Origin: Meiothermus luteus
GTDB lineage: Bacteria; Deinococcota; Deinococci; Deinococcales; Thermaceae
DNA length: 43,700 nt
Direction of reading: 5' to 3'
Assembly: GCF_003574085.1 (NCBI RefSeq)
Contig: NZ_QWKZ01000009.1
Coordinates: 1 to 43,700, forward strand
The notes beneath the pieces were generated by a model. It saw only the letters and a list, made by a program, of their open reading frames with translations, did not search any database and was not told the DNA's origin. Each line of letters opens with the position of its first letter. Position 1 is the first letter of the stretch. The translations under genes and the position numbers were made by a program. Positions 1 through 43,700 of the stretch are shown in pieces.

Positions 1-279
1 CCCTTGCGCCCCCTCACCCCCCACACCCTCACCGACCCGGTTCGGCTCCGCCAGGAGCTCGAGCGGGTGCGGCGGCAGGGATATGCCTTGGTGGACCAGG
101 AGCTCGAGCTCGGCCTCAGGTCGGTGGCGGTGCCGGTGAAAAGCGCCCGGGGCCGGGTGCTGGCGGCCATGAACGTGGGGGTGCAGGCCGGGCGGGTGAG
201 CCGAGAGGAGCTTATGGAGCGGGTGCTGCCGGTGCTGCGCCGGGCCGCGGACTCGCTGGTGCCGCTTTTGGGGGTCTAG
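1..279 (+). CDS. IclR-family transcriptional regulator, C-terminal part (5' truncated by window)
   Basis: The frame is open from base 1 and stops at 277-279, so only the last 92 or so residues are visible. The segment reading RSVAVPVKSARGRVLAAMNV followed by GRVSREELMERVLPVLR matches the end of the IclR effector-binding domain, where the ligand pocket lies. The helix-turn-helix half is outside the window. It lies 8 bases before pcaD on the same strand, and PcaR/PcaU/PobR-type IclR regulators typically control protocatechuate genes, so I infer that it regulates the pca operon downstream. The effector cannot be told from this fragment. Confidence 0.75.
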   Translation, partial: PLRPLTPHTLTDPVRLRQELERVRRQGYALVDQELELGLRSVAVPVKSARGRVLAAMNVGVQAGRVSREELMERVLPVLRRAADSLVPLLGV

Positions 280-287
280 AGGTGGCT

Positions 288-1076
288 ATGACGCGCTTTG
301 CTAGGGTGAACGGTCTGGTTCTGCACTACCGGCTCGAGGGGGCCGGGCCCCCGGTGGTCTTCATCAACTCGCTGGGCAGCGACCTGCGCATCTGGGACGC
401 CCAGGCCCAGGGGCTGACCCCCTACTTCCAGGTGCTGCGCTACGACAAGCGCGGCCACGGCCTCTCCGAGGCCCCGCCCCCGCCCTACACCCTGGCCGAC
501 CACACCCAGGATTTGAAGGCCCTGCTGGACCACCTGGCGCTGGAGCAGGTCAGCCTGGTGGGCATCTCGGTGGGGGGGCTGATTGCCCTCGACTTCGCCC
601 GCACCTACCCCGAGCGCACCCGCGCCCTGGTCTTGATGGACACCGGGGCCCGCATCGGGAGCGTGGAGAGCTGGAACGAGCGCATCCGGGCCATCGGGGA
701 GACCTCGCTGGCCGAGGTGGCCAAGGGGGTCATCGCCCGCTGGTTCACCCCGGCTTTCTTCCGGGAGCAGCCCGCCACGGCCCAGGGCTACTACCAGATG
801 CTCGCGCGCACCCCGGTGGAGGGCTACATCGGCACCTGCGCGGCCCTGCGCGACGCCGACCTGCGCGGGGGGTTAGGGGCGGTGCGGGCCCCGGCCCTGG
901 TGCTCTGCGGGGCCCAGGATCCCTCCACCCCTCCTTCCCTCTCGGAGGCCCTGGCCCAGGAGCTCAGGGCCCCCCTACGGCTCCTCGAGGGAGCCGCCCA
1001 CCTGCCCTGCATTGAGCAGCCTGAGGCCACCCTGAGCGAGATTCGTGCGTTTTTGGAGGTCTACGGTGGACGATAG
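288..1076 (+). CDS. pcaD: 3-oxoadipate enol-lactonase (PcaD)
   Basis: A 262-residue alpha/beta hydrolase. The nucleophile elbow GISVGG places the catalytic serine at residue 94; Asp211 (GAQDPS) and His238 (GAAHLP) complete the triad. An oxyanion region is expected around FINSLGSD. The family hydrolyses 3-oxoadipate enol-lactone to 3-oxoadipate in the cytoplasm. I chose the ATG at 288 because AGAGGTGG sits just upstream; an in-frame GTG at 282 would add two residues and has no ribosome site. It is the first gene of the pca run, and its 3' end overlaps pcaC. Alone it could be another esterase, but its position among pcaC, H, G and B makes the assignment firm. Confidence 0.9.
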   Translation: MTRFARVNGLVLHYRLEGAGPPVVFINSLGSDLRIWDAQAQGLTPYFQVLRYDKRGHGLSEAPPPPYTLADHTQDLKALLDHLALEQVSLVGISVGGLIALDFARTYPERTRALVLMDTGARIGSVESWNERIRAIGETSLAEVAKGVIARWFTPAFFREQPATAQGYYQMLARTPVEGYIGTCAALRDADLRGGLGAVRAPALVLCGAQDPSTPPSLSEALAQELRAPLRLLEGAAHLPCIEQPEATLSEIRAFLEVYGGR

Positions 1077-1437
1077 GTATGAACGCGGCCTAAAGAACCG
1101 CCGGGCGGTGCTGGGGGCGGCGTACGTAGCCCAGGCCCAGGCCCGCACCACCCCTTTTGACGCCGACTTCCAGCGCTTCATCACCGAGTACGCCTGGGGC
1201 GAGGTCTGGGGGCGGGAGGGGCTTTCGCGCAAAACCCGCCACCTCCTCACCCTGGCCCTGCTGGCGGCTTTGGGGCATGAGCACGAGCTGGAGATGCACC
1301 TTCGGGCTACCGCCCACACCGGGGTTAGCCCCGAGGAGGTGCGCGAGGTGTTCATGCAGGTCGCGGTCTACGCCGGCCTTCCGGCGGCCAACCGGGCCTT
1401 TGCGATTGCCAAGGAGGTCTTGAAGGAGGAGCTATGA
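1066..1437 (+). CDS. pcaC: 4-carboxymuconolactone decarboxylase (PcaC)
   Basis: About 123 residues, the usual length of stand-alone PcaC in the carboxymuconolactone decarboxylase/AhpD-like family. It converts 4-carboxymuconolactone to 3-oxoadipate enol-lactone. Visible family features are the helical core LSRKTRHLLTLALLAALGHE, the His-rich segment ELEMHLRATAHTGVS, and the C-terminal VREVFMQVAVYAGLPAAN. I chose the GTG at 1066 because GGAGG at 1055-1059 is six bases upstream; a GTG at 1045 would add seven unlikely residues. The start overlaps the end of pcaD by 11 bases and the stop overlaps pcaH in an ATGA, suggesting translational coupling. Confidence 0.9.
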   Translation: MDDRYERGLKNRRAVLGAAYVAQAQARTTPFDADFQRFITEYAWGEVWGREGLSRKTRHLLTLALLAALGHEHELEMHLRATAHTGVSPEEVREVFMQVAVYAGLPAANRAFAIAKEVLKEEL

Positions 1438-2153
1438 GCCACCACGAGAGCCCAAGCCGTGTGCTGGACTGGAGCGTCCAGCCCCCCTACCTCTACAGCC
1501 CCTACGTGGCTACCGTGCGCCGGGCCCCGCACCACCCCCTCGTACCCCTGCCGGCCTCGCTCCTGGAGCGCACCGGCCCGGTCTACGGCGAGGGGGATAT
1601 CGGGCCTTTGGACCACGACCTGACCAAGAACGCGGCCAAGAACGGCGAGCCTTTAGGGGAGCGGATCATCGTGACCGGCCGGGTGCTGGACGAGAGCGGC
1701 CGGGGGGTGCCGGGGGTTTTGGTGGAGATCTGGCAGGCCAACGCCGCCGGGCGCTACATCCACAAGAACGACCAGCACGACGCCCCCCTCGACCCCAACT
1801 TCGTGGGGGCCGGGCGCACCCTGACCGACGACCAGGGCTACTACCGCTTCATCACCATCAAGCCGGGGGCCTACCCCTGGCGCAACCACCACAACGCTTG
1901 GCGGCCCGCCCACATCCACTTTTCCCTGATTGGGCGCAACTTCAGCGAGCGGTTGGTGACCCAGATGTACTTCCCCGGCGACCCCTTGCTCAAGTACGAC
2001 CCCATCTACCAGGGCATCCCCAACATCAAGGCCCGCGAGCGGCTCATCTCGAGCTTCGACCTCGAGACCACCCGCCCCGAGTGGGCCCTGGGCTACCGCT
2101 TTGACATCGTGCTGGCCGGCTACGACCGCACCTACTTCGAGGAGGACCACTGA
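1434..2153 (+). CDS. pcaH: Protocatechuate 3,4-dioxygenase beta subunit
   Basis: A 239-residue iron-binding subunit of the intradiol ring-cleaving dioxygenase, which opens protocatechuate to 3-carboxy-cis,cis-muconate with PcaG. The four ferric ligands are visible: Tyr108 (GRYIHKND), Tyr147 (KPGAYPWR), His160 and His162 (RPAHIHFSLIG). This is the same numbering as in the classic Pseudomonas beta subunit. The segment GVPGVLVEIWQANAAGRY is the intradiol dioxygenase core. The start ATG overlaps the pcaC stop (ATGA), and the stop overlaps the pcaG start by one base. Confidence 0.95.
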   Translation: MSHHESPSRVLDWSVQPPYLYSPYVATVRRAPHHPLVPLPASLLERTGPVYGEGDIGPLDHDLTKNAAKNGEPLGERIIVTGRVLDESGRGVPGVLVEIWQANAAGRYIHKNDQHDAPLDPNFVGAGRTLTDDQGYYRFITIKPGAYPWRNHHNAWRPAHIHFSLIGRNFSERLVTQMYFPGDPLLKYDPIYQGIPNIKARERLISSFDLETTRPEWALGYRFDIVLAGYDRTYFEEDH

Positions 2154-2704
2154 TGCGCCCCCAGTCGCCCAGCCAGACCGTGGGCCCCTTCTTCGCCTTC
2201 GCCCTGGTGCGCGAGGGGGGCAATGTTTTGGTGAACGAAAAGACCCAGGGCGAGCACATCCTCCTGCGCGGGCAGGTGCTCGACGGGGACGCTCAGCCGG
2301 TGGACGACGCCTTGGTAGAGATATGGCAGGCCGACGCCCAGGGCCGCTTCCGCCACCCCGCCGACCCCAACTACGCCCTGGCCGACCCCCACTTCCGTGG
2401 CTTTGGCCGCTCAGGCACCGCCTCGGGTGGTTTCTGGTTCCGCACCATCAAGCCCGGCCCGGTGCCCCCCAGCCCGGTGCCCTGCATTGCGGTCCGGGTC
2501 TTCGCCCGGGGGATGCTCATCCACGCGGTGAGCCGCATCTACTTCTCCGACCACGACAACCTCCAAGACCCCCTGTTCGCCAGCCTGGACCCAGAGCGCC
2601 GGGGAACCCTGGTGGCCGAGCGCCAGCTCACCCCTGCTGGGGTGGTCTACCACTGGGACATCCGGCTGCAAGGGCCGCGCGAGACGGTTTTCTTTGACCT
2701 CTAG
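2153..2704 (+). CDS. pcaG: Protocatechuate 3,4-dioxygenase alpha subunit
   Basis: A 183-residue partner of PcaH. It opens with SQTVGPFFAFAL and contains DDALVEIWQADAQGRFRHP, the same fold as the beta subunit but without the Tyr/His iron ligands, as expected of the alpha chain that shapes the active-site pocket. The stop of pcaH (TGA) overlaps its ATG (TGATG), consistent with equimolar expression of the two subunits. The stop at 2702-2704 is one base before the pcaB start. Confidence 0.93.
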   Translation: MRPQSPSQTVGPFFAFALVREGGNVLVNEKTQGEHILLRGQVLDGDAQPVDDALVEIWQADAQGRFRHPADPNYALADPHFRGFGRSGTASGGFWFRTIKPGPVPPSPVPCIAVRVFARGMLIHAVSRIYFSDHDNLQDPLFASLDPERRGTLVAERQLTPAGVVYHWDIRLQGPRETVFFDL

Positions 2705-2705
2705 T

Positions 2706-4051
2706 ATGGCCTACCTACCCCAGGAAAGCAGGCTCTTTGGTCGGGTCTTCGGCGATGCGGAGATGGCCGCGCTGTTCTCGGACGAGCGGGGGCTTGGGGC
2801 GATGCTCGAGGTTGAAAGGGCCTTGGCCCAGGCCCAGGCCGAGCTGGGCCTGATTCCCCCGGAGGCCGCCCAAGCGATTGAGCAGGCCATCGCGGGCTTT
2901 ACCCCCGACTGGGAGGCCCTGGCCCGGGCCACCGAGCGCGACGGGGTGCCGGTGGCCGGGCTGGTCTCGGCGCTGCGCCGGGCGGTGGGGGCCCCCTACG
3001 AGCGCTACCTGCACTACGGGGCCACCACCCAGGACATCCTGGACACCGCCTTGGTGTTGCGGCTGCGGGAGGCCCTGGCCCTTTTGGAGGGCCGCTTGCG
3101 CGGGGTGCTCCGCCACCTGCTAAAGCTGGCCCAGCGCCACCTCCAGACCCCCATGGCCGGGCGCACCCACGCCCAGCAGGCCCTGCCCATCCCCTTCGGC
3201 TTCAAGGTGGCAGGCTGGATGGCCCCGCTCCTGAGGCACCTGGAGCGGCTGGGGGAGCTCAGGGAGCGGCTTTTGGTGGTGCAGCTTGGGGGGGCGGTGG
3301 GCACCCTGGCGGCTTTGGGCGAGGACGGCCCCCGGGTGCAGGAGGCCCTGGCCCGGCGGCTGGGGCTGGGCCTGCCCCCCATCCCCTGGCACACCGCCCG
3401 CGACAACCTAGCCGAGCTGGCGGGCTGGCTCTCCTTGCTCAGCGGCAGCCTGGGCAAGATGGCCCAGGACATCCTGCTCCTGGCCCAAAGCGAGGTGGGC
3501 GAGGTGCGCGAGAGCGCCCAGGAGGGGCGGGGCGGCTCCTCCACCCTGCCGCAGAAGAGCAACCCGGTGCAAAGCGAGGTGGTGGTGGCCGCGGCCCGGG
3601 CCAACGCGGCGCTTTTGGCGGCGCTGCACCAGGCCCAGATCGCCGAGCACGAGCGGGCCACCCACGCCTGGCAGCTCGAGTGGCTCACCCTGCCCTCCAT
3701 GTTCGCCCACACCGCCGCCGCGTTGAAGCAGGCCCTCGAGCTCTGCCAAAACCTGGTGGTGGACGAGGCGCGGATGCGGGCCAACCTGGCCGCCTCCCAG
3801 GGGCTTTTGCTGGCCGAGGCCTTGCAGTTCGCCCTGGCCCCCCACCTGGGGATGGAGCCAGCCAAGGCCCTCTTGCGCGAGGCGGTGCGGGTGGCCCGGG
3901 CCGAGGGGCGGCACCTGGTGGAGGTGGTGCGGGAGCGGGCCGAGGTGCCCCTCCCTTGGGACTCATTCCGGGAAGAAGCCTACCTGGGCGCCGGGCCGCA
4001 CTTCGCCGCGCGGGTGCTGGCCTGGGCCCGGGATTTGCTTAGGGAGGAAGC

Positions 4052-4055
<4 letters not shown>
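2706..4055 (+). CDS. pcaB: 3-carboxy-cis,cis-muconate cycloisomerase
   Basis: A 449-residue member of the fumarase/aspartase superfamily. The superfamily signature [11 protein letters not shown] is at residues 277-287, and the first conserved region includes [13 protein letters not shown] near 103-115. It forms 4-carboxymuconolactone from the product of PcaHG. The ATG at 2706 directly follows the pcaG stop; an in-frame upstream TTG at 2694 is less likely. Adenylosuccinate lyase belongs to the same superfamily, but the position between pcaG and pcaIJ argues for PcaB. The stop overlaps the next start. Confidence 0.92.
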
Positions 4056-5395
<1,340 letters not shown>

Positions 5396-5429
5396 GCCGT
5401 CGGTGCTAAGATGTCGGCTGGAGGCGGCT

Positions 5430-6623
5430 ATGCGCGAGGTGTTCGTGGTGGCAGCAGTGCGCACCCCTATCGGTCGCTTCGGGGGAGCGCTCAGGGATTT
5501 TTCTCCCGTGGAGCTAGGGGCCCAGGCGATGAAGGGGGCCCTCGAGCAGGCTGGGCTGTCGGGGGCCGAGCTAGACCTGTACATCTTCGGCCAGGTTCTG
5601 CGGGCTGGGCATGGTCAACTTCCCCCCCGACAGGCTGCGCTTTTGGCCGGGATACCCAACACTGTGGACGGCTACGCGGTGGACATGGTCTGCGCCTCGG
5701 GCCTGCAGGCGGTGGCCAGCGGGGCCCTGGCCATCCGGGGGGGCGATGCCGAGCTGGTGCTGGTGGGGGGGATGGAGTCCATGTCCCAGGCGGGCTTCTA
5801 CCTCTCCAGCCGGGCCCGCTGGGGCTACAAGTACCTGGCCGGGGCACCCGAGCAGCTTCAGGACATCCTCCAGCGCGACGGCCTTTCCGACCCTTTCAGC
5901 GGCGAGGCCATGGGCGAGCAGGCCGAGCGCCTGGCCGCCGATTTTGGGGTAGGCCGGACCGAGCTGGACGAGGTGGCCCTGGAGTCCCACCGGCGGGCCG
6001 CCCAGGCCCAGGAGTCCTGCTGGTTTAGCCGGGAGATTCGGCCCCTCGAGCTCAAGACCCGCAAGGGGGTAGAGCGGCTGGACCGGGACGAGGGGGTACG
6101 GCCCGACACCACCTTGGAGGCCCTCGCGGCCCTTCGGCCGGCTTTCCGCAAGGACGGCGTGCTTACCGCGGGCAATGCCTCGCAGATTTCCGATGGGGCT
6201 GCGGCCCTTTTGCTGGCCAGCCCTGAGGCGGTGGAGCGCTACGGCTTAAGGCCGCTGGCCCGGGTATTGGGGGGTAGCTGGGCGGCGGGCGAGCCCTGGC
6301 GCTTCCCCGAGGCTCCAGTACCAGCGGTGAAAAAACTCCTGGAAAAGCTCCGGCTTTCTATCGCCGACTTTGACCTCTTTGAGAACAACGAGGCTTTTGC
6401 CCTCAACAACATCCTCTTTCACCGCCTTCTGGGAGTGCCTATGGAGCGCCTGAATGTGCATGGCGGGGCCATCGCCTTGGGGCACCCCATAGGGGCTTCG
6501 GGGGCCCGCATCCTGGTTACGCTGGTTCACGCGCTGCGCACCCACAACAAGCTGCGCGGGCTGGCGGCCATCTGCCACGGTACGGGGGGCTCGGCGGCCC
6601 TGGCGGTGGAAGCGGTGGCCTAG
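5430..6623 (+). CDS. pcaF: Thiolase, probable 3-oxoadipyl-CoA thiolase (PcaF)
   Basis: A 397-residue thiolase. The acylated cysteine is Cys88 (DMVCASGLQAV), the His is His352 (IALGHPIGASGAR) and the second active cysteine is Cys382 (AICHGTGGSAAL). The CHGTGG form replaces the commoner CxGGGQG. It would cleave 3-oxoadipyl-CoA to succinyl-CoA and acetyl-CoA, the last step of the pathway. The ATG at 5430 has GGAGGCGG just upstream; the longer frame from 5376 lies inside pcaIJ. A general acetoacetyl-CoA thiolase cannot be excluded from sequence alone. The stop shares the palindrome CTAG with the stop of the convergent DUF503 gene. Confidence 0.85.
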   Translation: MREVFVVAAVRTPIGRFGGALRDFSPVELGAQAMKGALEQAGLSGAELDLYIFGQVLRAGHGQLPPRQAALLAGIPNTVDGYAVDMVCASGLQAVASGALAIRGGDAELVLVGGMESMSQAGFYLSSRARWGYKYLAGAPEQLQDILQRDGLSDPFSGEAMGEQAERLAADFGVGRTELDEVALESHRRAAQAQESCWFSREIRPLELKTRKGVERLDRDEGVRPDTTLEALAALRPAFRKDGVLTAGNASQISDGAAALLLASPEAVERYGLRPLARVLGGSWAAGEPWRFPEAPVPAVKKLLEKLRLSIADFDLFENNEAFALNNILFHRLLGVPMERLNVHGGAIALGHPIGASGARILVTLVHALRTHNKLRGLAAICHGTGGSAALAVEAVA

Positions 6624-6946
6624 ACGGTCCAGCTCGGCACCAGCTCCTCTAGGCTCACCTCCTCAACGCTCCACTGGGCCTGAACCACCCGGTACTCGCC
6701 CTGGGCCGCGATGAACTCGGCGGCCTGGCGCAGCACGGTTTCTACCCAGACCCCGTCATAACCGATGAGGCTGAACCCCACCACTTCCCAGGCGTGGTCG
6801 TCCTGGCCAGCGAGCCGCGCTGCGGACACCGGAAAGCGGGCCCTGAGCTTCTCGATGGCCGGCTTTATAAGGGCCCGCTTCTCCTTGAGGCTCCTCACCC
6901 AGGGCATTTCCAAGCGCGCGGTATAGACCCCCAGGTAGGCTTTCAT
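6620..6946 (-). CDS. DUF503 family protein (YlxP-like)
   Basis: A 108-residue protein with the DUF503 pattern: LGVYTARLEMPWVRSLKEKR at the N-terminus, then an acidic helix and a beta strand (WEVVGFSLIGYDGVWVE). Members are small ferredoxin-like-fold proteins of unknown function, often near ribosome-maturation genes in Firmicutes. Here it stands alone between the pca operon and a divergent lipoprotein gene. It has no ribosome site; instead TAGAAT (- strand, 6953-6958) lies six bases before the ATG, suggesting a leaderless message. Its stop overlaps the pcaF stop head-on. Confidence 0.8.
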   Translation of the reverse strand: MKAYLGVYTARLEMPWVRSLKEKRALIKPAIEKLRARFPVSAARLAGQDDHAWEVVGFSLIGYDGVWVETVLRQAAEFIAAQGEYRVVQAQWSVEEVSLEELVPSWTV

Positions 6947-6952
6947 GCCTTG

Positions 6953-6958
6953 ATTCTA
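6953..6958 (-). promoter_or_regulatory. Leaderless-type -10 box (TAGAAT) of the DUF503 gene
   Basis: Read on the minus strand this is TAGAAT followed by six bases and then the ATG, with no Shine-Dalgarno sequence. The TAnnnT-then-start layout is the known form of leaderless promoters in the Deinococcus-Thermus phylum. The assignment is by motif only. Confidence 0.45.
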
Positions 6959-6997
6959 CGGGATAACTTCTCATCTTTTCGGGTTAGGCTTGGTTTC

Positions 6998-7669
6998 GTG
7001 AAGCGAATGGGTCTTTTTGGTATTGCTGTGCTCGGGCTTTTGGTGGGATGCTCGAGCGCCCCCCAGCCTAAGTTCCAGGCTTCCATCGGCACCTACAACG
7101 CGGGGGCAGGTGTGGTGGGCCGGGCCTACCTGCTGGTCCTCAGGCCTCAGCAACAGCCCGAGAGCATCACCGTGGAGGTGAGCGGCCCCGGCGGCTACAG
7201 CGAGACCCTGGTCCTCCAGAGCGCGCAGTCCCGCTCTACCTCAGGGGTCTGGTGGCAGGTTGGGTGGGATGGGGCCCGCTCCTTGCAGAGCGGACGCTAC
7301 ACCTTCACCACTACGCTTGACGGGAAGACCGAGCAGGTGGAGGTTGATGTGGACGCCAGCCTTTTCCTAACTCCTCCTAGTGTGACAGCGACGAACCCCA
7401 GCACGCAGGGCGTCGCGGTTTCCTGGACCGGGGTGGCTGGGGCCCAGGCCTATTTGGTGCGCCTGGTGGATCAGAATACCAACGCTGTGGTGGCCCGCAG
7501 CATGGTTTCCTCCCTGGGCGTCACGTTTAGCAACCTAAGCCTGAGCCCCGGCGGTTCCTACCGGGTAGAGGTCTATGCGGCCAGCGGCAACCTCGCCTTT
7601 GAGCCGCCCTTGGTGCCTTCTCAGTTCAACCTGGCCCTGGGGCAGACCACCTTCAACGTAGGTCCGTAA
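6998..7669 (+). CDS. Lipoprotein of unknown function with a fibronectin III-like domain
   Basis: A 223-residue protein. Residues 1-18 form a lipoprotein signal: VKRMGLFGIAVLGLLVGC, with two basic residues, a hydrophobic core and the lipobox LVGC, so Cys18 would be lipidated after cleavage. The middle part (about 30-115) is beta-rich. The C-terminal part from about residue 120 (PPSVTATNP, then GVAVSWTGVAGAQAYLVRLV and SYRVEVYAAS) looks like a fibronectin type III repeat. I do not recognise a specific function; an envelope adhesive or binding role is a guess. The GTG at 6998 is favoured because it supplies the basic n-region; it lacks a ribosome site, but TAGGCT lies seven bases before it. The ATG at 7007 is an alternative. 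Confidence 0.7.
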   Translation: MKRMGLFGIAVLGLLVGCSSAPQPKFQASIGTYNAGAGVVGRAYLLVLRPQQQPESITVEVSGPGGYSETLVLQSAQSRSTSGVWWQVGWDGARSLQSGRYTFTTTLDGKTEQVEVDVDASLFLTPPSVTATNPSTQGVAVSWTGVAGAQAYLVRLVDQNTNAVVARSMVSSLGVTFSNLSLSPGGSYRVEVYAASGNLAFEPPLVPSQFNLALGQTTFNVGP

Positions 7670-7724
7670 CGGGTTTGTAACAAGGGGAGGGTAGGATAGG
7701 GCCGTCCTTTTGGAGGTGGGCGCT

Positions 7725-8792
7725 ATGGGTTCTATTCCCCCTCTTCCCGGCATAGCTTCGAGGATGGTCGAGACCCCTCGGCTGCGGCAGCATGTTTTGC
7801 TGAAGGGCCCGCCTGAGGGTGTGCCGGTGCTTTTTGTTCACGGCAACGCCAGCAGCAGCACCTTTTGGGAGGAGACCATGCTGGCCCTGCCCGGGGGCTA
7901 CCAGGCCATAGCCCCGGACCTGCGGGGCTACGGCGATACCGAGGACCAGCCAGTAGACGCCAGCCGGGGCTGCCGGGATTGGGTGGACGACCTGCTGGCC
8001 TTGATGGACGTCTTGGGCCATTCCCGCTTTCACCTGGTGGGCCACTCGTTGGGGGGCAGCGTGGTCTGGGCCTTGCTGGCCGTGGCCCCTGAGCGGGTGC
8101 TCACCGCAACGGTGGTGGCCCCTGGCTCCCCTTTTGGCTTCGGCGGTACCAAAGACCTGCAGGGCAGGCCCTGCGCCTCGGACTTTGCCGGTTCAGGGGC
8201 GGGCCTCGTGAACCCGGAGTTTGCCCGGCTTATGGCCGAAGGCTACCGAGGGGAAGACCACCCGGCCGCTCCGCGGGTGGTTATGAACCGCTTCTACTGG
8301 AAGCCGCCCTTCCGACACCCCCGCGAGGAGGCCCTGCTTTCGGGGGTTCTTTCGGAAAAGGTTGGGCCCAATAAGTACCCCGGGGACGCCTTGCCCTCGC
8401 CCTACTGGCCGGGGGTGGCCCCTGGCCGGTGGGGACCGGCCAATGCGCTCTCCCCTAAGTACGTGGGGGACACCGTGGAGAGGATGCTCCGGAGCCCTTC
8501 CAAGCCTCCTGTGCTTTGGGTGCGGGGCGCGGATGATGAGATTGTCTCCGACGCCAGCCTTTTTGAGCCGGGCAACCTAGGCCGGCTGGGGGTGGTGCCG
8601 GGCTGGCCTGGCGCCGAGGTCTACCCGCCTCAGCCCATGGTGGGGCAGACCCGCTATGTGCTGGAGCGCTATTCTGCGGCCGGGGGGTTTTACCAGGAGG
8701 AGGTTTTTCCCGATACCGGCCACTCCCCCCATATAGAGCGGCCAGCGTGGTTTGGCCGGCTGTTGCACACCCATTTGCAGCGGGTGGGCTAG
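7725..8792 (+). CDS. Alpha/beta hydrolase, substrate unknown
   Basis: A 355-residue alpha/beta hydrolase. The motifs are LFVHGNASSS (oxyanion), APDLRGYGDTE, the nucleophile elbow VGHSLGG with Ser108, and the terminal catalytic His333 (DTGHSPHIERP); GADDEIV probably supplies the acid. It is longer than the usual 260-280 residues because of an insertion of about 80 residues after strand 6 (residues 135-250), which probably forms the cap over the active site. The ATG at 7725 has TTTTGGAGGTGG seven bases upstream. It is not clearly co-transcribed with its neighbours. Esterase, lipase or C-C hydrolase activity are all possible. Confidence 0.8.
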   Translation: MGSIPPLPGIASRMVETPRLRQHVLLKGPPEGVPVLFVHGNASSSTFWEETMLALPGGYQAIAPDLRGYGDTEDQPVDASRGCRDWVDDLLALMDVLGHSRFHLVGHSLGGSVVWALLAVAPERVLTATVVAPGSPFGFGGTKDLQGRPCASDFAGSGAGLVNPEFARLMAEGYRGEDHPAAPRVVMNRFYWKPPFRHPREEALLSGVLSEKVGPNKYPGDALPSPYWPGVAPGRWGPANALSPKYVGDTVERMLRSPSKPPVLWVRGADDEIVSDASLFEPGNLGRLGVVPGWPGAEVYPPQPMVGQTRYVLERYSAAGGFYQEEVFPDTGHSPHIERPAWFGRLLHTHLQRVG

Positions 8793-8829
8793 GTGCCTCT
8801 GGAGCGCTTTGGGTGAGGAAGCTTAGGCT

Positions 8830-9486
8830 GTGGGCGAGGACTGGCCTTTTCTGGAAGAGGGCTTTTTTTCGTCCTGGGAACCTCCGGAGGCGATGGATGC
8901 CCTTTGGGCCCAGGGTTGGCGGCATTTTGGGACCTTCTTCTTCCGCTACAGCCGCCTGGGGGCCTACCGGGTGTTGCCCCTGCGGGTCCGGCTCTCGGCC
9001 TTCCGTATGCGCCGGAGCCAAAGGCGGGTCCTGCGGAAAAACCAAGACCTGCGGGTGGAGTGGCGTTCGGCCTTTGTGAACGAGGAGGTGGAGCGGCTCT
9101 TTGAGCGCCACAAGGCCCGTTTCCGGGAAAACCCTCCGAGGAGCATCCACAGCTTTCTCTCTCCAAATCCCGCCTGGGTTCCCTGTAGGGCCTACAGCCT
9201 TGTCCTGTACCACCGGGAAAAGCTGGTGGGAATTAGCTATTTGGACGAGGGCCGGGAGGCCACCTCGAGCGTCTACCAGTGCTTTGAACCGGAATACGCA
9301 GACCGCAGCCTGGGCATCTTCTTGATCTTGCTGTCCATCCTTCGCTCGCTGGAGTGGGGCAAGCGCTACTACTATCTGGGCTACGCCTACCTCGAGCCCT
9401 CCTTTTACGACTACAAGAAGCGCTTTTTGGGCCTCGAGGGCTACGACTGGAGACGCTGGTGCCCCTATACCCCGGAGGGCCTATAA
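8830..9486 (+). CDS. Arginyl/leucyl-tRNA-protein transferase-like protein (ATE/Bpt fold), lacking the N-terminal cysteines
   Basis: A 218-residue protein resembling bacterial aminoacyl-tRNA-protein transferases, which add an amino acid to N-degron proteins. Family segments are GWRHFGTFFFRYS, LPLRVRLSAFRMRRSQRRVL (the RSQRR core), LVGISYLDEG and YYYLGYAYLEPSFYDYKKRF near the C-terminus. The cysteines that normally surround the first of these segments and bind an iron-sulfur cluster in ATE1 are absent; only Cys residues in VPCRAY, YQCFEP and RRWCPY remain. GTG at 8830 is used because TGAGGAAG precedes it by eight bases. It may be a diverged GNAT-fold enzyme with a different role. Confidence 0.65.
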   Translation: MGEDWPFLEEGFFSSWEPPEAMDALWAQGWRHFGTFFFRYSRLGAYRVLPLRVRLSAFRMRRSQRRVLRKNQDLRVEWRSAFVNEEVERLFERHKARFRENPPRSIHSFLSPNPAWVPCRAYSLVLYHREKLVGISYLDEGREATSSVYQCFEPEYADRSLGIFLILLSILRSLEWGKRYYYLGYAYLEPSFYDYKKRFLGLEGYDWRRWCPYTPEGL

Positions 9487-9487
9487 T
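9482..9487 (+). promoter_or_regulatory. Leaderless-type -10 box (perfect TATAAT) of the molybdopterin oxidoreductase gene
   Basis: A perfect TATAAT overlaps the stop of the upstream gene and lies six bases before the GTG at 9494. No matching -35 box is seen and no ribosome site is correctly spaced; GGAGGG at 9475-9480 is 13 bases away. This fits a leaderless promoter, giving fdhF its own transcription start despite the tight gene spacing. Confidence 0.5.
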
Positions 9488-9493
9488 GGGTCT

Positions 9494-11782
9494 GTGGCGC
9501 TCAAACCGGTTAAAAAGGGTCTGAGCCCAGAGACCTGGGCTAGCCTCAGGCCCTTTGGCCTGGGGTTGCAAAAACCCAACAACTTCGCCGAGGTCTTCCG
9601 GGCCATCGCTGAAAACCGCGACAACCTGGCCTACGCCTGGCGCATCCTGAGCCAGGGGGTCTGCGACGGTTGCGCCCTTGGGACGAGCGGCCTGCGGGAC
9701 TGGACGATCTCGGGCCTCCACCTTTGCAACATCCGGCTTCGGCTTCTCCGGCTGAACACCATGGGGCCCCTGGATGGAAGCCTGCTGGCCGATGTGTCGG
9801 CGCTTAGGTCCAAGAGTTCTGCCGAGCTGCGGGCCTTGGGCCGCCTGCCCTATCCCCTCTACCGCCGCAAGGGGGAGCCGGGCTTTACCCGCATAAGCTG
9901 GGATGAGGCGCTGGACCGCATCGCCCTTCGGATGTGCAAGACTCCTCCGGAGAAGATGGGCTTCTACCTGACCAGCCGGGGCCTGCCCAACGAGACCTAC
10001 TATGTGGTGCAGAAGGCGGTGCGGGCCTTGGGCTGCAACAACATAGACAACGCGGCTCGCATCTGCCACAGCCCGAGTACGGTGGCCCTCAAGGAGTCGC
10101 TTGGGGTGGCGGCCACCACCTGCAGCTACCGCGACCTGATCGGCACCGACCTGGTGGTGTTCTTGGGCTCCAACCCGGCGGTCAACCAGCCGGTGATGAT
10201 GAAGTACCTGTACTACGCCAAGAAGGCCGGCACCCAGGTGGTCTGCGTGAACCCCTACCGCGAGCCGGCTATGGAGCGCTACTGGGTTCCCTCCGACCCT
10301 GAGAGCGCCTTCTTTGGGACCAAGATTGCCGACCGGTTCTTCCTAGTGGTCCCAGGGGGGGACGCGGCCTTTTTGGTGGGGGTCTTGCGGCACCTCATTG
10401 AGCAGGGCTGGCTGAACGAGCCCTTCATTGAGGCCCACACCACGGGGTTTGAGGCGGTGCGGGCCCAGGCTTTGGGGGCCGGGTGGGCGGAGCTCGAGCG
10501 GCTTTCGGGGGCGAGCCGCCAGGAGATGCTCGAGTTCGCCCTGCTGCTGGCCAAGGCAAAGCGGGCGGTGCTGGTCTGGAGCATGGGCCTCACCCAGCAC
10601 ACCCGGGGGGAGGAGGCTGTGCAGGCCGTCATCAACCTGGCCCTCAGCCGGGGCTACCTGGGGCGGGAGGGCTGCGGCCTGATGCCCATCCGGGGCCACT
10701 CTGGCGTGCAGGGTGGGGCCGAGATGGGGGCCTACGCCACGGTTTTTCCTGGGGGTGTGCCCATTGGGCCGCAAAGTGCCCAGGCCCTTTCCAGCCTTTG
10801 GGGCTTCTCGGTGCCGGACCACCCCGGCCTCACCGCCACGGAGATGCTCGAGGCCGGCCTGGAGGTTCTTTGGAGCATCGGGGGGAATTTCTTGGAAACC
10901 CTGCCCAGCCCGGCCCAGGCCGAGGCTTGCCTAGCCCGCATCCCCCTGCGGGTGCACCAGGACATCGTCCTTTCCTCCCAGATGTTGATAGAACCAGCCG
11001 AGGAGGTCTTTGTCCTCCCGGCCACCACCCGCTACGAGATTCCCGGGGGCTGCACCGAGACCAGCACCGAGCGGCGGGTCATCTTCAGCCCGGAAATCCC
11101 CGGCCCCCGCATCCCCGAGGCTCGCTGGGAGGGGCAGGTTTTTCAGGACTTGGTGGGCCGGATGTGTCCGCCCGAACGGGCTGAGAAGGTCCGCTTTGAG
11201 GGAACCCAGGCCGTGCGGGAGGAGATTGCCCGGGTAGTTCCGCTTTACGAGGGCATCCAGCGCCTCAAGGCCAAGGGGGAGGCCTTCCAATATGGTGGCC
11301 CCCACCTCTGCAAGGATGGGGTCTGCCCTACCCCAGACGGGAAGGCCCGCTTCCGGCCGGTAGACTTCTCGCAGGAGGGCCCGCCCGAGGGGGCCTTCCG
11401 TCTGGTCACAAGGAGGGGAAAACAGTTCAACAGCATGGTTCACGAGCCCACCGATCCGGTCAACGGCGCGCCTCGCGATGCGGTGCTGATGAGCCCGTCC
11501 GATCGGGAAAAGCTGGGCCTGAAGCCCGGCCAGCGGATCTGGCTGCACAACCGCTTTGGCACCTTTGCGGGCCGGGTCTTTGAGGCTCCGGTGCGCCCGG
11601 GTAGCCTGCAGGTGCACTGGCCGGAGGGAAATGTGCTGCTAAGCCCCAAAGAACGCTCTTCCAAGGCCAAGATTCCGGCCTACAAAGAGGCGTATGTCTA
11701 CGTTCACCAAGAACCGCCCCAAAGCCAAGACCCCGACCACCTTGCTGCGGGTGGAGGGGGAGCGGGTCTACCCGAGGTCTGA
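9494..11782 (+). CDS. FdhF/YdeP-family molybdopterin oxidoreductase
   Basis: A 762-residue DMSO-reductase-superfamily protein of the YdeP/formate dehydrogenase-alpha-like group. The N-terminal cysteines Cys57 and Cys60 (GVCDGCALGTSG) and Cys78 (LHLCNIR) could hold a reduced iron-sulfur site. Bis-MGD binding segments include FYLTSRGLPNETYYV, VVFLGSNPAVNQPV and MGLTQHTRGEEAVQ. The C-terminal domain has KQFNSMVHEPTDPVNG and RIWLHNRFGTFAGRV. Cytoplasmic, with no Tat signal. The following fdhD overlaps it by 89 bases, which supports a formate dehydrogenase-like, sulfurated cofactor. The true substrate of the YdeP group is not settled. Confidence 0.85.
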   Translation: MALKPVKKGLSPETWASLRPFGLGLQKPNNFAEVFRAIAENRDNLAYAWRILSQGVCDGCALGTSGLRDWTISGLHLCNIRLRLLRLNTMGPLDGSLLADVSALRSKSSAELRALGRLPYPLYRRKGEPGFTRISWDEALDRIALRMCKTPPEKMGFYLTSRGLPNETYYVVQKAVRALGCNNIDNAARICHSPSTVALKESLGVAATTCSYRDLIGTDLVVFLGSNPAVNQPVMMKYLYYAKKAGTQVVCVNPYREPAMERYWVPSDPESAFFGTKIADRFFLVVPGGDAAFLVGVLRHLIEQGWLNEPFIEAHTTGFEAVRAQALGAGWAELERLSGASRQEMLEFALLLAKAKRAVLVWSMGLTQHTRGEEAVQAVINLALSRGYLGREGCGLMPIRGHSGVQGGAEMGAYATVFPGGVPIGPQSAQALSSLWGFSVPDHPGLTATEMLEAGLEVLWSIGGNFLETLPSPAQAEACLARIPLRVHQDIVLSSQMLIEPAEEVFVLPATTRYEIPGGCTETSTERRVIFSPEIPGPRIPEARWEGQVFQDLVGRMCPPERAEKVRFEGTQAVREEIARVVPLYEGIQRLKAKGEAFQYGGPHLCKDGVCPTPDGKARFRPVDFSQEGPPEGAFRLVTRRGKQFNSMVHEPTDPVNGAPRDAVLMSPSDREKLGLKPGQRIWLHNRFGTFAGRVFEAPVRPGSLQVHWPEGNVLLSPKERSSKAKIPAYKEAYVYVHQEPPQSQDPDHLAAGGGGAGLPEV

Positions 11783-12539
11783 CTACCTGGCCACCGAGGA
11801 GCCGCTGGAGATTCGCTTGGTGGCGCAGGGGGGGGAGGGGCGCACCCTGGCGGTTACGATGCGCACCCCGGGCCACGACTTTGAGCTCGCCGCGGGTTTC
11901 TTGTTTGCCGAGGGGATCGTTTCCCGCAGGGAGGAGATACGTCGCATTAGCTACTGCGCACCGCGGGGTGAGCCTCAACAGTACAACGTGGTGAGCGTGG
12001 CCATAAACGCCCCCCACCTACCCGAGCTGACCTCCTTTGAGCGCCACTTCTTCACCCACTCGGCCTGTGGGGTCTGCGGCCGGGCCAGCCTGGAGAACCT
12101 CTACCGCCGCTACCGCCCTCTGCAAGACGGCCCGACGGTGCCGGCCCGTCTGCTGCTTGCCCTGCCGCAGAGGCTGCTGTCCCATCAGACCCTCTTCGGG
12201 GCTACCGGCGGGCTCCATGCAGCGGCCCTTTTTGACCCTGAAGGCGGCCTGCTGGCCTTGCGGGAGGACGTGGGCCGGCACAACGCCGTGGACAAGCTCC
12301 TGGGCTGGGCCTTGTTGGAGGGCCGGCTACCCTTGTCCGAGTGCTTGCTGCTGGTCAGCGGGCGGGCCAGTTTTGAACTGGTGCAGAAGGCCCTGGCCGC
12401 GGAGGTACCCATTCTGGTGGCCCTCTCGGCCCCCAGCAGCCTGGCGGTGGACCTGGCCCGGGCCTTCAACCTCACGCTGGCGGGCTTTTTGCGGTCGGGC
12501 TTCAACCTCTACGCTGCCCCAGAGCGGATCCGGGTTTGA
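11694..12539 (+). CDS. fdhD: Formate dehydrogenase accessory sulfurtransferase FdhD
   Basis: A 281-residue FdhD. The persulfide-carrying cysteine pair is Cys125/Cys128 (HSACGVCGRAS); other family segments are EEPLEIRLV, MRTPGHDFELAAGFLFAEG, ALREDVGRHNAVDKLLG and SGRASFELVQKA. FdhD passes sulfur from IscS to the molybdenum cofactor of formate dehydrogenases. The ATG at 11694 lies 89 bases inside the preceding oxidoreductase gene, an unusually long overlap; the first 30 residues are a basic, poorly conserved extension. A start closer to the conserved part would shorten the overlap, but I see no better candidate. It converges with the DUF815 gene and overlaps its end by 38 bases. Confidence 0.92.
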   Translation: MSTFTKNRPKAKTPTTLLRVEGERVYPRSDYLATEEPLEIRLVAQGGEGRTLAVTMRTPGHDFELAAGFLFAEGIVSRREEIRRISYCAPRGEPQQYNVVSVAINAPHLPELTSFERHFFTHSACGVCGRASLENLYRRYRPLQDGPTVPARLLLALPQRLLSHQTLFGATGGLHAAALFDPEGGLLALREDVGRHNAVDKLLGWALLEGRLPLSECLLLVSGRASFELVQKALAAEVPILVALSAPSSLAVDLARAFNLTLAGFLRSGFNLYAAPERIRV

Positions 12540-13605
12540 CACCTTGAATGGTGGCGAATTGACGGGCTGTTCGGCCCGAAAAGCCCCGGCCCTCTAGGGC
12601 AAAACGCAGTGCGGCCTGGCGGGTGGCCTCGTCTAGGGGCCGTCCTAGGATGTGGGCCACCGCCTCTAGGTAGAGCGGCTGGTCAAAGGGAGGGAAGGTG
12701 AGGACCAGGCCAAAGCGGTCGGCCAGGGCCAGCTTGTCCTGAAGGGTGTCCCAGGAGGCGGGCTCGGGGGCGTTGGGGTCGGGCCGGTCGCTCCACTGCT
12801 CCCGCACCAGGTTGCGCCGGTTGGAGGTGGCCACCACCAGCACGTTGGGGGGCCGTTCGTAGACTGCCCCTTCCAACAGGGCTTTGAGCTTGTGGAAGCG
12901 TTCGTCGTCGCTGCTAAAGGCAAGGTCGTCTAGGTAGAGCACGAAGCGGTAGGGGAGGGGGGCCAGGAGGGCCAGGAGCGCGGGGAGTTGCTCGAGGCTG
13001 TCGGGCAGCACCTCCACCAGCCGCAGCCCCCTCGGGCTGTACTCGGTGCGCAGGGCCTTGACTGCGGTGGATTTGCCCGAGCCTCGAGCCCCGTACAGAA
13101 GGACCGGGACCGCCTCTTTTCCTTCTAAAAACCCCTCCACGTGTTGCCGCAGGGCCTGGAGCTGCCGAGCGTAGCCCACCAGGTCGCTGAAGCGGGCCGG
13201 GTCGGGGTGGGGAACCGGTTCCATCTTCCGGTCGTAGAGGAAGGCGGTGTGCTGCGCGTATATTCCGTACCCGTGGGCCCGGTAAAGCGCTTGTAGTTCG
13301 CTGGCTGAGCCTCCTTGGAGCACCCTGAGGGCCGCCTGTTCGGCGGGGCTGGCCTCGCGCAAACCGAAGTCGGCAAAGGGGTAGCGCTGCTTAAGCTGGG
13401 CGAGTTCGTGCCGCAGCAGGGAGAGCTCCTGCTCAATCCAGTCGCCAAGCCCTGGCGTGAGGGGCTCGGTGAGCAGCCTTCGGGCCAGGTCCTCGGCGTA
13501 CCAGAGGCGTTGGCAGAGGACCCAGGCCCAGGGTTCCCCCCGGGGGGGGTGGGCGTGGAAGAGCTCGGCGAGAGGGCTTTCGTGAAGGGGCGGAAAAAGC
13601 CGCAT
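12502..13605 (-). CDS. DUF815 AAA+ ATPase
   Basis: A 367-residue ATPase of the DUF815 group. Walker A is GARGSGKST (172-180) and Walker B is VLYLDDLAFS. The family-typical segments LKALLEGAVYERPPNVLVVA, TSNRRNLVREQW and LADRFGLVLTFPPFDQ are all present. The function is unknown; members are soluble AAA+ proteins found widely in bacteria. The N-terminal 130 residues are a helical domain. TAGAAT on the minus strand at 13614-13619 is eight bases before the ATG, so the gene may have its own leaderless start although it lies 25 bases after the urate operon. Its 3' end runs into fdhD on the other strand. Confidence 0.85.
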   Translation of the reverse strand: MRLFPPLHESPLAELFHAHPPRGEPWAWVLCQRLWYAEDLARRLLTEPLTPGLGDWIEQELSLLRHELAQLKQRYPFADFGLREASPAEQAALRVLQGGSASELQALYRAHGYGIYAQHTAFLYDRKMEPVPHPDPARFSDLVGYARQLQALRQHVEGFLEGKEAVPVLLYGARGSGKSTAVKALRTEYSPRGLRLVEVLPDSLEQLPALLALLAPLPYRFVLYLDDLAFSSDDERFHKLKALLEGAVYERPPNVLVVATSNRRNLVREQWSDRPDPNAPEPASWDTLQDKLALADRFGLVLTFPPFDQPLYLEAVAHILGRPLDEATRQAALRFALEGRGFSGRTARQFATIQGVKPGSALGQRRG

Positions 13606-13613
13606 CGGGGGCT

Positions 13614-13619
13614 ATTCTA
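13614..13619 (-). promoter_or_regulatory. Leaderless-type -10 box (TAGAAT) of the DUF815 gene
   Basis: TAGAAT on the minus strand lies eight bases before the ATG, with no Shine-Dalgarno sequence between. The layout is the same as for the DUF503 gene, and the assignment is by motif only. Confidence 0.4.
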
Positions 13620-13630
13620 CCCTCATGGAC

Positions 13631-14923
13631 CTAGTCGTTCAGGGTGAGGGGTTCGTCCTTGGGGGGGCCTTTCTCTTCAGCCTGGGAGAGCTTGGCCAGG
13701 GTGAGGGCCAGCACCTGTACCCCTCGAGCGATGTCCTCTGGGCTAGCGTACTCGTCCGGACGGTGGCTTATCCCTCCCCGGCAGGGGATGAAGAGCATGG
13801 CGGTGGGGGCGATGCGGGCCATGAACAAAGCGTCGTGGTAGGCCCGGCTCACCATCAGCTTGAAGCGCACCGAGGCTTCCCCACAGGCCTCCACCAGCGC
13901 CCTTAGGACCTCAGAGGCCGACTTGGCAGGGGGATCCATGTTGATGATCTCCACGCTGTAACGGATGTTCCGCCGGGTACAGACCTGTTCCACGCCTTGC
14001 AGGATGTTCCGAACCACCTGGTCGCGCCGGCTTTGCTCCACATCGCGCACGTCAATCTCCAGACGGACCCGGCTGGGCACGCTGTTGATGGCGTTGGGGT
14101 GGACCTCACAGAACCCGGTGGTGGCCACGGTGTTGATGCTGCCGCTGCCTCGAGCAAAAGCCTCCACCCCTAAGATGATTTCCGCAGCCGCGCAAAGGGC
14201 GTCCTTTCGGTCGGGCATTAGGACCGTGCCGGCGTGGCCCCCTTCGCCCTCCAGGACGACCCGCAACGAGGCCGGGGCGGCGATGGCGGTGACCACGCCG
14301 AGCGGCACCCCCTCCTGCTCCAGCACCGGTCCTTGCTCAATGTGCAGTTCTACAAAGGCGGCGTAGTGGTTCTCAGGCAGTCGAACCTCTTCCAGCGGCC
14401 CTGTGTAGCCCGCTTTTTGGCGCACCTCCTCTAGGCTGTTGCCCTCGCTGTCTTTGAGCGCCCGCAAGGCTTCCGGGCTCAGTGCGCCGCTCAGCGCCCG
14501 GCTGCCCAGGCAGCCGATGCCAAAGCGGGTGGGCTCCTCGGCGGTGAAGACCAGGAGCTCAATTGAGCGGTGCGGTTTGAAGCCGGCTTGCTGCAGCGCC
14601 CGGATGGCCTCCAGCCCCCCCAGCACCCCCACTGTTCCGTCGTACATGCCGGCGTAGGGGATGGCGTCAATGTGGGAGCCGGTGCCCACCGCCGGGAGCT
14701 CAGGGGCGTGGCCCTCCCAGCGGGCGAAGAGGTTGCCCAAGGGGTCCTCCCGCACCTTTAGGCCGGCCTCCTGGAAGAGCTCTTTTAAGTAGGCGCGGGC
14801 CTCGAGGTCGGGCTTGGTGAAGAGGATGCGGGTGATGGCCGGGGGAGGGGTGTCGGAGTAGCTGGCCAGATGCTCGAGCTCCCGCACAAGGCGTTCGGTG
14901 TTGACCTGGAGTTTTAGGGCCAT
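13631..14923 (-). CDS. Ureidoglycolate amidohydrolase (UAH), M20 family
   Basis: A 430-residue M20 amidase. TGSHIDAIPYAGMYDG (His84, Asp95) and FTAEEPTRFGIGCLGSR (Glu129/130) match plant and bacterial ureidoglycolate amidohydrolases more closely than allantoate amidohydrolases; the EEPTRFGI and GSHIDAIPY forms are diagnostic as I recall them. It would release glyoxylate, ammonia and CO2 from ureidoglycolate, the last step of the operon. Later metal ligands include FVELHIEQGPVLE and the C-terminal SHRPDEY. The ATG at 14923 starts the conserved region and lies 17 bases after the allE stop; the longer frame upstream is allE in another frame. Confidence 0.85.
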   Translation of the reverse strand: MALKLQVNTERLVRELEHLASYSDTPPPAITRILFTKPDLEARAYLKELFQEAGLKVREDPLGNLFARWEGHAPELPAVGTGSHIDAIPYAGMYDGTVGVLGGLEAIRALQQAGFKPHRSIELLVFTAEEPTRFGIGCLGSRALSGALSPEALRALKDSEGNSLEEVRQKAGYTGPLEEVRLPENHYAAFVELHIEQGPVLEQEGVPLGVVTAIAAPASLRVVLEGEGGHAGTVLMPDRKDALCAAAEIILGVEAFARGSGSINTVATTGFCEVHPNAINSVPSRVRLEIDVRDVEQSRRDQVVRNILQGVEQVCTRRNIRYSVEIINMDPPAKSASEVLRALVEACGEASVRFKLMVSRAYHDALFMARIAPTAMLFIPCRGGISHRPDEYASPEDIARGVQVLALTLAKLSQAEEKGPPKDEPLTLND

Positions 14924-14940
14924 AATGATTCCGTCCAATT

Positions 14941-15687
14941 TCAGAGCAGCTCCAGCGAGTGTCGGTTGACGTCCTTGTAAATGAGATATTTGCTCGGGCC
15001 CTTGCCTAGAGCGCCAAACCACTGCGGGCAGTAGGAGGCCATCCAGATGATATCCCCGGTCTGCACGGGGTACCACCGCTCGCCCAGGCGATAGACCCCA
15101 CCCCCTTGCAGGAAGAGCAGGCCGTGCTCCATCACGTGGGTCTCCACCATGGGCAGGTGGGCCCCCGGTTCAAAGGTCATGGTGTTGACCGCCAGGTCAA
15201 AGGAGGGGTGGTCGGGCAGCAGCAGGCGCACCTGTAGGGCCTCGTCTCCCATCAGAGGGTTGGCGGCCACCTCTGGCTCAAAGCCCAGCACCAAGCCGGG
15301 TGGCTCAGCACCGGCCAGGGCCTGGTAGGGCTTTTCAAAGACCACCATCCGGCTTTCGGTATGGGCGGTGAAGCGGTGGGGGGTGTTGGCCGGGAGGTAG
15401 GCGTAGTGGTGGGCCTCTAGGGTGTGCTGGGCCCCAGCCACCTCGAGCCCCACCCGCCCTGAGAGGACGTAGGCGAACCGCTGGACGTCCAGCAGGGTCA
15501 TCTCCCCGCTGCCCCCGGGTTGCATCTCCACCGTGTACATCTTGAAGCGGGCCCCCAGCTCCGGCGAGATGTGTACGATGCAGAGGGTGTTTGTCCAGCC
15601 TGGCAGGGGGGCCCGGATGAAGGTGTCGGGGGTCAGCAGGGCGTGGTCGGGGGCCACGTGGGTGCGGGTAAATCCTGTCAGGCTCAT
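14941..15687 (-). CDS. allE: (S)-ureidoglycine aminohydrolase (AllE/YlbA)
   Basis: A 248-residue bicupin. The N-terminal cupin holds GEMTLLDVQRFAYVLSGRV and the C-terminal cupin the metal site around PMVETHVMEHGLLFLQGGG (Glu, His, His, Gln), followed by DIIWMASYCPQWFGALG. AllE deaminates ureidoglycine to ureidoglycolate with Mn2+. It links AllC (makes ureidoglycine) to UAH (consumes ureidoglycolate). The start overlaps the allB stop in ATGA. Confidence 0.9.
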   Translation of the reverse strand: MSLTGFTRTHVAPDHALLTPDTFIRAPLPGWTNTLCIVHISPELGARFKMYTVEMQPGGSGEMTLLDVQRFAYVLSGRVGLEVAGAQHTLEAHHYAYLPANTPHRFTAHTESRMVVFEKPYQALAGAEPPGLVLGFEPEVAANPLMGDEALQVRLLLPDHPSFDLAVNTMTFEPGAHLPMVETHVMEHGLLFLQGGGVYRLGERWYPVQTGDIIWMASYCPQWFGALGKGPSKYLIYKDVNRHSLELL

Positions 15688-17027
15688 GGTTCCCTCGTGA
15701 GCAGGCGTACGCTGCTGGGCCTTCTTATCTTACCCTGAGCGTAGATGGCCTCGCCCCGCAGCCAGGTGCTCTCCACCACGCCCCGGAAGCTTCGGTGTAG
15801 GTAGGGGGAGAGGGCGTGGCGGTAGTGGAGGTCCTGGGGGGTCAGGGTGTGGCTTTGCTCCAGGTCAACCAGGGCGAAGTCGGCGTCGTAGCCTGGCTCG
15901 AGCCGGCCCTTTCGGGCCAGACCAAACCGCCGGGCGGGCCCTTCGGCCAGGAGGGCCGCAAGCCGCTCTAGGGAAAGGCCCCGCCTCTGCCAGCCCTCGG
16001 TCAGCAGCGCCGCCAGGGTGGACTGCACCCCGGCGATGCCCCCCCAAAGGGCGAAGAAGTCCTCCCCCTGCTTCATCTCCGGCGGGCTTGGGGAGTGGTC
16101 GGAGCCGATGAGGTCTATCGCGCCCTCCAGAACCTGGGCCCAAAGCCTTTCCTGCTCAGCCCTGGCCCGCAAAGGGGGGGCGCACTTGCCCACCGCCCCT
16201 AGCCGTTCCAGGTCGTCCTCGGTGAAGGTTAGGTAGTGGGGACAGGTCTCCAGGCTCACGTCCACCCCCCTGGCCCGGGCCTCGGCGGCCAAGGCCACCC
16301 CTGCTCCTGAGCTGATGTGCACGATGTGCAGCTTGCAGCCGGTTTCCTGGGCCAGCAGGAGAGCCCGTCCGATGGCTTCAAGCTCGGTGAATACCGGCCT
16401 CGAGGCCAGGTACTCCCGCCAGGAGGTGCCCAGGGCCCGGGCCTTTCGGGTGAGGTGGGCGGTGAGGGCCTCCGACTCGGCGTGCACCGCTACCGGCAGC
16501 CCAAGCTGGGCCGCGATGCGCATCCCTTCGTAGAGGGTGGCGTCGTCGCAAACAGGGAATTCCGGGAGGCCCGAGTTGCACATGAAGGCCTTGAAGCCGA
16601 TGGCCCCCCGCTCGGCCAGCTCGGGCAAGCGCTCGAGGTTCTGCGGGGTCAGGCCGCCCCACAGCGCGAAGTCGGTGTGCGATTGGGACCGCATGGCGGA
16701 GAGCTTGAGGTCAAAGGAAGGGCCGTCTAGGGTGCAGGGCAGCGAGTTGAGGGGCATGTCAAAAAAGGCCGTACCTCCCCCTGCGGCCAAGGCCGCGCTG
16801 CCGGTAGCGATGCCCTCCCAGTGGGCCTGGCCGGGCTCGTTGAAGTGGACGTGGACGTCTATCAGCCCGGGAAAGACGTGAAGCCCCTGGGCAGATACTT
16901 CCTGCCGGGCCGACTCGGTAATTTCCGGAGCGATGACCGCTATTCGTCCACCCTCTACCCCTAGGTCGGCTTGCTGCAGGCCCTCGGGGGTGACCAGGGT
17001 TCCGCCGCGCACGATGAGATCAAGCAT
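15684..17027 (-). CDS. allB: Allantoinase
   Basis: A 447-residue amidohydrolase. The binuclear metal site is complete: His59 and His61 (DVHVHFNEPG), the carboxylatable Lys146 (GFKAFMC), His182 (VHAESEA), His237 (VHISSGAG) and Asp310 (GSDHSPSPPEMK). The GFKAFMCNSG form is typical of allantoinase rather than dihydroorotase. It hydrolyses allantoin to allantoate. The start overlaps the allC stop by eight bases, and the stop overlaps allE. Confidence 0.93.
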   Translation of the reverse strand: MLDLIVRGGTLVTPEGLQQADLGVEGGRIAVIAPEITESARQEVSAQGLHVFPGLIDVHVHFNEPGQAHWEGIATGSAALAAGGGTAFFDMPLNSLPCTLDGPSFDLKLSAMRSQSHTDFALWGGLTPQNLERLPELAERGAIGFKAFMCNSGLPEFPVCDDATLYEGMRIAAQLGLPVAVHAESEALTAHLTRKARALGTSWREYLASRPVFTELEAIGRALLLAQETGCKLHIVHISSGAGVALAAEARARGVDVSLETCPHYLTFTEDDLERLGAVGKCAPPLRARAEQERLWAQVLEGAIDLIGSDHSPSPPEMKQGEDFFALWGGIAGVQSTLAALLTEGWQRRGLSLERLAALLAEGPARRFGLARKGRLEPGYDADFALVDLEQSHTLTPQDLHYRHALSPYLHRSFRGVVESTWLRGEAIYAQGKIRRPSSVRLLTREP

Positions 17028-18258
17028 ACTCGCCTCCCAACCGCCGCAGGAAGTGGAGCCCCACCCGCAACGCGGCCGCGACGTCCTGGGGCCAGACCGA
17101 CTCCTCGGGATGGTGCGAAAGCCCCCTTGGGCTGCGCAGGAAGAGCATGGCCACGGGGCATAAGGAGGCCATGACCATAGCGTCGTGGCCGGCGCCGGAG
17201 ACCATCCGGTACGGGGGGTAGCCCTGGGCCTCCACCGCCTGGGCTAGCGCTTCACGCAGTTGGGGGTCGCAGGGCACCGCAGGCTGCTCGTGCAGGGTTT
17301 GGTAAGCCAGCTCCAGCCCCCGCCGCAGTGCGACTTGCTGGGCCCGGCCGACCAGATGGGCCACCGCGTGGGCCCTCACCTGGTCGTCGGCGTGCCGAAC
17401 GTCCAGGCTAAGCCGCACCTCACCTGGAATCACGTTGGCCACCCCGGGCAGAGCCGCAATTCTGCCCACCGTGGCCACCAGCCCCGGCGTTTCCCGGGCC
17501 TCCCGCTCCACCCAGGTAATCCACTCGGCTGCCCCGGCCAAGGCATCGCGCCGTAGGGGCATGGGGGTGGTTCCGGCGTGGCCGGCCTGGCCGAGGAAGC
17601 TGAGCTCGAGCCGACTCTGCCCCACAATCGCCTCCACCACCCCCAGCGGGTACCCCAGGCTTTCCAGGACCGGCCCCTGCTCAATGTGGAACTCCAGGTA
17701 GCCCCGAACCCGGTGGGGCTGGTAGGCGGCCTGGGGAATCTGGCCGGGGTCAAGCCCAAAGGCCCTGATGGCCTCGGCCAGGCTTAGCCCCTGGGCGTCC
17801 TTGCGTTCCAGGAGCCCGGCCTCAAAGCGCCCTGCTGCCGCCTTGCTGCCCAGGAAGGGGACCCCAAAGCGTACCCCTTCCTCCTCGGAAAAGGCGATGA
17901 CCTCCAGGGCCCAAGGGAGCCGCTCACCCCCTAGGGCCTCCACCAGGGCCAAGGCCAGCACCACCCCCAGCACCCCGTCGTAGGGCCCGGCGTCCCGTAC
18001 GGTGTCCACATGGGAGCCGAGCAGGAACAGGGGGGCATCGGGCTTTTGGCCTGGGTAGCGGCCGATCAGGTTGCCCACTGCGTCTATTCGGACCTCCATG
18101 CCCAGGGCCTCCATCCAGCCCGCGAGCATCCGGTGCGCCTCCCGCATGGCGGGGCAGAGGAAGGTGCGGGTCAGGCGGCCCTCCTCCTCGGAGAGGCGCG
18201 CTAGGGCCCCACACCGCTCAACGACCTTTTGGGCGAGGGTCTGCAGGTCTGCCTCCAT
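17020..18258 (-). CDS. allC: Allantoate amidohydrolase, M20 family
   Basis: A 412-residue M20 amidase. It carries LGSHVDTVRDAGPYDGVLGV, FSEEEGVRFGVPFLGSKA, YLEFHIEQGPVLESLGYPLG and the C-terminal SGAGHDAMVMASL and LSHHPEESV. These forms match AllC/HyuC-type enzymes. It would convert allantoate to ureidoglycine, CO2 and ammonia. It differs from the second M20 enzyme of the operon (13631-14923), so the two probably act in sequence rather than being redundant. N-carbamoyl amino acid hydrolase is the alternative by sequence only. The stop overlaps allB. Confidence 0.87.
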   Translation of the reverse strand: MEADLQTLAQKVVERCGALARLSEEEGRLTRTFLCPAMREAHRMLAGWMEALGMEVRIDAVGNLIGRYPGQKPDAPLFLLGSHVDTVRDAGPYDGVLGVVLALALVEALGGERLPWALEVIAFSEEEGVRFGVPFLGSKAAAGRFEAGLLERKDAQGLSLAEAIRAFGLDPGQIPQAAYQPHRVRGYLEFHIEQGPVLESLGYPLGVVEAIVGQSRLELSFLGQAGHAGTTPMPLRRDALAGAAEWITWVEREARETPGLVATVGRIAALPGVANVIPGEVRLSLDVRHADDQVRAHAVAHLVGRAQQVALRRGLELAYQTLHEQPAVPCDPQLREALAQAVEAQGYPPYRMVSGAGHDAMVMASLCPVAMLFLRSPRGLSHHPEESVWPQDVAAALRVGLHFLRRLGGEYA

Positions 18259-18263
18259 GGGGC

Positions 18264-18620
18264 CTAGCTCCCGCGGTAGGTGCTGTAGCCGAAGGGGGAG
18301 ACCAGCAGGGGAACGTGGTAGTGGCCCTGGGCTTCGGCGATGCCGAAGCGGATGGGCACCGCGTCCAAGAAGGGCGGGCTGGGCAGGCGCACCCCCTGGG
18401 CGGCGAAGTAGTCCGCCACATGAAAGACCAGCTCATAGACCCCGATGGGCAGGGCTTCCCCAGAGAGGAGGGGGGTATCGGTCCGGCCGTCGGCGTTGGT
18501 GATGGCAGAAGCGACCAGGGTACGGGCGCCGCTTTCCTCGAGGCGGTAGAGCTCGAGCCGCATCCCCGCCGCAGGGCGGCCGTGGGTGGTGTCCAGAACG
18601 TGGGTAGATAGCCGGGCCAT
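18264..18620 (-). CDS. uraH: 5-hydroxyisourate hydrolase (transthyretin-like)
   Basis: A 118-residue transthyretin-related protein. [14 protein letters not shown] at the N-terminus, [20 protein letters not shown] at the C-terminus and the YRGS tail are the HIU hydrolase signatures. It opens 5-hydroxyisourate, the product of urate oxidation, to OHCU. It lies between puuD (10 bases upstream) and allC, as expected for the pathway order. Confidence 0.95.
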
Positions 18621-18629
18621 GCCAACCTC

Positions 18630-19943
18630 CTAGGGCCCCCGGGCCCCTTGGGCCACCCAGGCCCCAAGCCTGGCCCGCTGCTCCTGGGTCAGCGGGGGCA
18701 CCCCGGGCAGCAGGAGGGGCATGTAGGTGGTGTCCACCGCAGTCTGCTTGATTTTACCCGCCTGGGCCACGATCTGCTCCGGGGTGTCAAACATCACCCC
18801 GGCGGGGGCCGAGGCGAAGCCGGGCTGGGTGGGCCTTGCGGCGTGGCACATGTGGCAGTGCTGCCGGATTATCCCCTCCACCTCGGCGAAAGGGACCGGG
18901 GAGTCCGCCTGGGCGGTTGAGGTGCGCGGGGCAGTGAGGTAGAAGGCCACCAGGACCAAAGCCGCGGCCCCCACCAGCAGGTAGGGCATAGCCCCCCCCT
19001 CCACGAGGGTCCTTTTGTGCTCCTTCTCGGTCACGTTAATGAAGTGCCGCACCGCCACCCCGGCCACGAAGAGCAGAATCAGGATGAGCCAGTTCGCCCC
19101 GTGGTTGTAGGTAAAGGGGAAGTGGTGGGCGATCATGGTGAAGAGCACGGGTAGGGTGAGGTAGTTGTTGTGACGGGAGCGAAGCTGCACCCAGGCCACA
19201 AACTCTGGGTCTAGGGCCTCGCCCTTCTGGGCAGCCCGCACCAGCTTTTTCTGAGAGGGGATAATCACGAAGAAAACGTTGGCGGCCATGATGGTGCCCA
19301 GCATGGCCCCGATGTGCATGAAGACGCCCCGCCCGCTGAATACTTGCCCGAGCAGGTACGCGGCCAGGGCCACCAGCATCCCGCCCACCAGCAAGAAGAG
19401 GGCCGGGCGGTAGAGAAGTTTGGTGCTGGAAAGGGCCACGTAGACCAGCCAGGCGGCCGGGAGGCTGGCCACCGCGATGGCCACCGCCGCCCAGCCGGGG
19501 AGGGGGCTTTGGGGGGGCAGCAGAATGGCCCTAGGGTCGGCGTAGTAGACGATGACCAGCAGCAAGAACCCCGTGACCCAGGTGAGGTAGGCGTCCCACT
19601 TGAACCAGTGTAGGTGCTTGGGGAGCTGGGCTGGGGCGGTCTTGTACTTCTCGAGGTAGTAGATGCCGCCCCCGTGGATGGCCCAGAGGTTGCCTGAGAG
19701 CTCAGCCCGCACCCCGTGCCGTTCTAGAGCGTTTTCCAGGAAGATGAAGTAGAAGCTGGCCCCAATCCAGGCGATGCCGTAGATGATGTGCAGCCAGCGC
19801 ACCACTAGGTTGAGCCACTCCCGGGCGTGGGCCTGCCAGCCGTTGGCCAGGGTCAGGGCCACCCCTAGGGCCAGGAGGGCCAGGAGGGCCAGCAGCCAGG
19901 GCCACTTAATCAGGCGCAGGCGGTCTTGGTTGAGGGGGTCCAT
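18630..19943 (-). CDS. puuD: Membrane-bound cytochrome urate oxidase (PuuD type)
   Basis: A 437-residue integral membrane protein with a C-terminal cytochrome c domain. About eight hydrophobic segments are visible (for example residues 13-33, 45-70, 118-135, 148-168, 180-200, 283-302 and 325-345). The cytochrome domain has CHMCH (Cys363, Cys366, His367) and a likely axial Met408 (TYMPLLLPG). PuuD enzymes oxidise urate to 5-hydroxyisourate and pass electrons to the respiratory chain instead of making peroxide. It replaces a soluble uricase; I see no uox in the window. The position directly before uraH and after uraD supports the call. Confidence 0.88.
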   Translation of the reverse strand: MDPLNQDRLRLIKWPWLLALLALLALGVALTLANGWQAHAREWLNLVVRWLHIIYGIAWIGASFYFIFLENALERHGVRAELSGNLWAIHGGGIYYLEKYKTAPAQLPKHLHWFKWDAYLTWVTGFLLLVIVYYADPRAILLPPQSPLPGWAAVAIAVASLPAAWLVYVALSSTKLLYRPALFLLVGGMLVALAAYLLGQVFSGRGVFMHIGAMLGTIMAANVFFVIIPSQKKLVRAAQKGEALDPEFVAWVQLRSRHNNYLTLPVLFTMIAHHFPFTYNHGANWLILILLFVAGVAVRHFINVTEKEHKRTLVEGGAMPYLLVGAAALVLVAFYLTAPRTSTAQADSPVPFAEVEGIIRQHCHMCHAARPTQPGFASAPAGVMFDTPEQIVAQAGKIKQTAVDTTYMPLLLPGVPPLTQEQRARLGAWVAQGARGP

Positions 19944-19958
19944 AGTTCTGTAGGCAGT

Positions 19959-20456
19959 CTAAGCCCGCCCAAGCAGGTCGGCAAGGCGAAAGTAGGCGAT
20001 TTTGTAGATTTCCGAGAGGGCGGTCTGGAACTCGGCCTCTAGATCGTTCTCGAGCCTGGCCTCCATGGCCTGGAAGACCTCGGCCTTGCCCTTCCCGCGC
20101 ACCGCTAGGATGAAGGGAAAGCCGAACCTCTCGGTGTAGGCCCGGTTGAGGGCCTGAATACGCTCGTACTCCGCAGGGGTGAGGGTGTCCAGCCCGGCGC
20201 CCCTCTGCTCGGCCCGGGAGGCCTCGGCCATGCGGGCGCGGCTCCCTAGGTCGGGGTGGGCTCGGATGAGGGCGAGCTGGGCCTCCCGAGGGGCTTTTTG
20301 TACGACCCCGACCAGGCTTTGGTGGAGGGCCTCCAGGCTTTTCCAGGGGCGGCTTTCCCAGGCCGCCCGGGCAATCCACGGGGAGTCCTCAAAGACCCAG
20401 CCCACTTTTTCCACGAATTCCTCGAGGGAAAGCCGGTTGAGCTCGTCTAGGGTCAT
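19959..20456 (-). CDS. uraD: OHCU decarboxylase
   Basis: A 165-residue helical protein with the UraD signature ALIRAHPDLGSRARM (catalytic His67) and PAEYERIQALNRAYTERFGF followed by PFILAVRGK. It decarboxylates 2-oxo-4-hydroxy-4-carboxy-5-ureidoimidazoline to S-allantoin, keeping the stereochemistry AllB needs. The ATG at 20456 is two bases after the permease stop; the much longer frame reaching 21161 is a shadow of the permease gene. Confidence 0.93.
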   Translation of the reverse strand: MTLDELNRLSLEEFVEKVGWVFEDSPWIARAAWESRPWKSLEALHQSLVGVVQKAPREAQLALIRAHPDLGSRARMAEASRAEQRGAGLDTLTPAEYERIQALNRAYTERFGFPFILAVRGKGKAEVFQAMEARLENDLEAEFQTALSEIYKIAYFRLADLLGRA

Positions 20457-20458
20457 AT

Positions 20459-21223
20459 TTAGGCGTTCTGGCTGCGGTAGGCCCAGCCCACCAAGCGGCG
20501 CTCGAGCAAGGCGAAAACGGCGTAGAGCAGGATGCCCATGACCGCGATGACCAAAAGCCCACCGAAGACCAAAGGGACGTTGAACTGCGAACTGGCTGAG
20601 GTCATCATGTAGCCGATACCCTTCTGCGAGGCGGCAATTTCGGAGATGACCGCCCCCACGAAGGCCAGGGTGATGGCCACCTTGAGCGAGGCGAAGAAGT
20701 AGGGCATGGAGAAGGGAATGGAGACCCGGGTGAAGGCCTCCAGGCGGCTCGAGCCCAGCACCTTCAGCACCTCCCGCAGCTCCGGGGGCACCGCCGCGAG
20801 CCCGGTGGCCACGTTGACCACAATGGGGAAAAACGAGATCAGGAAGGCGGTCAGGATGGCCGGAATGGTGCCGATGCCGAACCAGATGACCAGCACCGGC
20901 ACCAGCGCAGCTTTGGGCACGCTGTTGAAGCCCACCAGGATGGGATAGAGGGCCAGGTTGAGGGGCCGGGAGGTTCCCACTGCGGCCCCCAGGAGCACCC
21001 CCGTCACCACCGCCAGCCCGAACCCCGCCAGGGTGGTCCAGAGGGTCTGCCAGGCGTGGCCCATTACCACCCCCCAGACCGGGAGCAGCGACTGGATGGC
21101 TTGGGAAGGGGAGGGCAGCACAAAGGGGGGAATCTTGAAAAGCCGTACCGCGATTTCCCAAAGCACAAACAGCCCCACCGCGGCCAGGGCCGCGACCAGG
21201 ACGTCCTTCTGGCGCGGGTTCAT
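20459..21223 (-). CDS. ABC transporter permease (NitT/TauT/SsuC type)
   Basis: A 254-residue membrane permease with about six hydrophobic segments and the EAA-like loop ELREVLKVLGSSRLEAFTRV followed by SIPFSMPYFFASLK. It pairs with the ATPase and binding protein upstream to form one importer. Located directly before uraD, it probably imports urate, allantoin or a related purine product; the substrate is inferred only from context. The start overlaps the ATPase stop by four bases. Confidence 0.88.
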   Translation of the reverse strand: MNPRQKDVLVAALAAVGLFVLWEIAVRLFKIPPFVLPSPSQAIQSLLPVWGVVMGHAWQTLWTTLAGFGLAVVTGVLLGAAVGTSRPLNLALYPILVGFNSVPKAALVPVLVIWFGIGTIPAILTAFLISFFPIVVNVATGLAAVPPELREVLKVLGSSRLEAFTRVSIPFSMPYFFASLKVAITLAFVGAVISEIAASQKGIGYMMTSASSQFNVPLVFGGLLVIAVMGILLYAVFALLERRLVGWAYRSQNA

Positions 21224-22023
21224 GCCCCTACCCCCTTGAGACCGGTGATCTGGCTGCGCATGCCCCCTATTTGCTTGCGAAGCTCCCGCACGATGTGGGC
21301 GAAATCGTCTTGGTAGGTGAGCTCGAGGGCCCTGGGTCGGGGGAACTCTACCCGGCGAACATGGGCGATTCTGCCAGGGCGGGAACTCATGGTGTAGATG
21401 GTATCGGACAAGTACACCGCCTCGCGCAGGTCGTGGGTGACCAGGATTACAGTAGGCCTGCGGTTTAGGTAGAGTACCTGCATAGCCTGCCAGAGCTCCT
21501 CACGGGTGAAGGCGTCCAGTGCCGAAAAAGGCTCATCCAACATCAGGATTTCGGGCTGGTGGATGAGCGCCCGGCACAGGCTGGCCCGCTGCTGCATTCC
21601 CCCCGAAAGCTCCCAGACGTGGGCGTTTTCAAAACCGGAAAGCCCCACCGAGGCCATCAGCTCACGGGCTGCCTCAACGTAGGGCTTGGGGTTTTGGCGG
21701 TAGCGCTGTTTGTGTTTGGGAGAGACCTCGAGGGGGAGCAGGATGTTCTGCAGCACGGTGCGCCAGGGCATCAGGGTGGGGTTCTGGAAGGCCATCCCGA
21801 TGTTGACCGGGGTACTGCCCACTGGCTGGCCGCGAACGGTGGCCTGGCCCGCGCTGGGGGGGCGTAGGCCGGAGATGACCCGCAGTAGAGTGGACTTGCC
21901 GCAGCCCGAGGGGCCCACCAGGGCCACGAACTCCCCCTCCTCTATGGATAGGTTGACCCCCTCCACCGCCAGGTAGCCGTTGTCGTAGCGCAGGCTGACA
22001 TCGCGCAGCTCAATGAAAGGCAT
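21220..22023 (-). CDS. ABC transporter ATP-binding protein (NitT/TauT type)
   Basis: A 267-residue ATPase. Walker A is GPSGCGKST, the Q-loop is in GMAFQNPTLMPW, the signature is LSGGMQQR, Walker B is ILMLDEPFSALD and the H-loop is LVTHDLREA. Cytoplasmic partner of the permease at 20459-21223. The order binding protein, ATPase, permease is that of nitrate/taurine/thiamine-precursor-type importers. Confidence 0.9.
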   Translation of the reverse strand: MPFIELRDVSLRYDNGYLAVEGVNLSIEEGEFVALVGPSGCGKSTLLRVISGLRPPSAGQATVRGQPVGSTPVNIGMAFQNPTLMPWRTVLQNILLPLEVSPKHKQRYRQNPKPYVEAARELMASVGLSGFENAHVWELSGGMQQRASLCRALIHQPEILMLDEPFSALDAFTREELWQAMQVLYLNRRPTVILVTHDLREAVYLSDTIYTMSSRPGRIAHVRRVEFPRPRALELTYQDDFAHIVRELRKQIGGMRSQITGLKGVGA

Positions 22024-22068
22024 GGTTGTACCCCGAGTCTAGCGCCCCAGGCTGGCTTGAGTCAAAGC

Positions 22069-23103
22069 TCAGCGGGCTGTGCCGGTAACCCGGCGTTCGG
22101 CGATGGGCGGCAGGAAGCGGTCTGTCCAGACCTGCTCCACCCGAAGCGTGGAGGGTAGCTCAAAAGCCTTAGCCACCGCCCGGATGTTCCGCTCTACCCG
22201 CTCCCGCCGCACCGAGCCCAGGCCAAAAGCCCGGCTGTCCGCGGTGAGCACGTGGGTGTTGAGGGCCAGAAGCAAGCGCTCCCGCTCCAGGGCCTCGTTG
22301 ATGAGCCCGTCCCTCCGCTTGACTGCGGCGATGCCCTCGTCGGGGTTGGCGATGACGTCCTTGAAGCCCTTGACCAGCGCCCGGAGGAAGGCTGCGACCG
22401 CCTGGGGGTTGGCCTGGGCGAAGTCGCGTCGCACCACCACCGCGTTGCCGTAGAGATCCTGGGTGTAGTCGCCGTACTTGAAAATCACCATGTCCTCGGG
22501 CTTGACCCCAATGTTGCGCAGGTTGAGGAAGGAGGTGAAGTAGAAACCGGTGATGCCGTCGGCCTGGCCACGGGCCAGGGTGGGCTCGCGCAGGGGCACG
22601 TCCACGTTGATGAAGTTGACCCGGGCGGGGTCAATGCCCACCGCCTCGGCGAAGACTGGGAAGAGCCGGCGGCCTGCGTCCCCGGTGGGGGCGGCCAGGG
22701 TCTTGCCCACCAGGTCGGTGGGCCGGGTGATCCCCTTGCCTTTGAGGGAGAAGACCGCGGCAGGGGTGGTGTTGTAGACCATGAAGACCGCCAGGAGCTG
22801 GTTGTTGGGGTTGCGGGTGTTGAACTCAATGCGGGTGTTGAACTCAATGAGCGAGTTGAAGTCGGCAAAGCCCATGTCGTAGTTCCCCGCGGCAATCTTG
22901 CTGATGGCATCGGCCGAGCCAAACCCCCGGTCAATGCTGACATTCAGGCCCTCGGCGCTGTAGTAGCCCTTGTCCTGGGCCAGCAGGAAAGGCGCGGTGG
23001 GCCCCTGGAAGGCGAAGTCAAGGGTGAACCGCAGGTTGCGGGGCTGGGCTAGGCCCAGGCTGGTCAGGAGAAAAAGGGCAAGGAGCAGACCTCGAGTCCA
23101 CAT
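22069..23103 (-). CDS. ABC transporter substrate-binding protein (NMT1/THI5-like)
   Basis: A 344-residue exported binding protein. Residues 1-18 are a signal peptide (MWTRGLLLALFLLTSLGLAQ, likely cut after GLA). The rest is an NMT1/THI5-like periplasmic-binding fold: FQGPTAPFLLAQDKGYYSAE, DMGFADFNSLIEF, DLVGKTLAAPTGDA. The family binds thiamine precursors, sulfonates, nitrate or nucleobases; here a purine or ureide is inferred. A perfect AAGGAGGT ribosome site (23109-23116) precedes the ATG at 23103. It contains an exact 18-bp in-frame tandem duplication (see 22813-22848). Confidence 0.87.
   Translation of the reverse strand: MWTRGLLLALFLLTSLGLAQPRNLRFTLDFAFQGPTAPFLLAQDKGYYSAEGLNVSIDRGFGSADAISKIAAGNYDMGFADFNSLIEFNTRIEFNTRNPNNQLLAVFMVYNTTPAAVFSLKGKGITRPTDLVGKTLAAPTGDAGRRLFPVFAEAVGIDPARVNFINVDVPLREPTLARGQADGITGFYFTSFLNLRNIGVKPEDMVIFKYGDYTQDLYGNAVVVRRDFAQANPQAVAAFLRALVKGFKDVIANPDEGIAAVKRRDGLINEALERERLLLALNTHVLTADSRAFGLGSVRRERVERNIRAVAKAFELPSTLRVEQVWTDRFLPPIAERRVTGTAR
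22813..22848. repeat. Exact 18-bp tandem duplication inside the binding-protein gene
   Basis: GCGGGTGTTGAACTCAAT occurs twice head to tail with no mismatch, adding six residues so the protein reads IEFNTRIEFNTR. The identity of third-codon positions suggests a recent slippage or duplication event, or an assembly artefact. Confidence 0.9.
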
Positions 23104-23139
23104 GGCAAACCTCCTTATGGTGCCAAGACACCTGGGCCG

Positions 23140-23169
23140 AGTATAGGGAGGCGGGTGGTGTGGTGTCAA
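23140..23169 (-). promoter_or_regulatory. Near-consensus sigma-70 promoter of the urate operon
   Basis: On the minus strand TTGACA (23164-23169) and TATACT (23140-23145) are separated by 18 bases, leaving a leader of about 30 nt that contains the strong ribosome site of the binding-protein gene. This is the best promoter match in the window and would drive the ten-gene run down to 13631. Confidence 0.7.
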
Positions 23170-23396
23170 TCTTCTTTGGGGTGTTCTGGGGAGCTTAGCC
23201 CGACGGTTTGGTCAGATGTCCAGACTTTTCTGCTAAGCGTGAAAGAATAAATTGCATTTTGTTAATTATTTTGTGACGTTTTGCCGAAAGCATGGGGCCA
23301 AGGTTGCAGGAGCCGCCCAAAAGCGGCCAGGTGTTGGCCAATTCCGCACGCCCCCCGGTGCTGGGCCGGGGTGCGGGCCTACACCGCGATCGGCTT
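23170..23396. other. Intergenic region between hemL and the urate operon
   Basis: This 227-bp stretch holds an A+T-rich block (about 23245-23280) upstream of the promoter at 23140-23169, an imperfect dyad GTCAG-ATGTC-CAGAC near 23212 that could be an operator, and GC-rich hairpins (GCCGC/GCGGC at 23312-23327, GGCCA/TGGCC at 23325-23339, and a longer bulged stem at 23344-23376). The last is placed where a hemL terminator would be but has no U tract. I see no gene here. Confidence 0.4.
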
Positions 23397-24707
23397 TTAG
23401 CTGGCGGGCATCCGGGTTAGCGCCGCTTGGGCCGCTCGTAGGGTCTGCTCCAATTCGGCCTCGCCGTGGGCGGTGGAGAAGAACGCCGCTTCAAACTGGC
23501 TGGGAGGCCAGTAGACGCCCTCCTCCAGAAGGCCATGGAAGAAGGCTTTGAAGCGCTCGGTGTCCGAGGCCACCGCCTCGGCGTAGGTGCGCACCGGTCC
23601 TTCGCGGAAGAAGACCGTGATCATGGAGCCCACCCGGTTGACGGTAGCGGGCAGGCCGGCATAGGTTAGGATGTCTTCCAAGCCCTCCTGCAGCGCCTTT
23701 CCGTAGGCTTCTAGCCTTCTATAGGGTGGGTCCTGGAAGAGGGTTTTTAGGGTGGCGATGCCCGCGGCCATGGCCAGGGGGTTGCCGCTCAGGGTGCCGG
23801 CCTGGTAGACCGGGCCCAAGGGGGCCACCTGGCGCATAACCTCGGCCCGGCCCCCATAGGCCCCTACCGGCAGCCCACCCCCCAGAATTTTCCCTAGGCA
23901 CACCAGGTCGGGTTTGAGCCCCAAGAGCTCCACCGCGCCTCCTTTGGCCAGGCGGAAACCGGTCATCACCTCGTCGGCTATCAGCAGGGCGCCGTATTCC
24001 TGGGTGAGGCGGTGCAGGGCCTCGAGGAATTCCTCGGTGGGGATAATCACCCCCGCGTTGCCCACCACCGGCTCAAAAATCACTGCGGCAATCTGTTCGC
24101 CCTGCTGGGCAAATAGGGCTTTTAGCCCCTCGGGGTCGTTGTAGTCGGCTACCAGGGTCAGCTCGGCAAAGGCCTGGGGTACCCCGGCGCTCGAGGGGGC
24201 GCTTTTGGCCGTGCCCCCACCCCCTGTGAGCAGCCCCGAGCCAGCCTGCACCAGGAGGCTGTCGCCGTGGCCGTGGTAGTTGCCGCGGAACTTCACGATA
24301 AGCTCGCGCCCGGTGTAGCCCCGGGCCAGCCGCAGGGCGCTCATGGTGGCCTCGGTCCCGCTGCTCACAAAGCGCACCAGCTCAACCATCGGATAGGCCT
24401 CCCGCACCAGCTCGGCCAGGCGCACCTCCCGTTCGGTGGGGGCCCCATAGCTCAGGCCTTCCTCCAGCGCGGCCCGGATGGCCTCCACTACGGCCGGGTG
24501 GTTGTGGCCCAGAATCATGGGCCCCCAGGAGCCCACGTAGTCTAAAAGCCGGTTCCCATCGGCGTCCCACAGGTAGGCCCCCTGGGCCCGGGCGATGAAG
24601 CGGGGGGTGCCCCCTACGGCTTTGAAGGCCCGCACCGGGGAGTTGACCCCTCCGGGAATGAGCTGCTGGGCCTGGGCAAAAAGCTCAGCCGAACGTTGGG
24701 TCTTCAT
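23397..24707 (-). CDS. hemL: Glutamate-1-semialdehyde 2,1-aminomutase
   Basis: A 436-residue fold-type I PLP enzyme. The cofactor lysine is Lys273 (VCLGKILGGGLPVGAYGG). Family segments are GGVNSPVRAFKAVGG, RFVSSGTEATMSALRLARG and LIADEVMTGFRL. It makes 5-aminolevulinate from the product of HemA, the start of tetrapyrrole synthesis. It is the last gene of the sulfate/siroheme run, 10 bases after a small ORF, while hemA, C, D and B lie 14 kb away on the other strand. No ribosome site is obvious before the ATG. Confidence 0.94.
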   Translation of the reverse strand: MKTQRSAELFAQAQQLIPGGVNSPVRAFKAVGGTPRFIARAQGAYLWDADGNRLLDYVGSWGPMILGHNHPAVVEAIRAALEEGLSYGAPTEREVRLAELVREAYPMVELVRFVSSGTEATMSALRLARGYTGRELIVKFRGNYHGHGDSLLVQAGSGLLTGGGGTAKSAPSSAGVPQAFAELTLVADYNDPEGLKALFAQQGEQIAAVIFEPVVGNAGVIIPTEEFLEALHRLTQEYGALLIADEVMTGFRLAKGGAVELLGLKPDLVCLGKILGGGLPVGAYGGRAEVMRQVAPLGPVYQAGTLSGNPLAMAAGIATLKTLFQDPPYRRLEAYGKALQEGLEDILTYAGLPATVNRVGSMITVFFREGPVRTYAEAVASDTERFKAFFHGLLEEGVYWPPSQFEAAFFSTAHGEAELEQTLRAAQAALTRMPAS

Positions 24708-24716
24708 GCCCCGAAC

Positions 24717-25058
24717 TTAGCACCCTGAGGGGTTTAGGGCAACGGGGGAGGCTCTTTTGAAGCGTTCCTCCAGGAGCCTAAAAGCCTCTGCCTGGTTCCT
24801 GGCTATGCGCCTGAGGCCTTCCTGGGCAAGCTGGGCTTGGGTGGAGGCTTCTGGGGCCAGGGCCACCACGTGGCAGTTCAGCGCCTCCAGCAGCAGCGCC
24901 TCTATGCCCCGTTTACGGGCCACCTCAAACAGGGCTGAGGCGTCTTTGGCCTGATTGAACAGGATCACCTGGACATCGCCGCGAAGCGCCTCAAAGAGCA
25001 GGGCTTCTAGCTCGGCGGGGGCTTGAGGAACGGGGGTCGTCCTAGGTCTGGGCTGCAT
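24717..25058 (-). CDS. Small protein of unknown function; possible HemD-like half-domain
   Basis: About 113 residues from the ATG at 25058, overlapping the end of sir by 17 bases. I do not recognise it with confidence. The stretch VQVILFNQAKDASALFEVAR followed by LLEALNCHVVALAPEAST and QAQLAQEGL resembles one half of uroporphyrinogen-III synthase (the FTSPSAV...VAAIGPVTAEAL region). The other half of the fold is missing. It lies between sir and hemL, so a tetrapyrrole-related or vestigial role is possible. The longer frame from 25109 runs into sir and is unlikely. Confidence 0.5.
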   Translation of the reverse strand: MQPRPRTTPVPQAPAELEALLFEALRGDVQVILFNQAKDASALFEVARKRGIEALLLEALNCHVVALAPEASTQAQLAQEGLRRIARNQAEAFRLLEERFKRASPVALNPSGC

Positions 25059-26718
25059 GGAGCCGCTCCCGGAGGGCTTCCAGCCCCACCCGCTGGCAGA
25101 AGTCGCCAAAGGCCTCCCCCTCGAGCCGGGCCTCTTTGTAGTAGGCCAGCAGGGGCCTCAGCACGGGGGCGATGTCCTCGCGCTTCAGGTTGTCCAAAAA
25201 GGGCTCTCCCAGCCGGGTACCCAGCGGGCTTCCTCCCAGGTACAGGGTGTAGCTGTTGAGGCTGCGCCCCACCAGGCCCACCTCGGCGCTGTAGGGCCGG
25301 GCGCAGCCGTTGGGACAGCCGGTCATGCGGATATGAGGAATGGGGCCCTCCTGCAGTCCGAGCTGGGTGAGCAGCGCGTCCACCTCGCGAATCACCTTGG
25401 GCATGGCCCGCTCGGCCTCGGTGATGGCCAGGCCGCAGGTGGGCAGGGCTGGGCAGGCCATGGCCTGCTGCACCACCAAGGGGATTTGCCCTTGGAAGGG
25501 GATGGGTACGCCGTGGGCCTGCAAGAGCGCCTCGAGCTGGGCCTTTTGCTCCGGTGGAACGTTGATGAAGAGCAGGTTTTGCTGTGGGGTGAGGCGCACC
25601 TCGAGGCCGAGCTGCTCCACCGCTGCTCGTATCCCCCGGCGCAGCTCGTCCCTGACCCGGCCGTTCTCCACGAATAGCCCCAGGAAAAGGCGCCCATCGC
25701 CCTGCTCGTGCCAGCCCAGGTGGTCGTCGCCCGAGGCCCAGTGGAGGGGTTCGGCTGGAGGGAGCGGGGTCCCCAAGTAGGCCTCCACCGTGGCCTTGAA
25801 GCGCTCCAGGCCCCAGGTCTCCACCAGGTACTTCATGCGGCTGTACTTGCGCTCGTCGCGCCGACCGTGGTCGCGCTGAACCCGCACAATTGCCTCCACC
25901 ACCTCAAAGAGCTGCGCCTTGGGAATGGTGGTGAGGGGTTTGGCCAGAATGGGCCGGGTCTCCTTTAGCCCGTGGCTTTGGCCCAGACCGCCCCCTACCA
26001 GCAATGTAAAGCCTTCTAGACCCTGCCCCACCACCGGCACGATGCCGATGTCCTGGGTGTAGACGTCCACGCAATTGTCCCCCGGCGCGGCGAAGGCGAT
26101 TTTGAATTTGCGCGGCAGGTAGGTGTCGCCGTAAAGGGGCTCGCTCTCCTCGGCGCTGACGGCCTTTTCTCCGTCCAGCCAGATTTCATAGTAGGCCCGG
26201 GTGCGGGGCTTGAGCCTTTGGGAGAGGGCCTGGGCGTAGGCCAGCACCTCGGCGCGCACCCCATCGGCGAAGGGGGCCGGGCAGGCCACCACGTTGCGCA
26301 CCACATCGCCGCAGGCCGAGAGGGTGGTGAGCAGGTGGCGGTGCAGGGTTTGGATGAGGGGCTTGAGCCCGCCTTTGTGTACCCCATGGTACTGGATGGC
26401 CTGGCGGGTGGTGATGCGCAGGGTGGCGTTGCCCAGCCGGTCGGCCAGGTCGTCCAGGGCCAGGTACTGCTGAGGGGTAAGGGCCCCACCGGGGATGGCC
26501 ACCCGAATCATGAAGCTGTAGGCTGGGCCCAGCCCCTGGGCCTTTCGGGCTTTGCGGAGGTCCCTATCGTCCTGCTGGTAGATGCCGTGGAACTTGAGAA
26601 TCTGGTAGCCCTCCTCGCTGAAGTGATCCAGTCCGTTCTCTAGCTCCCGGTCAACCGGTCCGCGCAGCCTTTGGCTTTGGAGTTTAATCTGCTCTACCTT
26701 GGATAGCTTCTCCGACAT
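25042..26718 (-). CDS. sir: Ferredoxin-type sulfite reductase (nitrite/sulfite reductase family)
   Basis: A 558-residue siroheme and 4Fe-4S enzyme. The cluster cysteines are visible in ACPALPTCGLA and MTGCPNGCARPY, and the N-terminal half has the repeated ferredoxin-like region with RITTRQAIQYHGV. It reduces sulfite to sulfide for cysteine synthesis. Nitrite reductase is the alternative in this family; the neighbouring sat, cysH and cysC settle it. The ATG at 26718 has GGAGGAAGC directly upstream; its first 35 bases overlap the end of the sumT gene. Confidence 0.9.
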   Translation of the reverse strand: MSEKLSKVEQIKLQSQRLRGPVDRELENGLDHFSEEGYQILKFHGIYQQDDRDLRKARKAQGLGPAYSFMIRVAIPGGALTPQQYLALDDLADRLGNATLRITTRQAIQYHGVHKGGLKPLIQTLHRHLLTTLSACGDVVRNVVACPAPFADGVRAEVLAYAQALSQRLKPRTRAYYEIWLDGEKAVSAEESEPLYGDTYLPRKFKIAFAAPGDNCVDVYTQDIGIVPVVGQGLEGFTLLVGGGLGQSHGLKETRPILAKPLTTIPKAQLFEVVEAIVRVQRDHGRRDERKYSRMKYLVETWGLERFKATVEAYLGTPLPPAEPLHWASGDDHLGWHEQGDGRLFLGLFVENGRVRDELRRGIRAAVEQLGLEVRLTPQQNLLFINVPPEQKAQLEALLQAHGVPIPFQGQIPLVVQQAMACPALPTCGLAITEAERAMPKVIREVDALLTQLGLQEGPIPHIRMTGCPNGCARPYSAEVGLVGRSLNSYTLYLGGSPLGTRLGEPFLDNLKREDIAPVLRPLLAYYKEARLEGEAFGDFCQRVGLEALRERLHAAQT

Positions 26719-27481
26719 GCTTCCTCCCAAGAAAAACAAGCGGCTGAGGCTCCTGGCGTCCTTTTGGGCCCGTTGGCAGCCGATGGGCCACCACCGCGCC
26801 CAGCACCCAGACTGCCGGGGCTTCCACCGCTAACTGCCCCGCTGCCACCTCAGCCAGGGTTGAGACGACGACCCGCTCGTGGGGGGTGGTGCTTTTCTCT
26901 ATGAAGGCCACGGGCTCCTTGGGGCCGCGGCCCAGCCTGATGAGGGCTTGGGCCAGCTCCACCCGCCGCTCCACTCCCATCAGGACCACCAGGGTTTCGG
27001 CCTGGGCCACCCGCTCCAGCGCGGGGGGGAGGCCGCCTGCGGCTTGGCCGCTTATCACCGCGAAGCTGTGGGCCACCCCCCGCAGGGTGAGGGGGATGCC
27101 GGCCAGGGTGGGCGCGGCCAGGGCCGAACTTATTCCCGGTACCACCTCCACCTCAATTTGGTGCTCGGCCAAAAAGGCCCACTCCTCCGCTCCGCGCCCG
27201 TACACCATAGGGTCGCCCCCCTTGAGCCGCACCACCCGCTGGCCGCTTTGGGCATGGGCCAGCAGGAGGCTTTGGATTTCCTCCTGCACCTGGGCTTGGG
27301 TTCCCCGGGTTTTGCCCACGTAGATGCGCTGGGCCGTGGGATTGACCAGCTCGAGTACGGCGGGGGAGACCAGCCGGTCGTAGAGCACCACCTGGGCTTC
27401 CTGCAAGACCCGGTAGGCCCGCAGGGTCAGTAGCTCAGGGTCGCCAGGGCCGGCCCCCACCAGGTAAACCTTTCCCCTCAC
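26684..27481 (-). CDS. cobA: Uroporphyrinogen-III C-methyltransferase
   Basis: A 265-residue SAM-dependent methyltransferase. VYLVGAGPGDPELLTLRA is the N-terminal motif, VVRLKGGDPMVYGRGAEE the second, then VVPGISSALAAPTLAGIPLT. It methylates uroporphyrinogen III twice to precorrin-2, the first step of siroheme synthesis (SumT). It is a stand-alone enzyme, not fused to the dehydrogenase as in CysG. The start overlaps the stop of the dehydrogenase gene by four bases. Confidence 0.93.
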   Translation of the reverse strand: MRGKVYLVGAGPGDPELLTLRAYRVLQEAQVVLYDRLVSPAVLELVNPTAQRIYVGKTRGTQAQVQEEIQSLLLAHAQSGQRVVRLKGGDPMVYGRGAEEWAFLAEHQIEVEVVPGISSALAAPTLAGIPLTLRGVAHSFAVISGQAAGGLPPALERVAQAETLVVLMGVERRVELAQALIRLGRGPKEPVAFIEKSTTPHERVVVSTLAEVAAGQLAVEAPAVWVLGAVVAHRLPTGPKGRQEPQPLVFLGRKHVGEAIQGRAD

Positions 27482-28161
27482 ACCGCCTCCAGGTGGGTTT
27501 CCGGGAAGGAGATAGAGGTGGGGTTTGGGGTTTCGGCGTAGAGGGCCTGCCAGAGGACCCCTCGAGCCCGCTCCACTTCTCCCAGCACCACTAGGTCCAA
27601 AGCCGCGCTGTCCACCATGCGGTACCAGGCCGCCTTACGGGCCTCAAAGTCGTGGGGGTAGGCCTGCTGAACCAGCGGGCGGAAGGAGCGCAGGAGCTCG
27701 AGGTAGATGGCGTAGGCTGGGCCATACTCGGCTGCCAACCGCTCTTTGATGCGCACCCCCAGGGCGGGGGCTGCTCCGCTGGTAGAAACAGCCAGGATGA
27801 GGTCCCCCTGGCGGTGTACCGCAGGCAGGATGAAGTCGCAGTAGGCGGGGTCGTCCACTGCGTTGAGCCAGACCCGTCGAGCTCGAGCGGCCTGGGCCAC
27901 TAGGGCGTTAATCCAGCGCCCCGCAGGATGGGCCACGCACAGCCAGACCCCTTCCAGGTCGCTTGGCAGGAACCCTCGGTGGTGCCAGACGATGGCTCCT
28001 TGTTCTACCAGGTCTTCCAGCTCGGGGTGGGAAAAGGGGGAGACCAGCACCACCTGGGCCCCCGCTTGCGCGAGGCGCCGCACCTTGGCTGCGGTTTCGG
28101 CCCCTCCCCCTACGAAGAGCACCCGCTTGCCCCGCAGGTCCAGCATCACCGGGAAGAACAT
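27478..28161 (-). CDS. Precorrin-2 dehydrogenase / sirohydrochlorin ferrochelatase-like (Met8/CysG-N)
   Basis: A 227-residue protein beginning MFFPVMLDLRGKRVLFVGGG, the Rossmann motif of the CysG N-terminal domain, and carrying AAKVRRLAQAGAQVVLVSP, LNAVDDPAYCDFILPA and ILAVSTSGAAPAL. It oxidises precorrin-2 to sirohydrochlorin with NAD and may also insert iron, since no separate SirB is in the operon. It is abutted to the permease gene upstream with no gap. Confidence 0.88.
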   Translation of the reverse strand: MFFPVMLDLRGKRVLFVGGGAETAAKVRRLAQAGAQVVLVSPFSHPELEDLVEQGAIVWHHRGFLPSDLEGVWLCVAHPAGRWINALVAQAARARRVWLNAVDDPAYCDFILPAVHRQGDLILAVSTSGAAPALGVRIKERLAAEYGPAYAIYLELLRSFRPLVQQAYPHDFEARKAAWYRMVDSAALDLVVLGEVERARGVLWQALYAETPNPTSISFPETHLEAV

Positions 28162-28899
28162 CTACCGTACCCCCTTGAGCACCAGGTGCGAGCCCACGAA
28201 GATGAGCCAGAACAAAAGGCCTACCCGGAAGGGCCGCTGGGCCACGTGCTGGGCCAGCAGAGCCCCGGTGAGGGAGCCCAGAAGCCCACCCAGGCCGAGC
28301 TTGAGGAGAAGAGTTGGGTCCACCTGGCCCAGCGCGGCGTGCAGGCCGCCACCCACCAGACCTAGCCCCAGGCCAAACCAGATGTCGGTGCCCACCACGG
28401 CTTTGGGGCCGAGGCGGGTGCCGCTGAGCAGGAGGAGGGTGCCCAACGCGCCCGCTCCGGCGGAAGAGAAGCCCATCTCCAGCCCGATAAAAGCCGCGCC
28501 CAGCACCAACCAGACTGGCCGCAGCACCTTGGGGCGGAAGTCCTTGCGGAAGGTCAGGTAAAGGTTGGCTAGGGCGCATAGGAGCACCGTGGCCCCAATG
28601 ACCACCAGGACCAGCTCGCGCTGGGACTTGAGCGCGCCCAGGGCCAGGCTGCCCACCGCGGCGGCCGGGATGCCCCCCAGCAGCAGGAGGCCTAGGGTAC
28701 GCCGGTCCACCTGGCCTTGCCGGAGGTAGACCAGCCCAGCCGGTATCTTGGCGAAGAAGGCGTAGAGCAGAGCGGTGCCCACCGCCACTTCCACCGGAAC
28801 ATCCAAAAAGAGGAGCAGCACGGGTGCGGTTAGAGTGCCCCCGCCTACCCCAGAGAGGCCGATGGCCACCGCAATAAGGAAGCCAATCAGGATTTCCAT
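28162..28899 (-). CDS. TauE/SafE-family membrane permease, probable sulfate or sulfite transporter
   Basis: A 245-residue protein with about seven or eight hydrophobic helices. It begins [20 protein letters not shown], the TauE/SafE start motif, and repeats the pattern near residue 130 ([20 protein letters not shown]). Family members export sulfite or move sulfur anions. As the only transporter in a sulfate assimilation run it may act like CysP or as a sulfite valve. Its start overlaps the sat stop by 13 bases. Confidence 0.8.
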
Positions 28900-30065
28900 C
28901 CCACCCCTCCTTGGGCTTGGTAGGCTTTGCGCAGCACCTCGGCCACCTCGGGGCGGGTGAACTCCAGCGGCAGGGCTTCCCCGGCCCGAAGCAGTTCCCG
29001 CACCCGGGTTCCTGAGAGCAGCAGATGATGCTCAGGGCCGTGGGGGCAGGTGCGGCGGCTCACGATGGTTCCACAGCTTCGGCAGTGGAAGGTGTGCTCA
29101 AACTTCAGGATTTCTATGCCAATCTCCCCAGGGGCGAACAGCTCAAAAATCTCCTGGGCCTCGTAGGGGCCGTAGTAGGAGCCCACTCCGGCATGGTCGC
29201 GCCCCACGATGAAGTGGGTGCAGCCGTAGTTCTTGCGGCTGATGGCGTGCAGAATGGCCTCGCGCGGCCCGGCATAGCGCATGGCCGCTGGGTAGACCCC
29301 CAGCAGCACCCGCTCCTTAGGATAGTAGCGCTCCAACAACACCTGGTATGCCTGCATCCGCACCGTGGCAGGCACATCGTCGCTTTTGGTCTGCCCCACC
29401 AGGGGGTTGAGAAACAGGCCATCCACCAGCTCGAGGGCGACTTTGTGCAGGTACTCGTGGGCCCGGTGGATGGGGTTGCGGGTCTGGAAGGCCACCACGG
29501 TCTTCCAGCCTTTTTGCGCGAAGAGGGCCCGGGTCTCCGCAGGGGTGTAGTGGTGCTCGGGGAAGTCCCCCCGGGAGAGGCGGAAGAGCCAGACGGGACC
29601 GGCTAGGTAAACCTCCCCTGAGGCCAGCAGGGCTGCTACCCCAGGGTGGGCTTGGTCGCAGGTGCGGTAGACCTTTTTCGCTTCGGCTTCTTTGTCCGGG
29701 CGGTACTGCTCCTCTACCTCCAGAAGCCCCACCGTTTCACCCCGGTAGACCAGGCGTGCCCTCCGCAGGCCGCGGGCGGTCTTTGGGTCCACCCCCAGGG
29801 TGATGGGGATGCTCCAGGGCAGACCGTTGGCCAGGCGCAGGTACTCCAGGACGCTTTGGTAGTCGGCCTGGCCCATGAACCCTTCCAGAGGGGAGTAGAC
29901 CCCGGTGGCGATGAGCTCGAGGTCGGCGTAGCTTCGCTCCGAAAGCTGCACTGCGGGTAGGTGGGCGTAAGCTTCTGGCTCCTCCTCGAGCAGCCGGTTG
30001 ACCAGCCGCCCCCCATGGGGTGGGGGCAGGGTGGGTTTGCTTACAATATTTGTAATCTTTTCCAT
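28887..30065 (-). CDS. sat: Sulfate adenylyltransferase (ATP sulfurylase)
   Basis: A 392-residue monomer-type ATP sulfurylase. Active-site motifs are [13 protein letters not shown] (QxRNPxHxxH), [20 protein letters not shown] and [17 protein letters not shown]. The C-terminal [19 protein letters not shown] is the zinc-binding insert known from the Thermus enzyme. It makes APS from sulfate and ATP. The ATG at 30065 follows GGGAGGT by nine bases; the M at 30083 has no ribosome site. A 42-base gap separates it from cysH. Confidence 0.94.
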
Positions 30066-30107
30066 GGCAAAAAGACCTCCCATAAGGCCCTTGGGCTAAG
30101 CCCGTCC

Positions 30108-30770
30108 CTAAAGCGCTTCTTTCCCTACCCAAAGCCCGCACTCGGTCTTGCCCCGTCCAGCCCAGCGGCCGGCTCGAGCCGGCTCCCCAGGCCGCACCGC
30201 GCGGGTGCAGGGCCAACAGCCGATGCTCAAGAACCCAGCCCAGTAAAGGGGGTTGACGGGCAGCTCGTGGGCTTTGGCGTAGGCCTCCAGCCGCTCACGC
30301 GTCCAGTAGGCCAGCGGATTGATGCGTACCCGCTCGCCCGGCTCCACAAAGCCAAGGTGGGCCCGGGTGGAGGCTTGGTCGCGGCTGCGGGCGTTGAGCA
30401 GCGCCCGGGGCTTCTTCCGTTCCAGGTAGGCCCTAAGCGGGGCTACTTTGCGCGCGGCGCAGCAAGCGTCGGGGTCGGTGCGGTAGCGCTCCTGGCCCCA
30501 TGGCTCAGGCTCTAGGCCGGCGGTTAGGGTCACGAATTGGAGGTCCGGATAGCGCTCGGCCAGCCGGTCGCGGGTTTGCAGGGTTTCCGGGAAGTGGTAG
30601 CCGGTGTCCACAAAAACCACCTCCCCTCGGTAGCCAGCTTTGTAGGCCAGGTCTATCAGCACCGTTCCGTTTAGGTTGAAGGCGCTGGGTAGGATGAGGT
30701 CAGGGTAGGTCTCTAGGGCCCAGCCGATGACCTCCAACGGGTCGGTTTCCTCGGTCCAAGCGGGGTTCAT
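30108..30770 (-). CDS. cysH: APS/PAPS reductase
   Basis: A 220-residue reductase. The four cysteines of the 4Fe-4S cluster of APS reductases are present (Cys103/Cys104 in DACCAARK, Cys185/Cys188 in GCWPCTR), plus the catalytic Cys211 in TECGLW. The last motif is usually ECGLH; here the histidine is tryptophan, and the usual TGxRRDQ loop reads [10 protein letters not shown]. The fold otherwise matches, including [13 protein letters not shown]. It reduces APS to sulfite with thioredoxin. Its start overlaps the cysC stop by four bases. Confidence 0.9.
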
Positions 30771-31315
30771 GCGGGCACCTCCAGTCGGATGCCAAAAGGC
30801 TCTAGCGCCTCTTCCAGGCGCTTTAGGCATTCGGGTAGGGTTTCTTGGTCGGTGCGGAGGTGCAGGTCGGGGTGGAGGGGGGGCTCATAGGGGTCGCTGA
30901 CCCCTGTGAACTGGGGAATCTCGCCCCGCAGGGCCCGGGCATAGAGGCCCTTTACGTCCCTTCGGGCCACCACCTCCAGGGGAGCGTCTACGAAGACCTC
31001 GAGCTTCCGCGGAGCCTGGGCCAGCACCTCCTCGCGGGTGGCCCGGTAAGGGCTGATAGCGCTTACCAGCACGATTACCCCGTGCTTGGCCAGTAGGTTG
31101 GCCACATAGCCGATGCGCCGTACGTTGGTGTCGCGGTCTTCCCGGCTAAAGCCCAGGCCCTTGGAGAGGTGTTCCCGTACCGCGTCCCCGTCCAGAAGCT
31201 CGGTGGCGTAGCCAGCCGCCTCGAGCCGGGCTTGCAGGGCCTGGGCCAGGGTGGTTTTCCCCGCTCCCGAGAGGCCGGTGAACCAGACCACCAACCCTTG
31301 AGGCTTCAGCCCCAT
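30767..31315 (-). CDS. cysC: Adenylylsulfate kinase
   Basis: A 182-residue kinase. Walker A is GLSGAGKTT (14-22), with [40 protein letters not shown] and [11 protein letters not shown] typical of CysC. It phosphorylates APS to PAPS; having it with a cluster-type APS reductase suggests that PAPS is used for other sulfation or as an APS buffer. I chose ATG 31315 over ATG 31321 because GGGGGA is suitably spaced for the former. Translation is probably coupled to the short ORF at 31306-31362. It is the first structural gene of the sulfate operon. Confidence 0.92.
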
Positions 31316-31362
31316 CTCCATCCCCCTTTGACTTTTGGAAAGGCCAGGCTCGTGCGTTGCAT
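31306..31362 (-). CDS. 18-codon upstream ORF (leader peptide) overlapping cysC
   Basis: A perfect AAGGGAGG (31369-31376) lies six bases before an ATG that opens an 18-residue frame, [18 protein letters not shown], ending in TGA 7 to 10 bases inside cysC in another frame. The strongest ribosome site of the leader therefore serves this ORF, not cysC, so cysC is probably translated by coupling or re-initiation. No run of Cys or Met codons is present, so classic amino-acid attenuation is not evident; the WRW near the end could stall ribosomes. It may be an accidental ORF. Confidence 0.45.
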
Positions 31363-31385
31363 CGGTGTCCTCCCTTGTCTTTGGC

Positions 31386-31485
31386 CGCTTTAGAACCCAG
31401 GTCGCACCTGGCACCAAGCCCGGCGGGCTCAGGGAGCCCCCAGGTGGGTTGCCGCGGCGTCTGTTCCCTCGGCTGTTCTAGGTAA
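31386..31485 (-). ncRNA. Structured 5' leader of the sulfate operon; candidate SAM-clan riboswitch or attenuator
   Basis: On the minus strand the leader shows, in order, TAGAAC (31475-31480), GCCG closing a loop with GAGGGA (31465-31470), GGCAACC (31447-31453), a perfect hairpin GGGCTC/GAGCCC (31425-31439), TGGTGCCA (31409-31416), a perfect hairpin CCAGGT-GCG-ACCTGG (31397-31411) and GTTCTA (31391-31396), which pairs with the first TAGAAC. This is the P1-P2-P3-P4 order of a SAM-I four-way junction, and GAGGGA, GCAACC and GGTGC are its conserved blocks, but P2 is much shorter than consensus. CCAGGTG can also pair with CACCTGG at 31440-31446, giving an alternative fold. The structure is seen; the ligand is inferred. 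Confidence 0.4.
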
Positions 31486-31567
31486 GTGGGGCCTTACCCC
31501 CTCTGGGCCCTGGGCCCAGATGGCAGGTAGGTTAGCATAGATGACAAGTTTTGTAAACTAATCCCCT

Positions 31568-31597
31568 TTGACCATCCCGGCTCCGCCGTGGTATTTT
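31568..31597 (+). promoter_or_regulatory. Probable promoter of the tRNA-Pro/tRNA-Gly pair
   Basis: TTGACC (31568-31573) and TATTTT (31592-31597) are 18 bases apart on the plus strand, 21 bases before tRNA-Pro. The -10 box is imperfect. The two tRNA genes are only 12 bases apart and would be co-transcribed. Confidence 0.4.
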
Positions 31598-31618
31598 TGA
31601 ACCTGCGCTGCGCGGCGT

Positions 31619-31695
31619 CGGGGAGTAGCGCAGTCTGGTAGCGCATCTGCTTTGGGAGCAGAGGGTCGCTGGTTCGAATCCAGTCTCCCCGACCA
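31619..31695 (+). tRNA. tRNA-Pro (anticodon UGG)
   Basis: A 77-base cloverleaf: the acceptor CGGGGAG pairs with CTCCCCG, the anticodon stem TCTGC/GCAGA closes the loop TTTGGGA with anticodon TGG, the T loop is GGTTCGAATCC, and A plus an encoded CCA end the gene. Confidence 0.95.
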
Positions 31696-31707
31696 AACCG
31701 CACCCGT

Positions 31708-31783
31708 GCGGGAGTAGCTCAGTTGGCAGAGCGTCAGCCTTCCAAGCTGAATGTCGCGGGTTCGAATCCCGTCTCCCGCTCCA
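31708..31783 (+). tRNA. tRNA-Gly (anticodon UCC), left copy; left attachment site of the element
   Basis: A 76-base cloverleaf: acceptor GCGGGAG/CTCCCGC, anticodon stem TCAGC/GCTGA with loop CTTCCAA (anticodon TCC), T loop GGTTCGAATCC and an encoded CCA. It is identical over all 76 bases, plus one upstream base, to the gene at 38651-38726. Being 12 bases after tRNA-Pro, this copy is probably the original host gene; integration duplicated it. Confidence 0.95.
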
Positions 31784-31875
31784 ACCGCGTCCAGCACGCA
31801 ATAACCCGCACTTTTGACTTGGTACAAAACTTGCATTTTTATTATCCCCTACTAAGCGTCAACGGCAGAGGCAGT
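31784..31875. other. Left end of the element, non-coding
   Basis: A short A+T-rich stretch after the left tRNA-Gly. It holds GCGTCCAG at 31787-31794, which recurs at 38638-38645 just before the right tRNA-Gly, and AACCCGCA near 31804, inverted as TGCGGGTT near 38627. These could be integrase arm sites. No gene is seen. Confidence 0.3.
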
Positions 31876-32121
31876 CTACCCCGCCCTGACCGCCGTTTGC
31901 AACCCGACCGGCGGCCCCTTATTGGCCGAGGCTCTCGGTGGCCCGCCGCACCGTCTCTCGGCTACGGTTTCCACGAGCCTGATGTCGGCCTCTAGCGGAC
32001 AGTTGGCCAGGGCCAAGACCGCCAAGGCGCAACCGGCTGCCTTGAAGGGAACCTGGTAGGCGTGGTCGTTGTAGATGCCGCCATGGGCTGGGCCTACCAG
32101 CTTCAGGCTTTCCAGAAGCAC
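31876..32121 (-). pseudogene. Fragment related to the element gene at 36566-37129
   Basis: An 81-residue frame. The part KLVGPAHGGIYNDHAYQVPF followed by KAAGCALAV aligns with QMVHGADETDGIYEDPAYRV followed by PFKAGNWVAV of the unknown gene at the other end of the element. The similarity stops after about 30 residues; the rest of this frame resembles nothing I know, and a stop lies ten codons upstream of the GTG start. I take it as a decayed or truncated second copy, in inverted orientation relative to the intact one. A short functional protein is less likely. Confidence 0.5.
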
Positions 32122-32187
32122 AGTTGGACTGACCTGTTGCTCCTTTTGTTAGCGCGAATAAGCGGTAATCGGCCTGCTGCGTAAGGG

Positions 32188-32304
32188 GGTGCGGCAGAAG
32201 GAAAAGAACGTGTGCGGAAAGCGCCGCACCCGCCCGAGCGTTTGCGCAGGCCGAGTGGCCCCGCCTTGCCGCACCACGTGACGCACGCTGATTGAGTGCG
32301 TCAC
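32188..32304. repeat. Nested palindromes in the non-coding stretch 32122-32316
   Basis: Three perfect dyads lie in 117 bp: GGTGCGGCA (32188-32196) with TGCCGCACC (32267-32275); inside it GTGCGG-AAAGCG-CCGCAC (32212-32229); and GTGACGCAC-N9-GTGCGTCAC (32278-32304). The last begins 12 bases after the stop of the ORF at 32317-32901 but has no U tract, so it is not a plain terminator. Origin, transfer or regulator-binding functions are possible. No gene is visible in 32122-32316. Confidence 0.6.
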
Positions 32305-32316
32305 GCGGTATTTCCT

Positions 32317-32901
32317 TTATTCGGGGGTCGCCCCTTTCAGGAAGCGGGCGGCCTCTTCGAGGGAGGCGAATACGCGGGTAGGGCCGTTGTACTCCTTCAG
32401 GCTTACGGTGCCCTCGAAGGGCGGTAGAAACTTCAGCAAGTACCACCTACCAGCAATCTTGAAGCGGTATAGGCAGCCACAGCCCTTGGGGTCTATCACC
32501 CGCACCCGTGAGCCCTTCGGTGGGAGCTCGGGCACAGAGTGCCAGTGGGTGGGGCACCCCGAAGGGTCGGGGTCACGGGTAGGGGTAGTGGAGTTTTGAG
32601 TTTTCGCGGAAGGGTCTGCTAAAGTTGCTAAACTTGCTAAACCGGTTGGGTTATCCTCGTTCAGGACGCAAGTTTCAGCTTTAGCAGGTTCTGCTAAAGC
32701 GCTGCTAAAGTCTGCTAAAGTTGCTAAACCCCCAGGGGCCGGGTTCTCATCTTTAGCAGGTTTAGCAGGGTTTAGCAACGGATTAGCGGGGTCTGCTAAA
32801 GGGGTGGAATCCTGTCCTGGAGGGCAAAAGTCTTTGCCGTTTAGCAGATTAGCAACTTTAGCAGGGGGTAACTCGGAAAACTCAAACTTGGGGAAGGGCA
32901 T
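32317..32901 (-). CDS. Element protein of unknown function with a motif-array linker
   Basis: About 194 residues from the ATG at 32901, preceded by GGGAGGT. The start overlaps the end of the DUF3987 gene by 20 bases. Residues 1-17 are conserved with the right-hand copy; residues about 15-105 are an Ala/Leu/Pro-rich, probably disordered linker encoded by the GCTAA/TTAGC array; residues from about 125 (RVRVIDPKGCGCLYRFKIAG, RWYLLKFLPPFEGTVSLKEY, FASLEEAARFL) look like a small folded beta domain. I do not recognise the function. It could be a real protein whose linker hosts DNA sites. The longer frame from 33039 lies within DUF3987 and is not used. Confidence 0.55.
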   Translation of the reverse strand: MPFPKFEFSELPPAKVANLLNGKDFCPPGQDSTPLADPANPLLNPAKPAKDENPAPGGLATLADFSSALAEPAKAETCVLNEDNPTGLASLATLADPSAKTQNSTTPTRDPDPSGCPTHWHSVPELPPKGSRVRVIDPKGCGCLYRFKIAGRWYLLKFLPPFEGTVSLKEYNGPTRVFASLEEAARFLKGATPE

Positions 32902-32933
32902 GGGGGGACACCTCCCAAACTTCAGAGCGTTTG
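32572..32933 (-). repeat. Left arm of the 362-bp inverted repeat
   Basis: The reverse complement of this stretch matches 37222-37583 without gaps. I count five mismatches, all within the first 80 bp or so at the DUF3987 end; the remaining 280 bp or so appear identical. The arm covers the last 17 codons of DUF3987 and the first part of the following ORF. Confidence 0.93.
32616..32863. repeat. GCTAA/TTAGC motif array, left copy
   Basis: About 16 copies of TTTAGCA/TGCTAAA or close variants occur in 248 bp, in both orientations, including the perfect dyad GCTTTAGCAG-GTT-CTGCTAAAGC at 32678-32700. It is the mirror of the array at 37292-37539. Confidence 0.9.
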
Positions 32934-34417
32934 GCGCCCTCGACCTCGAACCCTGTTCGGGGGGCGATGTAGTGGTGGGCCTCAAGAATCCGTAGAACCT
33001 CCCTGGCCTTGGCCGCGCTACGCACCCCAGCGGGGCCAAACTGGTACACCTCCGCCAAATGGAATACCCGGCGGCCCTTGGCTTTGCAATGCTCCACCAC
33101 CCAGGCCAGCACCTCGCCGGCGAGAAGGAGCTCTCGGGGGATGCGGTATCCGCCTACCAACCGCAAAGCCTCGGCCCCGTAGAACTGGGCCAGGACGATA
33201 CCCCGCTCGACGGCCTCTCGGTTTAGCTGAGGAGCCTCGGGGTTGCTGAAGAGGGCCAGCACCCCGGCCAGCCGCAGGGCGTGCTCAGGGAGCTTTGAAG
33301 CCAAGGCGCGGATGGGGGCCAGGTCTCCGGGGATGTTCCTCTCGACATGGTCATGAAAAGCTGTCCAGAGACGCTTCGCCTCGGAGTGCAGGGGCAGCGG
33401 TCGGAGCTCTAGGCCCCGCTTCTTGCTCTCCGGGTCATCCAGCACCCGGCGCTTGAGGGCCTCCAGGATGTTGGCCAACCGGGCGGCATACGCCTGATAG
33501 GCCGGGGTCTCGGCGATGTCCTCGGCAACGTAATACCGGCCCCCAGCGGTGCTCAAAGGGGCGGCGGTGAGCATCCGGGCCAGGATGCCCTGCCCCTGGG
33601 CCAGCGGGTCACTTAGAAGGGTGCGGGCCACCTCAGGCTGGGCCATTAGGTGCAGAGCGAGCCTGCGGTTGAAGAGGAGGGTGGCCCCATCCCCCGCCCT
33701 TACGCGGTCAATGGGGCGGCCATCCCAGAGTTCCGACAACCCTGCAATCGTGCGGAGGCGGTGGTCTCGGGCCATCGCATAACCGCCCAGGAACGAGCCC
33801 CCCTCGGAGGAGAAGAGGCCCACAGCAGGCCAACCCACAGCCAGCAGCTTGACGAGCCCTTCGAGTGTGGGCTCACCCGTGAGCATGATGCCGCTCCAGG
33901 GCTCGGGCGGCGGGGGGCCGAGCTCCTCAAGGGCGGCGTCTTTTTCAGCCCTGCCCTTGCGCTTGTCTGCGAGAAGGCGTTTGCGCTCGGCTTCCCACAC
34001 GGCCATCTGGCCCTGCCAGCGGGTGTACTCCTCTTGCTGGGCCAGGTGCAGGGCTTTCTGGCGTTCGCGAATGGGAGCAGTAGCGACCTCGTCCACCGCG
34101 CTTTTGCGTTCGCCTGATTCGGCGATGGTGAGCAGGTAGAGGTTCAGCGGATAGGTGCGCCCATCAAGGACAACGTTAGCCAGCCCTTGGGTCGCCATGG
34201 ACGCGGCGGCCAGGAAGGAAGCTCCCACCAGCGCATTAGGGGCTTGCACCACGCGCAGGGTCTCACGGGCGACGGCTTCGAGGGGGCCGAGGGCCCCCAA
34301 GGGGAAGAGCTCGGGAGCCTCGGGGTCGCGGTATAGGGGTAGTGGCTCCGGCCAGAGGGCCTCGATTGTGGCTTCAGGGGCTTCTAACAGGTCTGTGAAG
34401 GGGTTATAATCCAGCAT
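32882..34417 (-). CDS. DUF3987 family protein (primase-associated, helicase-like)
   Basis: A 511-residue protein of the DUF3987 type, common in plasmids and prophages next to primases. A P-loop-like IAESGERKSA is at residues 98-107, followed by a charged helical stretch (about 115-165), then EPTLEGLVKLLAVGWPAVGL, SSEGGSFLGGYAM and FNRRLALHLMAQPEVA. A role in unwinding or loading at the element origin is inferred from family and context. The ATG at 34417 follows AAGGAGCG. It lies 21 bases after the primase gene and overlaps the next ORF; its last 17 codons are inside the inverted repeat. Confidence 0.82.
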   Translation of the reverse strand: MLDYNPFTDLLEAPEATIEALWPEPLPLYRDPEAPELFPLGALGPLEAVARETLRVVQAPNALVGASFLAAASMATQGLANVVLDGRTYPLNLYLLTIAESGERKSAVDEVATAPIRERQKALHLAQQEEYTRWQGQMAVWEAERKRLLADKRKGRAEKDAALEELGPPPPEPWSGIMLTGEPTLEGLVKLLAVGWPAVGLFSSEGGSFLGGYAMARDHRLRTIAGLSELWDGRPIDRVRAGDGATLLFNRRLALHLMAQPEVARTLLSDPLAQGQGILARMLTAAPLSTAGGRYYVAEDIAETPAYQAYAARLANILEALKRRVLDDPESKKRGLELRPLPLHSEAKRLWTAFHDHVERNIPGDLAPIRALASKLPEHALRLAGVLALFSNPEAPQLNREAVERGIVLAQFYGAEALRLVGGYRIPRELLLAGEVLAWVVEHCKAKGRRVFHLAEVYQFGPAGVRSAAKAREVLRILEAHHYIAPRTGFEVEGAKRSEVWEVSPHALPQV

Positions 34418-34438
34418 AGATTCGCTCCTTGCCCCGCC

Positions 34439-35329
34439 CTACCAGGCGGGGGTTTTGTTTGCAACCAACACGTCCAACCAATCAGCGCCAGGGGTACGCG
34501 GCACGGCCAGCCGCACCCGGCGGCCCTCGGCGAGCAGCCGCCCTGCGAGCTTGCGGGCGGCCTCTAGCCCGGCCCTATCGTGGTCGGCGGCAATGACCAC
34601 CTCGCGAGCCTCAGGGGGCAGCACCACCCGCTCCAGGCCTCCGGCGCTCACACAGGCCCACACCGGCCAGCCGGTAACCCCACGGACGGCCAGGGCGGTC
34701 TCGATGCCTTCGGTAAGGGCTAAGGGTTTGTCTGCTTCGAGAGGGTAAAGACGAATCGCAGCGCCCAGGGGTTTGCTTCCGGCGGCCAGCTTCTTCTCCT
34801 TCCGGCCCGAACCATCGGGCTCAAGGAAGGTCAGGTGCAGGCCTCGAAGCTCACCGCGCACATCCTCGACGCGGGCCAGCACCACGGGCCGGTCGCCCCA
34901 CAAGGCCAACCTCAGCGAGGGGGGAGGCTCGATATTGAGCCCTCGGGCCCGTAGGTAGGCCCTGAGCAGGGGATGGTCGGGCTTGGCCGATTTCCACCAG
35001 CGCTCCCAGGGTTCACGCACCCCGGCCTCGGGGGTGGGGGCTTCCGCTCGGCGGCGTGGGGCCAGCCAGGGCCGGTCAGAACCCCTGTAAAGCTCCCGCC
35101 AGCTTAGGCCCACCGCATGGAGCACGGCCTCGGCAGGGCAGCCCGCAAAGCAATGCAGAAGCACCCGCTCGCCTTCGAGGCGAATGCTCAACGCTCTGTT
35201 GCGCCCGCTCCCGTGGGCAGGGCAGGTAGCTGTCCACCTGTCCGGCCCGGCGGGCTTGACGTGAGCGAGGCGCTCCAGCAGGCGGTTGTGCGGTTGACTG
35301 TCGTCGAGGTTTGAAAAAGTATCGGCCAC
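34439..35329 (-). CDS. Zinc-finger/toprim DNA primase
   Basis: A 296-residue primase of the plasmid/satellite type. A CHC2-like zinc site is formed by Cys36, His39, Cys60 and Cys64 (ATCPAHGSGRN and LLHCFAGCPAE). The toprim domain has ALTEGIETALAV and VVIAADHDRAGLEAARKLA. It lacks a fused helicase; the adjacent DUF3987 protein may supply that. The GTG start at 35329 is five bases after GGAGGT. It probably primes replication of the excised element. Confidence 0.88.
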   Translation of the reverse strand: MADTFSNLDDSQPHNRLLERLAHVKPAGPDRWTATCPAHGSGRNRALSIRLEGERVLLHCFAGCPAEAVLHAVGLSWRELYRGSDRPWLAPRRRAEAPTPEAGVREPWERWWKSAKPDHPLLRAYLRARGLNIEPPPSLRLALWGDRPVVLARVEDVRGELRGLHLTFLEPDGSGRKEKKLAAGSKPLGAAIRLYPLEADKPLALTEGIETALAVRGVTGWPVWACVSAGGLERVVLPPEAREVVIAADHDRAGLEAARKLAGRLLAEGRRVRLAVPRTPGADWLDVLVANKTPAW

Positions 35330-35451
35330 GGTTTACCTCCGCCCGTGGCCGGTGTAACCTAAAGGGAGCCCCTGCAAAAGGCTCCTGGTCGGTTCACCGG
35401 CCAGGGTTTTTTTCGTTCTAACAACTCCTTGACAGCACGCGACGGCTCCCC

Positions 35452-35658
35452 TCAGGAAGCATCGCTTTCTTGCCGGTTGCCCAGGCCGCCACTCAGCAGG
35501 GCCTCTAACACGGTGCGGGGGAGCACATAGCCACGGCCCAGCCTGATGCCGTACTTGCGCATCAGCCTGTAGGCCGCGTCGCGGCCCACCAGTTGGGGGC
35601 CCAGCACTTCGCGGAGTTGGGACAGGTTCAGTAGGGGGGGTAGCTTCTCGTTTTCCAT
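35452..35658 (-). CDS. Small HTH protein, possible excisionase or regulator
   Basis: A 68-residue protein. LSQLREVLGPQLVGRDAAYR followed by LMRKYGIRLGRGYVLPRTVL has the pattern of a winged HTH of the excisionase/AlpA/MerR-N type (helix, turn, recognition helix, then a short beta hairpin). The ATG is preceded by TTTGGAGGAAAAC. Such proteins steer integrases or regulate element genes. It lies upstream of the primase gene, with 122 bases between, and just downstream of a terminator, so it starts a separate unit. The longer frame up to 35925 is a shadow. Confidence 0.65.
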   Translation of the reverse strand: MENEKLPPLLNLSQLREVLGPQLVGRDAAYRLMRKYGIRLGRGYVLPRTVLEALLSGGLGNRQESDAS

Positions 35659-35668
35659 GTTTTCCTCC

Positions 35669-35699
35669 AAAACAAAACCCCCGAGTGTGGCTCGGGGGT
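35669..35699 (-). terminator. Rho-independent terminator after the coiled-coil gene
   Basis: On the minus strand ACCCCCGAG-CCACA-CTCGGGGG is followed by TTTTGTTTT: an eight- or nine-pair GC-rich stem, five-base loop and U tract. It ends the transcript of the gene at 35718-36350 and separates it from the HTH gene. Confidence 0.85.
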
Positions 35700-35717
35700 C
35701 GCCTGCTGAGGGTTGGT

Positions 35718-36350
35718 TTATTCGCGATATTTGCTGAGAATCTCTTGCAGCACATGCCCGCCGTGGATGAGGCGCAGCTTCTGGCCGAACGCGAACGTCT
35801 CCGCGTGGTCGAGGCCCGCTGTTTTGAGCCCCACGTGCTTGAAGGGGCCCAATAGCCCTAGTTCGCGGGCGACCTTTTCGCGTTGCCCCTCCGAATCGGC
35901 TATGCGCTTGCTGAGCGCCCACCAATCTTGCGCCAACTTGCGAAAGTAGTCCTCAAGCCCGGCTACCAATGAGGCGGCCTGCTCCAAAAGCTGGTCGTGG
36001 GTCGCCAGAAGCATTCTGTACTCTGCCTCCAGCTTTTCCCTTTGGCGGGCGGCCTCGATTTCAGCAATCCGAGCCTCAATGGGCTTGGCCTCCTCAGCCA
36101 GGCGGGCAAGTAGTCGCTCAACGGCAACCACCTCCACGTTCGCGGCTACTTGCTCCTCGGCGCTGTGGGCGGCGTCCAAACGCTTTTGTGCAACCGCCAG
36201 ACGCCCTTCGAGTTCGGCCTTGCGCTCCAAAAGGGGCTTCAGCCTCCCTTTGAGGGCCTTGTACTCGTCGTACTCGTCGGGTTGAGGCGGTAGTGGGGTG
36301 GTTTCCAGAACAACAAGCTCTTGCAGGGCACTCCTGGTGTCCTTCTCCAT
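35718..36350 (-). CDS. Coiled-coil protein of unknown function
   Basis: A 210-residue charged protein. Residues about 25-165 are almost wholly heptad-like helix (LKPLLERKAELEGRLAVAQK, RLLARLAEEAKPIEARIAEI, LEQAASLVAGLEDYFRKLAQ). No catalytic motif is seen. The C-terminal 45 residues (KHVGLKTAGLDHAETFAFGQ) may form a small domain. It is transcribed away from the gene at 36566 and ends at a terminator. The ATG at 36350 has GGAGCG about eight bases upstream. Phage and plasmid elements often carry such proteins, but no function is assigned. Confidence 0.65.
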   Translation of the reverse strand: MEKDTRSALQELVVLETTPLPPQPDEYDEYKALKGRLKPLLERKAELEGRLAVAQKRLDAAHSAEEQVAANVEVVAVERLLARLAEEAKPIEARIAEIEAARQREKLEAEYRMLLATHDQLLEQAASLVAGLEDYFRKLAQDWWALSKRIADSEGQREKVARELGLLGPFKHVGLKTAGLDHAETFAFGQKLRLIHGGHVLQEILSKYRE

Positions 36351-36565
36351 ATCTCACGCTCCTTGTGGGGATTTCCGCGCACGTGCGGATAGTAGCAGTT
36401 TACAGCGGTTTGATAAGTGCGGTATTGGCTATAGCCACATGCCTGTCTACTGAAGGGTGGGGCCAGTCTTTGCTTAGTTGTCCGAGGTGACCAAGAGCTG
36501 GCTACAAAACTCGTCCAAGACAACCTTCAAGGCTGCCCCGGAGCTTTGCGACTACAATGGGGAGT
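36351..36565. promoter_or_regulatory. Divergent promoter region inside the element
   Basis: This 215-bp region separates the coiled-coil gene (-) from the gene at 36566 (+). It has a 10-bp palindrome CGCACGTGCG at 36378-36387. On the minus strand TTATCA and TACTAT are 16 bases apart (about 36392-36419), a weak promoter match. On the plus strand TACAAT at 36552-36557 is eight bases before the ATG at 36566, a leaderless-type -10 box. The palindrome could bind the element's HTH protein. Confidence 0.35.
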
Positions 36566-37129
36566 ATGGAGAATAAACCCGACCTGGAAATGCTCAAACC
36601 CCTCACCCTTGTTTGCGGCATTGGCCTCACCAACGTATCCATCGCCCAAGAAGCCATTTTTGCGGCGATGGATTTTGAAGCGGCTTACCAAATGGTTCAT
36701 GGGGCGGATGAGACGGACGGCATCTACGAAGACCCCGCTTACCGGGTGCCCTTCAAGGCGGGCAACTGGGTGGCGGTCTATAGCTCCCAGGTGGTGCCCT
36801 CCCCCTTTGCCCGTGGCCCTTATGCCAACATCGGCTTCGGCCCCTTGCGGGTGCTTTGGGTGAACGGTGCGGGCGAATGGGGCTATAGCGAGCACAGCGA
36901 GGATGAAGGCGCGCCCGGCAACCTGAAGGAGATGAAGGGCAAGCTGAAGAAGCTCATCGCCACCATCCGCCCGGTGAAGGGCATCCCCGGCTTCCAGATG
37001 CCCCCTCAGAAGAGCCTGGACGGCGTGCTCGAAGCCAACGCCGAGCAGGGCTGGCCCCTGGAGCGCCTAATGGCCCTGGCCCGTGGAGAGATTGAGCTGG
37101 ACAACCCGGCCATGCGCTGGTGGAGGTAG
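36566..37129 (+). CDS. Element protein of unknown function
   Basis: About 187 residues. I do not recognise the family. It has a compact first part with FEAAYQMVHGADETDGIYED and PAYRVPFKAGNWVAVYSSQV, a glycine/aromatic strand region (GPYANIGFGPLRVLWVNGAG) and a C-terminal part ending in NPAMRWWR. There is no signal peptide or membrane segment. A fragment of a related protein lies inverted at 31876-32121. The ATG at 36566 follows TACAAT by eight bases; an ATG at 36557 would overlap that box. It is the only element gene besides the array ORF copy on the plus strand. Confidence 0.6.
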   Translation: MENKPDLEMLKPLTLVCGIGLTNVSIAQEAIFAAMDFEAAYQMVHGADETDGIYEDPAYRVPFKAGNWVAVYSSQVVPSPFARGPYANIGFGPLRVLWVNGAGEWGYSEHSEDEGAPGNLKEMKGKLKKLIATIRPVKGIPGFQMPPQKSLDGVLEANAEQGWPLERLMALARGEIELDNPAMRWWR

Positions 37130-37183
37130 CCGTGCGCAAGCACTTGTACTTTGTCCAGGTGAGAGGCCGGGAGAAAACCTAGT

Positions 37184-37273
37184 CATGGTATCGCTACGGA
37201 AAGGCAGGGGCTTGCAGGGGTCAAACGCTCCGAAGTTTGGGAGGTGTCCCCCCATGCCCTTTCCCAAGTTTGA
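37184..37273 (+). pseudogene. Remnant of a second DUF3987 gene (C-terminus)
   Basis: In frame, this stretch reads HGIATERQGLAGVKRSEVWE followed by VSPHALSQV and a stop, aligning with HYIAPRTGFEVEGAKRSEVW followed by EVSPHALPQV at the end of the intact DUF3987 protein. The last 17 codons are in the inverted repeat; the codons before it are diverged but still alignable. An in-frame stop lies at 37160-37162 and no further homology is seen upstream. Confidence 0.6.
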
Positions 37274-37583
37274 GTTTTCCGGCTTACCCCTTGCTAAAGT
37301 TGCTAATCTGCTAAACGGCAAAGACTTTTGCCCTCCAGGACAGGATTCCACCCCTTTAGCAGACCCCGCTAATCCGTTGCTAAACCCTGCTAAACCTGCT
37401 AAAGATGAGAACCCGGCCCCTGGGGGTTTAGCAACTTTAGCAGACTTTAGCAGCGCTTTAGCAGAACCTGCTAAAGCTGAAACTTGCGTCCTGAACGAGG
37501 ATAACCCAACCGGTTTAGCAAGTTTAGCAACTTTAGCAGACCCTTCCGCGAAAACTCAAAACTCCACTACCCCTACCCGTGAC
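37222..37583 (+). repeat. Right arm of the 362-bp inverted repeat
   Basis: Ungapped inverted match to 32572-32933, about 98.6% identical. Just beyond position 37583 the match falls abruptly to weak similarity with a three-base gap. Confidence 0.93.
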
Positions 37584-37658
37584 GACCCCTCAGATTGTCC
37601 TACCTACTGGCGCGGGCGGTTTATTTTGGTCAGAGCCGCAACCGCTCCAGCGGGCTAA
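37254..37658 (+). CDS. Truncated copy of the motif-array ORF
   Basis: About 134 residues, opening MPFPKFEFSGLPLAKVANLL with the same ribosome site (GGGAGGT) as the left copy. It shares the first 110 or so residues with the protein at 32317-32901, then ends in an unrelated tail (RGRFILVRAATAPAG) that overlaps the integrase 3' end by 29 bases. The folded C-terminal domain of the left copy is missing. It may be translated, but it is more likely that the DNA, not the peptide, is being kept. Confidence 0.4.
   Translation: MPFPKFEFSGLPLAKVANLLNGKDFCPPGQDSTPLADPANPLLNPAKPAKDENPAPGGLATLADFSSALAEPAKAETCVLNEDNPTGLASLATLADPSAKTQNSTTPTRDDPSDCPTYWRGRFILVRAATAPAG
37292..37539. repeat. GCTAA/TTAGC motif array, right copy (iteron-like)
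   Basis: I count 16 copies of GCTAA or TTAGC, mostly as TGCTAAA/TTTAGCA, in 248 bp. They include the perfect dyad GCTTTAGCAG-AAC-CTGCTAAAGC at 37455-37477 and GTTGCTAAACCC with its mirror GGGTTTAGCAAC. The motif is read as Leu-Ala, Ala-Lys, Ala-Asn, Leu-Leu-Asn and Phe-Ser-Ser, that is in several frames and both orientations, so the conservation is at DNA level. Confidence 0.9.
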
Positions 37659-38568
37659 AACGCCGATGGGCATCGCGCAAAGTGGCCGAATCCATGTGCA
37701 AATAGATAGAGGTGGTCTCCAGCTTGGAGTGTCCAAGCAACACCTGTAGGCTCCGCAGGTCGCCCCCAGCTTTCAGGTACTCCACCGCAAACGTGTGGCG
37801 GAAGGTGTGCGGCCCCACGTGGTCGCGCATAATCCCTGCACGACGGGCGATGCGAATGGTTTCCTGGGTAATCTCCCCGGCCCGCAAAGGGTCGCCGTGG
37901 CGGTCGAGGAAAAGCGTGGCCTCACCCGGCCTACGGGGACGGCGCTCGTTGTTGAGGTACTCGTTGATGGCCCTGAGCGAGCGCTCGGAGAAATAGACGA
38001 TGCGCCCGCCGGTCTTCCCCTCCACCCGCATGGTGCGCTCCCGCCAGTAAATCGCATCAAGCTGGAGCGAGACTGCCTCACCCCGGCGGATGCCGGTGTC
38101 GAGCAGAAGCCGATACAAGGCCAGTTTGCGCCGGGCGTTGGGGGGCTCTGAGGCCGCCGCGAAAAAAGCCCGTAGCTCGTCCGGGGTGAACGGTTGGACA
38201 ACCTGTTTGGGGGGGCGGTAGTGGGGCAGCTCCAGCGACAGGTCGGTCTGGGTGTAGCCGCGCTGATAGAGCCATTTGAGGAAGGGCCGCAACGCCCGCT
38301 CGTACTGCGAGAGGGTGCTGATGGAGACGGAAATGCGCCGACCCCGCCCGCCTTGCGAGCGCTTAGCGGCAAACCAATCCAGCAAAATGGCCGGGGTCAG
38401 CTCGGCCAAGTCGCGCGCCCCCGTCTCCTCCATCAACAGCCGCGCGGCGGTCTCCTGCCAGTGCACCGTAGCGGGGCTTTTGCCGTGAGCCTCCCGCTCC
38501 CGCAGATATTGCCCGAGCAGGGCGTCAAGGTTGGGGGTGGGTCTGGACAGTTTGAGGGGCTTTGGCAT
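37630..38568 (-). CDS. int: Tyrosine recombinase / integrase (XerD-like)
   Basis: A 312-residue integrase. The N-terminal SAM-like core-binding domain spans about 12-105 and the catalytic domain about 125-305. Catalytic residues are Arg161 (DTGIRRGE), Lys185 (VEGKTGG), His254 and Arg257 (GPHTFRHTFA), His280 (LLGHSKLETT) and the nucleophile Tyr289 (SIYLHM). The ATG at 38568 follows AGGAGGTAGCC. It lies 82 bases from the right tRNA-Gly, the usual place for an integrase that recombines at a tRNA gene. Its last 29 bases overlap the truncated array ORF. Confidence 0.93.
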   Translation of the reverse strand: MPKPLKLSRPTPNLDALLGQYLREREAHGKSPATVHWQETAARLLMEETGARDLAELTPAILLDWFAAKRSQGGRGRRISVSISTLSQYERALRPFLKWLYQRGYTQTDLSLELPHYRPPKQVVQPFTPDELRAFFAAASEPPNARRKLALYRLLLDTGIRRGEAVSLQLDAIYWRERTMRVEGKTGGRIVYFSERSLRAINEYLNNERRPRRPGEATLFLDRHGDPLRAGEITQETIRIARRAGIMRDHVGPHTFRHTFAVEYLKAGGDLRSLQVLLGHSKLETTSIYLHMDSATLRDAHRRFSPLERLRL

Positions 38569-38650
38569 AGGCTACCTCCTGGGCAAAAACTCACACGCGC
38601 TAACGCTCAGTTTTGAGGGGGGTCAATGCGGGTTTTTGCGTCCAGGACAT
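38569..38650. other. Right end of the element, non-coding
   Basis: This stretch holds the integrase ribosome site, TGCGGGTTTTTGCG (about 38627-38640) and GCGTCCAG (38638-38645). The last two echo sequences at the left end and may be arm-type integrase sites. No gene is seen. Confidence 0.3.
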
Positions 38651-38726
38651 GCGGGAGTAGCTCAGTTGGCAGAGCGTCAGCCTTCCAAGCTGAATGTCGC
38701 GGGTTCGAATCCCGTCTCCCGCTCCA
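38651..38726 (+). tRNA. tRNA-Gly (anticodon UCC), right copy; right attachment site
   Basis: Identical over 76 bases to the tRNA at 31708-31783, with all cloverleaf parts and CCA intact. Integration at a tRNA gene usually leaves only a 3' fragment at one end; here both are complete. I see no clear promoter directly upstream, so its expression is uncertain. Confidence 0.95.
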
Positions 38727-38851
38727 GAAAGTAATCTGAAGGCAAAAACCGCCCCTCTGCTCACCGCGAAACCCCTTTTACGCTGGCCCTCGGCCCTCGC
38801 TCGGAGCTCTGGGCCTGATGTTTATACCCTGCTGGCTATGTTTTTCTGGAG

Positions 38852-38897
38852 TGTGACAGTTTTGTGACACTTTTTTGGGGCTTTTGCTACTGATAAT
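38852..38897 (+). promoter_or_regulatory. hemA upstream region: TGTGACA direct repeat and -10 box
   Basis: TGTGACA occurs at 38852-38858 and 38863-38869, 11 bases apart and thus on the same helix face, a layout typical of activator or repressor sites. GATAAT at 38892-38897 lies nine bases before the hemA ATG, with no ribosome site between, indicating a leaderless start. The remainder of 38727-38906 shows no gene. Confidence 0.4.
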
Positions 38898-38906
38898 CAG
38901 TTTTGT

Positions 38907-40076
38907 ATGGAGCGGCTGGCGCTCATTGGGGTTTCCCAGCGGCGAGGGGGCAGCGCGGCCCTGCAGGCTTGGAACGAGTGGTTGCAGGTCCGGCTCGAGC
39001 CGCCGCCGGGGCTGCTGCAGGAGTGGGTGCCCCTTCTGACCTGCAACCGCAGCGAGCTGGTGCTGGCCCTGGGGGAGGGGGTGGAGCTCGAGCAGCTCCG
39101 CCAGCACCTAATCCCTTCCCACCTGCCCCGCGGCTACGCCTTTGCCGGAGAGGCTGCCTTGGAGCATTTGGCCCGGGTGGCGGCCTCCTTGGACTCGGTC
39201 AACCCTGGAGAGGACCAGATTATGCAACAGGTCAGGGCGGCCTTTGAGGCGGCTTCGGCTGCCGGCACGGTGGGCCCCACCACCAGCTTCGCCTTTCAAA
39301 ACGCCCTGCGCATCGCTAAGCGGGTGCGTCGGGAGGTGCTGCTGGCCCCCGCCCAGACCTCGCTTTTCAGCCTGGCGCGGCCGGCTTTGGAGGCCATGCT
39401 GCCCCGCCCTGCGCGGGTGGCGGTGGTGGGCGCAGGGGAGATGGGAAGCCTGGCCGCCCGTAGCCTGGCCGCTGTGGAGGGTTTGGACCTGTGGGTGGTC
39501 AACCGCAGCCTGGATAGAGCCCGTGCCCTGGCCGAGAGGCTGGGGGCTAAGGCTTTGGGACTAGAGGAGTTTTTGGCTAATCCCCCGGCCTTGGACGCGG
39601 TGGTGGCGGCTACGCCGGTGGCGGGCCTTCTGGGGCCGGCTTTCTTCCAGAAACAGCCCCGGCTGGTGGCGGTGGTGGACCTGGGGATGCCCAAGAACGT
39701 GGTACCCGAGGCGGTGCGTGGGGCGGTGCTCTTTGACCTGGAGCGCCTACAGCGCCTTGGGGAGGAGCGCCGCGCGCGCTTGCAGGCTGATCTGGCCCGG
39801 GCCGAGCGGATTGTGCTGGAGGAGGTGGAGCAGGTGGTGATGGAGTGGGCGGAGCGCTCAATGGCCCCGGCCATCGCCCGGATGCGCGAGGTCTACCGCC
39901 GCACCTTGGATGAGCTGGTGGGTGAGCTGGTGGGGCCGGAGATGGTGGAGCGGCTGGCCCACCGCTTCGCCCACTTTCCGGTTAAGGGCCTGAGGGGGCT
40001 GGCCCGGTGGCATGGGGCCGAGGTAGCCCAGACCTTCCTGAAGGAGGCTGGGTTGTGGGAGGCGGGGCGTGGCTAG
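38907..40076 (+). CDS. hemA: Glutamyl-tRNA reductase
   Basis: A 389-residue enzyme. The catalytic cysteine is Cys46 in LLTCNRSE; GEDQIMQQVRAAF and the NADPH-binding VAVVGAGEMGSLAARSLA follow, then the helical dimerisation domain (RMREVYRRTLDEL). It reduces glutamyl-tRNA to glutamate-1-semialdehyde, the substrate of HemL. It is the first gene of hemA-C-D-B, and hemC starts inside its end by eight bases. Family members are usually 400-430 residues, so this is slightly short. Probably leaderless. Confidence 0.94.
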   Translation: MERLALIGVSQRRGGSAALQAWNEWLQVRLEPPPGLLQEWVPLLTCNRSELVLALGEGVELEQLRQHLIPSHLPRGYAFAGEAALEHLARVAASLDSVNPGEDQIMQQVRAAFEAASAAGTVGPTTSFAFQNALRIAKRVRREVLLAPAQTSLFSLARPALEAMLPRPARVAVVGAGEMGSLAARSLAAVEGLDLWVVNRSLDRARALAERLGAKALGLEEFLANPPALDAVVAATPVAGLLGPAFFQKQPRLVAVVDLGMPKNVVPEAVRGAVLFDLERLQRLGEERRARLQADLARAERIVLEEVEQVVMEWAERSMAPAIARMREVYRRTLDELVGELVGPEMVERLAHRFAHFPVKGLRGLARWHGAEVAQTFLKEAGLWEAGRG

Positions 40077-40971
40077 GGTGCGCCTGGCCACCCGTGGAAG
40101 CCGCCTGGCCTTGTGGCAGGCCGAGTGGGTGGCCAAGCAGCTCGTTCAGCAGGGGGCCGAGGTGGAGCTGGTGGTGGTGGAGACCCAGGGCGACCGCGAA
40201 AAGCGCCCCTTTGCGCAGATGCAGGGCCAGGGCTTTTTCACCAAAGCAGTTCAGGAAGCGGTGCTGGAGGGACGCGCCGACTTTGCGGTGCACTCCTACA
40301 AAGACCTCCCGAGCGCCCGTCCGGCGGGTTTGGAGATTGCCGCGGTGCCGCCTCGAGAGGACCCCCGTGAGCTCCTCTTGGTACGGCTGCAAGCGGTGGA
40401 CCAGGTAGCCCCTGGCCTGCCCCTGCGGGCTGGGGCCCGGGTGGGGAGCAGCGCTGCCCGGCGGCAGGCCCAGCTCGCCCACCTGCGCCCCGACCTTTCC
40501 CTTTTGGAGCTGCGGGGCAACGTGCTCACCCGGGTGGAAAAGCTTCGGCAGGGCGAGTACGACGCGGTTCTTTTAGCCTACGCGGGGGTGCGACGGCTAG
40601 GGCTGGACTTAAGTCCCTTCCACTGGCAGGTGCTTCCGCCTACGCTTTTGGTGCCAGCCCCGGCCCAAGGGGCGTTGGCCCTGGAGTGCCGCCAGGACGA
40701 CAAGCGTCTGAGGGCCTTGCTGGAGCCTTTGGACGACCCCTCGGCGCGGCGTGCGGTGGCGGCGGAGCGCGGTCTTATGGCCCGCTTGGCCGGGGGTTGC
40801 CAGCTTGCCTTGGGGGCGCTGGCCCAGGAGACGCCGGAGGGACTCCAGCTCCTGGCCTGGTACCGGGGCCGAAGCTACCAGGCCCGAGGGTCGGACCCAG
40901 AGGCGGTGGCGGAGGCGGTTTTCAAGGAGATTTGCAGCGAGTACCCGGAGGTGGTATGCGAATCGCCCTGA
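40069..40971 (+). CDS. hemC: Porphobilinogen deaminase (hydroxymethylbilane synthase)
   Basis: A 300-residue enzyme. The dipyrromethane cofactor cysteine is Cys244 (LAGGCQLALGA). ATRGSRLALWQAEWV, DFAVHSYKDLPSA and RVGSSAARRQAQL are the usual motifs. It polymerises four porphobilinogens. The GTG at 40069 overlaps hemA by eight bases, and its end overlaps hemD by 16. Confidence 0.95.
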   Translation: MARVRLATRGSRLALWQAEWVAKQLVQQGAEVELVVVETQGDREKRPFAQMQGQGFFTKAVQEAVLEGRADFAVHSYKDLPSARPAGLEIAAVPPREDPRELLLVRLQAVDQVAPGLPLRAGARVGSSAARRQAQLAHLRPDLSLLELRGNVLTRVEKLRQGEYDAVLLAYAGVRRLGLDLSPFHWQVLPPTLLVPAPAQGALALECRQDDKRLRALLEPLDDPSARRAVAAERGLMARLAGGCQLALGALAQETPEGLQLLAWYRGRSYQARGSDPEAVAEAVFKEICSEYPEVVCESP

Positions 40972-41636
40972 CCCAGTCTGAGGGCCGCTTGGCGGGTTTG
41001 CAGGAGGCCTTGGAGGCTATGGGCCTCGAGGTTTGGCGGGTTCCCCTGGTGCAGACCCGCTTTCTGCCTGCTGACCTGACCCCCATCCAGGACTGTCGTT
41101 GGTGGCTTTTTACCAGCGTCGCGGCGGTGCGGGCGGTGCAGGCTTTGGGGGCCAGCCTCGAGGGGCGGAGGCTGGGTGCGGTGGGCCCTGCGACCCAGCG
41201 GGCTTTGGAGGAGGCGGGGGGGGTTGTGGAGCTGGTGGCCCCGGAGGGGAACGCGCTGAGCCTGGCCAAGGCTTTTCTGGCCCGGCGCCCCTTCGGCTTT
41301 GTGGGCCTGCCCCAGGGCAACCGGGCTCAGCCCCACCTGGCCCGGTGTTTGCGGGAGGCGGGCTACACCGTGGAGGCGGTGACGGTTTACGAAACCCTGG
41401 TTCGCCCCTGGCCGCAGGGTCTGGAGGCCCCCGAGCTGCTCTTGCTGGCCAGCCCCTCTGCGGTGGAGGCCCTGCCCGAAGCGGTGGGAGGAAGGGCTCA
41501 CAGCCTGGCCTTGGGCCCGAGCACCGCGGCGGCTTTGGGGGAGCGGGGCTGGTCCTACACCCTTCTGGCCAGTCCCAGTGTGGAGGCCGTTTTGCAGGCC
41601 ATTCGGGATATCCGAGGTGAACTGTGCTTGACTTGA
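40956..41636 (+). CDS. hemD: Uroporphyrinogen-III synthase
   Basis: A 226-residue protein, slightly short for the family. Motifs are MRIALTQSEGRLAGLQEALE, WWLFTSVAAVRAVQALG and GRRLGAVGPATQRALEEAG, then LLLASPSAVEALPEAVGG in the second half. It closes hydroxymethylbilane to uroporphyrinogen III, the branch point to heme and siroheme. The ATG at 40956 lies in the end of hemC; the longer frame from 40686 is a shadow of hemC. Confidence 0.9.
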   Translation: MRIALTQSEGRLAGLQEALEAMGLEVWRVPLVQTRFLPADLTPIQDCRWWLFTSVAAVRAVQALGASLEGRRLGAVGPATQRALEEAGGVVELVAPEGNALSLAKAFLARRPFGFVGLPQGNRAQPHLARCLREAGYTVEAVTVYETLVRPWPQGLEAPELLLLASPSAVEALPEAVGGRAHSLALGPSTAAALGERGWSYTLLASPSVEAVLQAIRDIRGELCLT

Positions 41637-42661
41637 AAGAACCCAAGACCCTGCCGCTGGATGCCCCCTTTCGGCTGACCCAGCGGCCCCGGCGGCTGCG
41701 GGCCACGGCGGCTCTGCGGGAGAGCGTTGCGGAAACCCACCTTCGGCCTACCGATTTCATTGCGCCCTTCTTTGTGCTGCCCGGACGGGGTCCTTCTGAG
41801 GCTATCCCGGCCCTGCCTGGGGTTTACCGCCACAGCGTGGAGGGGTTTTTGCGGGAAGCAGAGCGGGCCTTGAGGCTAGGGGTGCGCTCCTGGCTCCTCT
41901 TCGGGGTGATGCCCGAGGAGGCCAAGGACCCCCTGGGCCAAAGCAGCGCCGACCCTGAGGGGCCGGTGCCCCAGGCCGTCCGTGCGGCCCGCAGGGCTTT
42001 TGGCGAGGAAGCAGTCATCTACACCGATGTCTGCCTTTGCGCCCACACCTCCCACGGCCACTGCGGGGTGCTGAAGGAGACCCCCCGTGGGCTGCGTATA
42101 GACAACGACCGCTCGTTGCGCCAACTTGCGGCGATGGCCCTTGTCCACGCCGAGGCTGGGGCCGACTTTGTGGCCCCTTCGGACATGATGGACGGCCGGG
42201 TGGGCTACATCCGCCGGGTCTTGGACGAGGCGGGCTTTATCGAGGTGGGGGTCCTCTCCTACGCCGTCAAGTACGCCAGCGCTTTCTACGGCCCTTTCCG
42301 CGAGGCGGCCAAGAGCGCCCCTAGCTTTGGCGACCGGGCCAGCTACCAGATGGATGTGCGCAACGCCCGGGAGGCTTTGCGGGAGGCTGCTCTGGACGAG
42401 GCCGAGGGAGCCGATATGCTCATGGTCAAGCCGGCTTTGGCCTACTTGGATATCTTGGCCCGCCTGCGTCCCAGCACCCCGCTGCCCCTGGTGGCCTACA
42501 ACGTGAGCGGGGAGTATGCCATGCTCAAGGCCGCTGCCCAAGCCGGGGTGCTGGACGAGGCCAGGGCGGTGCGGGAGACGCTTTGGGCCATCAAGCGAGC
42601 AGGGGCCGACCTAATCGTGAGCTACCACGCTTTGGAGGCCCTCGAGCAGGGATGGCTTTAG
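41624..42661 (+). CDS. hemB: Porphobilinogen synthase (delta-aminolevulinic acid dehydratase)
   Basis: A 345-residue enzyme. The zinc cysteines Cys137, Cys139 and Cys147 (YTDVCLCAHTSHGHCG) mark the zinc-dependent type. The two Schiff-base lysines are Lys216 (SYAVKYASAFYGPF) and Lys269 (MLMVKPALAYLD). It condenses two aminolevulinates. The GTG at 41624 overlaps hemD by 13 bases, with GAGGTG as ribosome site. It is the last hem gene of the run. Confidence 0.95.
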   Translation: MLDLKEPKTLPLDAPFRLTQRPRRLRATAALRESVAETHLRPTDFIAPFFVLPGRGPSEAIPALPGVYRHSVEGFLREAERALRLGVRSWLLFGVMPEEAKDPLGQSSADPEGPVPQAVRAARRAFGEEAVIYTDVCLCAHTSHGHCGVLKETPRGLRIDNDRSLRQLAAMALVHAEAGADFVAPSDMMDGRVGYIRRVLDEAGFIEVGVLSYAVKYASAFYGPFREAAKSAPSFGDRASYQMDVRNAREALREAALDEAEGADMLMVKPALAYLDILARLRPSTPLPLVAYNVSGEYAMLKAAAQAGVLDEARAVRETLWAIKRAGADLIVSYHALEALEQGWL

Positions 42662-42670
42662 GTGGGGGGT

Positions 42671-43700
42671 ATGCCTGGGCGAATTCTGAGCGGGCTGGCT
42701 TCCTTTCGGAACCGGGGTGGCTGGGGGCCTTGGCCCCAGCGGGGGCGCTGGGTCTGGCTGGCCTTTGGCCTGGTGGTGGGTTTTCTCCTCGCCCAGGTGG
42801 GCTGGTGGCTGGTTTTTCAGCGCAACTACATCCAGCAGAACATTGAGTACGCCGAGACCGCCTGGCTACAGGAGGCCGCCTTGGTACAGCAGCTCTGGGC
42901 CGCCACCGCCCCCGAGAAACGCGCCGCTTTGCGGGCTGAGCTAAGAGCGGCCTTTCCTCACCTCGAGGTGGAAGGTGAGCGGGTCTATGTGAACCCCGAG
43001 CGGTTGGCGGCCTACCGGGCCGAGCAGATGCGCTACCTACGGATGTTCGCTTACGAGGGGCCGGTCTTCTTGCTGGTGATGCTCCTGGGGCTTTACATCA
43101 TCGCCCGGAGCCTCAGGAGCGAACAGGAACTCAAGCGGCGCCAGCAGAACTTTTTGATGGCCGCTACCCACGAATTCCGCACCCCCTTGAGCACCCTGCG
43201 CCTTTTGGTCCAGACCCTCGAGCTGCGCGAGCTGCCCCGGGAGAAGCAGCTCGCCTACCTGGGACATATGGCCCAGGAGGTGGCCCGCCTGGAGGACCTC
43301 ACCGAGCGCCTTCTGGCCACCTCGAGGCTGGCCCAGGGGCTGGGGCAGGTCAGGCCTGAACCCCAGGACCTGAACCAGGCCGCCGGGCGCTGTCTGGCCC
43401 GGCATCAGGCCAGCCTGAAGGCCCGGGGGGCCAGCCTCCACTTCCAACCCTTCCCCAGCCCGCTGCCCGTGGAGATTGACCCTGAGGCGTTTGGCCTGGT
43501 GCTCTCTAACCTCCTGGACAACGCCGTCAAGTATAGCCCAGGCGAGGAAAAACCGGTCTGGGTGCGGCTCCGGGCCGAAGGAGGGCGGGCTTTGCTCGAG
43601 GTCGAAGACCGCGGGGTGGGCCTGCCCCAGGCCGAGCTGGAAAGCATTTTTGAGCCCTTCTACCGGGTGGGGGACGAAGAGACCCGCCGCACCCGGGGGC
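42671..43700 (+). CDS. Sensor histidine kinase (3' truncated by window)
   Basis: 343 codons are visible and the frame runs off the end. Two membrane segments (about residues 28-48 and 131-146) enclose a periplasmic sensor loop of about 80 residues. The dimerisation box is ATHEFRTPLSTL with His167; the kinase domain has LSNLLDNAVKYSP (N box), VEDRGVGLP (G1) and IFEPFYRVG (F box). The last G2 box lies beyond the window. The ATG at 42671 follows AGGTGGGGGG and is nine bases after hemB, so it may be co-transcribed. Signal and partner regulator are unknown. Confidence 0.88.
   Translation, partial: MPGRILSGLASFRNRGGWGPWPQRGRWVWLAFGLVVGFLLAQVGWWLVFQRNYIQQNIEYAETAWLQEAALVQQLWAATAPEKRAALRAELRAAFPHLEVEGERVYVNPERLAAYRAEQMRYLRMFAYEGPVFLLVMLLGLYIIARSLRSEQELKRRQQNFLMAATHEFRTPLSTLRLLVQTLELRELPREKQLAYLGHMAQEVARLEDLTERLLATSRLAQGLGQVRPEPQDLNQAAGRCLARHQASLKARGASLHFQPFPSPLPVEIDPEAFGLVLSNLLDNAVKYSPGEEKPVWVRLRAEGGRALLEVEDRGVGLPQAELESIFEPFYRVGDEETRRTRG

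Follow-up and report, generated by a model that had tools for sequence, protein, structure and literature searches.

The array at 37292–37539 raises the question of why a short word should be repeated in both orientations within coding sequence, and whether what is maintained there is a protein or a stretch of DNA read by some other factor. We analysed the array within its window, the 43,700-nt stretch of Meiothermus luteus contig NZ_QWKZ01000009.1 (positions 1 to 43,700, forward strand), and compared it with related loci in other genomes, viral contigs and plasmids.

The array and the element that carries it

Sixteen TTAGC words were identified at 37293–37537 in both orientations, 14 of them in the longer form TTTAGCA, confirming the motif array claimed by the sequence-only reading; the second array that it claimed is also real and was found to lie in one arm of an inverted repeat, carrying the same words (Table 1). 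All seven mismatches between the two arms fall at 37219–37291 and none affects a word, so the array itself is the same in both copies, without a single difference. Dinucleotide shuffles predict 2.2 TTTAGCA for the window (maximum 9 in 100), whereas 31 are present, 28 inside the two arrays; genome-wide, 17 closely paired TTTAGCA were found, 16 of them in the two arrays, and no match to the reversed control pattern. The words occupy four phase/orientation combinations of the ORF, in agreement with the earlier claim of at least three frame contexts and two orientations. The array is also mirrored in both spacing and orientation, with 16/16 words in register to 1 bp or better (p = 0.001, the lowest value obtainable with 1000 permutations of gaps and orientations). 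Its centre is GC-rich, and no AT-rich unwinding element was recognised at the array; a GC-skew switch at the array, which the sequence-only reading had suggested looking for, was not clearly present.

Table 1. Coordinates of the arrays, the palindrome near-copies and the surrounding features of the mobile element (positions within the window).
Feature	Position	Strand	Remarks
tRNA-Gly(TCC), left copy, presumed att end	31708–31783	+	
198-aa ORF	32317–32913	-	5′ half carries array copy 1; directly behind helicase
Inverted-repeat arm with array copy 1	32572–32938	-	367 nt, 98% identical to other arm, 7 mismatches
Array copy 1	32616–32863		16 TTAGC words (14 TTTAGCA), both strands, mirror-symmetric
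Palindrome near-copy CGTCCTGAACG, mirrored spacer of copy 1	32658–32668		1 mismatch to CGTCCWGGACG
Palindrome near-copy CCTCCAGGACA, spacer of copy 1	32813–32823		2 mismatches to CGTCCWGGACG
DUF3987 replicative helicase, proposed initiator	32882–34417	-	PF13148, E 1.5e-84
Helicase C-terminal winged-helix domain (residues 428–503), proposed iteron reader	32909–33136	-	AF2 model
Codon of Gln459	33041–33043	-	Residue predicting third base of TTAGCA
Toprim primase (DUF7146 + Toprim_3)	34439–35329	-	
69-aa putative AlpA/excisionase-like protein	35452–35661	-	Judged by eye
Inverted-repeat arm with array copy 2	37217–37583	+	367 nt, 98% identical to other arm
Array copy 2 (array first noted)	37292–37539		Same 16 words as copy 1, inverted orientation
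Palindrome near-copy CCTCCAGGACA, array copy 2	37332–37342		
Palindrome near-copy CGTCCTGAACG, array copy 2	37487–37497		
Tyrosine integrase	37630–38568	-	PF00589, E 2.5e-33
tRNA-Gly(TCC), right copy, presumed att end	38651–38726	+	100% identical to left copy

Both arrays belong to a mobile element of approximately 7 kb with identical tRNA-Gly(TCC) genes on either side; its gene products include an integrase, a Toprim primase, and a DUF3987 helicase. The AF2 model of the helicase (pLDDT 83.5 overall) presents a C-terminal winged helix, which is a prediction only; the best solved structures matching its fold are MCM helicases, at a weak TM of 0.3, and its PHROGs matches comprise a DNA helicase family and weak primase families. 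The C-terminal ~85 aa of the 198-aa ORF are conserved in relatives; this ORF has no Pfam or PHROG match, and nothing resembling the protein or its C-terminal domain was found in the viral contigs, phages, and plasmids searched. The 69-aa protein likewise has no Pfam or PHROG match, and its homologs adjoin related elements. Array copy 2 is inverted and adjoins the integrase gene. With 4.3 kb between them, the inverted arms could flip the replication module; what follows array copy 2 resembles a diverged remnant of the 198-aa ORF, a hint that an old and a new copy have undergone conversion.

Words, spacing, and palindromes among relatives

Homologous loci present a different dense word at the same place, with the same mirror-symmetric spacing. 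Upstream of the conserved C-terminal region of the ORF, the word is TTAGCA in locus L044 and TTCGCA in L058; other words include CACTGAC (L045–L048 and L056), CACCGACA (L050), ACCCGCAA (L053 and L055), GTGCAC (L044 and L054), and GACATT (L057). In L047, word starts are separated by 8, 48, 10, 11, 10, 22, 10, 11, 10, 48, and 8 bp, and orientation is mirrored as well. Mirror symmetry was supported (p < 0.05) in 15 of 23 arrays by permutation of gaps and orientations, and was not significant by this test in L057, L107, and L102.

These comparisons bear on the possibility that the repeat is a low-complexity protein linker, rich in Leu-Ala and Ala-Lys, with the DNA pattern as a by-product. Such a linker would be consistent with the location of the arrays, as 20 of the 24 labelled window-type arrays lie mostly inside the next ORF, and with a 9-bp spacing that keeps frame. 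However, most arrays use both strands and two to five phase/strand combinations, the spacing is mirror-symmetric, and relatives encode entirely different peptides at unchanged spacing; moreover, some arrays are upstream of the helicase, and others of like layout are intergenic, which refutes the linker, and we give this reading almost no credence. The claim that selection acts on DNA and not on protein is strongly supported, since relatives swap the word and keep the layout, the words occupy both strands and multiple frames, and some arrays are intergenic.

A functionless mutational expansion, by slippage or small mobile repeats, might account for some direct repetition at 9–10 bp spacing and for the decay of the words in L048, yet slippage cannot produce mirror symmetry, fixed spacers of ~46 bp, palindrome near-copies in mirrored positions, or covariation with a codon far away; the chance that it explains the array is negligible. 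The locus L056 (G000:C155) contains, in addition to its CACTGAC array, a one-orientation TGTTTCC array of 19 copies mixed with GTCCACGGT-like words (6394–6986, reverse orientation); it is located downstream of the CACTGAC array and does not resemble the other arrays.

In most arrays of the window's bacterial family, each of two spacers of ~45–58 bp contains a near-copy of the palindrome CGTCCWGGACG, and in L047 the distances of these near-copies are exactly mirrored. The palindrome was also present in the Thermus-like elements; the distant viral loci yielded none. It is not an enriched chromosomal motif, given 198 genome-wide matches versus 247 for the reversed control, and a role as a genome-wide host motif was rejected.

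Covariation of the word with the helicase

The elements encode a primase or prim-pol always near the array, and short words are indeed recognised by primases from elements of this type (PMC8718748). The words might therefore be start sites for the element's own primase or prim-pol, comparable to TTTGGTTA for the NrS-1 polymerase or GTG for pRN1 ORF904. This reading was rejected because primase and word are uncoupled in three comparisons: L045 and L046 have helicases that are 89% identical and share the word CACTGAC, with unrelated primases (Toprim in L045, an NrS-1-like prim-pol in L046); L047 has a primase 68% like that of the window, with a helicase and a word that differ from the window's; and L053 and L057 have Prim-Pol domains that are 82% identical, with different helicases and words. 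The word also tracks a helicase residue (see below), and we consider primase start sites highly improbable. In these sequence comparisons, the word follows the helicase and not the primase.

Two recombinants, with breakpoints at the 3′ edge of the array, reveal the cassette directly. From position 12686 onwards, ~30 bp beyond the final L047 word, L047 and L054 share 95% identity, and similarity between L053 and L057 resumes ~30 bp past the L053 array. Closely related helicases carry closely similar words, as in L109 (ACCCGGCA) and L110 (ACCCGACA), for which the helicase parts show few differences, including TK to RN at 740–741. A second, hybrid array was observed in L110 (G032:C9) at ~5000–5300, with CCCGGCA words in its left half and CCCGACA words in its right half, as if recombined between two origin types.

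The words behind window-type helicases have T(A/C)GCA in common, and the variable base is predicted by one residue of the helicase. A rule assigning this base to the winged-helix residue located two positions ahead of the conserved GP was written after the first loci and before the test; for this residue, 459 in the window's helicase, Gln corresponds to TAGCA and Arg to TCGCA. Held-out loci were labelled by a fixed count rule and only labelable loci were scored; the residue rule held in 12/12 scorable held-out loci (7 Gln, 5 Arg; Fisher p = 0.0013). Overall, it held in 23/24 loci (TAGCA in 13/13 with Gln, TCGCA in 10/11 with Arg; p = 5.6e-6). The exception, L131, has Arg with TAGCA, and its array is located upstream of the helicase; L152, also an exception, has Lys with TAGCA. 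On a tree built without the winged-helix domain, eight independent pairs (switches) were found on well-supported branches; the base changes in the same way in 7–8 of the 8 pairs and never in the opposite way (sign test p ~0.008). Residue 459 ranks first among 451 alignment columns (z = 17.4), followed by the neighbouring residue 460 (4.3), in a scan that includes the loci in which the rule was first seen. In the predicted winged helix, this residue sits where the second helix ends. Gln reading adenine and Arg reading guanine are common in protein–DNA contacts. A residue rule for the base preceding T(A/C)GCA was searched for by eye only, and nothing simple was found.

The sequence-only reading had listed iterons for a replication initiator, segregation sites, and repressor sites as candidate functions; the first is selected, because changes in the word go together with changes in the neighbouring replicative helicase and in a single residue of its C-terminal winged helix; the other two are not. 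Cruciform extrusion, which the same reading had raised for the dyads, is not required. An operator, copy-number, or centromere-like partition site for a repressor or segregation protein could also show clustered short sites on both strands, an HTH-like gene (69 aa) is present in the element, and the invariant palindrome could be an operator. The array is, however, located behind the helicase gene and not at a promoter, its word changes together with the winged helix of the helicase itself, and no ParA/ParB-like gene was detected among the seven element proteins scanned, which makes a site of this kind very unlikely; autoregulation of the helicase as a second role of the array is not excluded.

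Distribution, known systems, and a proposed origin

In a Thermus-like genus without the C-terminal domain of the 198-aa ORF, arrays lie directly behind DUF3987 helicases, with the words GTAGCCA, CCCGGCA, ACCCGAC, and ACCCCCC. Outside the phylum of the window, the sample consisted of viral contigs, plasmid records, and one Filomicrobium genome. Arrays were found directly behind DUF3987 helicases in many IMG/VR viral contigs, in Filomicrobium (ATAGGCA), and in a Streptomyces plasmid (TGACAGA, 8 copies), and a Bartonella plasmid has a weaker array (GGTTTTGA, 5 copies). The helicase of L133 is only ~35% identical to that of the window, and its word is the window's own TTAGCA. No clear array was identified at the DUF3987 loci L129, L143, and L162, and none at the DUF3987 gene yfjI of the E. 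coli K-12 element CP4-57 (L124).

Several other repeats were observed at these loci. Six copies of CATAGTGC are located near yfjM/rnlA in L124 (~11901–12200). In L146, a TGCGACA array follows a TAGCA array ~410 bp after the helicase, so that one element has two words. Dense CCCCGCA (10 copies) and CTGCTGC clusters were found ~3.1–3.5 kb upstream of the DUF3987 gene in L170, and nine copies of ACCCCAA in L115 (G096:C294, ~9200–9600), near a distant homolog, from another family, of the C-terminal domain of the 198-aa ORF.

The sequence-only reading knew of no described system with this layout, which holds only in part. Reading of iterons behind its own gene by a mobile-element helicase is known: the C-terminal domains of SaPI Rep and SCC Cch2 bind short iterons directly downstream of their genes, SaPI Rep apparently as two hexamers, and the Cch2 iteron is AAGTG (PMC7581432). 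The window's element likewise encodes its own helicase, with several short iterons immediately behind that gene and, by AF2 prediction only, a C-terminal winged helix on the protein. It differs from SaPI Rep and SCCmec Cch2 in having words of 6–8 bp, in the mirror symmetry of the array and its usual location within the following ORF, and in the residue–base rule and the second, invariant palindrome, which are new here. In the Pfam and PHROG scans, which involved no head-to-head alignment with SaPI Rep, the helicase showed no match at family level to Rep or Cch, and Pfam assigned it to DUF3987 and to no other helicase family. The literature searched contained neither this helicase family, nor the dyad layout shared among relatives, nor the residue–base rule; no description joining DUF3987 with origin or iteron terms was found in the open-licence literature, which is not proof of absence.

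Other systems present partial likenesses. Phage P4 alpha combines a Toprim primase, a helicase, and winged-helix binding of short repeats (summarised in PMC4234260). The window's element shares the Toprim primase, the helicase, and, by prediction, the winged helix, whereas here primase and helicase are separate genes, and homology to alpha has not been shown. P4 has a second site, crr, which is paralleled only by the duplicated array of the window's element. pRN1 ORF904 also carries a C-terminal winged helix with an origin just downstream of its gene, although that origin is a ~100-bp stem-loop (PMC4234260) and not an iteron array. Lambdoid phages have origin iterons within gene O, which fix part of a protein (PMC7466680). 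The array resembles them in placing iterons in coding sequence, as the origin of lambda overlaps gene O; however, the iteron-carrying ORF is not the apparent binder here, which is the upstream helicase, and a lambdoid-type origin, with iterons in the gene of the binding initiator, was rejected as the array lies in the ORF after the helicase and specificity tracks the helicase. The PICMI satellites of Vibrionaceae are small integrative elements with an integrase, an AlpA, a DUF3987 primase/helicase, and a mandatory Fis (PMC10803314); the window's element has the integrase and DUF3987, an AlpA by eye only, and no Fis match among the seven proteins scanned, and a text search of the PICMI paper found no mention of iterons. 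An iteron plasmid with a RepA/pi-type Rep and 17–22 bp direct repeats was also rejected, as no such gene is present among the scanned element proteins and the words are 6–8 bp on both strands.

The explanation that, taken as a whole, best accounts for these observations, and in which we have high confidence short of certainty, is that the array is the element's replicon-specific replication origin, akin to those of SaPI Rep and Cch2 but belonging to a different helicase family, and read by its own DUF3987 helicase; no binding or replication data are available. Counting against it are the GC-rich centre without an evident AT-rich unwinding element, the exceptions L131 and L152 to the residue rule, the DUF3987 loci at which no clear array was identified, the arrays whose mirror symmetry is not significant, and the weakness of the MCM fold match. 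The two mirror-image sets of 7-bp iterons would form the origin of a small integrative mobile element and would be bound by the C-terminal winged helix of the helicase encoded directly upstream. The dyad layout fits a pair of helicase rings facing opposite ways; placed by the dyad, they would melt the DNA, and the element's primase would then start forks in both directions. The origin would overlap the coding sequence of the next gene, with each replicon type having its own word, and in the window's helicase subfamily Gln459 or Arg459 would specify A:T or C:G at the third position of TT(A/C)GCA. The two CGTCCWGGACG-like palindromes in elements of the window's bacterial family are probably bound by another factor, one that does not depend on the word. 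What the sequences establish is the words, the dyad, the covariation, the breakpoints, and the residue rule; from these we infer binding, the loading of two rings, and origin activity. Iteron binding by the DUF3987 C-terminal domain and unwinding are supported only indirectly, by the residue–base covariation.

More broadly, it is likely, although held less firmly, that DUF3987 helicases, which are widespread in integrative elements, plasmids, and viral contigs, represent an unrecognised family of origin-reading initiators, whose origins are dyad word arrays in the following gene and whose word may be readable from the helicase, with Gln or Arg at 459 giving A or C and related rules applying at other positions or in other subfamilies (e.g., TK to RN with ACCCGGCA to ACCCGACA). 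For the window itself, the word array very probably marks where a small mobile element starts to replicate, and it runs across coding sequence behind the helicase. If this is true, the origins of many DUF3987-bearing mobile elements would be findable from sequence alone, and the compatibility of elements would be predictable from a winged-helix residue. The family would further provide a clean model of joint change in initiator and origin specificity, with at least eight natural switches, in which an origin has been rewritten repeatedly while overlapping a coding gene.
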